Source of the DNA: Fictibacillus nanhaiensis
GTDB lineage: Bacteria > Bacillota > Bacilli > Bacillales > Fictibacillaceae
NCBI GenBank assembly: GCA_016401345.1
Contig: JAEACG010000003.1
Span: 186,001 to 250,000 of the forward strand
Reading direction: 5' to 3'
Length of the DNA stretch: 64,000 nt
In this document: in pieces, positions 1 to 64,000 of the stretch
Numbering within the stretch: the first letter of the stretch is position 1
Layout of the letters: each line of letters starts with the position of its first letter
The notes under the pieces: generated by a model
Seen by the model: only the letters and a program-made list of their open reading frames with translations
Told to the model about the DNA's origin: nothing
Databases searched by the model: none
Made by a program: the position numbers and the translations under genes

Positions 1-244
<244 letters not shown>

Positions 245-338
245 TCAATCATACATAAGGAATGGCGAAGGGTAGTCCCTATAGGGAAACTTGCTTCGCC
301 ATTATAGAAATCGTAATAAACAGTGGTTGTTTTAAGGA

Positions 339-578
<240 letters not shown>

Positions 579-634
579 TTAAAGTTTTTATGAAAATGGG
601 CTTCTTTTTATAGAAGCTTGATATTTCCTAAAGA

Positions 635-1345
<711 letters not shown>

Positions 1346-1351
1346 CTATGT

Positions 1352-1738
1352 TCACCTCTTTTCCTTTGGAGTACGTGTAACTTGAGTTAGTGAATCTATT
1401 AACATGATAATGTAGACTGACATCAATCCCATTACCACACTTAATAAATGAAAATGTTCCGGGTATTTCATCGCGATGAGCACCGCTAACCCTGCAAAGA
1501 GGAGCCTTGAAAGTGAACCGAGTGTTTTCACTCTTTTCTGCTGAATCACTGCTTGTCCCATGCGGTCGATCTTCGCATACATGCTCCAAAGATTGTAGAG
1601 ACTAAACACAGTTCCTAGAGCCAGTCCTAAAAAGATAGCTTTGTAAGGAGTGACAGCATAACCGACGAAAAAAAGAGAGAGAAGATATAATGTGTACTTT
1701 ATGTATTTGAAAAACACCGATTTGTACTCATTCATCAT
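1352..1738 (-). CDS. atpI: ATP synthase subunit I (AtpI family)
   Basis: 128-residue membrane protein with about four hydrophobic segments, at the position of the atpI assembly/accessory gene ahead of atpB. Family members are thought to help c-ring assembly or Mg2+ supply; that is literature knowledge, nothing here tests it. The start ATG (1738-1736) overlaps the stop codon of the preceding atpZ-like gene by 4 bp (ATGA), indicating translational coupling. An adjacent second ATG is equally possible. Confidence 0.85.
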   Translation of the reverse strand: MMNEYKSVFFKYIKYTLYLLSLFFVGYAVTPYKAIFLGLALGTVFSLYNLWSMYAKIDRMGQAVIQQKRVKTLGSLSRLLFAGLAVLIAMKYPEHFHLLSVVMGLMSVYIIMLIDSLTQVTRTPKEKR

Positions 1739-1959
1739 TGCCCGTCCCCTGAAAACTTCGATATTAAGCGGATCATCCCGTAAACACCTGTTCCAAGACC
1801 TAGAAACAACCCGATGATAAGGAAGATTGGAAATTCATTGCCGACTTTCTCGTCCAGCCATTTCCCTCCAAAAAGTCCAACTAAGATGCATCCAACAAGC
1901 TGAGAAAGAATGCCAGACATTAAAGCCATCGCTTTATAAGGGCGTTTCCCGTTGCTCAT
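1735..1959 (-). CDS. atpZ: AtpZ/AtpI-type small membrane protein, first gene of atp operon
   Basis: Seventy-four residues with two hydrophobic helices (SGILSQLVGCILVGLFGG and FLIIGLFLGLGTGVYGM) joined by a polar turn, the AtpZ/AtpI fold. AtpZ with AtpI has been described as a Mg2+/Ca2+-linked helper of alkaliphile ATP synthases; I infer only the family. I chose ATG 1959 because GGAAGGAG lies about 10 bp upstream and the residues before it (to 2022) fall in the leader and do not look like protein. It overlaps atpI by 4 bp. Confidence 0.8.
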   Translation of the reverse strand: MSNGKRPYKAMALMSGILSQLVGCILVGLFGGKWLDEKVGNEFPIFLIIGLFLGLGTGVYGMIRLISKFSGDGQ

Positions 1960-2054
1960 ATCGTATGGACTCCTTCCTTCTGGAAATCTGGTAATAATTT
2001 TCTTGAAAACCCTTGTAAACACAAGAATGTAAACCTTACCATATTCCCTTTGTA

Positions 2055-2083
2055 AGAATACAATAGTGACATTTCTATGTCAA
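2055..2083 (-). promoter_or_regulatory. sigma-A promoter of the atp operon
   Basis: On the minus strand, TTGACA (2083-2078) is separated by exactly 17 bp from TATTCT (2060-2055), about 95 bp upstream of the atpZ start. This is a near-consensus vegetative promoter and the only good one upstream of the operon. The rest of the 2.0-2.25 kb gap holds no gene. Confidence 0.8.
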
Positions 2084-2250
2084 CGACTTACGGGACGGTT
2101 TATTAAATAAATTGTGGAAATTTTGTGGCTTGTTTCAATGGTTTATTATTCACTTTGTTTACTACTTCTGCCTGCACTTTCCATATTCCTGAATAAATCA
2201 CCCTATTTGATAAATACTTACATTAAATATATGGAAGGAGCTTGTTCGAC

Positions 2251-2676
2251 ATGAAACAAAAATTAATTATTTTCTTCGCGTTGACTGGAATTTTAGTGGC
2301 TGGCGGCTGCATGAACAATGACAAAAAGACTACAGAAGAATCTACAGATATGAGAAATAATGTGGAAAAAGATCGTACCAAGCCATTGAACGTTCAATAT
2401 AATGACCAGACCCCGTCAGAAGATTTAAATTCATCTGTGACACAAAAAGACTATGCCAAATGGGGCAAGATGGCTCTGGCTGAGACGAGGAAAAAATATC
2501 CGAACAGCAGAGTAAGTGATTATCAGTACGATACACGGAACATCAGTCCGGACGGCACAATCTCGGATTACTTTGACTTCACGTTGTATCAACAAGATAA
2601 GATGCACCTTGTAAAAGTTGGAGTAATGCATGATGACAACAAGCTTATTGATATGAAGTTCGAGGAAATGAATTAA
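2251..2676 (+). CDS. small lipoprotein resembling DUF3889 / YqzG-type proteins
   Basis: 141-residue secreted lipoprotein. The N-terminus has two lysines, a hydrophobic core and a lipobox (VAGGC), then a low-complexity polar linker. The C-terminal part contains YAKWGKMALAETRKKYP followed by a beta-rich segment with alternating charged residues, which resembles from memory the DUF3889 family of Bacillus (function unknown). I start at ATG 2251, ten bases after GGAAGGAG; a TTG nine bases earlier touches the ribosome site. Transcribed away from the atp operon, with its own terminator. Confidence 0.75.
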   Translation: MKQKLIIFFALTGILVAGGCMNNDKKTTEESTDMRNNVEKDRTKPLNVQYNDQTPSEDLNSSVTQKDYAKWGKMALAETRKKYPNSRVSDYQYDTRNISPDGTISDYFDFTLYQQDKMHLVKVGVMHDDNKLIDMKFEEMN

Positions 2677-2692
2677 ATAAACGTTATGTGCG

Positions 2693-2720
2693 GGCTGGCG
2701 GATGTCAGCCTTCTTTTTTT
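2693..2720 (+). terminator. rho-independent terminator of the lipoprotein gene
   Basis: GGCTG (2693-2697) pairs with CAGCC (2706-2710), followed directly by TTCTTTTTTT. It begins 17 bp after the stop codon at 2676. Confidence 0.8.
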
Positions 2721-2776
2721 CGGTTTTACGGTACGTGTTATTATATTTATTACACGTTCGCGCACTAGACCATGAG

Positions 2777-2870
2777 TTTCGCTCAGTCAAGCAGAGTTTT
2801 CGCTCAGTTTGATCTCCGTTTCGCTCAATGGAGTCTGGTTTTCGCTCAGGATTACTTGCGTTTCGCTCAC
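2777..2870 (+). repeat. array of five TTTCGCTCA cores at an exact 21-bp period
   Basis: The word TTTCGCTCA occurs at 2777, 2798, 2819, 2840 and 2861, each separated by a different 12-bp spacer. It lies between the converging lipoprotein gene and upp. Because 21 is a multiple of three, one frame stays open and reads as a false heptad-repeat peptide (FAQ every seven residues); I do not call this a gene. It is one of eight comparable arrays in the window. Confidence 0.9.
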
Positions 2871-2897
2871 AACGAAGATTTAATCCTTTTTACGAAC

Positions 2898-2948
2898 AAA
2901 AAAACTGTCCTGAAAGAGGGCTTACACCCGCGATCAAGTCAGTTTTTT
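2898..2948. terminator. bidirectional terminator between lipoprotein region and upp
   Basis: ACTGTCCTGA (2904-2913) pairs with TCAAGTCAGT (2934-2943) with one mismatch and one G-U pair. A run of A precedes and a run of T follows, so it can stop upp transcription on the minus strand and rightward read-through as well. Confidence 0.75.
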
Positions 2949-2957
2949 ATTTACTGC

Positions 2958-3587
2958 TTATTTAGTTCCGAATAAACGGTCTCCAGCATCGCCTAAACCT
3001 GGAACGATGTAGCCGTGGTCGTTTAATTTTTCATCAAGTGCTGCTAAGAAAATATCAACGTCAGGGTGCTCGTCTTGAATCACTTTAATACCTTCTGGAG
3101 CTGCTACTAAACACATAAGCTTAATGTTTTTCGCTCCACGTTTCTTGATCGATTCAATCGCTGCTGCTGCAGATCCACCTGTTGCAAGCATCGGGTCAAT
3201 CACGATAAAATCACGCTCTTCTACATCAGAAGGAAGCTTCACATAGTATTCGATCGGTGTTAATGTTTCAGGATCACGGTAAAGCCCAACATGTCCAACT
3301 TTTGCTGCTGGAATAAGTTTAAGGATTCCGTCTACCATTCCAAGCCCTGCACGAAGGATCGGTACTAGCCCTAGTTTTTTCCCAGCGATCGTTTTCATAG
3401 TCGCTTCAGCAACCGGCGTTTTCACCGTTACCTCTTGCAATGGAAGATCACGTGTAATTTCAAAAGCCATAAGCCCCGCTACTTCATCAACAAGCTCACG
3501 AAATTCTTTCGTACCCGTACGTTCGTCACGGATGTATGTTAATTTATGCTGAATTAACGGATGATCAAGGACATATACCTCACTCAT
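2958..3587 (-). CDS. upp: uracil phosphoribosyltransferase
   Basis: Salvage enzyme converting uracil and PRPP to UMP in the cytosol, 209 aa, the usual length. The PRPP-binding loop is clear ([12 protein letters not shown], residues 129-140), as are the RAGLGMVDG segment and the C-terminal uracil-binding region ([14 protein letters not shown]). Start ATG 3587 follows GGAGAGG. In B. subtilis upp sits between glyA and the atp operon; here a sortase locus and an ABC exporter have been added between glyA and upp. It appears monocistronic, with promoter at 3644-3672 and terminator at 2898-2948. Confidence 0.98.
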
Positions 3588-3643
3588 GTTTTAAGCACCT
3601 CTCCTTATGTAACATTTATTTTCGTTCAAAAAGCATCTCTAGC

Positions 3644-3672
3644 ATTGTACAGAAAAACAATCTTTACTTCAA
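3644..3672 (-). promoter_or_regulatory. probable sigma-A promoter of upp
   Basis: Minus-strand TTGAAG (3672-3667), 17-bp spacer, TACAAT (3649-3644), about 55 bp upstream of the upp start codon. Confidence 0.6.
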
Positions 3673-3811
3673 GGAAAATCAGCATAGAAACGATAGTTTT
3701 CTAACTCCAAATTTTACATATAAACTCCTCTACTACTATTCCCTGAATTTATAGGTGAAATCCTGAAAACTTTCGCTAAGCATCCTGCCTTATAGAACTC
3801 AAATAAAACTT

Positions 3812-3909
3812 TACTGTCCGCTTTTCCTGATTTACTGTCGACTTCTTCAAAAATACTGTCCACTTTTCGTATTTTACTGTCCACTTTCCGCTTTTTACTG
3901 TCCACTTCG
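3812..3909 (+). repeat. array of five TACTGTCCACTT cores at an exact 21-bp period
   Basis: Cores begin at 3812, 3833, 3854, 3875 and 3896 (TACTGTCSACTT with small changes; the first reads TACTGTCCGCTT), separated by unlike 9-bp spacers. It lies just past the 3' end of the sortase gene (minus strand) and upstream of upp. On the minus strand it reads as a false VDSK heptad peptide. Together with the upp promoter this accounts for the 374-bp gap 3588-3961. Confidence 0.9.
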
Positions 3910-3961
3910 TTTTCAGCACGACAAAAAACACCCACATGAATGGATGCTTTTGGGTAATGAT

Positions 3962-4609
3962 CTACTCAGCTGCTTTCAACTCCGTATAAATAACCAATCT
4001 CTCTTCATGTGTCCCTTCATCACGATTAAAGTTACCCGTACACGTGATTAGGTTAAGCTTGCTGCCGTAAGAATAGTCGAATATTTTATCAACTGGTGCT
4101 GTTTTTCTGTTGTATTTTTCTTTATCAGTTACTTCAAAGGTTAACGTCTTCCCATCTTGATCCTTAACGATAACTTCATCACCATCTTCAAGGTCTTCAA
4201 GCTTATAAAACACAGCTGGACCTGACTTACTGTCTACATGGCCTGCCATTACCGCGTTTCCTGGAGATCCCGGTTTCACCCCGTCGCTGAACCAGCCTAC
4301 GGTATCCATTCCTTTTGGAACACCCATCTGACCGTTGTCTAGTCTGCCTACCTTCTCGATTTCGGTATTGATTTTTAATGATGGTATTTCAATCGTTGTT
4401 GGAACAATTCCTTCTGTATCTGCTTTTAATTTTAACCCTTCAGGTGGTGTTAGTTCGGTTGATGAAGATTTTACTTCTTTCTCTTGTTCTTGAGCTTCTT
4501 TAATCGTTTCACTAGATTCAGAAGCTTTATTATTCTTCTTGTCTTCTGGAGCCGAACAACCGGTTATTAATAGTCCAATGAGCAATAGACCACCAAGCAC
4601 CTTCTTCAT
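3962..4609 (-). CDS. sortase (class D/F type) with a lipoprotein-like N-terminus
   Basis: 215-residue transpeptidase that cleaves sorting signals and attaches surface proteins to the wall. The catalytic residues are visible: His124 in AGHVD, Cys190 in LITCTG and Arg204 in EERLVIYTE. Unlike most sortases, the N-terminus ends in a lipobox (LLITGC, Cys18), so it is probably lipid-anchored, followed by a ~40-residue charged linker. I start at ATG 4609 after GAGAGGAAGG; an upstream in-frame ATG at 4672 adds 21 residues without a ribosome site. It directly follows the surface-protein gene with an MPKTG sorting signal, its likely substrate, 72 bp away. Confidence 0.88.
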   Translation of the reverse strand: MKKVLGGLLLIGLLITGCSAPEDKKNNKASESSETIKEAQEQEKEVKSSSTELTPPEGLKLKADTEGIVPTTIEIPSLKINTEIEKVGRLDNGQMGVPKGMDTVGWFSDGVKPGSPGNAVMAGHVDSKSGPAVFYKLEDLEDGDEVIVKDQDGKTLTFEVTDKEKYNRKTAPVDKIFDYSYGSKLNLITCTGNFNRDEGTHEERLVIYTELKAAE

Positions 4610-4681
4610 AAAAACCTTCCTCTCCATCTCAAATAGATAGAAAAGATGGAGGACAGGTTTGCTGCCCTCCACTCTTTACTC

Positions 4682-6046
4682 TTAAGAATGGTTCGTCGCT
4701 TTTCTACGAAGAATCATTGCTGTTGTTGCAGAAGCTAAGATCAATCCGAACAAGCTCCAAAGAATAGCATCGTTTGTTGATTGGCTCATTCCGCCCATAC
4801 CTGTTTTCGGCATATCAGATGGCTTTTGACCAGCAAACTTATCTGGGAACTGATCAACGATCGCACCAGATAGAGATTGTCCTACTCCAAACATGTGAGC
4901 ATAAGCTTCAGAGATATTTTTGTAGGCATCAGGATAATCTTTACTCGTATAACTGTTGAAAGCTGCTAGTAACTGGTCAACGTGTACTTTTAATCCTTCT
5001 TCTAAGTCAGCTGCTTTTAGTCGTCCTTCTGTTGCTGTGTCTAGGAATTTTGCTTGTTCCATACGGTACTCATCGAGTTCAGCGACCGCTTGCTTTTTGC
5101 CTTCTTCATTCTGTTCTGCTGTTGCTGTTACATAGTCAACGAAGTAACCGATGTGGCTGCTCCAGATTTCTTTAAATTGCGCTGCACCCTCAGCACCATA
5201 TACAGATTCTACAGCTGCTGTGATGTCATCTGTGTTTTCGTTCAGTTCAGCTGCCGCTGCTTCAAAGTCTTTAGCGCCATCAATTCCTTTTTGCATTGTT
5301 AATGCTGCTAATGCTGCATGGGCTGAGAACACACTGTTCAAATCAGCACGAAGATCAGCTGCAGGTGTATCTACTGATTTGTTTTCAAACTTGTCAGGGA
5401 ACTGATCCGTGATCGCCCATGAAAGACCCTTACCTGTCATAAACATGTGGTGCATCGCTTCTGAAATGTTGTCATACGCTTTGTCATAATCACCAGTTCT
5501 ATAACTTTCAAACGCCCAAATCAATTGGTCGACGTGTACTTTCAAACCTTCTTCTAAATCAGCAGCTTTTAATCTTCCTTCTGTTGCTTTATCTAAGAAA
5601 TCAGCTTGTGTTACACGATATTTATCCAGTTCAGCGAGTGCTTGTTTTCTGCCTTCTTCATTATTTTCAGCAGTTGCTGTTACATAATCTACGAAATAGC
5701 CGATGTGGCTGCTCCAGATTTCTTTGAACTGTGCTCCAGCTTCTTCACCATAAACAGATCCAACCGCTTTAGACAGTGCCTCTGTATTTTGGTTCAGCTG
5801 TCCAGCCGCTGCTTCAAAGTCTTCTTTTCCGTCAATTCCTTTTTGCATCGCTACTACAGCTAAGAATGCATGCTCCGAAAGAAGAGTATCCAATGAAGCG
5901 CGAAGATCGATTGCCGGGTTAGATACTTCAGCAGACATTGGTCCTTTGCTATGATTTTCATGACCATGTGCATTTGCTACTGTGAATGTAGGTATTAATA
6001 AAGAAACACTTAACGGTACGGCTAAAAGTGCTTTTTTCATTTTCAT
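4682..6046 (-). CDS. sortase-anchored surface protein, two histidine-bearing helical repeats
   Basis: 454-residue exported protein. A signal peptide (about residues 1-26, cleavage after VANA) precedes a His-rich mature start (HGHENH). Two copies of a ~174-residue all-helical domain (about 47-220 and 231-404) repeat with a fixed offset of 184: His59/243, His114/298, His171/355 and His200/384 match, as do blocks such as FKEIWSSHIGYFVDYVTATA. The C-terminus is a cell-wall sorting signal: MPKTG (412-416), a hydrophobic helix, and RRKATNHS. From memory, relatives carry the automatic label 'copper amine oxidase', but no amine-oxidase domain is visible. Four invariant histidines per bundle suggest metal or heme binding (inference). 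Start ATG 6046 is seven bases after AAGGAGAG. Confidence 0.85.
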   Translation of the reverse strand: MKMKKALLAVPLSVSLLIPTFTVANAHGHENHSKGPMSAEVSNPAIDLRASLDTLLSEHAFLAVVAMQKGIDGKEDFEAAAGQLNQNTEALSKAVGSVYGEEAGAQFKEIWSSHIGYFVDYVTATAENNEEGRKQALAELDKYRVTQADFLDKATEGRLKAADLEEGLKVHVDQLIWAFESYRTGDYDKAYDNISEAMHHMFMTGKGLSWAITDQFPDKFENKSVDTPAADLRADLNSVFSAHAALAALTMQKGIDGAKDFEAAAAELNENTDDITAAVESVYGAEGAAQFKEIWSSHIGYFVDYVTATAEQNEEGKKQAVAELDEYRMEQAKFLDTATEGRLKAADLEEGLKVHVDQLLAAFNSYTSKDYPDAYKNISEAYAHMFGVGQSLSGAIVDQFPDKFAGQKPSDMPKTGMGGMSQSTNDAILWSLFGLILASATTAMILRRKATNHS

Positions 6047-6049
6047 TTG

Positions 6050-6095
6050 AAATCTCTCCTTTTTTGTTTATTGCATTAAGCTAACGGAGAGATTT
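6050..6095 (-). promoter_or_regulatory. leader hairpin that covers the surface-protein ribosome binding site
   Basis: In the minus-strand mRNA, AAATCTCTCC (6095-6086) is a perfect 10-nt complement of GGAGAGATTT (6059-6050), with a 26-nt loop. The second arm contains most of the Shine-Dalgarno sequence (AAGGAGAG, 6061-6054), so folding would block initiation. This could be an RNA switch or thermosensor, or a transcript-stabilising stem; function is inferred. Confidence 0.55.
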
Positions 6096-6146
6096 TTATA
6101 TTGGATCACTCTTAATTAAAATTTTTTTGGGATTATGTCGAAATAA

Positions 6147-6181
6147 AAAAAGTATTGGCTAATCTAAGTCCAATACTTTTT
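6147..6181 (-). terminator. terminator of the ABC-2 exporter operon
   Basis: AAAAAGTATTGG (6147-6158) and its exact complement (6170-6181) form a 12-bp stem around an 11-nt loop, with a T-run on the minus strand and T residues on the + strand. Confidence 0.85.
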
Positions 6182-6199
6182 CATAAGTTTAACCTTCTA

Positions 6200-6946
6200 C
6201 TATTCCGCTTTACCACTCCACTTAAAGAATACAGACGATAACACAATTGAAACGAGCGCAATACAGCTTAGCACAAGAACCGGCGTCCAGTTCTCCCATA
6301 TAGGTGATGTGTTCCATGTTGCACGCAACAGTTCGATCACATAATAAAGTGGTAAAATCTTTGCAATATATTGCAGAACGTCAGGCATCATCTCTAACGG
6401 GAATGTGGCCCCTGATAAAAACAGCATAAGGTTTAGAAAAAGCGAGCTGATCGCTGCTGCTGTTCCTACGTTTTTCGCTAGGGATGTTAAGAAGAGTGCG
6501 AACGGAAAGAAGGCGAGGATGCTTAGCAACAAAGCGACTAGCGTACTTCCTAAATAGACAGGGGCATGAAGGTCAAACATGAGCGTTCCGAACACCACAA
6601 GAACAACTGCTGAAAAACTAAAAATCACCGTTCCTTGAATCGTGTGAGCAAAGAGAATCTTCCATGGAGCGAGTGGTGTTGATTGATATCTGCGAAGAAC
6701 TCCAGTTTCCCTGTATCCTGTGAGGACCGTCCCCAATGTAAAAAAGGCGGTTGTTACGATATTTACCCCAATCCATGAGGGGATATAAAGACTCGCAAAT
6801 GAGAAGCCTTCGGGAGCTTGGTTCTCAAACATCGAACCGAACAACCAAATCATGAGCACGGGGAACAGAAACGTCCAAAACACCTGCAGCTTATCTCGAA
6901 AAAACATCTTCGTCTCAAGCAGTGTTAGTTGCCATAGGGCTGTCAT
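6200..6946 (-). CDS. ABC-2 type transporter permease
   Basis: 248-residue membrane subunit of an exporter, with about six hydrophobic segments typical of the ABC-2 family (LQVFWTFLFPVLMIWLFG at the N-terminus; the conserved LSGATFPLEMMPDVLQYIAKILPLYYV-type region near residues 178-205). The partner ATPase gene overlaps its start by 4 bp, so the two form an operon and a complex. The substrate cannot be read from sequence; members export drugs, antibiotics, sodium or polysaccharides. The gene ends at a strong terminator. Confidence 0.9.
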   Translation of the reverse strand: MTALWQLTLLETKMFFRDKLQVFWTFLFPVLMIWLFGSMFENQAPEGFSFASLYIPSWIGVNIVTTAFFTLGTVLTGYRETGVLRRYQSTPLAPWKILFAHTIQGTVIFSFSAVVLVVFGTLMFDLHAPVYLGSTLVALLLSILAFFPFALFLTSLAKNVGTAAAISSLFLNLMLFLSGATFPLEMMPDVLQYIAKILPLYYVIELLRATWNTSPIWENWTPVLVLSCIALVSIVLSSVFFKWSGKAE

Positions 6947-7860
6947 GCAGATTCCCCTCCTTTTAGATAGTGAACGAACAAGTCATCGAGTGTGCCTCTC
7001 TCAAATTTGTAATCCGAGATATGATAGTTTTCTTCATGCGCTGTTTTAAATAAGAAATAAGAGCATGATTGAAGATCTTCGGTATAAATCTTGAACGCAT
7101 CTAGCTCTTTATCATGTTCCACATCTATGACACCGGCAATCTGATGAAGCTGACCGACAGGAAAATCGGGACTTCTGAAACTGATGAAGTGAGAAGAGAT
7201 ATCTTCTACTAATCTGCTCGGTTCATCTAAAGCACGCAGTTCACCGTTGTAAATCATCGCGACCCTGTCGCACAGTTTTTCCGCTTCCTCCATGTAATGT
7301 GTTGTTACTACAATCGTTGTGCCTCTATCTCTCAGGGAACGGATAATGTTCCACATCTCACGTCTTGCATGCGGATCGAGTCCCATGCTCGGCTCATCTA
7401 AGAAGATGATCTCAGGTTCATGTAAAGTAGCTAAGGCCAATGTTAATCGCTGCTTTTGTCCACCGGAAAGATCATCAAAGTATGTATCCATCTTCTCCTC
7501 TAAACCGAGCAGTTTCAGCATCTCATCACCCGTATTGCTTTTATTATAGATCGCTGCAAATAACTTCAGCGCCTCTTTTACTTTCATCTTCTTTTGAATA
7601 GAAGTTGCCTGAAACTGAACACCAATCCTGTGGTTCAACACCTTCCGTTCTTTTTCCGGATTCATGCCTAAAATAGACACTTCACCGCTATCCTTTTTCC
7701 GAAGACCTTCCATGATCTCGATTGTGGTCGTCTTTCCAGCTCCGTTTGGTCCGATAATGCCAAAAATTTCACCCTTTTTAACAGAGAAAGAAAGATTGTT
7801 AACTGCTTTTTTTGTTCCGTAGGACTTCATAAGTGAGCGTACTATAATTACGTCTTCCAC
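6943..7860 (-). CDS. ABC transporter ATP-binding protein
   Basis: 305-residue nucleotide-binding subunit. Walker A is GPNGAGKTT (about residues 38-46), the signature is LSGGQKQR, Walker B is EIIFLDEPSMGLDP, and the switch histidine follows in VVTTHYMEEAE. A ~90-residue C-terminal extension is typical of drug/antibiotic-resistance ATPases of the CcmA/DrrA group. The start is GTG 7860 after AAAGGAGTGATAAC. It overlaps the permease by 4 bp. Confidence 0.93.
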   Translation of the reverse strand: MEDVIIVRSLMKSYGTKKAVNNLSFSVKKGEIFGIIGPNGAGKTTTIEIMEGLRKKDSGEVSILGMNPEKERKVLNHRIGVQFQATSIQKKMKVKEALKLFAAIYNKSNTGDEMLKLLGLEEKMDTYFDDLSGGQKQRLTLALATLHEPEIIFLDEPSMGLDPHARREMWNIIRSLRDRGTTIVVTTHYMEEAEKLCDRVAMIYNGELRALDEPSRLVEDISSHFISFRSPDFPVGQLHQIAGVIDVEHDKELDAFKIYTEDLQSCSYFLFKTAHEENYHISDYKFERGTLDDLFVHYLKGGESA

Positions 7861-7879
7861 GTTATCACTCCTTTACCTT

Positions 7880-7907
7880 AATTTAACAATACGAGAATAA
7901 CTGTCAA
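7880..7907 (-). promoter_or_regulatory. candidate promoter of the ABC-2 operon
   Basis: Minus-strand TTGACA (7907-7902), 16-bp spacer, TAAATT (7885-7880), just upstream of the GTG start. The -35 is consensus and the -10 is weak. Confidence 0.45.
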
Positions 7908-7948
7908 TAGTTTCATCTTATTTCTAACCGGACAAAATCATGTTAAAA

Positions 7949-7984
7949 AACAGAAAGACCCCTCTGCTATATGCAGAAGGGTCT
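7949..7984 (-). terminator. terminator of glyA
   Basis: AGACCCCTCTGC and GCAGAAGGGTCT (7956-7984) pair with one internal mismatch around TATAT, followed on the minus strand by TTCTGTTTTTT. Confidence 0.85.
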
Positions 7985-7997
7985 CGGTCTGATCTAT

Positions 7998-9233
7998 TTA
8001 TTCGTACAACTTATATTTTCCAGCTAGCTTCTCAACGCGTGATTCTGCATCCTTCAATACCGATTCGTCCTCGATGTTTTTCAATACAGACGCCATGATA
8101 GACGCGATCTCGTCCATATCTTCTTCAACAAAACCACGTGATGTAACAGCAGCCGTTCCGATACGGATACCGCTCGTTACGAACGGACTTTCTTTATCAA
8201 ACGGAATCGTGTTCTTATTCACTGTGATTCCGATATCATCTAATGCTTTTTCAGCCACTTTTCCTGTTAGTGCAAGTTCACTCACATTGATCAGAATCAA
8301 GTGATTGTCTGTACCATCAGAAACGATAGTAATGCCTTCTTTTTTCAAAGATTCTGCTAAGCGCTTCGCGTTCTTCACGATCTGCTCTGCGTAGCTCTTG
8401 AACTCATCTGTTAACACTTCACCAAACGATACCGCTTTTGCTGCGATAACGTGCATCAAAGGACCACCTTGGATGCCAGGGAAGATCGATTTATCAATTT
8501 TTTTCGCGAATTCTTCTTTACAAAGAATCATACCGCCACGAGGACCGCGAAGTGTTTTATGTGTAGTCGTTGTTACAAAATCTGCATAAGGAACTGGATT
8601 TTGGTGAAGGCCTGCTGCCACAAGTCCTGCGATGTGGGCCATGTCCACCATTAGGTAAGCTTCAACTTCATCAGCGATCTCGCGGAACTTTGCAAAATCA
8701 ATCGCACGCGGATACGCGCTCGCTCCAGCTACGATCAGCTTTGGACGGTGCTCTAGTGCTTTTTGACGAACATCTTCGTAATCGATAACATTCTTCTCTG
8801 CATCTACGCCATATTCCACAAAGTTATATTGAATGCCAGAAAAGTTAACGGCACTTCCGTGTGTTAAGTGACCGCCATGAGAAAGGTTCATACCAAGAAC
8901 AGTGTCGCCTTGCTCGAGAATCGTAAAGTATACAGCCATGTTTGCTTGTGCACCTGAGTGAGGTTGAACGTTAGCATGTTCAGCACCAAAGATTTGCTTG
9001 GCGCGGTCTCTTGCTAAGTTTTCAACAACATCCACATGTTCACATCCGCCATAATAGCGTTTGGACGGGTAGCCTTCTGCATATTTATTCGTAAGTACAG
9101 AGCCTTGCGCTTCCATTACGGCTTGACTTACAAAGTTTTCAGAAGCAATCAATTCAATTTTCGTACGCTGGCGGTGCAATTCATCCATGATGGATTGGTA
9201 GACTTCTTGATCAGCTGTTTTCAAATGGTTCAA
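7998..9233 (-). CDS. glyA: serine hydroxymethyltransferase
   Basis: 411-residue PLP enzyme interconverting serine and glycine and supplying one-carbon units as methylene-tetrahydrofolate. The PLP lysine motif is present ([15 protein letters not shown]), as are ASENFVS near the N-terminus and the YGGCEHVD segment. The start is TTG 9233, seven bases after GGGGGA; the first internal ATG would remove conserved sequence. In B. subtilis glyA lies between upp and ywlG, and the same order holds here with insertions on both sides. Monocistronic, ending at the terminator 7949-7984. Confidence 0.97.
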
Positions 9234-9422
9234 TTTCGCTTCCCCCTTACCTTATGTGAAAAATAATTATGATTGTAACATACCCCTCTATCTTACACGT
9301 TAAAGCTTTAAGTTGTAAGAGGAAATGCACAAGTGTGAAAATTCATTTTATTTGATAGGGATGAACATGGTATGATGATACATAATAGAGAGAAAGAGCT
9401 ATTTATAAGGGGTGTAATCAAC

Positions 9423-9878
9423 ATGATGAAGAAGTGGTTTGGAGCGAGTCTCCTTATTTTTGTACTAGCTTTGGCTGGCTGTAGCGAAGAAAAAGCAAAG
9501 CCTGAAGCAAAGGAAAAAGTAGAAACGCGTGATAACGAAGATCAAAGCACAACGGATGATCTTGCTGGTCAACAAGCCGAGATCATTAAGAACATGGAAG
9601 AAAAAGCCGTTCAGTTAGATCCAAAAGCGCTTGAAGCAGATCCAAAAGCGTACGAAGAAAAAATCGTTAAAGCAACTGGGAAAGTTTTAACGGATAACGA
9701 AAAAGGAATGGGCGGAAGCTTTGAGTTCCAAGTTGGAGAAACAAAATTTAGAGTGATGAACTTTACGATGGGCAGCGGATTTGAAAAAGGTTCTGAGGTC
9801 ACAGTATTCGGAAACGTTAAGACAGGTAAGGATGCTAAGACCGGACTTCCGCTGATCAACGCAACATATATCAACTAA
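9423..9878 (+). CDS. lipoprotein with an OB-fold-like domain
   Basis: 151-residue predicted lipoprotein: MMKKW, a hydrophobic core and lipobox (ALAGC), then an acidic/lysine-rich linker and a C-terminal ~85-residue beta-rich domain (YEEKIVKATGKVL ... FEFQVGETKFRVMNF ... KGSEVTVFGNV) that resembles the OB-fold 'tRNA_anti-like' domain of Gram-positive secreted proteins. Function unknown. I chose ATG 9423 (next ATG 9426) because AAGGGGTG lies eight bases upstream; the longer in-frame start at 9372 would put 17 hydrophilic residues before the signal peptide. Confidence 0.75.
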   Translation: MMKKWFGASLLIFVLALAGCSEEKAKPEAKEKVETRDNEDQSTTDDLAGQQAEIIKNMEEKAVQLDPKALEADPKAYEEKIVKATGKVLTDNEKGMGGSFEFQVGETKFRVMNFTMGSGFEKGSEVTVFGNVKTGKDAKTGLPLINATYIN

Positions 9879-9885
9879 GAAACAA

Positions 9886-9915
9886 AGAGCGGAATCAGTC
9901 TCCGCTCTCTTTTTT
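9886..9915. terminator. bidirectional terminator between lipoprotein gene and gntK
   Basis: AGAGCGGA (9886-9893) pairs with TCCGCTCT (9901-9908) around a 7-nt loop, with CTTTTTT on the + side. The gntK stop codon (9895-9897) lies in the loop. Confidence 0.85.
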
Positions 9916-11433
9916 ATGTTTATTTTGAAAATCATGAAGGGCTTTATATTGCGTCTGCACCGTGTCAGATAAAGACTGATAAAGTTGAAACAGCTCTTCG
10001 TAGATTGTCTTGTGATCGGGATTAGGCGTAATTTCTTCGTACTGCTTCGTTTCAACATGCGCTTCTTCTAACGTTTTCGTTTCACCGATCGCGAATCGGC
10101 CGAGCAAGACCGCTCCTAAACACGAGCTCTCCGTATGTTCAGGAATACTCACTTTCGTTTGAAAAATATCTGCTACTATCTGTTTCCAAAGCGGCGAGTT
10201 CGTAAAGCCCCCAGTTGCAAAGATCTTCACTTCCATGTCTGCCACTTGACCTTTTATTAGTGAGTACACGCTGAATAAGTTAAGAATCGTCCCTTCGAGC
10301 ACAGCGCGCACCATATGATTATGATTATGGCGAAGTGTCAGCCCAATAAACGATGCTTTTGCCTGTGCATCCCATAATGGTGCTCGTTCTCCTGTCAGAT
10401 AAGGCAGGAAAACTAAGCCTTCTGCACCCGGCTGTATCTGTTCGGCATCTCTAGACAGCTTTTCATGGACCGCACTGTCACTGTCTTTTTGCAAGATATC
10501 ATGAATCCATTGAAACGCGATTCCACCGTTGTTTACCGGTCCGCCTGATACCCAATGATTTTCCGTGAGCGGATAACAGAACGTGCGGCCATCTGTATCA
10601 AGTATTGGTGTAGCTGAGGTAGTTCGAATCGCACCGCTCGTACCTATCGTTACCGCAACATCTCCAGGTGAGATCGCGCCGACACCAAGGTTAGACAACG
10701 GACCGTCCGTTGCACCGATCACCACTTTTACAGAGGAATCGAGACCCGATTTCTTCGTGAGAACGTCAGATAATTGCTCCCAATAATACGTGGATGGTTG
10801 CAATGTCGGAAGTTTTTCTGATGTGACATCTGCAAGTTTCAACGCTTCTTCATCCCACGTTTTTGTATGCATGTTCCAAAGGCCTGTCGCTGCGGCTGAT
10901 GCGTGATCTGTCTTCCACTCACCGAACCAACGGAACAGTATGTAATCTTTAATGCCAACAAATCTTGCTGCTTTCTGAAAAATATCGGGACGATCATTTT
11001 TTAACCACTGCAATTTAAAAAGAGGTGTCATCGGATGCTGCGGGACACCGGTCCGTTTATAAAGTTCAACTGCTTCATCACCGTAATCTGATTTAAAAGC
11101 TGCCACATACGGTTCACTTCGAATATCAGCCCATGTGATGCTGTTTGTAAGGGGTGTCCCCTCGGGATCTACTACGATTAGTGAATGCATAGCTGTGCTA
11201 AATGAAATAAAACCGATCTTACACGCGAGATCTCCACTTTTTCGCACTGTTTCTCTTAGCGATTCATTCACTGCTTCATAAATTTCATCCGGCTTTTGCT
11301 CTGCAGCTCCTGGTTCTTCCGACAGCAACGGGTAATTTTTTGAATGATGTGCGACAGCCGCTCCTTTTTCATCAAAAAGAACAACCTTCGTACTTGTTGT
11401 ACCAATATCTATTCCGATCGCATAATTTCTCAA
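9895..11433 (-). CDS. gntK: gluconokinase, FGGY carbohydrate kinase family
   Basis: 512-residue kinase phosphorylating gluconate to 6-phosphogluconate for the pentose phosphate pathway. The N-terminal phosphate-binding loop is GIDIGTTSTKVVLFDE. The C-terminal FGGY domain carries the ADP-binding ATGGFTNSPLWKQIVADI segment and PYLTGERAPLWD. Length and residue pattern match from memory B. subtilis GntK better than xylulokinase, but no gnt permease or regulator is adjacent, so the exact sugar is not certain. Start is TTG 11433, nine bases after GGAG. Confidence 0.82.
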   Translation of the reverse strand: MRNYAIGIDIGTTSTKVVLFDEKGAAVAHHSKNYPLLSEEPGAAEQKPDEIYEAVNESLRETVRKSGDLACKIGFISFSTAMHSLIVVDPEGTPLTNSITWADIRSEPYVAAFKSDYGDEAVELYKRTGVPQHPMTPLFKLQWLKNDRPDIFQKAARFVGIKDYILFRWFGEWKTDHASAAATGLWNMHTKTWDEEALKLADVTSEKLPTLQPSTYYWEQLSDVLTKKSGLDSSVKVVIGATDGPLSNLGVGAISPGDVAVTIGTSGAIRTTSATPILDTDGRTFCYPLTENHWVSGGPVNNGGIAFQWIHDILQKDSDSAVHEKLSRDAEQIQPGAEGLVFLPYLTGERAPLWDAQAKASFIGLTLRHNHNHMVRAVLEGTILNLFSVYSLIKGQVADMEVKIFATGGFTNSPLWKQIVADIFQTKVSIPEHTESSCLGAVLLGRFAIGETKTLEEAHVETKQYEEITPNPDHKTIYEELFQLYQSLSDTVQTQYKALHDFQNKHKKESGD

Positions 11434-11454
11434 GCTCTCTTTCTCCTTTCACAT

Positions 11455-11487
11455 AAAAAAGGAAGCAAACATAGTATGCCCTTCCTA
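11455..11487 (-). terminator. possible attenuator or terminator hairpin upstream of gntK
   Basis: On the minus strand AGGAAG and CTTCCT pair across a 20-nt loop and are followed by TTTTTTATG, only about 20 bp upstream of the gntK start. It has terminator form but sits in the leader, so it may attenuate gntK. The stem is short. Confidence 0.3.
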
Positions 11488-11611
11488 AACAATGCCCGAT
11501 TCTACTTTGACTCATTCATCATACTATTCAGACCAGAAAGAATCACTTAATATAGATGTAAAATGAATGCTTCTTTTGTTAAGGAAACCAGATTAGAGGA
11601 GATGGATAACG

Positions 11612-12079
11612 ATGACTAGTTTTAAAATTCGTCCAGTTGATTTAGAGGATGTAGATCAGTTAAAGGGTATGATGCATCGTTACATTGTTGATTTTTATAA
11701 AGGAAAAACTCCTGAGGGATCAAAGTTGGAGGATCATATCAAGCACCTGCTATCTTCAGATGAAGCAGGAACTCAATTTGTTGCTGAGACAGAGGATGGC
11801 CGATTAGCGGGATTCGCAACCCTCTACTTTTCGTTCAGTACGACCCGGCTGCAGAAGATCGCCATATTGAACGATCTTTTTGTAGATGCTGAATTCCGTG
11901 GTGCTGGTTTAGGAGAAAAACTGTTTTTGCATGTGCTGGAATACACGAAAAAGGAAGGCTACGCTTACATGAGTTGGCAAACCGCGATTGATAACACGTC
12001 TGCACAAGCTCTTTACAAGAAGATGGGCGGAAAAAACATCAATTCAGAGTGGATTCATTACGAGATTGAACATAATTAA
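11612..12079 (+). CDS. GNAT family N-acetyltransferase
   Basis: 155-residue acetyl-CoA-dependent acetyltransferase. The acetyl-CoA loop motif is FRGAGLGEKLFLHVLEY (about residues 98-114), preceded by LNDLFVDAEF and followed by DNTSAQALYKKMGG, the usual motif A/B order. The substrate is unknown. Start ATG 11612 follows GAGGAG by ten bases. It is transcribed alone and converges on ywlG. Confidence 0.88.
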   Translation: MTSFKIRPVDLEDVDQLKGMMHRYIVDFYKGKTPEGSKLEDHIKHLLSSDEAGTQFVAETEDGRLAGFATLYFSFSTTRLQKIAILNDLFVDAEFRGAGLGEKLFLHVLEYTKKEGYAYMSWQTAIDNTSAQALYKKMGGKNINSEWIHYEIEHN

Positions 12080-12088
12080 ATAAGAACG

Positions 12089-12145
12089 AATCCACGAGTT
12101 TTGCCTTTGAATCCAAAAGTTTTGGCAGTTTATCCGCGAGTCTAC
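12089..12145 (+). repeat. array of three AATCCA-type cores at a 21-bp period
   Basis: Units at 12089, 12110 and 12131 read AATCCACGAGTTTTGC, AATCCAAAAGTTTTGG and TATCCGCGAGTC. The same core family, with alternating ACGAG and AAAAG, occurs at 31454 and 42479. It lies between converging genes. Confidence 0.8.
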
Positions 12146-12200
12146 AATCCTCGACACGTTACGACAACCTGTCATCGTTGCACGGCACGACTACAATAGA

Positions 12201-12225
12201 AAAAAGCCCTCACCAGGAGGGCTTT
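12201..12225 (-). terminator. terminator of ywlG
   Basis: GCCCTC (12206-12211) and GAGGGC (12217-12222), extended by AAA/TTT, form a stem with a 5-nt loop; the minus strand continues TTTTTTC. Confidence 0.85.
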
Positions 12226-12232
12226 CCACGAA

Positions 12233-12805
12233 TTAAAAACACCGTATGTCTTCTTTACTCGGATACACCGCGCGTTCACCGCCGATCAACTTCGGACGTG
12301 TCTTTGCCAACGTCACGTGTGCGGCGCCGACCTTTTTCACTTCACTGCGAACTGGCACGGCTACATGTTTCAAGTGCATGCCGATAAAGGTGTCACCGAT
12401 GTCGATGCCTGCGTCGGCTTTTATATATTCAACGATCACGGGTTCATTCATATGGTGGTAGGCATGTGTTGCCAACGCACCTCCAGCTGATCGCGCTGGT
12501 ACGACCCGCACTTCTTCATAGCCTCGTCGTTCTGCTTCTTCGCGCTCGATGACAAGCGCACGGTTCAAGTGTTCACAGCATTGCACGGCTAGTGCCACGC
12601 CTGTTTCCTCTTGAAACGCTAAGATACCACGGTAAAGTGCACCCGCTGTATCCATCGTGCCTGATGTGCCAATTCGTTCACCAATTACTTCGCTCGTGCT
12701 TGCGCCTACTACTAATAATTGTGAAGGTCTTAATTGTGCATGCTTTTGCAGATCTTGCAAAACATTCAGGACTTGGTCTTGAATTTGTTGGAGCTCATCG
12801 CTCAT
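12233..12805 (-). CDS. ywlG: UPF0340 protein YwlG
   Basis: 190-residue conserved cytosolic protein of unknown function (TIGR01440/UPF0340). It contains the glycine-rich [20 protein letters not shown] segment, an [10 protein letters not shown] motif, and the conserved [16 protein letters not shown] stretch. Family length is about 185-190. It lies 42 bp downstream of rpiB, matching the B. subtilis ywlG-ywlF-ywlE order, and probably shares its transcript, ending at 12201-12225. Confidence 0.92.
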
Positions 12806-12847
12806 GAGATGGTCTTCCCTTCATTTTATAGGTTTATAGCTTTATTG

Positions 12848-13288
12848 CTATTGGCCTTCATATTGAGAGATTTTATCTACACGGCGACCGTGACGTCCGC
12901 CTTCATATTCTGTCGTCAGCCATACTTTTGCGATTTCGAGTGCGAGACCCGGCCCGATGACACGTTCACCCATTGCAAGTACATTGCTGTCATTATGCTG
13001 TCTTGTAGCTTTTGCGCTGAATAGATCATGAACAAGCGCACAGCGGATTCCTTTGACTTTGTTCGCTGCGATGCTCATTCCAATGCCCGTACCGCAGATT
13101 AGAATTCCGCGATCAGCTTCACCGTTTGCTACTTTTTCTGCTACAGGAATCGCATAGTCTGGATAGTCTACAGATGTGTCGCATTCACAGCCAACATCCT
13201 CCACTTGCATACCCAGCTCTTCAATCATGCTGATTATTTCTTTTCTTAATTCAACTCCGGCGTGATCTGATCCAATTGCTACTTTCAT
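12848..13288 (-). CDS. rpiB: ribose-5-phosphate isomerase B
   Basis: 146-residue RpiB/LacAB-family isomerase converting ribose 5-phosphate and ribulose 5-phosphate. MKVAIGSDHAGVELRKEI at the N-terminus, the active-site Cys in GILICGTGIGMSIAANK, and the RQHNDSNVLAMGER phosphate-binding segment are all present. I chose ATG 13288; seventeen upstream in-frame residues lack a ribosome site and precede the universal start of the domain. The gene fits with the ribose operon at 20-26 kb, though it is not part of it. Confidence 0.94.
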   Translation of the reverse strand: MKVAIGSDHAGVELRKEIISMIEELGMQVEDVGCECDTSVDYPDYAIPVAEKVANGEADRGILICGTGIGMSIAANKVKGIRCALVHDLFSAKATRQHNDSNVLAMGERVIGPGLALEIAKVWLTTEYEGGRHGRRVDKISQYEGQ

Positions 13289-13396
13289 GTTGTGTGCACC
13301 TGCTCTCTCATACTTTTTTTCATTATATGCTGTCCCCATTCCCTATTCAATGTCACTCCTAGGCAATTTAGGACAGCCTTACTCCATTTTGTCTTA

Positions 13397-14005
13397 CTAC
13401 TTCTTGCTATCGTCTTTTTTCATTAGTTTTTCAATAAGCGCTTCAATCTCATCTCTTGTTTCTTGATAAAGATGAAGCGGTCCACCGAAAGGATCTGTAA
13501 TGTCTATAGAAGGTACTTCACTTTCTAGCTTCATCCTTCTTTCAACGAGCGGCCTAACTTCCCTTTCAAACGCCAGTCTCACTTCTTCATCTGCAGAATC
13601 CTTTGACATGTATTGAAGCTTCAGCATCTCGATCTCTGTGTAGAGCTCATAGATCTCTTCAATCTTCTTCTGCTCATCGTCGTCAAGAACATACTCTTTT
13701 AATGTATACGTCTTATTCACCGCATCTGGCCAACGTCCGACGAGCGCATGCTTGTGGCTCTCGGTCATCGTTAAGATAAGGTCTGCCCACTCGATCAAAT
13801 AATCGGACACGCATTGTGATTGATGACTTTCTTTAATACTTCTTTCTGAAAGAGCTTGTGTCGCGTTCGAACTCATCACGGCACCGTTTCCAGCAAATAC
13901 ACCAGCTGATTTAACGTTGAACTTACCTTTTCCTTTTTTGCGTAAAATGGCCTCAGCCATCGGACTGCGACACGTATTGCCTGTACAAATAAATAAAACA
14001 TTCAT
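13397..14005 (-). CDS. ywlE: protein-arginine phosphatase YwlE-type with a helical insertion
   Basis: 202-residue low-molecular-weight phosphatase. In B. subtilis YwlE removes phosphate from arginines added by McsB. The P-loop CTGNTCRSP has nucleophile Cys7 and Arg13, and the general-acid Asp lies in ITDPFGGP near the C-terminus. The family is usually about 150 aa; here a ~50-residue charged helical stretch (about 105-160, EQKKIEEIYELYTEIEMLKL and onward) is inserted between TLKEYV and DPFGG. The core motifs are intact, so activity is expected. Upstream of rpiB, as in B. subtilis. Confidence 0.9.
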   Translation of the reverse strand: MNVLFICTGNTCRSPMAEAILRKKGKGKFNVKSAGVFAGNGAVMSSNATQALSERSIKESHQSQCVSDYLIEWADLILTMTESHKHALVGRWPDAVNKTYTLKEYVLDDDEQKKIEEIYELYTEIEMLKLQYMSKDSADEEVRLAFEREVRPLVERRMKLESEVPSIDITDPFGGPLHLYQETRDEIEALIEKLMKKDDSKK

Positions 14006-14237
14006 GGTGAATTCACCTCATATTCTATCTTTCCCTATTTTTCTATAGGTTAACGCTCTTATTAGTAAGTATATCATCGTATTAGTGAATAAAAAATATA
14101 GGAAGTTGCTTCGTTTTTCGAAGATTTTAGTTTCATTATCAGTAACTAGATCATAGGTGAATGGGCTTGAAAAGATTCCCTTTTTACTTTCGATTCGGGC
14201 AAGTGCGGTTAAAATACTTTTCTGACTTCATAGACAA

Positions 14238-14367
14238 GTTGATTGGAACGCAAGGTGCGAGACTCCTGGGGGATCAAGTGGGACAGGTGAGACTCTCAAT
14301 GGAGCGTAGCGACGAGAGGCTCACCGCCCGCCCCCCGGAAAGCGAGCATCCTGGAGTGGAGATCAAC
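14238..14367 (+). repeat. palindromic intergenic element A, copy 1
   Basis: 130-bp element from GTTGATTGG to GATCAAC. Inside are the family blocks GCGAGACTCCTG, GGGACAGGTGAGAC, GGCTCACCGCCCG and GGAAAGCGAGCATC, many of which are inverted complements of each other. It fills the gap between ywlE and mntP (14006-14397), in which I see no gene. Confidence 0.9.
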
Positions 14368-14397
14368 CACTTGCAACAACATGATTTACTAAATACT

Positions 14398-14949
14398 TTA
14401 AAACGGAAACAGAATCTTCACCCCAAAAGCAAGCAGGATGCAGCCGCCGAATGCTTCTCCATACGACCCGAGCCACTTCTGCACTTTTTTTCCCATCATC
14501 AACCCTGCCCACGTTAAGATCATGCTCATCATTCCGAACATCACAATGGTGAGCCATGTTTTTGCTCCATAGATCCCTAAAGATAACCCCACTGAAAAAC
14601 TATCTAACGAAGCACTCAACGCAAAGACGAATAGACCAAACCCAACCGGACGCACGAACGGTTCATCATCATTTGAAAAGGACGACCGAATCATCGTAAC
14701 ACCTAGGATAACGAGCAAAATCCCACCGATAATGGCTGCGATACCTCCAAAATGCACAGAGATCTGTTTACCGATCGACATTCCAGCGAGCGGCATGAGC
14801 ATATGAAAAAGCCCTATCGTTATTCCTATTTTCATAATTTGTTTGAATCGAAGTGATAACATCCCCATCCCTAGGCCGATCGAAAAAGCGTCCATACCTA
14901 GGGCAACAGACATAAACAAAAGTGTCATCCATTCTCCCATGGTTGCCAA
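14398..14949 (-). CDS. mntP: manganese efflux pump MntP
   Basis: 183-residue membrane protein exporting Mn2+. Six hydrophobic segments are visible with the paired acidic family motifs, ALGMDAFSIGLGMGM in helix 1 and SASLDSFSVGLSLG in helix 4, each carrying the conserved Asp. The start is TTG 14949, ten bases after GGGAG; the ATG three codons later is 19 bases away and less likely. B. subtilis YwlD occupies the same place. Upstream of it lies a kinase gene transcribed the other way. Confidence 0.92.
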   Translation of the reverse strand: MATMGEWMTLLFMSVALGMDAFSIGLGMGMLSLRFKQIMKIGITIGLFHMLMPLAGMSIGKQISVHFGGIAAIIGGILLVILGVTMIRSSFSNDDEPFVRPVGFGLFVFALSASLDSFSVGLSLGIYGAKTWLTIVMFGMMSMILTWAGLMMGKKVQKWLGSYGEAFGGCILLAFGVKILFPF

Positions 14950-15135
14950 ATAGTTCCCACTCCCTTAACCATCATACTTTCAGACTATGCATGTCTACTT
15001 TTAAAAAGACTAAAAAACAAACAAGCTGTTGAGCGGATGAAAAAATGAACTCTTTACCGCTTTAGAGGAAGGGATAATGTGATTTATATCGTATATAAAA
15101 GGAAGTGAATCTGTACGTAAAGGAGAGGAACAAGC

Positions 15136-17355
15136 ATGGTCCATAACGCATCGGCCATTACGAAAAATGAAAAAGACATGTGGCGATCGTCACCATTCCC
15201 GACTGGCCTTTCACGCCAAAAAAGCATGACTTTTCGATGTATGAAGCATAATGAAGATCTCATTATGACCGAGAGCGAAGGTGAACTGTTTGACTTGTTT
15301 GGCCTCAAACGAGAAAACGTACTGCAAAAGAGGATAGAAGACATCTTTCCTAAAGAGATGGCAGACTTTAAAAAAGAAATGTACGAAAGAGCACTAAAAG
15401 GAGAGAGCCTTACGTACGAATCTGAGCTGAACGGCATTCCTTTTCTAGCTGCGATCGGACCTATTTATAAAAGCGATGGTACCGTTTCTGAGGTTTATGG
15501 ATTCTGTGTCGATCTGACAGAGAGAGTATCTGTTGAGACTCAGCTCGCCGAAAGTGAACAGCGTTTTCGATCCTTGATGGATCATAACATCGATGCTCTT
15601 TTTTCACTGGACCTCGAAGGCAAGTTTACGACGGTCAATAAAGCGTGTACGACATTGAGCGGTTATAGTGAGACGGAGCTTTTGAACATGACCTTTAATC
15701 CGTTCATGATGCCTGACCGAAGAGCCGCTGCGATCGATCAGTTTAAGGATGCGCTAAACGGCCAATCCAAAATGTATGAAACGCGAATTCAGCAAAAGAA
15801 CGGTGGAACGCGTCAGATCATGTTCACCCTTACCCCGATCATCGTGCTCAATAAAGTTCTCGGTGTTTTCGGGATCGCTAAAGACGTAACCGCAAAACGA
15901 GAAGCGGAAAAAGAACTTCGAGAAACAAAGGACCTGCTGGAATCTGTTATCTATCATTCTAGTGACGCGATTTCGGTCGTCCACTTAACCGACTACTCTG
16001 TAAAAGTGAACCCTGCGTTTGAATTTATATACGGATGGTCTCAAGACGAGCTCAACAACCTGACTTCACACATCCTTCCCGTAGTACCTGAAGATAAAGA
16101 AGCTGAATCCGAAAGACTGATGATGATCGTCAAGCATGGAGGATATGTAAAAGGTGTAGAGACTATACGATTGACGAAGTGTGGCAAACGATTAAATGTA
16201 AGCCTTTCCTTAAGCCCCATTTATGGCGAAAACGGTGAAGTCGTCGCACTTTCTGCGATCTCAAGAGATATTACGGATAAAAAATTAAAAGAAAAAGCGT
16301 TGAAAGAAAGCGAAGAAAAGTATCGAATCATTGCTGAGAACACGACTGATCTAGTAGGTGTCGTTGACCTAGAAGGAAACGTCAAATATGTATCTCCTTC
16401 AAATCGTCTCTTACTGGGCTTTGATCCTTCGCTTTATGATGGAAAAAAGATTCAAGGATTCTTTCATTCAGATGACCGGGCAAAAGTAAGAATGGCGATG
16501 AACGAGATGGTTCAAACGCAAAAGCCTGTGAAGTTTGAAGTTCGATGCAAGCACGCACACGGACACTGGGTAACCCTTGAAGCGAACGCGACCCCTATCG
16601 CAAACGATTCTGATCAGCCTGACTCGTTCGTTGTTGTTGCACGCGACCTAACCGAACGAAAAAAGACAGAAGAAATGCTAAGAAAATCTGACAAGCTCTC
16701 TGTACTCGGCCAGCTTGCCGCTGGTGTTGCGCATGAGATCCGCAACCCGCTCACCTCGATTCGCGGTTTTTTACAGCTTCTGCAGTCTAGAGCGTCAGAG
16801 AATGAGGATTATTACGAGATCATGCTTTCAGAGATCGATCGAATCAACAGCATCGTCGGAGAGTTTATGCTACTCGCCAAACCGCAAGCGATGAACTTTA
16901 CACAAACCGACCTTCGCCAATTGTTGCGACACGTTATATCGATTCTTGATACACAGGCGATTTTAACGAATGTCCAGATCTATTTCGAGAGTGAACCAGA
17001 TCTGCCCGAAATATGGTGTGTTGACAATCAGATCAAGCAAGTATTTGTGAACATGCTAAAAAACGCGATCGAAGCGATGCCAACCGGCGGCTCTGTACAT
17101 ATTCATTTAAAGAGAGAAGGCGGATATGTAGTCGCTTCTTTCATCGACCATGGCTGCGGGATTTCAGAAGAACGTCTGCCAACCTTGGGCGAACCGTTTT
17201 ATACCACAAAGGAAAAAGGTACCGGCCTCGGCCTCATGATCTGTTACAAGATCGTAGAGAACCACCACGGTAAAATCTTGATCAACAGCAAGATTGATGA
17301 AGGAACGACCTTTTCGATCCTGCTTCCGATCGATAAAAACAAGCCAGCGTCTTAA
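15136..17355 (+). CDS. multi-PAS sensor histidine kinase, KinE-like
   Basis: 739-residue predicted soluble kinase; no membrane segment is visible. About four PAS-like regions follow one another (roughly 30-130, 137-255, 260-385, 390-512), two ending in the PAC signature (FGIAKDVTAKREAEKELRET; VALSAISRDITDKKLKEKAL). The dimerisation/phosphoacceptor helix carries His533 in AAGVAHEIRNPLTSIRGF, then the N box (NMLKNAIEAM), G1 (DHGCGIS), F box (EPFYTTK) and G2 (GTGLGLMI). Length and architecture resemble B. subtilis KinE, which feeds the Spo0F phosphorelay. Spo0F is encoded at 39.3 kb and no response regulator is adjacent, so a phosphorelay role is an inference. Start ATG follows AAAGGAGAGG. Confidence 0.88.
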   Translation: MVHNASAITKNEKDMWRSSPFPTGLSRQKSMTFRCMKHNEDLIMTESEGELFDLFGLKRENVLQKRIEDIFPKEMADFKKEMYERALKGESLTYESELNGIPFLAAIGPIYKSDGTVSEVYGFCVDLTERVSVETQLAESEQRFRSLMDHNIDALFSLDLEGKFTTVNKACTTLSGYSETELLNMTFNPFMMPDRRAAAIDQFKDALNGQSKMYETRIQQKNGGTRQIMFTLTPIIVLNKVLGVFGIAKDVTAKREAEKELRETKDLLESVIYHSSDAISVVHLTDYSVKVNPAFEFIYGWSQDELNNLTSHILPVVPEDKEAESERLMMIVKHGGYVKGVETIRLTKCGKRLNVSLSLSPIYGENGEVVALSAISRDITDKKLKEKALKESEEKYRIIAENTTDLVGVVDLEGNVKYVSPSNRLLLGFDPSLYDGKKIQGFFHSDDRAKVRMAMNEMVQTQKPVKFEVRCKHAHGHWVTLEANATPIANDSDQPDSFVVVARDLTERKKTEEMLRKSDKLSVLGQLAAGVAHEIRNPLTSIRGFLQLLQSRASENEDYYEIMLSEIDRINSIVGEFMLLAKPQAMNFTQTDLRQLLRHVISILDTQAILTNVQIYFESEPDLPEIWCVDNQIKQVFVNMLKNAIEAMPTGGSVHIHLKREGGYVVASFIDHGCGISEERLPTLGEPFYTTKEKGTGLGLMICYKIVENHHGKILINSKIDEGTTFSILLPIDKNKPAS

Positions 17356-17377
17356 GTAGACGCTGGCTTGTTTTTTT
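17340..17377 (+). terminator. terminator of the PAS kinase gene
   Basis: CAAGCCAGCGTC (17340-17351) pairs perfectly with 17359-17370, then TTTTTTT. The TAA stop of the kinase is inside the loop. Confidence 0.92.
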
Positions 17378-17429
17378 GTCGGGTGCTTGGTTTAGCCCGC
17401 GGTTTGTCGAAAATCGTTTAAATAATTTT

Positions 17430-17511
17430 ATCCGTGAAATTATTAGCACTATCCGTGAATATATATTGTGTTACCGTGAAAATAAAATGAATTACCGTGA
17501 AATTATTTAAC
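17430..17511 (+). repeat. array of four (A/T)CCGTGAA cores at an exact 21-bp period
   Basis: Units begin at 17430, 17451, 17472 and 17493 (ATCCGTGAA twice, TACCGTGAA twice), with unlike AT-rich spacers. It lies between converging genes, directly after a terminator. Confidence 0.85.
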
Positions 17512-17581
17512 TTTACGATTTCCACTAACAAAATTTTCAGTGCATACTAGATCAAACAGCCACTTCAGCTTCCATTAAAAA

Positions 17582-17625
17582 CAAAAAAAGCCCAGACTCA
17601 ACCAAAAACATTGAATAAGAGCCTT
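17582..17625 (-). terminator. terminator of ywlC
   Basis: An imperfect stem (ATTCAA with TTGAGT, flanked by AAGGCTC and GGGCTT) ends in TTTTTTTG on the minus strand, 5-10 bp past the ywlC stop. Confidence 0.55.
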
Positions 17626-17629
17626 AATT

Positions 17630-18685
17630 CTACTCTTTAATGATATTTCCACCGGCCGATTTTTCAAGTCTGTTCATAATCGCGACTCCAACGCCTGTTT
17701 TCGGGAAAACCTCTCCGAAAATCTGATCGACACCCGCTTCGTTAAACGCGCGTAACGCTTCGTATAGATGTTGAGCCACCGTTTCAGGATTGGAACGATT
17801 GCCAGCTGGAATTACACAATCCGCTTTATAAACACCAGCTCTTTCTTCTGTCGTTAGAATTCCAATCCGTTTTCCTGCTTCGCGTTCTTTATCCACAAGT
17901 TTCTGCAAAAACTCCTGGCTTCCATCCACAAGAACGAACGGTGCGTCAGGTGCATAGTGTGTATATTTCATACCTGGCGATTTAGGCGCATGCTTTTCGT
18001 TCTCTAATCCCGGATCAACAGCGACACGACCTGCACCCACTACTTTTTCAAGCTTCTCTAACGTTATTCCTCCAGGTCTTAAAATCGTGACAAGGTCATC
18101 TGTACATTCCACGACCGTAGATTCTACGCCAACACCTGTTGAACCGCCATCTACAATGCCAGGAATCCTGCCTTTAAGATCTTCATAAACATGCTGAGCT
18201 GAAGTGGGGCTTGGTTTTCCAGAAAGGTTCGCGCTTGGTGCTGCAAGTGGAACATCCGAAGCTGCGATGACAGCGAGCGCAATCTCGTGGTCCGGCATCC
18301 TTACAGCAACTGTGGATAACCCAGCGGTTACTCGTTCACTAACGTTTTCTCCTTTTGGTAATACAATCGTTAAAGGTCCCGGCCAAAAAGCATCCATCAA
18401 TTTCTGAGCGGTATGTGAAACAGAAGAAACGAGACCTTCCAGTTGCGAGTTATCAGAGATATGAACGATCAGAGGGTTATCACTCGGTCTTCCCTTCGCT
18501 TCAAAAATGCGTTTGATGGCGTCGTCGCTTCTCGCATTTCCAGCCAATCCGTAGACCGTTTCTGTTGGGATAGCGACTACTTCGTTCTTATTTATCCACA
18601 GGGAAGCTTGAATAATATGTGGATGATTTACTAAAGATTTTTCTGTTTTATCCACAGGCCAGCGTTCCGTTTGGAATGATTTCAT
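17630..18685 (-). CDS. ywlC: L-threonylcarbamoyladenylate synthase (Sua5/YwlC)
   Basis: 351-residue enzyme making threonylcarbamoyl-AMP from threonine, bicarbonate and ATP, the first step of the t6A37 modification of ANN-decoding tRNAs. The YrdC domain (about 20-220) has PTETVYGLAGNA, KGRPSDNPLIVH and the SAN motif in APSANLSGKPSPTS. The C-terminal Sua5 domain (about 250-351) follows a SPGMKYTHYAP linker. Family length is about 345. Start ATG 18685 follows AAAGGA. Its 5' part and upstream region carry a cluster of DnaA boxes. Confidence 0.95.
   Translation of the reverse strand: MKSFQTERWPVDKTEKSLVNHPHIIQASLWINKNEVVAIPTETVYGLAGNARSDDAIKRIFEAKGRPSDNPLIVHISDNSQLEGLVSSVSHTAQKLMDAFWPGPLTIVLPKGENVSERVTAGLSTVAVRMPDHEIALAVIAASDVPLAAPSANLSGKPSPTSAQHVYEDLKGRIPGIVDGGSTGVGVESTVVECTDDLVTILRPGGITLEKLEKVVGAGRVAVDPGLENEKHAPKSPGMKYTHYAPDAPFVLVDGSQEFLQKLVDKEREAGKRIGILTTEERAGVYKADCVIPAGNRSNPETVAQHLYEALRAFNEAGVDQIFGEVFPKTGVGVAIMNRLEKSAGGNIIKE
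18311..18319 (-). promoter_or_regulatory. DnaA box inside ywlC
   Basis: TGTGGATAA, a perfect inverse of TTATCCACA, lies within ywlC about 280 bp from the main box cluster. On its own it could be chance; with the cluster it may extend the binding region. Confidence 0.4.
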
Positions 18686-18790
18686 ATGATAAATCCTTTC
18701 TATTACTCAGGCCGACATGATATGAAAAGGTCGATTACAAAACTTTTATATCCACAGAGTTATACACAATTTGTCGGAAATTGTGGACAA
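18592..18790. promoter_or_regulatory. cluster of DnaA boxes at the ywlC 5' end and upstream region
   Basis: Six sites in 199 bp: TTATCCACA at 18592-18600 and 18648-18656, TTATACACA at 18760-18768 (all exact to TTATNCACA), and single-mismatch sites at 18618-18626 (reverse), 18748-18756 and 18782-18790 (reverse). From memory, the ywlC region of B. subtilis was reported among the chromosomal DnaA-binding clusters away from oriC, so this looks like a conserved site for DnaA titration or replication-linked control of ywlC. Confidence 0.75.
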
Positions 18791-18808
18791 CTTGTTGACA
18801 AACACTTG

Positions 18809-19246
18809 TTAATCCAGTGCATAAGCTAAAAGTTCTGCTCCTGATGTTGCGTTATTTTTTATATGATCCGCACTCTCAATGTGTGGAGGCACTTTATCTT
18901 TAGGAATCGTTTTAAAAGAAAGTTGCTCAAACATGTGCACAGCTTTCGTAAGTAAATAAAGGGTTTCGACTCCTTTATCTTTTGAGTATACCAAAATTTT
19001 ATCAATGAGTTTAAGCAGAAGCGTCTCTGAGGAATATTTCTGCTTCAGTACGAAAGAACGAAGCAAGCCGTCGTTTCCGATTCTCTCCAAACCTACCGTA
19101 CCGATCGTCTCACCCTGATCGTTTACAACCACTAAATAATTTTCGATGCTGTCTTTGATCCCTTCAGACTGAAGTCCAGCTTTTCCGACTAGCTGTAACA
19201 GATCTTTTGCTTCGTGTTGCATAGCCTGCCTTAAAATAATCGTCAT
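18809..19246 (-). CDS. ywlB: GNAT family protein YwlB
   Basis: 145-residue small GNAT-fold protein. A compact acetyltransferase core is visible: YLVVVNDQGETIGTVGLERIGNDGLLRSFVL, then YLLTKAVHMFEQLSFKTIPKDKVP, which is the N-acetylglutamate-synthase-like (ArgA) C-terminal pattern. The acetyl-CoA loop region (KQKYSSETLLLKLIDKI) is less canonical. Position between ywlC and spoIIR matches B. subtilis ywlB. ATG 19246 is six bases after GGGGAG; a GTG one codon earlier is too close. The natural substrate is not evident. Confidence 0.8.
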   Translation of the reverse strand: MTIILRQAMQHEAKDLLQLVGKAGLQSEGIKDSIENYLVVVNDQGETIGTVGLERIGNDGLLRSFVLKQKYSSETLLLKLIDKILVYSKDKGVETLYLLTKAVHMFEQLSFKTIPKDKVPPHIESADHIKNNATSGAELLAYALD

Positions 19247-19320
19247 CACTAACTCCCCTATTCCTATATAATTTCAGCCTTCATTCAGCTGTTTTTCACC
19301 TTCATCGCAAAAATCATTTT

Positions 19321-19356
19321 AAAAAAGAAGGCTAACCACCACTCGGTCACCTTCTT
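19321..19356 (-). terminator. terminator of spoIIR
   Basis: Minus-strand GAAGGTGACC pairs imperfectly with GGTTAGCCTTC, then TTTTTT. Confidence 0.65.
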
Positions 19357-19400
19357 CATTTTCTATAATCTATGAAAATAGGGAGGAAAATATGCACATT

Positions 19401-20075
19401 TTACGAGAATAAGGAACCTACAAAGCTGAAGAGGCTATCAAATAGTTCTACCACAAAGAATTTCGTCTCGATTTCCTCAGCTTCATCTGCTGGATCCACT
19501 TCATCCGCACCTGCATCAGCAGCCGTATCTACTGCATCGCCTTTGCCACCTTTATTCTCTTTTACAGCATCGCCATTTTCAAAATCTAGGAAGCATAATG
19601 GCGGGAAAAGTACACACCACCAGTTCTTCCCTTCACCTTCACCAAGTGTGATCAGTACTGCTTCATATTGTCCTGCCGGATAGATGAAATCGCCATACAT
19701 TTTAGTAGGGAAAGCTACTTTGTTTAATTCTACAGAAAACGTCTTCTCAAGCCCTGCTTCATCCAGCTTACTTTGAACGATCTTTTCAATCGTTGGCAGT
19801 TGTTTACGAATGATCTCACGTGCTTCAGAAATCGTAGATAACTCATCCACCCAAGTTGTAATCTGGGCGTTCACTTCGTCACGGATCTCGCGCTTCAGCT
19901 TTTGGTCAGCATCCGTATTGCTGTTTGCTAGAATGCGAAGTCTGATCGACTCTTCCGGTATTTTAACAGAGGCGTTCATTGTTGCGTTCGCCACCTTGGT
20001 TTGTGTTTCAAAAAATAAGAACATCACCGCTAAAGAGATAAGAACTAGAATAAAGAAATGATTGCGTTTTTTCAT
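19401..20075 (-). CDS. spoIIR: stage II sporulation protein R
   Basis: 224-residue secreted signalling protein. In B. subtilis SpoIIR is made in the forespore under sigma-F and triggers SpoIIGA to process pro-sigma-E in the mother cell. A membrane-targeting N-terminus (HFFILVLISLAVMFLFF) precedes the conserved core: IPEESIRLRILANSNTDADQ, then YPAGQYEAVLITLGEGEGKNWWCVLFPPLCFLD. The C-terminus after residue ~185 is an acidic, alanine/aspartate-rich tail followed by a short hydrophobic end, variable in the family. I start at ATG 20075, about eight bases after GGAGG. A sigma-F-like promoter lies at 20107-20135. Confidence 0.95.
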   Translation of the reverse strand: MKKRNHFFILVLISLAVMFLFFETQTKVANATMNASVKIPEESIRLRILANSNTDADQKLKREIRDEVNAQITTWVDELSTISEAREIIRKQLPTIEKIVQSKLDEAGLEKTFSVELNKVAFPTKMYGDFIYPAGQYEAVLITLGEGEGKNWWCVLFPPLCFLDFENGDAVKENKGGKGDAVDTAADAGADEVDPADEAEEIETKFFVVELFDSLFSFVGSLFS

Positions 20076-20106
20076 TGTTTTTTCCTCCCCCGTCGTATCT
20101 AACCAC

Positions 20107-20135
20107 AGTTTGGACACGGTGGGATTTTTTCATAC
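20107..20135 (-). promoter_or_regulatory. possible sigma-F promoter of spoIIR
   Basis: Minus-strand GTATG (20135-20131), 15-bp spacer, GTCCAAACT (20115-20107), one mismatch from each half of the GYWTA-N15-GGNNANANT pattern as I recall it. The position, about 30 bp upstream of the start codon, suits spoIIR. Confidence 0.45.
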
Positions 20136-20185
20136 TAGTAATCTAGTAAATTTCGTTCTGTCTGATTCGACATTCGTTAAAAGTG

Positions 20186-20313
20186 GTTGATTTCCGTTAC
20201 AGATGCTCGCTTTCCGGGGGGCGTGCGGTGAGCCACCTAGCGCTCTGCACTGTTAGGTGTCTCACCTGTCCCGCTGATCCCCCAGGAGTCTCGCATCTTT
20301 CACTTCAATCAAC
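20186..20313 (-). repeat. palindromic intergenic element A, copy 2
   Basis: 128-bp copy bounded by GTTGATT and AATCAAC, in the opposite orientation to copy 1. It lies between spoIIR and the rbs operon, at the left edge of the ribose operon. Confidence 0.9.
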
Positions 20314-20423
20314 TTTTCAAAGATGTGGGAGAGTAAGACCTGAAGAAAGTCTTTTCAAAGACAACCAAACAGGAGAAAAATTTACCAACTTGCATACTGA
20401 TTATATTTCTGTTAACTTAAATG

Positions 20424-20437
20424 TGTAAACGGTTACA
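20424..20437 (+). promoter_or_regulatory. cre-like / LacI-family operator before rbsR
   Basis: TGTAAACGGTTACA matches the catabolite-responsive element consensus TGWAARCGYTWNCW at 13 of 14 positions and is nearly palindromic. It may bind CcpA, RbsR or both. It is 25 bp upstream of the rbsR start codon. I could not fix a convincing -10/-35 pair nearby. Confidence 0.65.
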
Positions 20438-20462
20438 TATTAATTTTAGAGGAGGCGGAAAT

Positions 20463-21452
20463 TTGGTTACCATTCGTGATGTGGCAAAGAAATCAGGTGT
20501 ATCGGTTGCGACGGTATCTCGCGTATTGAATGCGAATGGATACGTGCATGAAGATACGCGCAAAAAAGTGATGGCTGCCGTTGATGAGCTGAAGTACAGT
20601 CCAAATGAAGTCGCCCGTTCCCTCTATAAAAAGAAATCTAAACTGGTAGGATTGTTGCTGCCGGACATCACAAACCCATTTTTTCCACAGTTAGCAAGAG
20701 GTGTAGAAGATGAGATGCAAAAAGGCGGTTATCGTATTCTTTTTGGAAACAGTGATGAGAATGCGGAAAAAGAGCTCGATTATTTGAACACGTTTACTCA
20801 GAACAATGTAGTCGGCATCATCTCAGCCACCAACAATAAAGCAAAGAACAACTATAAAAACCTGTCCATTCCCGTAGTCTTTCTAGACCGAACTTCAAGT
20901 GATTATCCATCGGTCTATGCGGATGGAAAAGAAGGCGGAAGAATAGCTGCAGAAGAGATCGTAAAAAGAGGCAGCAAGCGGATCACGATTTTAAAAGGTC
21001 CCGCGCACATCCAGCCAGCTCAAGACCGTTTTCAAGGCGCGTTAGAAGTGTTAAGTCAATCGAACATTGATTTTCATGTGATGTCGACGACTTCTTTTGC
21101 CTTTGAAGATGCAGAAAAATGGGCGAAAGAACTTTTTGCAACGTATCCTGATACAGATGGTGTGTTAGCGAGCAATGATATTGTGGCCACAGCCGTCTTA
21201 CATGAAGCTCTTCGTCTCGGAAAATCAATTCCGGATGAACTGCAGATCATAGGGTTTGATGACATTCCACAAAGCAGTTTGTTGTTCCCTTCCCTTTCTA
21301 CCATCCGCCAACCGGCTTATGAGATGGGAAAAGAAGCGGCACAGCTGCTTGTGAAGATTATCAATCAAGAAAAGATTCAACAACAGCAAGTCCAACTGCC
21401 TGTTACATTTATAGATCGAAACACAACAAGAAAGGTTGATACAAATGGTTAA
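20463..21452 (+). CDS. rbsR: ribose operon repressor, LacI family
   Basis: 329-residue transcription regulator. The N-terminal helix-turn-helix and hinge are TIRDVAKKSGVSVATVSRVL and onward to KYSPNEVARSL; the C-terminal periplasmic-binding-protein-like domain binds the inducer (ITNPFFPQLARGVEDEM; IGFDDIPQSSLLFPSLSTIRQP). The start is TTG 20463, seven bases after GAGGAGG; fourteen upstream in-frame codons contain the ribosome site itself and are not coding. It is the first gene of rbsRKDACB and overlaps rbsK by 8 bp. Confidence 0.95.
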   Translation: MVTIRDVAKKSGVSVATVSRVLNANGYVHEDTRKKVMAAVDELKYSPNEVARSLYKKKSKLVGLLLPDITNPFFPQLARGVEDEMQKGGYRILFGNSDENAEKELDYLNTFTQNNVVGIISATNNKAKNNYKNLSIPVVFLDRTSSDYPSVYADGKEGGRIAAEEIVKRGSKRITILKGPAHIQPAQDRFQGALEVLSQSNIDFHVMSTTSFAFEDAEKWAKELFATYPDTDGVLASNDIVATAVLHEALRLGKSIPDELQIIGFDDIPQSSLLFPSLSTIRQPAYEMGKEAAQLLVKIINQEKIQQQQVQLPVTFIDRNTTRKVDTNG

Positions 21453-22323
21453 AATTGTAGTCATCGGAAGCTCTTCGATGGATCTCGTCGTGACATCTGA
21501 CCAACGTCCAGGAGCAGGAGAAACGGTTTTAGGACGTTCATTTAAAACCGTACCTGGAGGAAAAGGAGCGAACCAAGCAGTAGCAGCTGCTCGTCTTGGT
21601 GCAGAGGTTTACATGATCGGATGTGTGGGTGACGATCATTATGGAACAGCGATTCTAGAAAATTTTAAACAAAACGGTGTTGATGTAACGAATGTGGAAC
21701 CGATTACAGATACAGAGAGCGGTACAGCTCATATCATTTTAGCTGAAGGTGATAACAGCATCGTCGTTGTTAAAGGCGCGAACGATTCTGTAACTCCTCA
21801 TTATGTGAAGAAATCAGAATCGCTCATCAAACAAGCGGATATGGTGCTCATTCAACAAGAGATTCCGGAAGAAACGGTTGAATATGTAAGTGAGCTTTGC
21901 AAAGAGCTTGATGTTCCGTTGTTATTGAATCCAGCACCTGCTCGCCCACTCTCTAAAGAAGTGATCGACTCCGCAAGCTATATTACACCGAACGAACATG
22001 AAGCTGCTGTTCTTTTCGATGACCGATCAACAGAGTCAGCACTGAAACAATATCCGAACAAAGTGTTTATAACTGAAGGAAAGAATGGCGCTCGTTATTT
22101 TGATGGTGATAAAGAGATCACGGTTCCTTCTTACAGAGTAGAAGTGATAGATACGACCGGTGCGGGAGATACGTTCAATGCCGCATTAGCCGTTGCTTTA
22201 GCAGAAGGAAAAAGCATCACTGAAAGTTTGCAGTTTGCTAACCGAGCCGCTTCCCTATCCGTTACGAAGTTCGGTGCTCAAGGCGGCATGCCGAATCGAT
22301 CGGAAGTGGAGGAATGTCTATGA
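21445..22323 (+). CDS. rbsK: ribokinase
   Basis: 292-residue PfkB-family kinase making ribose 5-phosphate. The two family signatures are seen: [16 protein letters not shown] near residue 40 and [20 protein letters not shown] near residue 235, the latter with the anion hole and catalytic Asp. Start ATG 21445 overlaps the rbsR stop by 8 bp and has AGAAAGG upstream. Its stop overlaps the rbsD start (ATGA). Confidence 0.96.
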
Positions 22324-22715
22324 AACGACATGGTATCTTAAACAGTCATATCTCTAAAGTATTAAGTGATCTCGGACACACCGATCTTATCGTGATCGCT
22401 GATGCTGGCCTTCCGATTCCTAGCGATGTTCCGCGAATTGATCTCGCACTTACGCTAGGTGTACCGAGCTTCTCGGATGTTGTTTCCGCTGTATCAAATG
22501 ATATGGTCGTAGAACAAGTGATTCTCGCGAGTGAAATAAAAGAGAATAACGAAAAGACTTTACGATTTATGGACGAGACTTTCTCTGAAACAGAAAAAAA
22601 ATTCGTTTCTCATGAAGCGTTTAAACAATTAATAAAGCAGGCGAAAGTAGTCATTCGAACTGGTGAAGTGACGAAGTATGCGAACTGTATCCTGCAAGCA
22701 GGTGTAATCTTCTAA
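22320..22715 (+). CDS. rbsD: D-ribose pyranase
   Basis: 131-residue RbsD, which interconverts the pyranose and furanose forms of ribose ahead of the kinase. The signature [22 protein letters not shown] with the active-site His, and [20 protein letters not shown], are present. Length equals the B. subtilis protein. I prefer ATG 22320, seven bases after GGAGG and overlapping the rbsK stop by 4 bp, over the ATG two codons earlier. Confidence 0.95.
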
Positions 22716-22730
22716 AAAGAGGTGATCGTG

Positions 22731-24212
22731 TTGCACATTCAAATGAACGACATATATAAAGCATTTGGTGCCAATCAAGTCTTATCAGGTGTTGACTTCG
22801 ACCTTCAATCAGGCGAAGTGCACGCCTTAATGGGTGAAAATGGCGCAGGAAAATCTACATTGATGAACATTTTGACCGGTCTTCATAAAAGAGATTCAGG
22901 AACCATCCGAATCGATGGAAAAGAACGATATTTTGATAACCCGAAAGAAGCCGAGAAGCACGGGGTCGCGTTCATACACCAAGAATTGAATGTATGGCCA
23001 GACATGACCGTGCTTGATAACCTTTTTATCGGAAAAGAGCTGCGGTCACCGTTCGGTCTATTAAAAACAAAAGAAATGAAAGCGTTGGCAAAAAAGAAAT
23101 TTGAAAAGTTAGCCGTTACCATTCCACTTGAAAAAGACGCAGGACTCTGTTCAGTTGGTGAACAGCAGATGATCGAGATCGCGAAGGCGCTTATGACAAA
23201 CGCCAAAGTCATCATTATGGATGAGCCTACTGCTGCCCTTACAGAGCGTGAGATCGAAAAATTGTTTGACGTGATCAACGCTCTACGAAAAGAAGGTGTG
23301 TCGATCGTTTACATCTCACACCGCATGGAAGAGATCTTCGCGATTTGTGACCGTATTACGGTGATGAGAGATGGTAGAACGGTTGATACGAAAGCGATCT
23401 CAGAGACTAGCTTTGATGAAGTGGTACGCAAGATGGTCGGCCGCGAGCTTACAGATCGCTTTCCAGAGCGAAATCCACAAGTTGGTGAGACCGTTTTAGA
23501 AGTAAAGAACGCGACGAGAAATGGAATCTTTGAAAATATTAATTTTTCCGTAAGAGCCGGTGAGATCGTTGGCGTTTCAGGCCTTATGGGTGCAGGTCGT
23601 ACGGAGATCATGCGCGCATTATTCGGTCTCGATCAGCTTGATTCTGGCGAGATCTGGGTTGGTGGTCAGAAGGTTTCTATTAAAAACCCTTACGAAGCCG
23701 TAAAACGCGGGATCGGTTTTATCACAGAAGATAGAAAGAACGAGGGCTTGGTTCTCGACTTTTCAATACGTGAAAACATGGCACTGCCGAACTTACGAAG
23801 TTTTTCTAAAAATGGCGTGATCGATTATAAAACAGAGTCTGACTTTGTTGACATGCTCATCAAACGTTTACAGATCAAGACCGAATCGAGCGAAACGAAC
23901 ACCAAGAACCTTTCCGGAGGGAACCAGCAAAAAGTTGTAATAGCAAAATGGGTTGGAATCGGACCTAAAGTATTGATATTGGACGAGCCAACAAGAGGTG
24001 TTGACGTTGGTGCAAAGCGTGAGATCTATCAGTTGATGAACGAACTCACCGATCGAGGTGTAGCGATTATTATGGTCTCGTCAGAACTTCCAGAAGTTCT
24101 TGGCATGAGTGATCGCATTCTTGTCGTTCACGAAGGACAGATCAGTGGTGAGCTCACGAAGACTGAAGCCACGCAAGAAAGAATTATGACATATGCAACG
24201 GGAGGACAATAA
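22731..24212 (+). CDS. rbsA: ribose ABC transporter, ATP-binding subunit
   Basis: 493-residue duplicated ATPase of the carbohydrate uptake transporter 2 (CUT2) class. The first domain has [14 protein letters not shown] and the Walker B region [20 protein letters not shown]; the second domain has a degenerate P-loop ([17 protein letters not shown]) but retains [14 protein letters not shown] and [22 protein letters not shown] 22731 is the best start: GAGGTGA is close upstream and the length then equals B. subtilis RbsA; a GTG three codons earlier is possible. Confidence 0.95.
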
Positions 24213-24213
24213 A

Positions 24214-25170
24214 ATGAAAACGTCACCGGCTAAAGTAAATCATGTAGAAAATTTGATGCAGAAACTTGGACCTCTATTAGGACTGTTGATTCTCGTAACG
24301 ATCGTATCGATCCTTAATCCTAGTTTTCTAGAACCACTAAACTTATTAAACTTGCTGCGCCAAGTCGCAATCAACGCACTCATCGCCTTTGGTATGACAT
24401 TCGTTATTCTAACGGGCGGAATCGACTTATCTGTTGGTGCCATTCTCGCATTATCGAGTGCACTGATGGCGGGGATGATCGTATCTGGCGTCGATCCGAT
24501 GTTAGCGATCTTGATCGGATGTTTGCTAGGTGCTGCAATGGGTGCGATCAACGGCCTATTGATCACAAAAGGAAAAATGGCTCCTTTTATCGCTACACTC
24601 GCAACGATGACCATTTTCCGAGGATTAACGTTAGTGTATACAGATGGTAATCCGATCACAGGTCTTGGTGAAAGTTATATGTTCCAACTTTTTGGACGTG
24701 GTTATTTCTTAGGAATTCCGGTTCCAGCGATCACGATGATGCTTGCATTTACAGCGTTTTGGGTGATCCTTCATAAAACACCGTTCGGAAGAAAAACGTA
24801 TGCGATCGGTGGAAACGAAAAAGCTGCGATCATCTCAGGAATCAAAGTAACAAAAGTAAAAGTTATGATCTATTCCCTTGCAGGACTATTAGCAGCACTA
24901 GCTGGGGCTATCCTTACGTCCCGTTTGAACTCTGCTCAACCGACTGCCGGCACATCGTACGAACTCGATGCGATCGCAGCCGTTGTTTTAGGTGGAACAA
25001 GCTTATCTGGTGGCCGAGGATTGATCGTCGGAACACTCATCGGTGCATTGATCATCGGAACGTTGAACAACGGTTTGAACTTGTTAGGTGTATCATCATT
25101 CTTCCAAATGGTCGTTAAAGGGATCGTTATTTTGATCGCGGTATTGATCGACCGTAAAAAAGCAGCTTAG
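24214..25170 (+). CDS. rbsC: ribose ABC transporter, permease
   Basis: 318-residue membrane permease of the CUT2 family with about eight to ten hydrophobic segments. Characteristic blocks are FGMTFVILTGGIDLSVGAILALSS near residue 60, and YELDAIAAVVLGGTSLSGGRG near residue 250, the family's ATPase-contacting signature. ATG 24214 is six bases after GGGAGGAC and starts just after the rbsA stop. Confidence 0.95.
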   Translation: MKTSPAKVNHVENLMQKLGPLLGLLILVTIVSILNPSFLEPLNLLNLLRQVAINALIAFGMTFVILTGGIDLSVGAILALSSALMAGMIVSGVDPMLAILIGCLLGAAMGAINGLLITKGKMAPFIATLATMTIFRGLTLVYTDGNPITGLGESYMFQLFGRGYFLGIPVPAITMMLAFTAFWVILHKTPFGRKTYAIGGNEKAAIISGIKVTKVKVMIYSLAGLLAALAGAILTSRLNSAQPTAGTSYELDAIAAVVLGGTSLSGGRGLIVGTLIGALIIGTLNNGLNLLGVSSFFQMVVKGIVILIAVLIDRKKAA

Positions 25171-25182
25171 GAGGGTTTCTAA

Positions 25183-26100
25183 ATGAAAAAAGCTTTAATA
25201 CTCATCATGTCTTTATCTGTTTTCTTATTGGGTGCCTGTTCTTTAGAGCCCCCTTCATGGGCAAAGCCGGCTAAAAAAGGTGACGGAGAAAAAATTAAAA
25301 TCGGTCTATCCGTTTCAACGCTTAACAATCCGTTCTTCGTTTCGATGAAAAACGGCGTGATCGATGAAGCGAAAAAGCAAGGTGCCGAAGTGATCGTCGT
25401 CGATGCACAGAATGATTCTGCGAAACAAGTAAACGATGTAGAAGATCTTTTGCAGCAAGGTATTGATACACTGTTGATCAATCCAACTGATTCTGCAGCA
25501 ATCTCCACTGCTGTTCAATCTGCAAACAATCTAGATGTTCCGGTTGTCACACTAGACCGCTCAACAGATAAAGGAGATGTCGCCACTCTTGTTGCCTCAG
25601 ATAATGTAAAAGGCGGCCAGATGGCGGGTGACTTTATCGTGAAGCAGCTTGGTGAAGGTGCAAAAGTAGCGGAATTAGAAGGTGTACCTGGAGCTTCTGC
25701 AACACGTGAGCGCGGAAAAGGGTTCCACAATGTAGCGGATCAAAAGTTAGATATTGTTGCCAAACAAACGGCTGACTTTGATCGAACAAAAGGATTAAAC
25801 GTTATGGAGAACGTTCTACAAGGAAATCCAGATATTAAAGCCGTATTCGCTCATAACGATGAGATGGCGCTCGGTGCCCTTCAAGCGATCAACAGCTCTG
25901 GTCGTGATGTTCTCGTTGTTGGTTTTGACGGAAATGATGATGCGATCAATGCTGTTAAAGAAGGAAAACTCGCAGCAACCGTTGCACAGCAGCCTGACTT
26001 GATCGGTGACCTTGCAGTGAAAGCCGCATCCGACGTACTAGCAGGAAAGAAAGTGGAAAAGAAGATTGCTGCACCACTTAAGTTGATGGTGAAAGAGTAA
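25183..26100 (+). CDS. rbsB: ribose ABC transporter, substrate-binding lipoprotein
   Basis: 305-residue ribose-binding protein anchored outside the membrane. Lipobox LLGAC (Cys about 19), then a periplasmic-binding-protein type I fold (IGLSVSTLNNPFFVSMKNGV; LLINPTDSAAISTAVQSAN; VFAHNDEMALGALQAI; VGFDGNDDAINAVKEGKLAATVAQQP). It closes the rbs operon, 12 bp downstream of rbsC with a GGAGG ribosome site, and ends before the hairpin 26150-26200. Confidence 0.96.
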   Translation: MKKALILIMSLSVFLLGACSLEPPSWAKPAKKGDGEKIKIGLSVSTLNNPFFVSMKNGVIDEAKKQGAEVIVVDAQNDSAKQVNDVEDLLQQGIDTLLINPTDSAAISTAVQSANNLDVPVVTLDRSTDKGDVATLVASDNVKGGQMAGDFIVKQLGEGAKVAELEGVPGASATRERGKGFHNVADQKLDIVAKQTADFDRTKGLNVMENVLQGNPDIKAVFAHNDEMALGALQAINSSGRDVLVVGFDGNDDAINAVKEGKLAATVAQQPDLIGDLAVKAASDVLAGKKVEKKIAAPLKLMVKE

Positions 26101-26149
26101 GAGTTAGGTGAAGAATAGAAATAATAATAGAAAGAAAGAATGAAGTTAG

Positions 26150-26200
26150 AAAAGGCCGACTGGGTGTAAGCAATACATGCTTGGACTCAGTAAGCCTTTT
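26150..26200 (+). terminator. hairpin ending the rbs operon
   Basis: AAAAGGC (26150-26156) and GCCTTTT (26194-26200) close a longer stem that also pairs ACTGGGT with ACTCAGT and AAGCA with TGCTT. The T-run is only four bases, so termination strength is uncertain. Confidence 0.6.
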
Positions 26201-26220
26201 GAATTGTGTGTAAATTGTTT

Positions 26221-26264
26221 GGGGTCTGACCCGGGGTCAGACCCCATTTCCCACGTTATTTCCC
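26221..26264. repeat. GGGGTCAGACCCC palindrome, copy 1 (overlaps prmC stop)
   Basis: GGGGTCTGACCC and GGGGTCAGACCCC are joined, followed by ATTTCCCACGTTATTTCCC. The right half is shared with the copy at 30830, where a full 51-bp palindrome exists. The last GGGAAATAA on the minus strand provides the final Gly-Lys codons and stop of prmC. Confidence 0.8.
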
Positions 26265-27116
26265 GAGGATGGCGAACACCATGCGGTCCTTGCCGCTGAT
26301 GTCTTCCTTTACATACACATCCGCACCAGGGAACGTGACACGAAGCATACTCGCTACCGTCTCACCCTGCCCTGCTCCGACTTCAAAGCCTACGATCGCT
26401 TTTTCTTTCAGAACGAGCGGTAATTCTTCCATAAATCGTCGATAGAACACATAGCCGTCTTCCCCGCCGCTTAGTGCTCTCATCGGTTCACGGTCTTTTA
26501 CAATCGTTTCAAGGACGGCAATCTCATGATCAGGAATGTACGGCGGATTCGATACGACTACATCAAGTTTTTTCCCTTTAGCGATAAAAGGCTGTAAAAG
26601 GTCTCCGTGCAGGAATGTAACCTCTGCACCAAGTCGATCTGCGTTTCCTTTCGCTACTTCAATCGATTCCTCTACAATATCAACCGTGTATACGTTTAGT
26701 CGATTATTTTCTAAAGCTAACGAGATCGAGATAGCTCCGCTTCCCGTTCCAATATCTGCAACAGCAACAGTCTCACGAAAATGTTCAGAGATCAGCGTTA
26801 GGATGTGCTCGACCAACTCTTCTGTTTCTGGTCTTGGAATTAAGACTTCTTCGTTTACCGAAAACGTTCGACCGTAAAATTCCTCTATACCAGTAATATA
26901 CTGAACAGGCTCTCCTTCAACGTGGCGAGCGACTGCCGCTTTGAGTTGCGACTCATTCTCTTCACTCATCACATCATGTAGGCGCATGAGCATCTCTGTT
27001 CGATTCACATCCCCTAAAACATGTCTCATCAAAATTTCTGCAGCAAAACTTTCGCGTCCGTTTTCAGCTAAAAAAGAAGAAGCCCACGCGAGGGCTTCAT
27101 GAACTTTTGTACTCAT
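26256..27116 (-). CDS. prmC: peptide chain release factor N5-glutamine methyltransferase
   Basis: 286-residue SAM-dependent enzyme methylating the GGQ glutamine of release factors. The N-terminal helical domain binds the factor; the SAM site is VADIGTGSGAISISLAL and the catalytic motif is VVSNPPYIP. Start ATG 27116 lies 1 bp after the prfA stop, so the methylase is coupled to its substrate gene. The last codons lie inside a palindromic repeat (26221-26264). Confidence 0.96.
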   Translation of the reverse strand: MSTKVHEALAWASSFLAENGRESFAAEILMRHVLGDVNRTEMLMRLHDVMSEENESQLKAAVARHVEGEPVQYITGIEEFYGRTFSVNEEVLIPRPETEELVEHILTLISEHFRETVAVADIGTGSGAISISLALENNRLNVYTVDIVEESIEVAKGNADRLGAEVTFLHGDLLQPFIAKGKKLDVVVSNPPYIPDHEIAVLETIVKDREPMRALSGGEDGYVFYRRFMEELPLVLKEKAIVGFEVGAGQGETVASMLRVTFPGADVYVKEDISGKDRMVFAILGK

Positions 27117-27117
27117 T

Positions 27118-28191
27118 TTACGCGTCCGCCTGAGCTTTCATCTTGCTTGTTTGGTCTTCTGTAATCAATGCTTCAACGAACTCATCCATCTTACCAAGAA
27201 GGATTTGATCAAGCTTTTGAATCGTTAAACCGATACGGTGATCGGTCACACGGTTTTGTGGGAAGTTGTACGTACGAATACGCTCTGAACGGTCTCCAGA
27301 ACCAACTGCACTCTTACGTGTCTCATCGTACTCTTTTTGAATTTCTCGTTGGATCTTATCATATACACGCGCACGAAGAACTTTCATCGCTTTTTCTTTG
27401 TTCTTGATCTGTGATTTTTCATCCTGACACGATACCACTGTACCTGTAGGAACGTGTGTTAAACGAACCGCTGATTGTGTCGTGTTTACAGACTGCCCTC
27501 CAGGACCTGAAGATGTAAACGTATCAACGCGAACGTCTTTTTCATGAATCTCCACTTCAACCTCTTCAGCCTCAGGCAGTACAGCAACCGTCGCTGTTGA
27601 CGTATGAATTCGTCCGCCTGATTCTGTTGAAGGGACACGCTGAACACGGTGTGCGCCGTTTTCATATTTAAGCTTCGAATAAGCACCAGCACCATTGATC
27701 ATAAAGATGATCTCTTTGTATCCACCAAGCTCTGTGTAAGAAGCTTCGATAACTTCAGATTTCCATCCTTGCATCTCTGCATAACGCGTGTACATACGGT
27801 AAAGGTCACCAGCGAAAAGTGCCGCCTCGTCTCCACCTGCTGCACCACGAACCTCGACGATAACGTTCTTGTCGTCGTTCGGATCTTTTGGAAGCAATAG
27901 AATTTTTAACTGAGCAGTAAATTCTTCGATCTGTTGGTTTAGCCCTGAGATCTCTTCTTTTACCATCGCTGTCATTTCAGCATCAAGCTTATCTTCGAGC
28001 ATTAATTTTGCTTCATCTAATTGCTCTTTCGCTTCTTTATACTCACGGTAAACCGCTACTGTATCTTGAAGGGAAGATTGCTCTTTTGAATAATCGCGCA
28101 GCTTATTCGTATCATTTATAACCTCAGGGTCACTGAGTAATTCATTTAACTTGTCATATCTTGCTTCGATCGTCTCTAAACGTTCTAACAT
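27118..28191 (-). CDS. prfA: peptide chain release factor 1
   Basis: 357-residue class I release factor reading UAA and UAG. The codon-recognition tripeptide region [16 protein letters not shown] carries the PxT motif (PST), and the GGQ motif is [18 protein letters not shown] (about residues 228-245). Length equals the family norm. Immediately upstream of prmC in the B. subtilis order. Confidence 0.98.
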
Positions 28192-28280
28192 GGTTTTTCA
28201 CCTCTGTTTTATATGCATAACATTATAATTATAGACTATTACAGGTGTTACAGTCAAAAGCAAAAAGGAACGAAATCAAT

Positions 28281-28318
28281 TAAAAAGGCCGCCCTTTCCT
28301 TAAAAAGAGAGCCTTTAT
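28281..28318 (-). terminator. probable terminator of the MOSC gene
   Basis: AAAGGC (28284-28289) pairs with GCCTTT (28311-28316); the minus strand ends in TTTTT. It lies 17 bp past the MOSC stop codon. Confidence 0.55.
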
Positions 28319-28335
28319 GAAACTTGAGACGATAT

Positions 28336-28980
28336 TTACATTTTTCGTTTTTGCAGCGCTTCTCTCATCGATTCAGCTAATTCTTTCACTTCGATCAATC
28401 TTTGAATTTTTTCAGCATCTTTTAAAAACCCATACTTGATCCTGTTCGATTCTGTTACAGAAATGTGTGCAGGGTGTTTTTCAATCAGCAACATCTCATC
28501 ACCTGCTGCAACCAATCCTTCTTTTAATACACGAAGGTAGTAACCGGTTCGCCCCGTATCTACAACCTTTTTGATCATATCTGGCCGACAAAGAACAGAA
28601 GCTAACGTCTGACAAGGCTGACGAGGCTGTGTGATCTGCACAATCGCTTCACCCACAGAAAACACGTCACCAACACAAACATCATTCTCTAAAAGACCTT
28701 TAACAGTAAGGTTTTCTCCAAATGCTGGGATAGACAACGGCGCTTCTAAATTCAGCTCAGTCGTCCATTTTTCATAATGCTCAAACGGGTACACACATAC
28801 TGCTTTATCTGTTCCACCATGGTGCTTCGTATCCCCTACTCCGTCACCTTCAAAATGAGTTTTATGTAAAAAAACAGGTTGCTGCTGCGGCTTTTTATTG
28901 TAGGCTGTAAAAAAAGTTTTAGTTTGTGTCTTAACTTCTACTGGCAGCTTAATGTTTAACGAAGTTATATTGCCCATCAT
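28336..28980 (-). CDS. MOSC domain protein, YiiM-like
   Basis: 214-residue protein with a MOSC (molybdenum cofactor sulfurase C-terminal) domain of the YiiM class, related to reduction of N-hydroxylated compounds. Visible are HKTHFEGDGVGDTKHHGGTDKAVCVYPFEHY near residue 40, FGENLTVKGLLENDVCVGDVF, and the conserved QPRQPCQTLA with its cysteine, followed by a C-terminal three-helix tail. ATG 28980 is six bases after GAGGTG; an adjacent ATG follows. Confidence 0.85.
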   Translation of the reverse strand: MMGNITSLNIKLPVEVKTQTKTFFTAYNKKPQQQPVFLHKTHFEGDGVGDTKHHGGTDKAVCVYPFEHYEKWTTELNLEAPLSIPAFGENLTVKGLLENDVCVGDVFSVGEAIVQITQPRQPCQTLASVLCRPDMIKKVVDTGRTGYYLRVLKEGLVAAGDEMLLIEKHPAHISVTESNRIKYGFLKDAEKIQRLIEVKELAESMREALQKRKM

Positions 28981-29022
28981 TCCCCTCACCTCACAAAAAG
29001 CATAGCATAGGACAAAAGGAAA

Positions 29023-29349
29023 TTAATAGGAAAAGATATTGCGACGCAACTGCTCGTAATCGATGCGCTCTTGGTTCATTCGAATCGCTTTCGTCAGCTC
29101 CTCAATCACCACTTTTTCGTTCGTGATCACATTGAACACATAAGGGATGGTCGCAAAATGACCTAGAAAATGCGTACAGCCAACATAACGCGGATTGTCC
29201 GTTTGATTTTCATTCTTATATTTAATAATAAAATTGCCCATGCCTTCATAGACAGGATCCAATGGTTTTTGTTCAAGCTTTTTTATCAGTGTATGAATCG
29301 GCTGAACCGGTGCGTTCCAGTCCGTTCCGTTCGATTTGATCTCTAGCAC
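29023..29349 (-). CDS. hypothetical protein, no recognised family
   Basis: 108 residues if it starts at GTG 29349, which has AGAGGTGG six bases upstream; a TTG at 29409 would add 20 residues without a ribosome site. I do not recognise it. The composition is ordinary and soluble: no signal peptide or membrane segment, with a beta-rich middle (GNFIIKYKNENQTDNPRYVGCTHFLGHF) and a charged helical C-terminus (KVVIEELTKAIRMNQERIDYEQLRR). Codon use looks like its neighbours'. It lies between the MOSC gene and a divergent CoA-disulfide reductase gene. Confidence 0.55.
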   Translation of the reverse strand: MLEIKSNGTDWNAPVQPIHTLIKKLEQKPLDPVYEGMGNFIIKYKNENQTDNPRYVGCTHFLGHFATIPYVFNVITNEKVVIEELTKAIRMNQERIDYEQLRRNIFSY

Positions 29350-29503
29350 AGTCCACCACCTCTTTCTACTATCATAGTTCGTTTTAACTCTGTACTTCTT
29401 GTTGGTCAAAGTGAAGAGAGTTGTGGCATCATACTTATAAACGTTACTTTTTTCGAAACAATGGGAATACTATATGGTTAGAGAGACGTAAGGAGCTGAT
29501 CAG

Positions 29504-30838
29504 ATGAAATATTGCATTATTGGTGGAGATGCGGCTGGTATGAGTGCCGCTATGCAGATTGTTCGAAATGAAAAAGATGCTAACATAACCGTTCTTGAAA
29601 AAGGCGGTATCTATTCTTATGGACAATGCGGACTTCCTTATGTAGTAGGCGGGCTCATCCCTTCTACTGATGAACTTATCGCTCGCAATATTGAGACGTT
29701 CCGGGAAAAATACGGCATGGATGCTCGTACGTTTCATGAGGTAACAGCTGTAGATATCACCTCTAAAAAAGTGACTGGTATACATACGAAGACAGGGCAA
29801 TCGTTTGAGGTGCCATATGATAAGCTCTTAGTTGCGACAGGTGTTAGTCCGATCATACCGAAGCAATGGACAGGATTGCATCTACAAGGAATCTATCCGC
29901 TTAAGACGATTCCTGATGCCGAGAATCTCATGGCTGGGTTAAAAAATGTTCAACATGTAACCATCATCGGTGGAGGATACATCGGTCTTGAGATGGCTGA
30001 AAACGTACTAAAACTCGGTAAAAAGGTACGTATCATCCAGCGCAGCAATCAGCTTGGAAATATCTTTGATCACGATTTTGCTCCATTCATCCATGAAGAA
30101 GCAGAGAAACATGGTATCGAGCTTTGTTTAGAAGAAGAAGTTCTAGGTTTTAAAGGCGACGATCACGTTCAATTCGTAAAAACAGCCAAAAAAGATTATC
30201 CAACAGACCTTGTTATCGTGTCTGTCGGTGTGTCACCGAACACAAACTTTTTAAAAGAAACGGACTTAGCACTCAATGAACAGGGAGTTATCGTCGTGAA
30301 TGAGTCGATGGAAACGAGTGTGGACAGTGTGTATGCCGCTGGTGATTGTGCGACTCACTATCACCGTGTAAAAAAACTAAATGATCATATTCCACTTGGA
30401 ACGACAGCAAATAAGCAAGGGCGGATTGCCGGATTAAACATGGTTGGTGTAAAGAAACCGTTTAAAGGAATTGTCGGAACGTCCATCATCCAATTCATGG
30501 ACCTAACACTAGGAAAAACTGGATTATCGAATAAAGAAGCAGAAAAACTGAACATTCCTTTTGCAGAGATCAAGATTACATCGAAAAGTCATGCTGGTTA
30601 TTACCCTGATCCAAAGAAATTAGAAATAAAATTAACATATCACAAAGAAACAGAAAAGTTACTAGGTGCGCAAATCATCGGTGAAGAGGGCGTAGATAAA
30701 CGTATCGACGTGCTTGCAACAGCCCTTTATCACGATATGGATGTTGAGGAATTGGCAGATTTGGATCTGGCATACGCGCCTCCGTATAACGGGTCATGGG
30801 ATCCCATCCAGCAAGCATCTCGAAGACTTGGGAAATAA
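29504..30838 (+). CDS. CoA-disulfide reductase family FAD/NAD(P) oxidoreductase
   Basis: 444-residue flavoprotein. The N-terminal FAD fold is IIGGDAAGMSAAMQIVR, the single redox cysteine is in YGQCGLPY (about Cys42), the NAD(P) fold is VTIIGGGYIGLEMAENV, and the second FAD motif is VYAAGDCATHYHRV. A C-terminal dimerisation domain follows. The lone active-site Cys places it with CoA-disulfide reductases and NADH oxidases; which activity dominates is not decidable here. It could keep the CoA pool reduced. Its final codons GGG AAA TAA lie in a palindromic repeat. Confidence 0.88.
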   Translation: MKYCIIGGDAAGMSAAMQIVRNEKDANITVLEKGGIYSYGQCGLPYVVGGLIPSTDELIARNIETFREKYGMDARTFHEVTAVDITSKKVTGIHTKTGQSFEVPYDKLLVATGVSPIIPKQWTGLHLQGIYPLKTIPDAENLMAGLKNVQHVTIIGGGYIGLEMAENVLKLGKKVRIIQRSNQLGNIFDHDFAPFIHEEAEKHGIELCLEEEVLGFKGDDHVQFVKTAKKDYPTDLVIVSVGVSPNTNFLKETDLALNEQGVIVVNESMETSVDSVYAAGDCATHYHRVKKLNDHIPLGTTANKQGRIAGLNMVGVKKPFKGIVGTSIIQFMDLTLGKTGLSNKEAEKLNIPFAEIKITSKSHAGYYPDPKKLEIKLTYHKETEKLLGAQIIGEEGVDKRIDVLATALYHDMDVEELADLDLAYAPPYNGSWDPIQQASRRLGK

Positions 30839-30880
30839 ATTGGGAAATGGGGTCAGACCCCATTTCCCGTTTTATTTCCC
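30830..30880. repeat. 51-bp palindrome built on GGGGTCAGACCCC, copy 2
   Basis: Arms of 25 bp match at all but two positions around a central A. The left arm begins GGGAAATAA, which is the end and stop codon of the CoA-disulfide reductase gene. The right arm ends 3 bp before the stop codon of the converging lipoprotein gene. It can act as a bidirectional hairpin but has no T-run. Confidence 0.85.
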
Positions 30881-30883
30881 ACA

Positions 30884-31354
30884 CTAATGATCGATTTTTA
30901 ATGAAAAATTATATCGTGGAACTGCTCGTTCTACAGCGTTCATAATTTTACGATGCGTAGCTGCCCGTTCTTTCTTGGACATTTCATGCGGCACATTCAC
31001 ATGAATGTGTGCATAATTTCCGTTTACTGTGACCATCTGCGGATTGATTCCAGACGAATCAATAACAGCCTGACGAATCATATCTTGATCATCGGAAAGA
31101 TCAAATCGTGTGGTATTCATCGTCCGATAATCATTTGGATTCATATTGGTGTCATAGCTATAGTTGTTTCGTGGTTCGTTTTTGGTTAGGTGGTAATTGA
31201 TAATCCCATGACCAAACAGGTTATCCCGAATATCCCGTTTATCTTCATGAGCGGCAGGCTCAATTTTAGCCCCTTCTTCTTTATAAGACTGCATAGGTGA
31301 ACATGCTGTTGTTACCAATAGTGCTAAAAGCGGCGCATAGATTGCCTTTTTCAC
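30884..31354 (-). CDS. YhcN/YlaJ-family sporulation lipoprotein
   Basis: 156-residue lipoprotein: MKKAIYAPLLALLVTTAC gives a lipobox ending at Cys18. The C-terminal domain matches the YhcN/YlaJ type found in spore membranes: DMIRQAVIDSSGINPQMVTVNGNYAHIHVNV, a metal-free ferredoxin-like alpha/beta unit. The function in germination or spore envelope is known only for relatives. The start is GTG 31354, six bases after GGGAGGTG; the GTG three codons earlier overlaps the ribosome site. Confidence 0.82.
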   Translation of the reverse strand: MKKAIYAPLLALLVTTACSPMQSYKEEGAKIEPAAHEDKRDIRDNLFGHGIINYHLTKNEPRNNYSYDTNMNPNDYRTMNTTRFDLSDDQDMIRQAVIDSSGINPQMVTVNGNYAHIHVNVPHEMSKKERAATHRKIMNAVERAVPRYNFSLKIDH

Positions 31355-31453
31355 TATAAACACCTCCCATATCGTTAGGATTTCCTGTTTAGGAGGTGAT
31401 TATGTTAAGTTGGTAGACGTTTTTAGGCTGGATGATTGTCAAAGGTAACGATG

Positions 31454-31550
31454 AATCCACAAATTTAGAGCTTGAATCCAAAAGTTTTGGCCTTCAATCC
31501 ATAAATTCCTTCGTTCAATCCACAAGTTTTGGCCATTTATCCACGAGTCG
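31454..31550 (+). repeat. array of five AATCCA-type cores at an exact 21-bp period
   Basis: Units begin at 31454, 31475, 31496, 31517 and 31538 (AATCCACAAATT, AATCCAAAAGTT, AATCCATAAATT, AATCCACAAGTT, TATCCACGAGTC). Same core family as the arrays at 12089 and 42479. It lies past the 3' end of tdk, in the 311-bp gap 31355-31665. Confidence 0.88.
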
Positions 31551-31665
31551 ACCCACCGCGACATGTTTCGACTCCACTCCAACTGCATGCTGCCTTCCTC
31601 AAGCACCACCAACGTCAAAAAAAGCCCGAGAGCACAAAGCTCCCGGACAATATCGTATCAAACCT

Positions 31666-32292
31666 TTATTTCAACCGACCTTCTAAGCCCTCTGCGCTTG
31701 ATAGGAGGTTTCTTTTTTTCCCTGGTACTTCATGACAATGGCGGCAGCGCGGCTCATAAGACTCGGACGCTCCCACTAAGATCACTGGATCATCATAAGA
31801 AGCAGGTCTGTTATCGATCAAACGCTGTGTACGGCTCGCAGGTGATCCGCAAACCATGCAGATCGCTTGAAGCTTTGTCACATGTTCAGCAAGAGCCATC
31901 ATCTTTGGAACGGGTCCGAACGGCTCGCCTTTAAAGTCCTGATCTAGTCCTGCAACGATAACGCGCATTCCTTGATCCGCTAATTCTTGAGCAACTGGGA
32001 TGATATCTTCATCAAAGAATTGCACTTCGTCGATCGCTACGACTTCGGTTTCAGGCAATACGTTTTTTAAGATCTCAACAGAACGTCCAACTGGTTCAGC
32101 CATAACAGCGGTTCCGTTATGAGACACAACCGATTCCTCGCTATAGCGGTTATCGATCAGCGGCTTAAACACCTGTACTTTTTGCTTTGCATACGTCGCT
32201 CTTCTTACGCGGCGAATAAGTTCTTCTGATTTTCCAGAGAACATGCTGCCGCAGATCAATTCGATCCAGCCATTTTGTTTCATCACATACAT
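31666..32292 (-). CDS. tdk: thymidine kinase
   Basis: 208-residue type II thymidine kinase of the salvage pathway. P-loop [14 protein letters not shown] near the N-terminus, the [13 protein letters not shown] segment, and two zinc-ligand pairs, CMVCG and CRHCH, forming the lasso domain. I choose ATG 32292, six bases after GGGGGAG; 23 upstream in-frame residues are leader. It is downstream of rpmE2 and rho, as in B. subtilis. Confidence 0.96.
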
Positions 32293-32402
32293 GGCCTGCT
32301 CCCCCTTTCGCAACAATCTTTTCCTTAGTATGTACGAAATGTATGATGTTTTACCATACATAGACGTTCGTTACAGGAGTGCTTTACTCCTTTTAAGGCG
32401 TA

Positions 32403-32436
32403 TAAAAAACCCGGTCCATCAAAACAGTTACCGAGT
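32403..32436 (-). terminator. second terminator after rpmE2
   Basis: Minus-strand ACTCGGT (32436-32430) pairs with ACCGGGT (32415-32409) with one G-U pair, then TTTTTTATA. It lies about 55 bp beyond the first terminator, forming a tandem pair before tdk. Confidence 0.65.
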
Positions 32437-32461
32437 TCTTGTTTTCTATAAAATACAAAAG

Positions 32462-32492
32462 AAAAAAGGGCAAGAAAGACTCCTGCCCTTTT
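32462..32492 (-). terminator. first terminator after rpmE2
   Basis: AAAAGGGCA (32464-32472) pairs exactly with TGCCCTTTT (32484-32492); the minus strand continues TTTTTTC. Confidence 0.85.
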
Positions 32493-32504
32493 ACTTGCAA
32501 CAAA

Positions 32505-32750
32505 TTACTTAAGGTTGTATTTCTTCTTAAAGCGGTCAACACGTCCACCAACATCAGAGAACTTCTGACGGCCAGTGTAGAACGGGTGAGTGTCAGAACT
32601 AACATCCACTTTAATTACTGGATATTCGTTACCGTCTTCCCACTTCATTGTCTCGCTTGAAGACAAAGTTGATCCTGAAAGGAAGCTAAATCCGCTTTGA
32701 GCGTCAACAAAGATAACCTTTTTATAATTCGGATGAATTCCTTGTTTCAT
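32505..32750 (-). CDS. rpmE2: 50S ribosomal protein L31 type B (zinc-independent)
   Basis: 81-residue L31. It starts [20 protein letters not shown] and contains [30 protein letters not shown]. It lacks the CxxC pairs of the zinc-binding type A protein, which marks it as type B, the form made under zinc limitation in B. subtilis (YtiA). Here it occupies the rho-tdk slot where B. subtilis has the zinc-binding rpmE. ATG 32750 follows AAGGAGTGG. No Zur-like palindrome is evident upstream. Confidence 0.93.
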
Positions 32751-32854
32751 TCTAATTCCACTCCTTCTGCCCTGTTTCCTATGCGGAGACAGAGTTATAA
32801 ACACATAAAAATAGTATAACAGGGACAAAACCCATTTGCAACCATACTTTTTCG

Positions 32855-34141
32855 TTAGTTTGTTACGGGTTTAGCTCGCTTTGGCGCTCCCTTTTTTTCA
32901 CTCTCAAAAAGCTCGAAAAACTCTTCATTATTCTCCGTTTTACGCATGCGTTTCATGAACTTGTCTACGAAATCGAACGAGTCATCCATCGTTTTACGGA
33001 TCGACCAAAGTGCCTCAAGATGATCTTTTGCGATAAGCATCTCTTCTTTTCTCGTTCCAGAACGGCGAATATCGATCGCAGGGAAAATACGGCGCTCAGC
33101 CAGCTTACGATCTAAGTGAAGCTCCATGTTTCCTGTTCCTTTGAACTCCTCGTAGATCACATCATCCATACGAGATCCCGTATCGACTAGAGCCGTTGCT
33201 AGGATCGTTAAGCTCCCACCTTCTTCGATGTTACGAGCAGCACCGAAGAAACGCTTCGGACGGTGGAACGCAGCAGGGTCGATACCACCAGATAGTGTAC
33301 GGCCGCTTGGCGGAATAACAAGGTTGTATGCACGAGCCAGACGAGTGATGCTATCGAGCAGGATAACAACATCCTTTTTGTGCTCAACAAGTCTCATGGC
33401 ACGCTCTAACACAAGCTCTGCCACTTTAATATGGTTTTCTGGCACTTCATCAAACGTTGAGCTTACAACGTCTCCTTTAACAGAACGCTCGATATCTGTT
33501 ACTTCCTCAGGACGCTCATCGATAAGCAAGACGATCAGCTCCACTTGCGGGTTGTTCGTCGTCACACTATGTGCGATTTCCTTTAGCAAGCTTGTCTTAC
33601 CCGCTTTTGGAGGAGCGACGATCAGACCACGCTGACCAAAACCAACAGGCGCCATCATGTCGATGATCCGCGTTGAAATGTTGTTGCTCGTTGTCTCCAT
33701 AACCATTTTCTTTTCCGGATATAAAGCCGTCAGTGCAGGGAAATGCACACGTTCTTTTGCCGTTTCAGGGTCCTCACCATTAACCGCGTTAACTTGTAAA
33801 AGTCCATAATAGCGTTCGTTTTCCTTTGGAGGACGAACTTTCCCTGATACTTTATCTCCGTTTCTTAGATCGAATCGACGGATCTGGGAAGCCGAGATGT
33901 ATATATCTTGAGAACTCGGTGAGTAATTGATCGGACGCAAGAAGCCGAATCCTTCGTTCGGGATGATCTCCAAAACACCTTCCATGAATGAATAACCATC
34001 AAGTTCTGCTTGTGCTTTCAAAATTGAAAACATCAATTCACGCTTTGTTAATTTACCGTAATATTGAATATTATATTGTTTGGCAAGCTCATAAAGCTCT
34101 TTTAATTTCTTTGTCTCTAATGTTGCTAAATCTATCCCCAT
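32855..34141 (-). CDS. rho: transcription termination factor Rho
   Basis: 428-residue hexameric RNA helicase ending transcription at unstructured C-rich RNA. The N-terminal RNA-binding domain has a cold-shock-like fold ([30 protein letters not shown]). The ATPase has Walker [16 protein letters not shown], Walker [17 protein letters not shown], the Q-loop region around [21 protein letters not shown], and the arginine-rich [11 protein letters not shown]-type segment ([20 protein letters not shown]). The leader is a long G-free tract suited to autogenous control. Confidence 0.97.
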
Positions 34142-34181
34142 AGTGACACCACGCTTTTCTATTAATAACTAACTAAACATC

Positions 34182-34253
34182 TATTAAAAATTATGATGGG
34201 ATTTTTTTGTTTGTTTTGTTGGTTTGGTTTTGGTTTTTTTAATGGAAGGAGTT
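34182..34253 (-). promoter_or_regulatory. 72-nt G-free leader segment upstream of rho (rut-like)
   Basis: The + strand has no C from 34182 to 34253, so the rho leader RNA has 72 nt without a G but with about 18 C, mostly ACC and AAC words. Unstructured, C-containing, G-free RNA is what Rho binds, and autoregulation of B. subtilis rho is known, so this is a plausible rut site in its own leader. Confidence 0.55.
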
Positions 34254-34320
34254 CCTTTGAAAGTTAAGGGTATTAGTGGGTATGAAGAAAATGTATCGAA
34301 CAAAATGAATCATACTTCTT

Positions 34321-34350
34321 ATTTTAACCACATATTCAGTCTTTAATCAA
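34321..34350 (-). promoter_or_regulatory. candidate promoter of rho
   Basis: Minus-strand TTGATT (34350-34345), 18-bp spacer, TAAAAT (34326-34321). It would give a ~170-nt leader containing the G-free tract. Besides this and the leader, the gap 34142-34485 shows no gene. Confidence 0.4.
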
Positions 34351-34452
34351 GCAACAGAAACTCAGAAGTAAATCACTTCTAACGAGAATTTACAATACAT
34401 CTCGAGCTTTTGCAACTGAATCTAAGATTAATTCATATAAATGTAACGGAAA

Positions 34453-34478
34453 GACCGGACGAAGTTGTCCGGCCTCAC
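34453..34478 (-). terminator. hairpin after glpX
   Basis: CCGGAC (34455-34460) pairs with GTCCGG (34467-34472) around six bases; minus-strand continuation is TCTTTCC, a weak T-tract. Confidence 0.5.
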
Positions 34479-34485
34479 TCGTTAT

Positions 34486-35454
34486 TTATGGTTTGATCAC
34501 AAGATCTGGTTTCTTCTTCAAACTGTGTCTTCCATCGATAAATCGTACAGTTCCTGACTTTGCACGCATAACCACTGATTGCGTTGTACCTGTCGATCCG
34601 TCAAAACGTACTCCTTTTAAAAGCTCGCCGTCTGTAACACCTGTTGCAGCAAAGATCGCGTCGTCCCCTTTTACAAGGTCGTCCATGTACAATACACGAT
34701 TAACGTCGTCGATGCCCATGCGTTTGCAGCGTTCTAATTCTTCGTCGTTTTGAGGAAGCAGCTTACCTTGAAGTTCTCCACCAAGGCATTTTAACGCAAC
34801 AGCTGCGATTACACCTTCAGGAGCTCCTCCTGAACCGAATAAAATATCAACACCCGTATCGTCAAACGCCGTATTGATCGCCGCTGCTACATCGCCATCT
34901 GAAATCAGCTTGATACGCGCACCCGCTTCACGAATATCTTGGATGATCTGCTCGTGACGTGGTCGGTCTAGGATTACTGCTACCAAGTCCTCGATATTCT
35001 TGTTTTTCGCTTCTGCTACTGCTCGTAAGTTATCGATAACAGGTGCGTTAATGTCAATCTTGCCAACACTTTCACGTCCAACTGCAATCTTGTCCATGTA
35101 CATGTCTGGTGCATGAAGCAGGTTTCCGTGGTCAGCGATCGCTAAAACAGCTAAAGCGTTCCACGTTCCAGATGCAACGATGTTCGTTCCTTCTAACGGA
35201 TCAACTGCAACATCAACACGAGGACCATAGCCTGTCCCAAGTTTTTCTCCGATATAAAGCATAGGAGCTTCATCCATCTCGCCTTCACCGATCACAACTG
35301 TCCCTTTCATCGGAACCGTATCAAAAACGTTACGCATTGCAGTTGTTGCTGCGTCGTCCGCTTCGTCTTTCTTTCCTCTTCCCATCCAACGTGCTGATGC
35401 AAGAGCTGCCGCCTCTGTTACACGAACAAGCTCCATCGATAAACTTCTTTCCAT
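34486..35454 (-). CDS. glpX: fructose-1,6-bisphosphatase, class II
   Basis: 322-residue GlpX-type phosphatase of gluconeogenesis. Metal and substrate motifs are [13 protein letters not shown], the lithium-sensitive phosphatase signature [10 protein letters not shown], and [25 protein letters not shown] 35454 follows GGAGGG by eight bases; an ATG at 35472 precedes the ribosome site. It lies between murA and rho as in B. subtilis (ywjI). Confidence 0.95.
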
Positions 35455-35538
35455 GTGTGTTTCCCTCCCCATACTTTAACCGCTTACATAATTATCCTGA
35501 AGAAAAATCACCAGGTGATGGTGATTTCTCGTTTTAAC

Positions 35539-36831
35539 TTATGAATTCTTAAGCTCTTCCAACTCTTCAGCACCTAAGCTCTCACGCCATACCTTAGCTC
35601 CAAGTCCTTTTAACTTGTCTACTAAAGATTCATAGCCGCGATCGATATGCTCAAGACCAGAGATCTCTGTTACACCTTCAGCCATAAGACCCGCTACAAC
35701 AAGAGCTGCTCCTGCACGAAGGTCAGAGGCTTTCACTTTTGCCCCTTCAAGCTTGGCTGGCCCATTTATTATAGCAGAACGTCCTTCTACTTTCACATTC
35801 GCTCCCATACGGCGAAGTTCGTCGATATGTTTAAAACGCGCACTGTAGATGGTATCTGTTACAATGCTCGTTCCTTCTGAGCTTGTTAAAAGTGAAGTGA
35901 ACGGCTGCTGAAGGTCCGTCGGAAATCCTGGATAGACGAGCGTTTTGATGTCAACGCTCTTGAGTGGATCTTTACCTCGATAAACGAGCACTTGATCATC
36001 TTTTGTTTCAATGTAAACACCCATCTCTCTCAATTTAGCAATAAGAGACTCTAAGTGTAGTGGAATAACATTATCTAGCAACACTTGCTGACCCATGGAT
36101 GCTGCTAAGATCATGTACGTTCCCGCTTCAATACGGTCAGGTATGATGGAGTGACGGCAGCCATGCATCTCATCGACACCATCGATACGAATAACATCCG
36201 TTCCTGCTCCTTTGATCTTGGCACCCATGCTTGTTAAAAGGGTAGCCACATCAATGATCTCAGGTTCTTTAGCCGCGTTTTCGATGATCGTTTGGCCTTT
36301 TGCTCTTACTGCTGCGAGCATGATATTGATGGTCGCACCAACACTAACAACGTCTAAGTAGATTTTTGCACCAACGAGCTCGTCCGCGCGAAGATAGATC
36401 GCTCCTTGCTCGTTCGTTACTTTTGCGCCTAACGCTTCAAAGCCTTTGATGTGCTGATCGATCGGACGAGGTCCTAGGTTACAGCCTCCTGGCAATCCGA
36501 TGACCGCTTTTTTGAAACGGCCAAGCATCGCTCCCATCAAATAGTACGAAGCACGAAGCTTTTTCACTTTACCGCTCGGCAGCGGCATCGCAATCATTTT
36601 TTCAGGGTTAACCGTTAGAGTCTGATTCTCATCCAGGTAAGCTTCCCCTCCGATTTCCTCTAACAGATCACGTAGAATACGAACGTCTGATATGTTAGGC
36701 AAACCTTCAATGGTAACGGTAGATTCTGCCAATATCGTTGCGGGGATCAAAGCCACCGCACTGTTTTTTGCTCCGCTTATATGGACCGTTCCTTCTAGAG
36801 GATAGCCCCCTTCAATCATCAGTTTTTCCAT
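35539..36831 (-). CDS. murA: UDP-N-acetylglucosamine 1-carboxyvinyltransferase
   Basis: 430-residue enzyme joining enolpyruvate to UDP-GlcNAc, the first committed step of peptidoglycan synthesis. The PEP-binding catalytic Cys117 is in [16 protein letters not shown], and [19 protein letters not shown] is the N-terminal signature. Firmicutes usually carry two paralogues; position before tal and fbaA corresponds to B. subtilis murAB (murZ), so a second murA is probably elsewhere. ATG 36831 follows AAAGGAG. Confidence 0.94.
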
Positions 36832-36960
36832 GGTAAACTCCTTTCAGTAAGAGTCACAAAAGTTGTGATTGCATTACCTTTTTAGATAGTACTATTATTT
36901 ACCAATATTTTCTTTTCATGTATAAAAATTTGTGTGTTTAAGGTACCTCGTTTGAGAGTA

Positions 36961-37089
36961 GTTGATTTCCGCTCCAGGTTGCACGCTTTCCATGGGGCGA
37001 ACGGTGAGCCTCCTGCCGCGTTGCGCCTTTAGGAGTCTCCACCTGATCGCTCGTCCCATAGGAGTCGGCAACCTTCCGCTACAATCAAC
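36961..37089 (-). repeat. palindromic intergenic element A, copy 3
   Basis: 129 bp from GTTGATT to AATCAAC. Internal blocks are the family ones with substitutions (CATGGGGCGAACGGTGAGCC; CCCATAGGAGTCGGCAACC). It is 71 bp from copy 4 and in the opposite orientation. Confidence 0.88.
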
Positions 37090-37160
37090 TTGCAAGAAGC
37101 TTTAAAAAATCAAAAGCTTAACTAGAAGAAAGTTACTATCAAATTTTGTCTTCTATGATT

Positions 37161-37288
37161 GTTGATTGGAGTGTAAGATGCGAGACTCCTGTGGGACAGG
37201 CGGGCAAGTGAGACACTTAAGAGTGAAACGTCCGAATGTGGCTCACGGCCTGCCCCGCGGAAAGCGAGCATCTGTAATGGAAATCAAC
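37161..37288 (+). repeat. palindromic intergenic element A, copy 4
   Basis: 128 bp from GTTGATTGG to AATCAAC. With copy 3 it forms a head-to-head pair that fills the 484-bp gap between murA and tal; no gene is seen there. Confidence 0.9.
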
Positions 37289-37315
37289 CACTTCCAAAAG
37301 CTACAATGTTTGCAA

Positions 37316-37966
37316 TTACTTTCTATTCGCAGCGTCCCAGTCAGCTAGGAATTTTTCGATCCCTTGATCTGTTAGTGGGTGCTTTACTAGACCTTTGATT
37401 ACGTTTGGTGGAATTGTTGCGATGTGTGCGCCTCGTAATGCCGCTTCTGTTACGTGAACAGGGTGGCGGATCGATGCTGCGATGATCTCTGTTGGGATCT
37501 CATGGATCGCAAAAATTTGTGCCACTTGTGAAACAAGCTCCAAGCCATCTTGACCGATATCATCTAAACGACCTAAGAATGGTGATACATACGTTGCACC
37601 TGCGCGAGCTGCAAGCAAGGCTTGGTTTGCATTAAAAATAAGCGTTACGTTTGTTTTGATGTTTTCATCAGAGAACGTTTTTACCGCTTTTAATCCGTCC
37701 AGTGTCATTGGAACTTTTACCGTGATGTTTGGTGCGATCTTCGCTAGTTCGCGACCTTCTGAAACCATTTCTTCATAAGAAGTTCCGATCACCTCAGCAC
37801 TAACAGAACCCGATACTAGGCTCGTGATTTCCTTCAGTCTTTCATGAAAATCAACGCCTTTTTCTTTAGCGACTAAAGAAGGGTTCGTCGTTACTCCAGA
37901 TAAAATGCCCAGGTCATAGGCTTCTTTAATATCATCAATGTTTGCAGTATCAATAAAGAATTTCAA
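37316..37966 (-). CDS. tal: transaldolase (short TalC/FSA-type)
   Basis: 216-residue transaldolase of the small class, shared with fructose-6-phosphate aldolases. The N-terminus [20 protein letters not shown], Schiff-base Lys in TVKVPMT (about Lys84), and [31 protein letters not shown] are clear. It acts in the pentose phosphate pathway and pairs logically with rpiB and the rbs operon elsewhere in the window. Downstream of fbaA as in B. subtilis (ywjH). Confidence 0.94.
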
Positions 37967-38120
37967 AAATGATCACTCCTGTTTTTTTGAGTATGTCTAT
38001 CTTTTATATTCTTTTATAACATGTTCGTCTTCATACACGAAGGATTACGCTTACAAAACTTCGTATCATACTTTTATTATCTATACGTGGATTGTGTTTT
38101 TGCACTCTTATAGTGTAAAT

Positions 38121-38149
38121 GAAACCGCCTATGATGTATAGGCGGTTTC
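38121..38149. terminator. perfect hairpin between fbaA and tal
   Basis: GAAACCGCCTAT (38121-38132) and its exact complement (38138-38149) with a 5-nt loop, 16 bp past the fbaA stop. Either strand could use it; T-runs are short (TTT), so it may be a terminator or a processing/stability stem. Confidence 0.7.
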
Positions 38150-38164
38150 ATGAGAAAGGTTATA

Positions 38165-39028
38165 TTAAGCTTTGTTAGAAGAACCAAACTCACGCATTTT
38201 TCCAGCTACAGTAGCTTGGATCGCATCACGAGCTGCAGTTAAGTAGCTACGAGGATCATACTTGTCTGGGTTAGATCCGATGTATTCTTTAACTGCTTTG
38301 TGAGAAGCAATTTGGTTTTCTGTGTTTACGTTGATTTTAGCAGTTCCTAAAGAAATTGCTTTTTGGATATCTTTTGTTGGGATACCAGTACCACCGTGAA
38401 GTACAAGAGGTACACCAGTTAGTTCCATAACTTCTTTCATGCGGTCAAATCCTAAGTTAGGCTCACCTTTGTAAGGTCCGTGAACAGATCCTAATGCAGG
38501 CGCGAAGCAGTCAACACCAGTCTCACGAACAAGTTGATCACACTCAGAAGGGATCGCGTAAGCTGCATCTGCATCTTCAACAACTAGATCGTCTTCTTGT
38601 CCACCGATACGGCCAAGTTCTGCTTCAACAGAAACACCGTGGAAGTGAGCAAGTTCAACCACTTTTTTAGTAAGAGCGATATTCTCTTCTAGCGGGTGGT
38701 GAGATCCGTCGATCATTACAGATGTGAAACCTGCATGAATCGCTTCAGCACACTTTTGGTAGCTAGAACCGTGGTCAAGGTGGATCGCTACAGGTACAGT
38801 TACTTTGTACTCTTCGATAAGAGCTTTAACCATAGCTACTACAAGCTTGAATCCGCCCATATAACGAGCAGCACCTTCAGAAACACCAAGAATTACTGGA
38901 GATTTCTCTTCTTGTGCAGCCTTAAGGATCGCTTGAGTGAACTCAAGATTGTTCAAGTTAAATTGACCAACTGCATAATTTTCCGCTTTTGCTTTTTCAA
39001 GCATTTCTTTCATTGAAACTAAAGGCAT
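38165..39028 (-). CDS. fbaA: fructose-1,6-bisphosphate aldolase, class II
   Basis: 287-residue zinc aldolase of glycolysis. Zn-binding and catalytic segments are [45 protein letters not shown], and [11 protein letters not shown] followed by the phosphate-binding KINVNTENQ. The start is ATG 39028 after AAGGAGGACATTACT; 28 upstream in-frame residues are leader. Sits between spo0F and tal in the conserved order. Confidence 0.97.
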
Positions 39029-39277
39029 AGTAATGTCCTCCTTAGATATTGGCACGAGCAGACCAACTACATTTTTGTATAGTATATTTGCTGAAATGCG
39101 CATACACAGCAAAAAGAAGCCACTTTAGTTTACCTTTCATGGCGTCTTGCTAAACATTTCATTATGCTCATATTTCATTCTAGTATAGCATACCAATATC
39201 GCCTGAAAACCGCAACACATCAACGTTTTCCGGGTGTAACCGCTATCATTGGCGACACACCAGCATTTCTTAATCTT

Positions 39278-39655
39278 TTATGATGATGGCGTGTTTAATG
39301 GAAGTTCTTTCCTAACAGCTGCGCGAATCTCATCAATATCAAAAGGTTTTGCAAAATGAGTGATAGCTCCCAGCTTCATAGCCTCATGGATCATGTCCAG
39401 CTCACCATAAGCGGTCATGATGATCACTTGAATCGTTTCATCATGTTTTTTTACACGACGAAGGATTTCCAAGCCATCCATTCCAGGAATCTTCATATCT
39501 AAAATGACAAGATCAGGGCGGTCTTTCTCCACAATTGAAAGAGCTTGTACACCGTTCGCCGCCTGATACGTCTTATAACCTTCTTTTTGAAAGATTTCGT
39601 TCAAAAGAATTCTGATGCCATACTGATCGTCTACAATTAAAATTTTCCCGCTCAT
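39278..39655 (-). CDS. spo0F: sporulation response regulator Spo0F
   Basis: 125-residue single-domain receiver that takes phosphate from Kin kinases and passes it to Spo0B in the sporulation phosphorelay. The acidic pocket is Asp9/Asp10 (VDDQ), the phospho-acceptor Asp53 ([11 protein letters not shown]), Thr81 ([10 protein letters not shown]), and Lys103 (HFAKPFD). No output domain. A sigma-H-like promoter lies upstream, consistent with B. subtilis spo0F control. Another phosphorelay-type gene, the PAS kinase at 15.1 kb, is in this window. Confidence 0.97.
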
Positions 39656-39707
39656 TATTGCTCACCTCATCTAGAGTTTCTTTACAAAACCATTTTGTCC
39701 CTATACC

Positions 39708-39735
39708 ATTCGAGACAGAGGATACCAATTCCTGC
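39708..39735 (-). promoter_or_regulatory. sigma-H-like promoter of spo0F
   Basis: Minus-strand GCAGGAATT (39735-39727) is an exact match to RNAGGAWWW; 12 bp further on, CTCGAAT (39714-39708) matches RNNGAAT except for the first base. It is about 55 bp upstream of the start codon. Confidence 0.6.
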
Positions 39736-39825
39736 TGTTCCCGATGATTTGTATTGTTAAATTAAGTATACTAAATTAATAAACAAAAACACGATGATTT
39801 GAAAAAAAGTAAGGAGTTCTTTTTC

Positions 39826-40365
39826 ATGTTAAAAATATTTTCAACACAAGTTGCAGGATTGCTAAAATCCATTTCAGATAAAGAAGAACAGTCGATCGAA
39901 GAAGCTTCACGTTTGTTGGCACAAAGCGTACTTTCTGAAGGATCTGTATATTTTAAGGGATTCGGCGAAATGGAAGCCGTTGTGAGTGAAGCACTATATG
40001 GAGAGAATAAATTCCGCGCCGGGGCTGATTTTTCAGATGTAGAGTCAACTGATCTGTTGCCAGTCGATAGCATAGTAGTGGCTTCGCGCTTTTTAGACGA
40101 CGAAGAAGCAGTATCACTTTGTTCAGAATTACGTAAAAATGTTGATTGCAACGTCATTTTGATCGGCGGACGACGAAAAGATGCTGAAATGGATGTGAAT
40201 GTGGAGGAATTAGCCGATATCGTGATCGATACGAAGGCCGTTCGCGGATTAGTACCGCTGGATGATGGCTCACGACTCGGTTTTCCATCCGCATTGACCG
40301 CTTTATTCGCGTATTACGCCTTATTTTTAACGACGGAAGAGATTTTAGAAGAATATGATGAATAA
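39826..40365 (+). CDS. ywjG: DUF2529 family protein YwjG
   Basis: 179-residue conserved Bacillaceae protein of unknown function, transcribed divergently from spo0F as in B. subtilis. The fold looks alpha/beta, SIS-domain-like: SVYFKGFGEMEAVVSEALYG, then VDSIVVASRFLDDEEAVSL and CNVILIGGRRKDAE. ATG 39826 is nine bases after AAGGAG; an in-frame ATG nine codons earlier has no ribosome site. Confidence 0.85.
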   Translation: MLKIFSTQVAGLLKSISDKEEQSIEEASRLLAQSVLSEGSVYFKGFGEMEAVVSEALYGENKFRAGADFSDVESTDLLPVDSIVVASRFLDDEEAVSLCSELRKNVDCNVILIGGRRKDAEMDVNVEELADIVIDTKAVRGLVPLDDGSRLGFPSALTALFAYYALFLTTEEILEEYDE

Positions 40366-40369
40366 CATG

Positions 40370-40394
40370 AAGCCTGGCTGTCTGCCAGGCTTTT
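40370..40394. terminator. terminator of ywjG
   Basis: AAGCCTGGC (40370-40378) pairs with GCCAGGCTT (40384-40392) around five bases, then TTTT. Confidence 0.85.
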
Positions 40395-40428
40395 AAAATT
40401 ATGTATTTCTAGTCGCCATAAAAACTTA

Positions 40429-40523
40429 ATCACATAAAAAGCATAGTTAATCACATAAAAATCGGCATCCATCACATAAAAATTAGAGCTCATCACATAA
40501 AAATAGACAAACATCACATAAAA
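40429..40523 (+). repeat. array of five ATCACATAAAA cores at an exact 21-bp period
   Basis: Cores at 40429, 40450, 40471, 40492 and 40513 with unlike 9-10-bp spacers. It lies between converging ywjG and pyrG. The minus strand reads as a false FYV(M/I) heptad peptide. Confidence 0.9.
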
Positions 40524-40572
40524 CGCAAAAAAACGGCAGCTCCCACTCATAAAGGGAAGCTGCCGGCCATAA

Positions 40573-42336
<1,764 letters not shown>

Positions 42337-42376
42337 TCATATAAAATTAGTCTTTTAAATAAAAGATACAGGAATA

Positions 42377-42416
42377 GCCCAAAAAGAATATTACCCGAGT
42401 ATAGAGCCCATGTCAA
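42377..42416 (-). promoter_or_regulatory. pyrG promoter with GGGC initiation site
   Basis: Minus-strand TTGACA (42416-42411), exactly 17 bp, TAATAT (42393-42388), then 7 bp later GGGC (42380-42377). GGGC at the start point is the reiterative-transcription signal known for pyrG of Gram-positives: extra Gs are added when CTP is scarce. The attenuator begins at about +49. Confidence 0.85.
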
Positions 42417-42478
42417 GATGATCTGTTAGAATCCATTTTTTAGTGTGACAAGCTTGTGAAATGGCGCTCAGCCTAGGC

Positions 42479-42576
42479 AATCGGCGAGTTTCGGCTCTGA
42501 ATCCAAAAGTTGTTGCCGTTAATCCACGAGTTTCCGCCCTGAATCCAAAAGTTTTTGCCTGCAATCCACGAGTTGC
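42479..42576 (+). repeat. array of five AATCCA-type cores at an exact 21-bp period
   Basis: Units at 42479, 42500, 42521, 42542 and 42563. The cores alternate: AATCGGCGAG, AATCCAAAAG, AATCCACGAG, AATCCAAAAG, AATCCACGAG, so the larger period is 42 bp. It is past the 3' end of rpoE and upstream of the pyrG promoter. Confidence 0.9.
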
Positions 42577-42632
42577 ATCTAAAAAACAAAAACCAGCGCC
42601 AAAAGGCACTGGTTCTAATGAGTCACAAAGAC

Positions 42633-43151
42633 TTACAGATTTTCTTCCTCATCTGCATCTTCATCTTCGTCGTCTTCGTCGAAGTCTTCATCTTCTTCAT
42701 CGAATTCTAATTCTTCTTCTTCATCGTCATCATCGTCATCGTCATCAGCAAGATCGTCGTCTTCATCAACGAACTCATCTTCTACTTCTAACTCATCGAA
42801 GTCTTCATCATCAAAGTCCTCTTCAAAGTCATAGTCATCTTCAGACGCTTTTTTACGTTTTGTTGGTTTGTTCGTTGCACCAAGTTCCTCTTCAGAGCTT
42901 TCAACTGGGTACCACGTTTTTAATCCCCATTTATTATCGCCTAATGAAACGAATCGGCCGTCAATATTCATATCTGTGTAAAAATACGCAATTCGGTTTT
43001 CAACTGCAGTTTTAGACAATCCTTTGATTTCAGCGATCTGTTTTACTAAATCATAGAATTGTACAGGTTGCTTAGCATTCTGCAAAATTTCAAATGCGAT
43101 TTCGACCATTGACATTTCAACGACTTGTTCTTTCGTGTACGTGTTCAGCAT
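42633..43151 (-). CDS. rpoE: DNA-directed RNA polymerase delta subunit
   Basis: 172-residue Firmicute-specific polymerase subunit that increases specificity and recycling. The N-terminal globular domain (about 1-90) contains VEIAFEILQNAKQPVQFYDLVKQI, FYTDMNIDGRFVSLGDNKWGL and SWYP-like TWYPVES. The C-terminal ~80 residues are almost entirely Asp/Glu, the family's disordered acidic tail. ATG 43151 is used; a GTG two codons earlier is closer to the best ribosome site (AAAGGAAGTG) and may be the true start. Confidence 0.93.
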   Translation of the reverse strand: MLNTYTKEQVVEMSMVEIAFEILQNAKQPVQFYDLVKQIAEIKGLSKTAVENRIAYFYTDMNIDGRFVSLGDNKWGLKTWYPVESSEEELGATNKPTKRKKASEDDYDFEEDFDDEDFDELEVEDEFVDEDDDLADDDDDDDDEEEELEFDEEDEDFDEDDEDEDADEEENL

Positions 43152-43337
43152 AGCCACATCGGCACTTCCTTTCCTTCTCCACACTCATTTATATCAACAC
43201 ATTGTGCTCATTCTTTAGAAGAATCATACTCTTCATTATAAACAAATCCCATGGGTATATGCCAGTAGTAATCTATCTTTTTTCCATAAAAGGTTTTATG
43301 AAGTGTGTTGGTTTATACTTCGATGCTTTTGAAAGTG

Positions 43338-43590
43338 GTTGATTTCCACTCCAGGTTGCTCGCTTTCCGCGGGGCAGGCGGTGAGCCACTTGCCGCTTCG
43401 CGCCCTTAAGTGTCTCACCTGTTTAGTTGCAGTGGCTAGCCCCTCGAGGTCAAAAGTTAAATGGTCAAGAAGGCAAAGTGCGCCTTCCTAGCCCATTCAC
43501 CTTTTGCTTGTCGGGGCCGAACGAGCCACTTCCACTTTTCGAACTGCCCGCTTGTCCCGCAGGAGTCTCGCACCTTGCGCTCCAATCAAC
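43338..43590 (-). repeat. palindromic intergenic element A, copy 5, interrupted by element B
   Basis: GTTGATT to AATCAAC over 253 bp. The outer parts (43338-43421 and 43546-43590) join into a normal ~128-bp element A; 124 bp of element B are inserted after CTCACCTG. Confidence 0.9.
43422..43545 (-). repeat. nested element B, copy 1 (124 bp)
   Basis: From TTTAGTTGCAGTGGCTAGCC to TTTTCGAACT. Inverted segments: GTGGCT with AGCCAC, GAAGGC with GCCTTC, and AAAAGGT with a C-rich partner (one mismatch). Nearly identical over its length to copy 2 at 57342. Confidence 0.88.
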
Positions 43591-43706
43591 TTGCATATGG
43601 TGAGAATTGAAGTAGCAAAGGTCACCAGCTTTAAAAAACCTTTTTTTAAAAGACTCTTTCTAAATGCCAGTGCTAAGAGAGACCTTTGAGAATACTTCCT
43701 CGAATA

Positions 43707-43834
43707 GTTAATTGAAGCGGAAGGACGAGACTCCTGCAAGATGAGTGGGACAGGTGAGACCATTCAATGACGCAAAGCGGCGAATGGGCTCACCGCACAC
43801 CCTGCGGAAAGCGAGTCCTGAAGCGGAAATTAAC
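43707..43834 (+). repeat. palindromic intergenic element A, copy 6, with altered matching termini
   Basis: 128 bp bounded by GTTAATT and AATTAAC instead of GTTGATT and AATCAAC: both ends changed and still pair. It stands 116 bp from copy 5, head to head. Together they fill the 745-bp gap 43152-43896 between rpoE and icmF; no gene is seen. Confidence 0.88.
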
Positions 43835-43849
43835 TCTCTTAATCGTCTC

Positions 43850-43885
43850 GCAAAGAAAAGAGAACCGCTCAAACTGGCGGCTCTC
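43850..43885 (-). terminator. terminator of icmF
   Basis: Minus-strand GAGAGCCGC (43885-43877) pairs with GCGGTTCTC (43868-43860) with one G-U pair, followed by TTTTCTTT. Confidence 0.75.
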
Positions 43886-43896
43886 TTCTCAACTCA

Positions 43897-46800
43897 CTAC
43901 ATGTTTCTTCTATACTTTCCGCCTACTTCATAAAGCGCGCTCGTGATCTGACCGAGACTTGCAAATTTTACGGTATGCATGAGCTCATCGAAAATGTTTC
44001 CGCCGGATAAGGCAACATTTTTCAAACGTTTAAGAGCTTCACCCGCTTGGTCTTTGCTTGACTCTTGGAACGCATTCAGATTCTGAATCTGCTGTTCTTT
44101 TTCGTCCTTTGTCGCACGTGCAAGCTGCATATTGAACTCTTCTTCTGTCGGTGTATTCGGATTGAGATACGTATTTACTCCGATGATCGGAAGCGATCCG
44201 TCATGCTTTTTCATTTCATAATACATCGATTCTTCTTGAATCTTTCCACGTTGATACTGCGTTTCCATCGCACCTAGTACGCCGCCTCTTGTGTTCATGC
44301 GCTCGAACTCTTGAAGAACCATCTCTTCTACAAGATCTGTTAACTCTTCAATAATAAAGGAACCTTGAAGCGAGTTCTCATTACGAGCCAAACCAAGCTC
44401 TTTTGTAATGATCATCTGAATCGCCATCGCGCGGCGAACGGATTCTTCCGTTGGCGTTGTGATCGCTTCGTCATACGAGTTCGTGTGAAGCGAGTTACAG
44501 TTATCATAAAGTGCCATCAACGCTTGAAGCGTTGTACGAATATCGTTAAAATCAATCTCTTGCGCGTGTAATGAACGTCCAGATGTTTGGATATGATACT
44601 TCAGCTTCTGGCTGCGCTCGTTCGCTTTGTATTTATCACGCATTACCGTAGCCCAGATTCGGCGAGCAACACGGCCGATTACGCTATATTCTGGATCAAG
44701 TCCGTTTGAGAAGAAGAACGATAGATTGGGCGCGAATGCGTTAATATCCATTCCACGGCTTAAATAATATTCAACGTACGTAAAGCCGTTCGCAAGTGTA
44801 AACGCGAGCTGAGTGATCGGGTTCGCACCAGCTTCTGCGATATGGTAGCCAGAGATCGAAACCGAATAATAATTACGCACTTGGTGGTCGATAAAGTATT
44901 GCTGAATATCACCCATCATGCGAAGCGCGAATTCAGTAGAGAAGATACACGTGTTCTGACCTTGATCTTCTTTTAAGATGTCCGCTTGAACCGTTCCACG
45001 AACAGAGGCAAGGGTCTTCTCCTTAATCTCGCTGTACTCTGCTTCGTTCGGTTGTCTGCCGTTCGTATCTGCAAAAATCTTCACTTGCTGATCGATCGCC
45101 GTGTTCATGAACATCGCGAGAATAATCGGTGCAGGACCGTTAATCGTCATTGAAACAGATGTAGAAGGTGCGATCAGATCAAAGCCGTCATACAGCTTCT
45201 TCATGTCGTTGAGCGTACAGATGCTCACACCGCTCTCTCCTACTTTTCCGTAGATGTCCGGACGGTGATCTGGATCTTCTCCGTAAAGGGTTACTGAATC
45301 AAACGCTGTACTCAAGCGCTTCGCGTCATCATCTTTTGATAGATAATGGAATCGGCGGTTCGTTCGTTCAGGCGTTCCTTCTCCAGCGAACTGGCGCTTT
45401 GGATCTTCACCTTTACGTTTAAAAGGAAACACTCCCGCTGTGTACGGGAACGAACCTGGCACATTTTCTTTCATGATCCACTTTACGATGTCCCCCCAGT
45501 CTTCAAACTTCGGAAGAGCCACTTTTGGAATATCAAGACCAGAAAGACTTTTCGTCGATAGCTCGGTCACGATCTCTTTGTCTCGAATCTTTGTTACAAA
45601 CTCTTTTTTGCTATACATTTCTTTTAACGCTGGCCATTCTTTGAGCATTTTTGAAGTCGTTGGCAACAATTGCTCTTCAACTTTTTCCAGTGCTTTGTTT
45701 AACGACGTTTCTACTTCTTCACCCGCAGCGTCGTATTCTCTTACCGTTTCAAGCGTCCCTTGAATTTGGAACGACTTGCGAGCTAGTTTCGCTTGCTCAT
45801 TCACTGTTTCATGGTATTTACGAACCGTTTGTGCGATCTCATTTAAGTACTGAGCACGTTCACCTGGTATAATGACGTTCTTTTTCGCAGTCATCGCCTC
45901 TGCTGCAGGCTGAATGCCCCAATCCATGCCTGACTTTTCTTCGATCACTTTCATCAAGTGATAAAAAAGGATGTTCGTGCCCGCATCGTTAAATTGGCTC
46001 GCAATCGTTCCGTAAACAGGCATCTCATCTAAATCTCTATCAAACCAGTTGCGAGAACGCTGATATTGCTTCTTTACATCACGAAGCGCGTCTTCAGAGC
46101 CTTTGCGCTCGAACTTATTGATCGCAATAATATCTGCATAATCGATCATATCGATTTTTTCTAATTGTGATGGTGCACCAAACTCACTCGTCATCACGTA
46201 TAGAGAAGCATCAGAGATCTCTGAGATTCCAGCGTCCCCTTGGCCGATTCCGCTCGTCTCAACAACGATCAGATCAAATCCAGCTGCTTTCGTTACTGCG
46301 ATTGCGTCCTTGATCGCATCGGACAGCTCAGAACGTGAACCACGTGTAGCAAGTGAACGCATGTACACACGTGGATGATAGATCGCGTTCATTCGGATTC
46401 TGTCACCTAAAAGCGCTCCGCCTGTTTTTTGTTTGGTCGGATCAATTGAGATGATCGCGATCGTCTTGTCTTCACACTCGTTTAAGAAGCGTCGAACAAG
46501 CTCATCGGTTAATGAACTTTTTCCCGCTCCCCCTGTTCCTGTGATTCCAAGAACCGGCACTTGTTTTTGCAGACTTTTCAATTCGTTTAACGTCTGTTCA
46601 GCCGTTGCTGCGATCTCTTCTGGCGCTTGCTTCACATTTTCTGCTAACGTGATCAAACGTGAAACAGAGCGAACGTCTTTTTCTACTACTTTTTCAATCT
46701 CATCTGTTAAAGAGGTAACCGTCGGAAAATCACACTCTTCTACCATCTTATTAATCATGCCTTGAAGTCCTAGCAATCTTCCATCTTCAGGAGAAAAGAT

Positions 46801-47169
46801 GCGTGTTACGCCATAAGCATGCAGCTCCTTGATCTCAGGCGGGATTATAACGCCCCCACCGCCTCCAAAGACTTTGATATGTCCTGCACCGCGTTCTTTT
46901 AATAGATCGATCATGTATTTAAAATACTCAACGTGTCCGCCTTGATAAGAAGAGATCGCGATTCCTTGAACATCCTCTTGAATGGCAGCACTCACCACTT
47001 CATCTACGGAACGGTTGTGTCCAAGGTGGATCACCTCACAGCCGTTCGACTGAATGATTCTTCTCATGATGTTAATCGACGCATCATGACCATCAAAAAG
47101 GCTGGAAGCGGTTACAAATCGAACCGGATTTTTCGGCCTGTAAATATCGGTCTGAGTCATTTCATTCAT
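43897..47169 (-). CDS. icmF: fused isobutyryl-CoA mutase IcmF
   Basis: 1090-residue adenosylcobalamin enzyme interconverting isobutyryl-CoA and n-butyryl-CoA (some also pivalyl/isovaleryl-CoA). Domains in order: B12-binding (about 1-150, axial-His motif in [11 protein letters not shown] and FGGGGG), a MeaB-like GTPase chaperone (P-loop [16 protein letters not shown] about 211-226, then [19 protein letters not shown] and [17 protein letters not shown]), a linker, and the TIM-barrel mutase domain ([25 protein letters not shown]-type start to the C-terminus). It is the last gene of the catabolic cluster, 6 bp after the TetR gene, and links branched-chain acyl-CoA to beta-oxidation. Confidence 0.95.
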
Positions 47170-47175
47170 CCTTTC

Positions 47176-47799
47176 TTATGCTCCTTTTATGCCGTACAAC
47201 AATTGCTGAATCTGTAATGCCGTGTATTCTTCTAACGTATACATCTTCTGCAGCGCCCAGCGTCTGAACGTCCACATCTGTCCGATGATCAAAATATTGT
47301 GAGCTGCTGCCTGTATTTCTTTTTCACTTAAATGCAGTTCACCTTGCTTTACCACTTTAAAAAGCAGTTCTTCAAAGATCGCCGTCATCTCCAGCTCTTT
47401 TTTGAGCACATACGGAAGAGCTTCATGAGAAAGTGACTTCGCTTCTTGATACATGACGAGCACCTCATCCTGCATGTCGTCCATCACTTTAAAATAAGCA
47501 GAGATTGCACGTTCAACACCCTGAATCCCGCTATCTTCCCCATTGATATCCTGCTGCAGCCTCAGCTTTACCCCGTCATAGATGCTGTCGCAGACGAGAT
47601 AGAGAATATCTTCTTTTGACCGGATATACTCGTAGAGTGTGCCGATACTGAAGCCAGAAGCTTTGGCGATCTCCCGGGTTGTCGTGCGGTGGAACCCATT
47701 CTCTTTAAATAGAGAGACCGCCGCTTTCACCATCTCTTCCCGTCGTCTCTGAATCAGCTTTTCATCTTTTACGAGCGACGGCACTTCTTTCTTACCCAA
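47176..47799 (-). CDS. TetR family transcriptional regulator
   Basis: 207-residue regulator. The N-terminal helix-turn-helix is FKENGFHRTTTREIAKASGFSIGTLYEYIRSKEDIL; the C-terminal ligand domain is helical. Set between meaB and icmF, it is probably the acyl-CoA-responsive repressor of this cluster, like FadR/YsiA of Bacillus (inference). Two matching operator-like sites occur at 53645 and 55958. The start is TTG 47799, close after GGGAGG, 10 bp beyond the meaB stop. Confidence 0.88.
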   Translation of the reverse strand: MGKKEVPSLVKDEKLIQRRREEMVKAAVSLFKENGFHRTTTREIAKASGFSIGTLYEYIRSKEDILYLVCDSIYDGVKLRLQQDINGEDSGIQGVERAISAYFKVMDDMQDEVLVMYQEAKSLSHEALPYVLKKELEMTAIFEELLFKVVKQGELHLSEKEIQAAAHNILIIGQMWTFRRWALQKMYTLEEYTALQIQQLLYGIKGA

Positions 47800-47809
47800 T
47801 TGGCCTCCC

Positions 47810-48766
47810 TCATTTCTGTTTCCCGTCAGCCGGCTGCAATCGTTTTATTAAAATCTTTTCTGCAGCTGTATAAGGGTCTGTCGTACCTGATTCTAAGTCG
47901 GCCAGCCAGGAGAACCCATTTTTCTGTTCTTGTTTCAACACTTGCTGATAGATTTCATGCTGGACCACTTCCATCACCTCACGCTTCAGGTTAGAAAGCT
48001 TTCTTTCCTTGCCTTCACCGCTCTTATCTAGATATTCACGGTGTGCTAGAAGAGAGTCCCATAATTCTAGCAATCCTTTATTTTCAGTAGAAACCGTCTG
48101 AACGACTGGCGGGCGGTACGGGCTGTCGTGTTTCACAAGATCAAGCATCGCTTCGATCTCTGCGAGAAGCTTCGGAACCCCTGGCATATCCGCTTTGTTC
48201 ACAACGAACAGATCCGCGATCTCCATGATTCCCGCCTTAAACACTTGAACAACATCTCCACTGCCCGGGTTCAATACAACTGCAACCGAATCTGCTAGCT
48301 TCATAATATCGAGCTCAGACTGCCCTACTCCTACCGTCTCTATTAGAATGACATCAAAACCATAAGCATCCATCAGCCTTACCGTCTCTTTCGTCGACCG
48401 TGAAAGGCCGCCGAGACTGCCACGCGTCCCCATACTTCGGATAAACACACCAGGGTCGGTAAAATGGTCAGCCATCCTTACGCGGTCTCCAAGAATAGAG
48501 CCGCCGCTGAACGGACTCGTCGGATCAACGGCAACAACTGCAACAGTCATCTTCTTTTTACGCAAAAAAGAGATGAGACGATTGACGAGCGAGCTTTTCC
48601 CTGCACCCGGTGAACCGGTGATGCCGATCCAATGAGCGCCTTTTTGCTGTGGGTAGATGCTCTTTAAAAGCTCGAGTTTGTCTTCACCGTTGTTCTCGGC
48701 CAGCGTGATCGCTTTTGCGAGAGCACGTTCCTCTTTTTGCTGGATGCGCTGTGCTAATGGATGCAT
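47810..48766 (-). CDS. meaB: methylmalonyl-CoA mutase-associated GTPase MeaB
   Basis: 318-residue G3E-type GTPase that protects and reloads B12-dependent acyl-CoA mutases. P-loop GITGSPGAGKSSLVNRLISF, DPTSPFSGGSILGDRVRM, ETVGVGQSELDI and NKAD are all present. IcmF carries its own fused version of this domain, so a free MeaB next to it may serve a separate methylmalonyl-CoA mutase encoded elsewhere, or assist IcmF. Confidence 0.94.
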   Translation of the reverse strand: MHPLAQRIQQKEERALAKAITLAENNGEDKLELLKSIYPQQKGAHWIGITGSPGAGKSSLVNRLISFLRKKKMTVAVVAVDPTSPFSGGSILGDRVRMADHFTDPGVFIRSMGTRGSLGGLSRSTKETVRLMDAYGFDVILIETVGVGQSELDIMKLADSVAVVLNPGSGDVVQVFKAGIMEIADLFVVNKADMPGVPKLLAEIEAMLDLVKHDSPYRPPVVQTVSTENKGLLELWDSLLAHREYLDKSGEGKERKLSNLKREVMEVVQHEIYQQVLKQEQKNGFSWLADLESGTTDPYTAAEKILIKRLQPADGKQK

Positions 48767-48808
48767 GGTTTCCTCCTAAAGTAATATTTAAAACCTTTTA
48801 ATGGGGGA

Positions 48809-48936
48809 GTTGATTTCCGCTCCAGGATACTCGCTTTCCGCGGGGCAGGCGGTGAGCCCCTTGCCGCTTCGCGCCCTTAAGGGTCTCACCTGACCGCCAG
48901 TCCCGCAGGAGTCTCGCACCTTGCGCTCCAATCAAC
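48809..48936 (-). repeat. palindromic intergenic element A, copy 7
   Basis: 128 bp from GTTGATT to AATCAAC, with consensus-like blocks (CGCGGGGCAGGCGGTGAGCC; CCCGCAGGAGTCTCGC). It separates meaB from the acyl-CoA dehydrogenase genes. Confidence 0.92.
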
Positions 48937-49043
48937 TGCAAGGGTGTTATTAAAAGCATTTTTAGCAACACTCTGTTATGAATAGAGAAACACTGATTTA
49001 GCAAGAACTTTCCCTAGCCACTATGTCGCAAAACTTCGCTCTC

Positions 49044-50186
49044 TTAATCTTTTAAAAGCATCTTAGAAATAACAAGACGCTGAATTTCTTGTGTACCTTC
49101 GTAGATCTGCGTAATTTTTGCGTCACGCATGTAACGTTCTACTGGATATTCTTTCGTGTAGCCGTATCCGCCGAACACTTGAACTGCGTCTGTCGTTACT
49201 TCCATGGCGATGTCTCCAGCAAATAGCTTCGACATCGCAGACTCTTTTCCGTATGGAAGACCTTCAGATTCTCTCCAAGCTGCTTGATAAGTTAGTAGCC
49301 TAGCCGCTTCCACTTTTGTTGCCATATCTGCAAGCTTGAAACCGATCCCTTGGTTGACACCGATCGGCTTTCCGAACTGCTTGCGGTCTTTTGCGTAATT
49401 TACGGAAGCATCTAGTGCACCTTGAGCGATTCCAACCGCTTGAGCCGCGATTCCGTTACGTCCGCCATCAAGTGTCATCATCGCAATTTTAAAGCCTTCT
49501 CCTTCTTTACCTAGAAGGTTTTCAGCTGGTACACGGCAATCTTCAAAAATGATCTCTAATGTTGGAGATGAACGGATGCCGAGTTTCTTTTCTTTTTTAC
49601 CGAAAGAGAAGCCTGGTGTTCCTTTTTCTACGATGAACGCAGAAACTCCTCTTGATCCTGCTTCAATATCCGTACGCGCAAACACCACATAGATCTCAGC
49701 GTCTCCAGCGTTCGTGATGAAGATCTTTGAGCCGTTGATGATATAGTCATCGCCGTCTTTTTTCGCTGTTGTTTTCATGTTTCCTGCATCTGATCCGGAT
49801 CCTGGCTCTGTTAAGCCGTATGCTCCGATTTTCTTACCTTCTGCCATCGGACGTAGGAACTTTTGCTTTTGCTCTTCGTTACCAAACTTAAAGATCGGCC
49901 ATCCTGCAAGAGATGTGTGAGCAGATAGCGTTACACCAACTGACGCGCAAACACGTGATAGTTCTTCAACTGCTATCACATAGCCTAAATAATCGCCGCC
50001 AATTCCGCCGTACTCTTCTGGCCAAGGAATTCCGCAAAGGCCAAGTTCACCCATCTGATCAAAAATTGCGCGGTCAAAACGCTCCTCTTCGTCACGCACT
50101 GCAGCTGTAGGCTCTACTTCATTTTTGGCAAAATCACGCACCATCTTACGGATCATTTCATGTTCTTCAGATAACATAAATTGCAT
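49044..50186 (-). CDS. acyl-CoA dehydrogenase (second of two)
   Basis: 380-residue FAD enzyme introducing the alpha-beta double bond into acyl-CoA. Signatures: [37 protein letters not shown], and the C-terminal [31 protein letters not shown] with the catalytic Glu. It is about 60% like the neighbour by eye, so the pair arose by duplication and likely differ in chain preference (short, branched or straight); which is which cannot be read here. 15 bp downstream of the first copy. Confidence 0.93.
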
Positions 50187-50201
50187 TTCTATCTCTCCCT
50201 C

Positions 50202-51341
50202 TTATCCTAGTAAATGTTTGCTTAATACCATGCGCTGAATCTCACTTGTTCCCTCATAGATCTGACACACCTTCGCGTCTCGGAACAGTCTTTCTACCGG
50301 ATACTCTTTTGTATAGCCGTACCCTCCGTACACTTGCACCGCTTCGATCGCTGATTTCATTGCCGTTTCTGATGCAAAAAGCTTTGCCATCGACGCTTCT
50401 TTTCCGCATGATAGATTGTTTGTCTTTAGATCTGCCGCACGATAGGTTAAAAGTTTTGCCGCTTCAACGGCAGTCGCCATGTCCGCAAGCTTAAAGCCAA
50501 GCCCTTGATTTGCACCGATCGGCTTTCCGAACTGTTTTCTTTCTTTTGCATAGTTCGTCGCGAATTCTAATGCCGCCTCAGCGATACCAAGTGATTGAGC
50601 AGCAATTCCGATCCTGCCCACATCGAGGTTGCTCATTGCGATCTTAAAGCCTTCCCCTTCATTACCTAGAAGATTTTCAGCAGGTACACGCGCATCCTCG
50701 AAAATGATCTCGCACGTGTTTGATCCGTTCAACCCCATTTTTTTCTCTTTCTTTCCTACTGAAAAACCTGGTGTATCTTTATCGACGATGAAGGCCGAAA
50801 TCCCGTAGCTTCCTTTATCAGGTGCTGTTGAAGCAAAAACGATGTACACGTCCGCTTCTCCTGCGTTTGTGATAAAAATCTTAGAGCCGTTCAAGATGTA
50901 ATGATCGCCCTTTTTAACTGCTCTCGTCTTTAAGCTTGCTGCATCAGAACCTGAACTCGGCTCTGTTAGTCCGAACGCACCAAGGTACTCTCCACTTGCT
51001 AACTTAGGAATGTATTTTCTCTTTTGTTCTTCATTCCCGAAATAAAGGATCGGATTCGTTCCGACACTCGTATGGACGGATAAAATAACGCCGATTGTCG
51101 CGCTCACTTTAGAAAGCTCATTGATCGCGATGATGTAGGACGTAAAATCCATCCCTGCTCCGCCATATTCTTCTGGTATCGGAATTCCCATCAGTCCGAG
51201 TTCAGCCATCTTCGTGATTAGATGACGCGGAAACTCTTCTGTTTCCTCCATATGCTCAATGGCCGGTGCTATCTCTTTCTGTGCAAAATCCCGTACCATC
51301 TTCTGCATCATCTTTTGTTCTTCAGTAAATAAGAGGTTCAT
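50202..51341 (-). CDS. acyl-CoA dehydrogenase (first of two)
   Basis: 379-residue paralogue of the following gene with the same signatures: [41 protein letters not shown], and [33 protein letters not shown]. Short-chain acyl-CoA dehydrogenase type. Electrons go to electron-transfer flavoprotein and from there, probably, to the Fe-S membrane oxidoreductase encoded at the head of the cluster. Confidence 0.93.
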   Translation of the reverse strand: MNLLFTEEQKMMQKMVRDFAQKEIAPAIEHMEETEEFPRHLITKMAELGLMGIPIPEEYGGAGMDFTSYIIAINELSKVSATIGVILSVHTSVGTNPILYFGNEEQKRKYIPKLASGEYLGAFGLTEPSSGSDAASLKTRAVKKGDHYILNGSKIFITNAGEADVYIVFASTAPDKGSYGISAFIVDKDTPGFSVGKKEKKMGLNGSNTCEIIFEDARVPAENLLGNEGEGFKIAMSNLDVGRIGIAAQSLGIAEAALEFATNYAKERKQFGKPIGANQGLGFKLADMATAVEAAKLLTYRAADLKTNNLSCGKEASMAKLFASETAMKSAIEAVQVYGGYGYTKEYPVERLFRDAKVCQIYEGTSEIQRMVLSKHLLG

Positions 51342-51374
51342 GGTCTCTCCCCATTCCTATATTGAAATGCCGAC

Positions 51375-51480
51375 TAGTAGTCTCTCTCCGTGAGTTATCT
51401 CTCTATTTGTTCTATGTTTGCTCTCTATTTCTCTATCTGTTTTTTTCGGTTGCTGTCTCTCTGTTAGCTGTCTCTTCCAC
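51375..51480 (+). repeat. CT-rich low-complexity tract between hbd and acyl-CoA dehydrogenase
   Basis: Repeated CTCTCT and TCTATTT words without a clean period; purine-rich in the mRNA of the operon. I see no gene in it. Confidence 0.5.
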
Positions 51481-51510
51481 AAAGACAAAAATGGAATTTT
51501 TGTCTTTGTG
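51478..51510. terminator. 33-bp perfect hairpin downstream of hbd
   Basis: CACAAAGACAAAAAT (51478-51492) and its exact complement (51496-51510) around GGA, directly next to the GGGGTCAGACCCC palindrome. There is no following T-run, so it may be an mRNA stability or processing stem within the operon. Confidence 0.6.
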
Positions 51511-51524
51511 TGGGGTCAGACCCC
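51511..51524. repeat. GGGGTCAGACCCC palindrome, copy 3 (supplies hbd stop)
   Basis: TGGGGTCAGACCCC. On the minus strand GGGGTCTGACCCC contains the final Val codon and TGA stop of the hydroxyacyl-CoA dehydrogenase gene. Confidence 0.75.
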
Positions 51525-52370
51525 GTAGTTGTAGAACCCTCTGCCTGACTTTTTGCCGAGCCAGCCTGCTTTTACGTACTTTCTTAGCAGCGGGCATGGA
51601 CGGTACTTGTCATCACCGAAGCCTTCATGCAGCGTCTCCATGATGTAGAGGCACGTGTCGAGCCCGATGAAGTCTGCCAGTGTTAACGGACCCATCGGAT
51701 GGTTCATTCCGAGTTTCATAATCTCATCGACCGCCTCAGGTGTTGCCACTCCTTCATAAACCGAGAAGATTGCTTCGTTGATCATCGGCATAAGGATACG
51801 GTTGGAGATGAAGCCTGGGAAATCGTTCACTTCCACTGGTACTTTTTGCAGCTTCTTAGATACCGATTCAATCGTCTCGTACACCTCATCCGCTGTTTGA
51901 AGTCCACGGATGATCTCTACCAGTTTCATAACAGGAACCGGGTTCATGAAGTGCATGCCGATTACTTTTTCAGGTCGGTTCGTTGCCGCCGCGATCTCTG
52001 TGATCGGAAGTGAAGATGTGTTTGATGCTAAGATCGTATGAGCTGGCGCATATTGGTCGAGCATCTTGAAGAGCTGTGTTTTTATGTCCATGTTTTCTAC
52101 GACCGCTTCGATCACAAGATCTGCGTTTGACGCGTTCTCTAGAGAAACAGAAGCTGTGATGCGGGATAGAATGGATTCTTTTTCGCTTTCATCCAGACGT
52201 CCTTTTTCCACGGAGCGGTTTAAATTTTTAGAGATGATTCCGATTCCTTTTTGTACGAATTCTTCTTGCATGTCATGCAGAACAACGGAATAGCCCGCTT
52301 GTGCACAAACTTGCGCGATTCCTGAACCCATCTGTCCTGCACCGATCACCATAATGTTTTGAATGCTCAT
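51516..52370 (-). CDS. 3-hydroxybutyryl-CoA dehydrogenase
   Basis: 284-residue NAD-dependent dehydrogenase of the MmgB/Hbd type, oxidising 3-hydroxyacyl-CoA in beta-oxidation. Rossmann motif [19 protein letters not shown], then [11 protein letters not shown], the catalytic-His region [18 protein letters not shown], and the C-terminal [43 protein letters not shown] 52370 precedes [10 protein letters not shown]. It lies 15 bp downstream of the thiolase gene. Its stop codon is provided by a palindromic repeat. Confidence 0.94.
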
Positions 52371-52385
52371 GAATATTGCTCCTCC

Positions 52386-53570
52386 TTATTTCTTCACTTC
52401 TACTAAGATCGCGTCACCTTGCCCGCCGCCTGAACAGATCGAAGCGATACCAAGTCCGCCGCCACGTCTTTTCAACTCGTGGATCAACGTTAGTACGATG
52501 CGCGTGCCGCTCGCCCCAATCGGGTGACCCAACGCGACTGCTCCACCGTTCACGTTCACTTTTTCAAGATCTAATCCCGCAAGTTCAGAACTCGCTAACG
52601 CAACAGCTGCGAATGCTTCGTTTATTTCAAAAAGGTCAATTTCTTCTAATGATTTTCCTGTTTTTTTCAAGAGCTCATTGATGACGAGACCTGGCGTTTT
52701 CGGAAAGTCTTTCGCTTCCACAGCAAGTGCCGTGTGACCAAGAATCGTCGCCATCACTTCTTTGCCTTCTTTTTCAGCGCGCTCTTCGCTCATCACGACT
52801 ACAGCCGCTGCCCCATCGTTCACGCCAGGTGCGTTTCCTGCTGTAATCGTTCCATCTTGTGAAAATACAGGTCTTAATTTTGCAAGAGATTCGATAGACG
52901 TATCTTTACGCGGTGACTCATCTTGGGACACAACAACCGGCTCGCCTTTACGTTGAGGTACTTCCACAGGAACGATCTCTTCTGCAAAAATTCCTTTTTC
53001 AATCGAATCATTAGCACGGCTATGGCTGCGGTACGCCCACTCGTCTTGACGCTCACGTGAGATCTCCATCTCTTTTGCAACGTCATTTCCGTAGATTCCC
53101 ATGTGAACCCCTGTAAACGTACACGTTAGTCCATCATGAACCATGAGATCTTTCACTGAGCTATCTCCCATACGAAGTCCCCAGCGCGCTTTCGGTAAAA
53201 TGTAAGGTGCGTTGCTCATCGATTCCATTCCACCTGCAACGATGACTTCTTCGTCACCCGCACGGATGATCTGATCTGCCATCGTGATCGCCCGAAGACC
53301 TGACGCACATACTTTGTTGATCGTTTCTGTTTTCGTCTTCCAAGGTAATCCTGCTTTTTCAGCCGCTTGACGAGAAGGAATCTGGCCTTGCCCGCCTTGA
53401 AGAACACAGCCTAAAATGACTTCATCCACCGCGTCTGGAGCAACATTTGCTCGTTGAAGCGCTTCTTTAATCGCGATTCCGCCTAGATCTGACGCTGTAA
53501 GAGAACTTAATCCGCCACCAAATTTCCCTACAGGTGTCCGTACACCACTGACGATTACTGATTTTGTCAT
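52386..53570 (-). CDS. acetyl-CoA C-acetyltransferase (thiolase)
   Basis: 394-residue thiolase cleaving or forming acetoacetyl-CoA, MmgA-like. The nucleophilic Cys is in [11 protein letters not shown] (about Cys88), with [20 protein letters not shown] and the second Cys in [12 protein letters not shown] near the C-terminus. It opens the beta-oxidation part of the cluster; an operator-like palindrome lies about 75 bp upstream. Confidence 0.95.
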
Positions 53571-53644
53571 ATGAAAAACCTCCCGATTCGTATAGTAGAA
53601 CTGCGAAAATTATGTTAACGCTTACAATTGTGTTAAAGACGAGC

Positions 53645-53664
53645 CGAGCGAACGCTCAGTCGAC
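53645..53664. promoter_or_regulatory. operator-like palindrome upstream of the thiolase gene
   Basis: CGAGCGAACGCTCAGTCGAC contains the palindrome GAGCG-AA-CGCTC. Aligned with the site at 55958 it fits YGARYGARCRYTCAGTCRAC at every position, suggesting one regulator, most likely the TetR protein encoded at 47.2-47.8 kb. Confidence 0.5.
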
Positions 53665-53679
53665 CAACTTCCAAGCATG

Positions 53680-53707
53680 AAGCTGCCAGCTAAAATGCAG
53701 GCAGCTT
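53680..53707. terminator. hairpin between the Fe-S oxidoreductase and thiolase genes
   Basis: AAGCTGCC (53680-53687) pairs with GGCAGCTT (53700-53707). It has no T-run; it may mark an end of the oxidoreductase transcript or a processing stem. Confidence 0.45.
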
Positions 53708-53724
53708 ATTTACATGCTCGAAAA

Positions 53725-55857
53725 CTACTGAAGAACTTCTTGTTTCTGTGAGCCAAACATCGATTTTTCTAGGATTTCAACAACATCTAGCGTTTGAACT
53801 TGCTCTTCTACTTCTTTCGCTTTCGTTCCGTCACTCAACATCGTTAAGCAATACGGACATCCGCTTCCGATCATGGTTGGATTTACAGCCAGAGCTTGTT
53901 CTGTACGTGCAACGTTCACACGAGAACCTGCTTTTTCTTCCATCCACATCATTCCGCCACCCGCTCCACAGCACATTCCATTCTGACGATTGCGATCCAT
54001 CTCAACAACCTTCACACCCGGAATCGCTTTTAAAATATCACGAGGTGGTTCATATACTTCGTTATAGCGGCCGAGGTAACAAGAATCGTGATACGTAATC
54101 GTTTCATTCACCTCAAACTTCGGCTTGATTCTTCCTTCTTTGATCCAGTCTGCTAAAAGCTCTGTATGGTGATAAACTTCTGCTTCTAAGCCAAACTCAG
54201 GGTATTCATTTTTGAACGTGTTATACGCATGCGGATCGATCGTAATGATCTTCTTAACATTATGCCTTTGGAACAACTCGATGTTCGCGTTCGCCATCTC
54301 TTGGAATAAAAACTCGTTTCCAAGACGACGAGGCGTATCACCAGAGTTCTTTTCTTTGTTTCCTAAGATCGCAAACGTGATTCCTGCTTCGTTCATGATC
54401 TTCGCTAAAGAAAGTGCGATTTTTTGTGAACGGTTGTCATAAGCTCCCATCGAACTTACCCAGAACAGGTACTCGAACTCTTCACCCGCTTTTTCTTTTT
54501 CTTTTACAGTCGGAACCACGATATCTTCTTTCAGCTCACGCCAGTTCTCGCGTTCCTTTTTCGAGATTCCCCAAGGGTTCCCTTGCTTCTCGATATTTTT
54601 GATCGCACGCTGCGCTTCTGCATCCATCTTACCTTCTGTCAGCACAAGATAACGGCGCATGTCGATGATTTTATCTACGTGTTCGTTCATGACTGGACAC
54701 TGATCTTCACAGTTACGGCAAGTCGTACATGCCCAGATCTCTTCTTCTGTCATAACTTCACCGATCATCTCAACATCATAAGCAAGTGCAGATGATCCAT
54801 CTGTTGTTGCAGCCGTTTCCTCAGCGCCTTTCCCTCTCGCTTCAAAAGCGATCTGGTTGCCTGTTGTGTTCGAGAAAGCGAACGCTGGCATCCAAGGTGT
54901 CCGAGATGTAACCGCCGCTCCTTTTACCGTTAGATGGTCACGAAGTTTAACGATCATATCCATCGGTGAAAGCATCTTACCAGTACCTGTTGCCGGACAA
55001 ACATTCGTACAACGGCCACACTCTACACATGCATAGAGATCTACAAGCTGCTTTTGATTGAAGTCTTCAATTTTATTCACACCGAAAACTTCTTGTGTCT
55101 CGTCTTCGAAATTAATCGAAGAAAGCTTTCCTACTTTATCTTTGCGACCAAGCCAAACGTTTAGTGGACCTGCGATCAAGTGAGCATGCTTTGATTGCGG
55201 AACATACACTAAGAACGTTAATAAGAACAATAAATGAATCCACCATGAGATAAAGAATACGGCAGCAGCACCTGTTTTCCCTAGGAAACCAAGAGCCATT
55301 GCGATTACGGACGCGATAGGCGCCGTCCACTCGTACGGAAGGTCATGCCATATAATCTCTGCTCCGTTCCCAACTAACACGGAAAGCATCAAGCCACCGA
55401 TAAAAAGAAGAACCAAACCAGATTTAAATCCGCGCTTCAATCGGACAAGCTTTTCAACATATCTTCTGTAAAAAGCCCAAACGACTGCAATCATGATCAT
55501 CGTCGTTACGATTTCTTGGAAAAACGTGAATCCCGGATAAAGCGGGCCTAAAGGCAGATGCGACCCAGGGTTGAGTCCTTTCCAAATAAAATCAATCGCT
55601 CCGAACTGAACGAGAATGAATCCATAAAAGAACATGATATGGATAATTCCACTCTTCTTATCTTTTAACAGCTTCTTTTGACCAAATACATTTACTAAGA
55701 CTGCTTTAATTCGTTCTTGAACCGTATGATCAAACTCTACTTTTTTACCGAGCTTGATGAACTCAAACCTTGTTTTTAAAACATAAGCAAATAAAAACAG
55801 TGCGTAAGCGGTTACAAAAATAAATGCAAGCCAGTTTGCTACCATTAAGCCGTCCAT
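53725..55857 (-). CDS. ywjF: membrane Fe-S oxidoreductase, HdrCD/GlpC-like (YwjF)
   Basis: 710-residue redox protein. The N-terminal part (about 1-235) has five to six membrane helices like the heme-binding gamma subunit of nitrate reductases. Then come two [4Fe-4S] motifs, CVECGRCTNVCPATGTG and CTTCRNCEDQCPVMN, and a C-terminal pair of CCG domains (second motif CCGAGGGMMWMEE; first region ITYHDSCYLGRYNEVY). Such proteins are proposed to pass electrons from acyl-CoA dehydrogenase/ETF to menaquinone. I start at ATG 55857, eight bases after AAGGAG; a TTG at 55875 includes the ribosome site. It heads the cluster. Confidence 0.9.
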   Translation of the reverse strand: MDGLMVANWLAFIFVTAYALFLFAYVLKTRFEFIKLGKKVEFDHTVQERIKAVLVNVFGQKKLLKDKKSGIIHIMFFYGFILVQFGAIDFIWKGLNPGSHLPLGPLYPGFTFFQEIVTTMIMIAVVWAFYRRYVEKLVRLKRGFKSGLVLLFIGGLMLSVLVGNGAEIIWHDLPYEWTAPIASVIAMALGFLGKTGAAAVFFISWWIHLLFLLTFLVYVPQSKHAHLIAGPLNVWLGRKDKVGKLSSINFEDETQEVFGVNKIEDFNQKQLVDLYACVECGRCTNVCPATGTGKMLSPMDMIVKLRDHLTVKGAAVTSRTPWMPAFAFSNTTGNQIAFEARGKGAEETAATTDGSSALAYDVEMIGEVMTEEEIWACTTCRNCEDQCPVMNEHVDKIIDMRRYLVLTEGKMDAEAQRAIKNIEKQGNPWGISKKERENWRELKEDIVVPTVKEKEKAGEEFEYLFWVSSMGAYDNRSQKIALSLAKIMNEAGITFAILGNKEKNSGDTPRRLGNEFLFQEMANANIELFQRHNVKKIITIDPHAYNTFKNEYPEFGLEAEVYHHTELLADWIKEGRIKPKFEVNETITYHDSCYLGRYNEVYEPPRDILKAIPGVKVVEMDRNRQNGMCCGAGGGMMWMEEKAGSRVNVARTEQALAVNPTMIGSGCPYCLTMLSDGTKAKEVEEQVQTLDVVEILEKSMFGSQKQEVLQ

Positions 55858-55937
55858 CGCTTTCTCTCCTTCCAATGCTCCTATTCCCTAATTCTTTCTC
55901 TTTTAATAATTCTAAATGAAATTAATTTTCTGACTTA

Positions 55938-55946
55938 ATTATAGCA
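55938..55946 (-). promoter_or_regulatory. extended -10 promoter of the beta-oxidation cluster
   Basis: Minus-strand TGCTATAAT (55946-55938), a consensus extended -10 element, 80 bp upstream of the ywjF start. The operator-like site overlaps where the -35 would lie, suiting repression. Confidence 0.55.
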
Positions 55947-55957
55947 TAAAAAATAAA

Positions 55958-55977
55958 TGAATGAGCATTCAGTCAAC
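55958..55977. promoter_or_regulatory. operator-like palindrome between ywjF and cls
   Basis: TGAATGAGCATTCAGTCAAC carries TGAATG-AG-CATTCA. The half-site TGAATGA is that of the Bacillus fatty-acid regulator FadR as I remember it, though the spacing differs. Matches the site at 53645. Confidence 0.55.
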
Positions 55978-56060
55978 ATCCGTTCAAAAAAATTTTTTTA
56001 GTGGTTTCATATGATGGGGGTATACTATATACAAGTTTGATTTAAAAGGAGGAGATGAAC

Positions 56061-57251
56061 GTGTGGATCGTTTTGGTGATTATAGCCATCTGGATTTTGG
56101 CTTGGATCGACTTTTATTTAGGACATAAACAAACGACCGCAAAAGAAGAACCTCCTGTAACTACGACAGGCAATATGCATCTTTTAACGACGGGTTCTCA
56201 TTTTTTTGATTCACTGTTCCAAGACATAGATGAAGCTAGGCGTACGATCTACATACAGTTCTACATATTGCGGGACGACGAACTCGGACAAGAGCTATGC
56301 ACGAAACTGATCGCTAAAGCACAGCAAGGCTTAGAAGTTAGACTACTGCTTGATTACATGGGAAGTTACGGATTGAAAAAAAAGACCGTTCACGCCCTTA
56401 AAGACGCAGGCGTTCATTTTGAATACAGCAACAAGCCTCAATTTCCTTACCTTTTGTACCGCATCAATCACCGAAATCATCGGAAAATCACAATTATCGA
56501 CACGGAGATCGGCTACATAGGCGGATATAACGTTGGAAATGAATATATGGGCAGAGTCACACGGTTTGGAGATTGGCGCGACTATCATTTAAAATTAACT
56601 GGAAACGTTGTGATCGAATTACAGCGGCTATTTATCGACGATTGGAACGGTTCAACGAATGAAAAGATGACTCATAGCAAGACCCCGTCTCTTCTCAACG
56701 AAGAAGGGGCAAGTGAGCTGATGCTTCTTCCTTCAAAAGGGCGTGGAGGTTATCAATTTTTTCTTGAAAAAATAAAACGTGCGCAAAAAAGCATTTTTAT
56801 AGGTTCGCCTTACTTTATTCCGGGTAAAAAGATGAACAGGGAGCTCTTATCAGCACTAAATCGCGGGGTGAACGTGAAGCTGCTCGTTCCAATGAACCCC
56901 GATCATCCATTTGTGCAGGAAGCTTCTTATCGTTTCGTCAAACCTCTCTTAGAAGCTGGTGCGGAGATCTATCAGTTTCATGAAGGATTTTATCATTCTA
57001 AGATCGTCATGTTTGATGATACGATCTGCGATATTGGTACCGCTAACTTTGATCTTCGCAGCTTTTTTTATAACGATGAACTAAATTGCATCTTTACAGA
57101 TAAAGCTGAGATACAAGCCGTTAAGAAGGTGCTAGATTCAGATCTTGAACGTTCTGAGAAGCTGACGCTAGCACGTTTAAAGAAGACGCGCGGTTCCGTT
57201 AAAGTTCGATTTAAAGAAATGGTTGGTTTTGTGTTATCGCCATTCTTATAA
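56061..57251 (+). CDS. cardiolipin synthase family phospholipase D (YwjE)
   Basis: 396-residue membrane-bound enzyme with an N-terminal helix (IVLVIIAIWILAWIDFYLG) and two HKD motifs: HRKITIIDTEIGYIGG and HSKIVMFDDTICDIGTANFD. It joins two phosphatidylglycerols to cardiolipin; length and position match the minor B. subtilis synthase YwjE. GTG 56061 is eight bases after AAGGAGG; the ATG at 56055 is only two bases from that site, so GTG is preferred. Divergent from ywjF, sharing its upstream region. Confidence 0.9.
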   Translation: MWIVLVIIAIWILAWIDFYLGHKQTTAKEEPPVTTTGNMHLLTTGSHFFDSLFQDIDEARRTIYIQFYILRDDELGQELCTKLIAKAQQGLEVRLLLDYMGSYGLKKKTVHALKDAGVHFEYSNKPQFPYLLYRINHRNHRKITIIDTEIGYIGGYNVGNEYMGRVTRFGDWRDYHLKLTGNVVIELQRLFIDDWNGSTNEKMTHSKTPSLLNEEGASELMLLPSKGRGGYQFFLEKIKRAQKSIFIGSPYFIPGKKMNRELLSALNRGVNVKLLVPMNPDHPFVQEASYRFVKPLLEAGAEIYQFHEGFYHSKIVMFDDTICDIGTANFDLRSFFYNDELNCIFTDKAEIQAVKKVLDSDLERSEKLTLARLKKTRGSVKVRFKEMVGFVLSPFL

Positions 57252-57297
57252 AAAAGTAAGAGAAGTGCTATGAAGAATATGAAAGTGGTTGATTTCC

Positions 57298-57539
57298 GTT
57301 TCAGGTTGCTCGCTTTCCGCGGGGCAGGCGGTGAGCCCCTGTCTAGTTGCAGTGACTAGCCCCTCGAGGTCAAAAGTTAAACAGTCAAGAAGGCAAAGTG
57401 CGCCTTCATAGCCCATTCAACTTTTGCTTGTCGGGGCTGAACGAGTCACTTCCACATTTCGGACTGCCGCTTTGCGCCGTTAAGGGTCTCACCTGACCGC
57501 TTGTCCCGCAGGAGTCGGCAACCTTACACTCCAATCAAC
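57298..57539 (-). repeat. palindromic intergenic element A, copy 8, interrupted by element B
   Basis: GTTGATT to AATCAAC over 242 bp; removal of 57342-57465 leaves about 118 bp of element A. The insertion follows GTGAGCCCCTG, a different internal position from copy 5. Accounts for the gap 57252-57622. Confidence 0.9.
57342..57465 (-). repeat. nested element B, copy 2 (124 bp)
   Basis: From TCTAGTTGCAGTGACTAGCC to ATTTCGGACT. Stem GTGACT/AGTCAC (copy 1 has GTGGCT/AGCCAC), AGCCCC/GGGGCT, AAAAGTT/AACTTTT, and the inner hairpin GAAGGC/GCCTTC. It is the same length as copy 1. Confidence 0.88.
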
Positions 57540-57622
57540 TTGTCTTTGAAGCAAAACATAAGCTCTTTTCTACTGCACCAATCATGTAATCAAAAAAACA
57601 TACTAATGCCAGGGGGCCAAAC

Positions 57623-58579
57623 ATGTTAACATCTTTCGGATTTGTATCTACGGCTCTCAATTTATATGAGGCCTCACCTGCAAAAACAATGACTTTTGCT
57701 ACTTATCAAAAACGTGATGAGAAAGAACGCAGAGCTCAATTGCTTGCCATCACGAAAAACAATCTACAGCGCACCCTTCGCGTTCTTCATTATTGTATCG
57801 CGCACGAGTTTCCTCTTCATCGCATGTCATCCTCCATCGTCCCTTTAGCTACTCATCCCGAGGCAGCTTGGGATTTTTTGAAGGAGACGAAGAAAGAATG
57901 TAAAGAGATCGAGAAGCTCGTAAAAAAATACAACATCAGAACGAGCATGCATCCTAATCAGTTCACCCTGTTTACAAGCCCTCGTAAAGAGGTAACCGTA
58001 AATGCTGTTAAGGATATGCAATATCATTTTGATCTGCTTAAAGGAATGGGAATCGAGGACCGAAGCTATATCAATATTCATATCGGTGGAGCTTATGGTG
58101 ATAAACCGTCTGCTTTAGAACGTTTTTATGAAAATATTAAACTTCTCCCGTCTGACGTAAAGGCGAGGATGACGCTTGAAAACGACGATAAAACGTTCAC
58201 GACCCAAGAGACATTAGAAGTCTGTGAAAATGAAGGCATTCCACTTATGTTTGATTACCATCATTACATGGCGAATCCGGATGACGATGGTTCTCTGGAG
58301 GAATTGCTGCCGAGGTTCGTGAAAACGTGGGAGAATACAGGTCGACCGCCAAAAGTTCATCTCTCCTCACCAAAAGACGAAAAAGCTTACAGAAGCCACC
58401 ATGATTTCGTTAGTAAGGAGTATGTGCTGCCGTTTTTTAAATTGATGTCTAATTACACAGATGAGCTGGACGTTATGATCGAAGCGAAACAAAAAGACCG
58501 CGCTGTTCTTCAGCTCGTTGCTGAGCTAGAGAAAGTACGCGGCTTCAAGAGGATGAGCGGTGGAACCATCCTTATGTAA
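57623..58579 (+). CDS. uvsE: UV DNA damage endonuclease
   Basis: 318-residue TIM-barrel repair nuclease that nicks 5' to UV photoproducts. Conserved blocks: FGFVSTALNLYEASPAKTMTFATY at the N-terminus, FPLHRMSSSIVPLATHPEA, TSMHPNQFTLFTSP, NIHIGGAYGDK, TLENDDKTFTTQETL and FDYHHYMANP, which hold the metal-binding His, Glu and Asp residues. ATG 57623 follows AGGGGG. Position after cls matches B. subtilis ywjD. The last 8 bp overlap the converging hydrolase gene. Confidence 0.95.
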   Translation: MLTSFGFVSTALNLYEASPAKTMTFATYQKRDEKERRAQLLAITKNNLQRTLRVLHYCIAHEFPLHRMSSSIVPLATHPEAAWDFLKETKKECKEIEKLVKKYNIRTSMHPNQFTLFTSPRKEVTVNAVKDMQYHFDLLKGMGIEDRSYINIHIGGAYGDKPSALERFYENIKLLPSDVKARMTLENDDKTFTTQETLEVCENEGIPLMFDYHHYMANPDDDGSLEELLPRFVKTWENTGRPPKVHLSSPKDEKAYRSHHDFVSKEYVLPFFKLMSNYTDELDVMIEAKQKDRAVLQLVAELEKVRGFKRMSGGTILM

Positions 58580-59345
58580 GGCAAGGAATAAATTTTTTAA
58601 TCTCTGCATTAAAGCTTACATAATGTTTGATCGGAAGCTGATGCAGCGCTTTGTTTAAGAGAACGAACTTTGCTTTCGGGTGAACATTCCTTGCGTAGAT
58701 TCTTCTGTAAGGATGCATATATTCCGCTTGTTCCCCGTAAATAAACAACAACGGAAAGCGCCACTCTTTTAGCTGATCCGTACATTGGAAGGAAAGACTT
58801 TCTTGGTAGAACCGCTGACACGTTTTAGGATCTGTCTGCTTATGATAAGACAACATTTCTTTTCGATCTTCCGGAGAATTCGAATGTGTGCTGACAAGAA
58901 TCTGATTGAGTAGGGCTGGTGCATTTTTTGCCAGCCTTATTCCTGTTTGAAACTGCTTTTTCAGTGCGAATGTAGAAACTTGAGGAAAGCCGCCACTCAA
59001 AATAAGACCCTTTGTCCGATGTGGATATTTTTGAACAAAAGCTTGTGCGACCGAGCCACCTGCTGAATAACCGCAAATATACGCTTCTTCTAATAATAAG
59101 TGGTCCAACAGAGACGCAACATCATCTGCTAAGTCCCAAATCGTAAACGTTTCTTTGTCTTTAATTGATGAACGACCGTGTCCCCTACAATCAGGAAAGA
59201 TCGTCTGATAATCGGTCGCTAGTTCTCTTTGATACTTGAACACAAGATGACTCATACCTGGCGGGTGTAAAAAAACGATTGGCGCACCGGTTCCCAGCTT
59301 TTCATAATAGATTTGCAACTCAGAGGTCAGCCCGGCTAATGCCAT
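58572..59345 (-). CDS. alpha/beta hydrolase
   Basis: 257-residue alpha/beta-fold hydrolase. The oxyanion region is VFLHPPGMSH, the nucleophile elbow is CGYSAGGSVAQ (Ser about 95), and the C-terminal His is in KALHQLPIKH. DCRGHGRSS is typical of the family. The substrate is unknown. Its start is 7 bp downstream of the small XapX gene, so the two are co-transcribed. Confidence 0.9.
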   Translation of the reverse strand: MALAGLTSELQIYYEKLGTGAPIVFLHPPGMSHLVFKYQRELATDYQTIFPDCRGHGRSSIKDKETFTIWDLADDVASLLDHLLLEEAYICGYSAGGSVAQAFVQKYPHRTKGLILSGGFPQVSTFALKKQFQTGIRLAKNAPALLNQILVSTHSNSPEDRKEMLSYHKQTDPKTCQRFYQESLSFQCTDQLKEWRFPLLFIYGEQAEYMHPYRRIYARNVHPKAKFVLLNKALHQLPIKHYVSFNAEIKKFIPCLT

Positions 59346-59352
59346 GTTTTCC

Positions 59353-59523
59353 TCACTTTAGAAAAGTACCTGCCATCCAGATGTAAGCTTGATAGCCTAA
59401 ATAGATACCAATGATGCCCATGATTCCTGGTAATGCGGGTGGTGCCGGAATCGGGAGTTTTAACAGGGCAAAAACAAAGCCTACGAGGGCGCCTGTTATT
59501 AGTGATAATACGATCAACTTCAT
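59353..59523 (-). CDS. XapX domain small membrane protein
   Basis: A 56-residue protein missed by length cutoffs. It has two hydrophobic segments: LIVLSLITGALVGFVFALL, then PIPAPPALPGIMGIIGIYLG, the proline-rich turn and glycine-rich second helix of the XapX family (function unknown). ATG 59523 is preceded by GAGGGGG at a good distance, and the stop is 7 bp before the hydrolase start. Coding identity is supported by the family match recalled from memory, not by a search. Confidence 0.82.
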   Translation of the reverse strand: MKLIVLSLITGALVGFVFALLKLPIPAPPALPGIMGIIGIYLGYQAYIWMAGTFLK

Positions 59524-59611
59524 ATATGTACCCCCTCTTTCAAACGAGTTTCCAAACCTATCTCTTATTAATATGGCATGTTATCCCTACATTATCCCTT
59601 TTTTCGTTGGG

Positions 59612-60178
59612 TTAGGAATGCGTAGAAGATTTCGCTGCCGCGAGCTCATACTGCTTTTTTATAATACGAATCTGACCGCGATGACTCAGTTCATCTTCAA
59701 ATACATGAAACCATTTAAAGTAATTGTTACCGAGTTCATTCCCCCACCACGGTGTTGTTTCATAGAGCCATGAATCTTCAAGCTTTTGAAAATGCTGCAA
59801 GGTAATTTCACGGGTCTTTTTTAAGTCTTCTAAATAAAATTCTGCTGTATTGCCATGGATGATTGCCGCAGCTTCACCTAGATCAAGTGCAGGCTGGAGT
59901 GTTTCTGCATAACGCTCAATTTCTTCCTCTGGCAGGTCTTTGCCGTCGAATGTGATAAATTGATAAATTTTTTCAACGGCTACGAGATGAGCGAGCAGCA
60001 TGCCGATTGAATTCCCTATTCCGTTTATTCGATAATCTAGCTCTTCAACGGATAGATCTTGAATGTCCCAGATCGTCGTTTCTCTCGTGTAGTCCATCAT
60101 AGATATTAAGTTGGAAAATTCTTTCGAGTACCCTTCAATGTGTCCGATAACAAAAGGGCTCTTGTTAGATGATGTCAT
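59612..60178 (-). CDS. DinB-like four-helix protein
   Basis: 188-residue protein of the DinB/YfiT metal-dependent fold. Two of the usual three metal-ligand histidines are visible: LLAHLVAVEKIY (helix 2) and DELSHRGQIRIIKKQ (helix 4); the GIGNSIGMLLAHL stretch is characteristic. Family members act as small-thiol or other transferases, but the activity is unknown here. ATG 60178 follows GGAGG. Monocistronic, upstream of the hydrolase gene pair. Confidence 0.85.
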   Translation of the reverse strand: MTSSNKSPFVIGHIEGYSKEFSNLISMMDYTRETTIWDIQDLSVEELDYRINGIGNSIGMLLAHLVAVEKIYQFITFDGKDLPEEEIERYAETLQPALDLGEAAAIIHGNTAEFYLEDLKKTREITLQHFQKLEDSWLYETTPWWGNELGNNYFKWFHVFEDELSHRGQIRIIKKQYELAAAKSSTHS

Positions 60179-60288
60179 TTTTGGAACCTCCTAAGCATTG
60201 ATGTGCTTCAATAGAATTCAAGAAAAGCTTTGGAATTCCTTTTTTGTTTTGGATGCGGTGTGGATGATGGTAATCGAGCATAACTCTG

Positions 60289-60464
60289 GAATCGATCATA
60301 AATCTCTGGAATCGATCATAAATCCCTCGAATCGCTCACAAACCTCTCGAATCGCTCATAAATCCCTAGAATCGCTCACAAACCTCTCGAATCGCTCACA
60401 AATCCCTAGAATCGCTCACAAACCTCTCGAATCGCTCACAAATCCCTAGAATCGCTCACAAATC
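60289..60464 (+). repeat. array of nine GAATCG(C/A)TCA cores at a 20-bp period
   Basis: Units begin every 20 bp from 60289 to 60449. The first two read GAATCGATCATAAA, the rest GAATCGCTCAYAAA. The last seven alternate two spacer endings (ACCTCTC and ATCCCTA), giving a 40-bp higher repeat. It lies past the 3' end of argS, in the gap 60179-60534. Confidence 0.92.
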
Positions 60465-60493
60465 AAAGAACACCACTCTCCTAAACTCTCCAA

Positions 60494-60525
60494 AAAAAGA
60501 AAAAACCTGTCCAAAGACAGGTTTT
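60494..60525 (-). terminator. terminator of argS
   Basis: AAAACCTGTC (60502-60511) and its exact complement (60516-60525) around CAAA; the minus strand continues TTTTTTCTTTTTTT. Confidence 0.9.
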
Positions 60526-60534
60526 CCCTATATA

Positions 60535-62205
60535 TTACATACGCTCTGGTGCTTCTACACCGATGATGTTCAATGCATTTTCAATCGTTACTTGAGTAGC
60601 TTTCATCAATGCGTAGCGAGCTTGTGATTTTGTTTTGTTTTCAGGATCGAGTACACGCTCTGCGTTATAGAAGCTATGAAGAGCAGATGCCAGCTCGAAT
60701 ACATAGTTCGTTACACGGTGCGTTAAAAGTTTTTCAGCCGCTTCATTAATGACTGCAGGGAATTCTCCGATTTTCTTCAACAGCTCGAACTCTTTTTCAG
60801 AATCGATCTGAGAAAGATCTAGTTCTCCCTCATAAGAAAGACCCATCTCTTCCCCTTGGCGAAGCATGCTGCATACACGTGCGTGCGCGTATTGTACGTA
60901 GAATACAGGGTTTTCGTTCGATTTCGAAACCGCTAAGTCCATGTCAAAATCAAGATGAGTATCGTTAGAACGCATCGCAAAGAAATAACGAGTCGCGTCG
61001 ATGCCCACTTCTTCCATCAGTTCACGTAGCGTTACAGCTTTACCCGTACGCTTACTCATACGGACTTTTTCGCCGTTTTGGAACAGAGAAACAAGCTGGA
61101 TGATCATCACTTCAAGCTGATCTTTTTCATAGCCTAACGCTTGAATTGCCGCTTTCATACGCGGGATGTAACCGTGGTGGTCTGCTCCCCAGATATTGAT
61201 CAGCTTTTCGAACCCACGCTCGAACTTGTCGTTATGATACGCGATGTCTGGTGTTAAATATGTGTAAGATCCGTCATTCTTGATGAGTACACGGTTCTTG
61301 TCATCATCATAATCTGTTGTACGGAACCAAGTCGCGCCTTCTTCTTCATAAACAACACCTTTAGCTTTTAACTTCTCTAGTGCTGCATCAATTTTTCCGT
61401 TTTGATAGAGTGAAGTCTCTGAGAACCACACATCAAAATCGACACGGAATTCAGCGAGATCAGCTTTTAGTTTTTCAAGCTCTCGTGTAAGACCGTATTC
61501 ACGGAAAAAGCTCACACGCTCGCTCTCTTCTTTTTCTAACCAAGAATCGCCATACTCTTCGGCTAGATCTTTACCAAACTCGATAATATCCGCTCCGTGG
61601 TAACCATCTTCTGGCATCTCTTTATCCTTGCCTAGCGCTTGGAAGTAACGAGCTTCGATTGACGTAGCTAAGTTGTTGATCTGATTCCCTGCATCGTTGA
61701 TGTAGAACTCACGAGAAACGTTATAGCCTGCATAGTCTAGAATATTACAGATCGTATCACCAACAGCCGCACCACGTGCATGTCCTAAGTGAAGCGTTCC
61801 TGTAGGGTTCGCAGATACGAACTCGACTTGTACTTTTTTACCGCCGCCATGCTCCGTACGTCCGTAATCCTTGCCCGCTTTTAGAACAGTTGGTACAAGC
61901 TCTGTTAAGTATGAGTTATCCATGTAAAAGTTAATGAAACCAGGACCTGCGATCTCAACTTTTGCGATAGATGCTTTACTTTTATCAAAATTTGCTACAA
62001 GATCGTCTGCGATCATGCGAGGTGCTTTTTTAGCGACACGTGCTAATTGCATCGCCATGTTCGTCGCGAAGTCACCATTCGCTTTATCTTTTGGTACTTC
62101 AAGAACGACTGCAGGCAGTTCTTCTTTTTTAGCGAGTCCTGCTTTTACGACCGCTTCTTCGATCTCTTCTTTTAACAGCTGCTTGACTTGGTCAAGGATA
62201 TTCAT
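60535..62205 (-). CDS. argS: arginyl-tRNA synthetase
   Basis: 556-residue class I synthetase charging tRNA-Arg. HIGH motif in [20 protein letters not shown]; the KMSKS-like motif is [12 protein letters not shown]. The N-terminal Add1-type domain (about 1-115) and the C-terminal anticodon-binding helical domain (about 440-556, ending [11 protein letters not shown]) are present. Length equals B. subtilis ArgS. Its ATG overlaps the ywiB stop by 4 bp, so it is translationally coupled. Confidence 0.98.
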
Positions 62206-62642
62206 GCTTTTGCCTCCTGAAAATTAATCTTGATTCGATGTGTTCCTGTATGTTCACCCTGCAGAACCAGTTCATAAGCGAGATTGAGATCTCCCGTCTG
62301 TTTTTGCTGATTCCAGCGGAAATTCATTTCATGTGTAGTCGTTTCCATCCAAAGCTGGCCATACGGGCTGTCGTACATGCCTTTTGTAGTCTGGCCGATT
62401 AAATATTTCTGTTTCATAGATACACTGCCTGAGCGGATAATCAGAATACCAGCGTGCGTTATCTTAATCACATTATTGACAGAACCCGCACCTTCTATCT
62501 CTTCCTTATATTGAAGATAGGTGACGTCCCCACGTTTATAGAGCTTACCTTCTGTCTCGGTGAAATGTTTCTCCTGTTCACCGCTGAAATGTACTTCTGA
62601 ACTTATCGAAAGCGCAACAGACAATTCCGTATCTTGATCCAT
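62202..62642 (-). CDS. ywiB: DUF1934 beta-barrel protein YwiB
   Basis: 146-residue conserved protein of unknown function, predicted lipocalin-like beta barrel. Visible are [48 protein letters not shown] and [15 protein letters not shown]. It overlaps argS by 4 bp as in other Bacillus. ATG 62642 is eight bases after AAGGAAGTG; an in-frame start 20 codons earlier lacks a ribosome site. Confidence 0.9.
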
Positions 62643-62863
62643 GCGAACAACACTTCCTTTTTTGATGTACCTCTTTAACTTACCTATTATAAAAGATTTC
62701 ACTGCTTCCGTTCAACCTTATGGGTGTCTTTTTAAAAATTCATGGTTCTAATAGGTAAATATATCCTAAAAACACGTTTTCATGAGTGGATGATTTGGAA
62801 TGAGGGTCGTTAATGACGTATTATACACTCGAGAAGATGAAATAGAAATGAGGAGGATTTTAA

Positions 62864-63877
62864 ATGAACAACGAAAGAATTTTACTTGTGAATCGTCCAA
62901 AAGGCGCGCCGCAAAAGAGTGACTTTCGCTTTGAGGAGACTTCGACCCCTGCCCTTGAAAGTAATCAGGTACTTTTAAAAACGATTTATCTATCTGTAGA
63001 TCCGTACATGAGAGGACGCATGAGTGATCGTAAATCTTACGTGCCTCCATTTCAGTTAAACGAACCGATCTCTGGTGGAATCGTTGGACAAGTTGTTGAA
63101 TCTCGTTCAGGCGAACTATCAGAAGGCGACTTCGTCATCGGTAACTTAGCATGGCAAAAATACAACGTAGCAAGTGATGCTGAAGTTCGTAAATTAGATC
63201 CATCTCTTGCTCCGCTTACTGCAAACCTTGGTGTATTAGGCATGACTGGCTTAACTGCATACTTCGGTCTACTAGATATCGGAAACCCTCAAGAAGGCGA
63301 AACGGTTGTTGTCAGTGGCGCAGCTGGAGCTGTTGGTACAATCGTCGGCCAAATCGCTAAGATCAAGGGTGCACGTGTTGTCGGAATCGCAGGTTCAGAT
63401 GAAAAGATCTCTTACCTAAAAGATGAACTAGGCTTTGATGCTGCGATCAACTACAAGACGGAAAATGTATATGAAGCACTGAAAGCAGCTTGTCCAGACG
63501 GTGTTGATGTATATTTTGATAACGTCGGCGGTGAAATCTCTGATAGCGTTCTCGCATTGATCAACAAAGGCGCTCGTATTCCGGTTTGTGGCCAGATCGC
63601 TCTTTACAACCTTGAAAAAGCGGATGTTGGTCCACGTATGCAAAGTCAAATTCTGATCAACAGTGCCCTGATGAAAGGATTCATCGTTAGCGATTATGCG
63701 GCTCATTTTGAAGAAGGTGCGATCGAACTTGCTAAATGGGTAAAAGAAGGAAAAATTTCTTATAGCGAAAACATCGTAGACGGATTTGAAAATACGATTG
63801 ATGCATTCTTAGGTCTGTTTTCTGGTGAAAACACAGGAAAGCAGCTAGTAAAAGTAGCTGAGCCGGAGAATGTGTAA
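62864..63877 (+). CDS. NADP-dependent MDR oxidoreductase (YfmJ/CurA-like)
   Basis: 337-residue zinc-free medium-chain reductase of the leukotriene B4 12-hydroxydehydrogenase/curcumin reductase type. Signature SVDPYMRGRMSD near residue 45, the nucleotide motif VVSGAAGAVGTIVGQIAKIKGARVVGIAGSDEK, and YFDNVGGEISDSVL. Such enzymes reduce alpha,beta-unsaturated ketones and may detoxify lipid-derived carbonyls. ATG 62864 follows GAGGAGG. Single-gene unit with its own terminator. Confidence 0.93.
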   Translation: MNNERILLVNRPKGAPQKSDFRFEETSTPALESNQVLLKTIYLSVDPYMRGRMSDRKSYVPPFQLNEPISGGIVGQVVESRSGELSEGDFVIGNLAWQKYNVASDAEVRKLDPSLAPLTANLGVLGMTGLTAYFGLLDIGNPQEGETVVVSGAAGAVGTIVGQIAKIKGARVVGIAGSDEKISYLKDELGFDAAINYKTENVYEALKAACPDGVDVYFDNVGGEISDSVLALINKGARIPVCGQIALYNLEKADVGPRMQSQILINSALMKGFIVSDYAAHFEEGAIELAKWVKEGKISYSENIVDGFENTIDAFLGLFSGENTGKQLVKVAEPENV

Positions 63878-63897
63878 CAACTGGGAATAAATCAAGG

Positions 63898-63936
63898 AGC
63901 TTTTCACTCAAAAAGAAGTGAGAAGCTTCTTTTTTA
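63898..63936 (+). terminator. terminator of the MDR oxidoreductase gene
   Basis: AGCTTTTCACT (63898-63908) pairs with AGTGAGAAGCT (63917-63927) with one G-U pair, then TTTTTT. I see nothing assignable from 63940 to the end. Confidence 0.85.
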
Positions 63937-64000
63937 TGTAGTTGGGGAGAAGTCGTTCCAAAGAATTCGAGAAATATAGAGATAATACGGCGTAAATCTA

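Follow-up and report, generated by a model that had tools for sequence, protein, structure and literature searches.

A family of structured hairpin elements nested in palindromic repeats of Fictibacillus and found across the Bacillales

A 64,000-nucleotide stretch of the Fictibacillus nanhaiensis genome (hereafter the window; genome G000) carries two copies of a small structured element, B, each of which interrupts a copy of a palindromic repeat, A. On balance, we lean towards a reading in which B is a Bacillales family of non-autonomous mobile hairpins that reached A by a few founding insertions and then spread by recombination between A copies. Covariation of the B stems, orthologous A copies with and without B, alternative insertion sites, double insertions and recombinants between B copies are all observed directly. 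A copies in these various states, whether empty, filled, doubly inserted or recombinant, are natural experiments that can help to tell transposition from recombination as the way in which small bacterial repeats spread.

Two insertions in repeat A and their orthologous loci

Element B was located in the window by direct reading, a repeat search and a covariance model. Copy 1 (43419..43546, plus strand, including CTG at both ends; covariance-model core 43420-43540) lies in site 1 of an A copy delimited by direct reading and the repeat search (43338..43590, plus strand), where GTCTCAC precedes B and CCCGC follows it. Copy 2, a member of the GTGACT/AGTCAC subfamily (57339..57466, plus strand, including the end CTGs; core 57340-57460), lies in site 2 of another A copy (57288..57540, plus strand), with GTGAGCCC before it and CCGC after it. 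According to the repeat search, the two B copies are 89% identical over a 142-bp paired stretch. The same search provided an uninterrupted A copy as reference for the empty state (48809..48937, plus strand) and a further one without B that has CTCCTGCCGC at the site-2 position (36961..37090, plus strand). A second A-like copy (81%), inverted and without B (43706..43834, minus strand), shares the intergenic stretch of B copy 1 (L198 1307-1435).

The sequence-only reading had described an insert of about 124 bp at two different internal sites of two A repeats, and both direct reading and the repeat search confirmed it. The two-sided stem change that it reported, GTGGCT/AGCCAC in one copy and GTGACT/AGTCAC in the other, is present, as is the conserved hairpin GAAGGC/GCCTTC. 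It was also right that the second A is interrupted, but it had that repeat start at 57298, whereas the repeat match begins at 57288. A single fixed position of B within A, which it had named as an argument against insertion, is not what was found, since its positions within A differ between copies.

To compare orthologous loci, 18 genomes of the genus were examined at the window loci of copy 1 (locus 1) and copy 2 (locus 2). At locus 2, A contains B in 3 of the 18 (G000 and G002 at site 2, G003 at site 1) and lacks it in nine, three of these A copies being inverted and that of G016 being in two pieces; five genomes have neither A nor B, and G017 has B plus a partial A. In the alignment, the A copy that is filled in G000 stands uninterrupted in G013 and G008, and G014 and G005 have an empty A located in the corresponding gap. 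At locus 1, A with B is in place at site 1 in four genomes and inverted near a contig end in one, A without B is found in five (with well-aligned flanks in G015 and G004), a partial or inverted A only in G010, and neither element in seven. Filled A copies have CTG on both sides of B, while the empty site has one CTG (or CTTG). At both sites CCGC lies close downstream of B: it follows without a gap at site 2, and most site-1 copies have a single A or C in between. B therefore shows presence and absence at orthologous sites, as does a non-autonomous transposable element, or MITE in the wide sense, and these filled and empty copies support the earlier view that B is inserted, small, non-autonomous and strongly structured. 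Precise loss of B by conversion could mimic gain. Four genomes (G003, G004, G013, and G015) have a doubly inserted A with both B copies intact. In addition, G008 and G015 differ from G000, G002, G003, and G004 in the type of sequence that forms the middle of A at locus 1, despite orthologous flanks, which points to exchange between A copies.

BLAST searches of the own genome returned at least 39 matches to B (best 40 of 44 candidates scored), with E values of 4.7e-4 to 7.9e-62, so that the repeats are not due to chance. Two of these matches are the ends of one copy, leaving 38 places, all of which were read: the 30 best, and 8 others of which most are truncated or have internal deletions. At each of these scored places B lies in A or directly against A sequence, although A is reduced to its right end at L096 and to its left end at L093 and L095, and B has the same orientation relative to A wherever this is readable. 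An exact 44-base A/B junction string yielded 26 matching stretches, all from Fictibacillus. In the own genome A is commoner than B (at least 40 scored matches, of 183 candidates). The uniform placement and orientation of B would be expected if A with B inside were amplifying as one composite element, a reading that we regard as very improbable: orthologous A copies occur with and without B at both loci, and G012 has A but no genome-wide match to B. Furthermore, the similarity of B copies was uncorrelated with that of their A arms in 25 copies of G000 (r of -0.03 to 0.21, p at least 0.10), and likewise in 8 copies of G015 and 12 of G016, a weak test because even the A arms are for the most part uncorrelated with one another. 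No conversion tract was delimited in these B and A-arm comparisons within G000, G015, and G016.

Structure and covariation of element B

The covariance model describes B as a structured element family of about 121 nt that forms a single asymmetric hairpin built of six helices and internal loops. In alignments of 16, then 20 diverse copies, fixed and largely unpaired motifs, CTCGAGGTC and GCTTGTCG, lie between variable stems. To test covariation, 61 matches taken from 38 loci were aligned to the covariance model. Two-sided changes were found in 27 of 31 pairs (18.7 in shuffles), paired cells amounted to 95.9% (76.4% in shuffles and at most 45.9% when the partner was slid) and the covariation score was 0.513 (0.155 in shuffles), controls that overstate the case because the alignment was fitted to the same structure, which was itself derived from 20 of the tested sequences, and because the copies are related. 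Two-sided cells numbered 309 compared to 70.5 in shuffles, counts that do not represent independent events since the B copies are paralogues. The excess of two-sided changes nonetheless answers the objection, raised in advance by the sequence-only reading, that stem changes might not be compensatory. In the favoured reading, the stems of B would evolve by paired changes, while the short, largely unpaired motifs would stay fixed.

The minus strand of copy 1 folds better than the plus strand, both as RNA (z of -5.0 versus -2.6) and as DNA (z of -4.1 versus -1.6). With the alignment fitted to the minus strand, wobble pairs numbered 120 on that strand and 12 on the plus strand, or 38 and 12 when two G-U-rich columns were left out. 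This minus-strand excess, together with conserved, largely unpaired motifs amid covarying stems, is compatible with B being copied mainly for a selected function, as an RNA (or DNA-binding site), mobility being incidental. We consider this improbable, as the number of B copies ranges from none to many among genomes within one genus, and at 16 loci where B stands alone or in arrays no rule was apparent for its orientation relative to adjacent, crudely called open frames.

No Rfam covariance model matched B in the window and 28 loci. The only Rfam gathering match of the window is an L31-Firmicutes ribosomal protein leader (RF03156; 32761-32794, minus strand).

Site-linked subfamilies, recombinants and the search for a mobiliser

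We collected 104 distinct near-full-length B copies from same-genus loci, correcting the site labels of L016, L084, and L264 by eye. Site 1 holds 83 of them, site 2 (on both sides) 16, and a mirror-arm site two, while three are mixed or truncated (L021, L030, and L091). Both mirror-arm copies (L074 and L245) belong to G017 and keep a CTCAC context. A GAC 5′ arm is present in 16/16 site-2 copies, in 2/83 site-1 copies (L004 and one in L103) and in neither mirror-arm copy; in one site-2 copy (L261) the matching 3′ change is absent, which leaves a mismatch. The arm is accordingly associated with the site (16/17 site-2 versus 2/83 site-1 copies, p = 1.9e-15, counting L091 as a site-2 exception and leaving out the two mixed copies; p = 1.3e-15 when the mirror-arm copies are counted as site 1). 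On a B tree built without the covarying columns and with the mirror-arm copies labelled site 1, the site changes 2 times, compared to 13-16 times in 200 shuffles. The compensatory stem change is therefore a lineage (subfamily) marker tied to site 2. Repeated free insertion is unlikely to separate subfamilies by site, whereas a few founders followed by recombination would, making this linkage a clue to spread by recombination. Two of the mixed copies, L021 and L030, have a site-2 left flank and a site-1 right flank, and L030 has, in addition, a 5′ arm of the site-2 type, a 3′ arm of the site-1 type and an internal duplication. Both look like products of recombination between two B copies within one doubly inserted A.

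These observations fit a scheme in which B would have entered A within the genus at site 1, at site 2 and, in G017, at the mirror-arm site. The first entry would be a true transposition by a putative enzyme, probably acting on the single-stranded folded strand, and later spread to further A copies within the genus would proceed mainly by recombination or gene conversion, with the A arms supplying the homology.

We favour founding insertions plus recombination over repeated motif-targeted transposition. The latter would have B transposing into A time and again in trans, directed by a motif or hairpin and catalyzed by an HUH/RAYT-like or IS110-like enzyme, with a target preference for each subfamily. 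Some features do suit such a mechanism, namely the CTG before and after B and the CCGC close downstream at both sites, the CTCAC context kept by the mirror-arm insertions and the further positions within A seen in family f28 (see below). The linkage between site and subfamily speaks against it, and we judge it possible but unlikely. The earlier proposal that B targets a short motif within another repeat is weakened likewise, since sites 1 and 2 hold different B subfamilies and 13 or 14 of 20 loci from other genera lie outside A.

The sequence-only reading had noted that the window encodes no transposase, which holds for the Y1 (HUH) family, its single own-genome match being outside the window. 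A Y1 transposase match is present in 18/18 genomes of the genus, and a RAYT profile gave one match each in nine genus members within the order sample; the own-genome protein matches the NCBIfam REP-associated transposase, below cut-off. A RAYT, suggested earlier as a possible partner, thus exists, but the gene in G000 is flanked on both sides by GGGGTCTGACCCC and not by B. Among 20 RAYT loci (4.4-4.5 kb each, palindromes being accepted with at most 1 mismatch anywhere in the stretch), GGGGTC(A/T)GACCCC was found in 11 and GGTGCC(A/T)GGCACC in 5, with one of the two in 16/20 and a B-like match in 1/20. The former is likely the cognate REP of the resident RAYT, as it flanks the RAYT gene on both sides. 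Copies of it also occur at window positions 26233, 30849, and 51512 and at 1964 and 2708 of L128.

Across 299 genomes, 149 had matches to both B and RAYT, 66 to B only, 27 to RAYT only and 57 to neither, a co-occurrence (odds of 4.8, p = 5.8e-9, uncorrected for kinship and obtained with different E-value limits) that lends repeated transposition some support, as does one B-like element located 0.4 kb from a RAYT gene (L140:1495-1605). However, 66/215 B-bearing genomes are without a RAYT match, and RAYT loci hold other palindromes. For these two reasons, RAYT is unlikely to be the mobiliser of B, and the Y1 and RAYT searches found no mobilising enzyme for it. The L140 element has B-like ends and a different middle, which suggests a wider superfamily with a common outer stem.

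Element B across the order and among known repeats

In an order-wide search with at most 12 places scored per genome and strict filters, the covariance model matched B in 215/299 sampled genomes and 82/116 genera of the order Bacillales, thereby defining an abundant, strongly covarying family that no searched Rfam family matches. BLAST matches were found in 23/60 genomes, own genome counted, and searches with one B copy each found no match in plasmids or phages. We then read 20 loci of other genera, which are the best-scoring ones, one per genome, and not a random sample. A-like repeats surround B at six of these, all in family f28, with B at site-1-like positions in L179 and L183 and, as read by eye, elsewhere in A in L177, L178, L180, and L182. 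The placement of B in A is doubtful at L181, and at the remaining 13 loci B stands alone (e.g., L185, L188, and L189) or in head-to-tail arrays (L186, L195, and L196). The array at L098 has a period of 123 to about 127 nt. Bacillus tandem repeats have, in the available part of one survey, mostly 20-21 and 52 nt units and not 123-127 nt (PMC8161180). Arrays of 20- and 21-nt repeats, of a size class described there, occur in the window at 60259-60484, 31454-31548, and 42479-42594.

Outside A, copies in other genera stand alone, some of them by terminator-like hairpins, form head-to-tail arrays, or occupy a hairpin loop within the gene for a second RNase P RNA. Around 16 standalone copies, the mean folding energy of 50-nt stretches was -10.4 upstream and -5.2 downstream, compared to -6.7 for control stretches, with a median upstream rank of 0.11. 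A stable hairpin just upstream of standalone B is only suggestive, several upstream stretches being B remnants. One such locus was aligned for 10 loci of a family, with G067 and G061 too diverged to judge: in G069 and G064 a terminator-like hairpin precedes B, a remnant persists in G068, and the same locus is without B in G072, G065, G066, G070, and G071. No clear target duplication was seen at this one aligned locus, which adjoins a gene that we take to be odhB.

Two RNase P RNA genes are present in 6/17 genomes of family f20. The second gene is long in two of these (513-514 nt; G052 and G074) and shorter in the other four (390-402 nt; G060, G062, G063, and G075), and the covariance model finds B in both long versions (L169 of G052 and L170 of G074). 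In G052, B occupies the loop of a short hairpin between CUAAG and UAUG, presumably the P12 region. The gene otherwise keeps the consensus around it, so that the element sits inside an RNA gene whose consensus is preserved (checked for G052). G075, of the same genus as the B-bearing genomes, has no B in its second rnpB, but its loop sequence differs, which precludes an exact empty-site reading. A broader model, which we hold to be doubtful, would make B a mobile structured RNA (or folded single strand) present across the order, with a conserved internal-loop receptor and a preference for the hairpins of other elements or RNAs, resulting in layered nesting. If true, it would imply elements inside elements, with Bacillaceae-1 in B, B in A, and B in rnpB.

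Bacillaceae-1 RNA (RF01690) is, like B, a high-copy structured repeat of the same order, but its structure and sequence are unlike those of B. It was matched in 21/41 genomes, with up to 92 matches in one. Within units of B-type arrays it occurs at L101:5895-5960 and L351:1501-1567 (G042 and G085), and Rfam scans of eight B loci matched RF01690 only where it was nested in B. G042, G040, G081, and G082 have 57 to 92 matches each.

REPs, as described in the accessible part of one report, are small extragenic hairpins with compensatory changes that form tandem clusters and insert into or next to each other (PMC3116915). B resembles REPINs and RAYT-mobilised REPs in these traits, as far as that text goes, and in having a RAYT-like gene in its host. 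However, a REPIN is a doublet of short REPs, whereas B folds into a single long, asymmetric hairpin whose internal loops are conserved, and does not consist of two short inverted REPs around a spacer; RAYT REPs also flank their cognate RAYT, and B does not flank that of its host. B thus behaves like a REPIN or MITE, yet lacks tested defining features of RAYT REPs. The insertion sequences ISPsy8, ISPa11, ISPpu9, and ISPpu10 target REP palindromes according to the portion available (PMC1525189), recalling B in A in their use of a palindromic repeat as target, but they carry transposases, while B is 124 bp long and non-coding. The bcr1 and Bhal families of Bacillus are stem-loop repeats 74-167 bp in length, of which bcr1 has mobile traits (PMC2267715). 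Their likeness to B is one of description, and identity with B or A is possible. Literature searches with exact A and B sequence strings returned no paper on a Bacillus repeat by title, and word searches gave no title or abstract start in which B is recognisable, searches that families without comparable printed sequence (Bhal-1 and Bhal-2) could escape.

The window also contains two 300-nt direct repeats of 76% identity, at 4905-5204 and 5457-5756.
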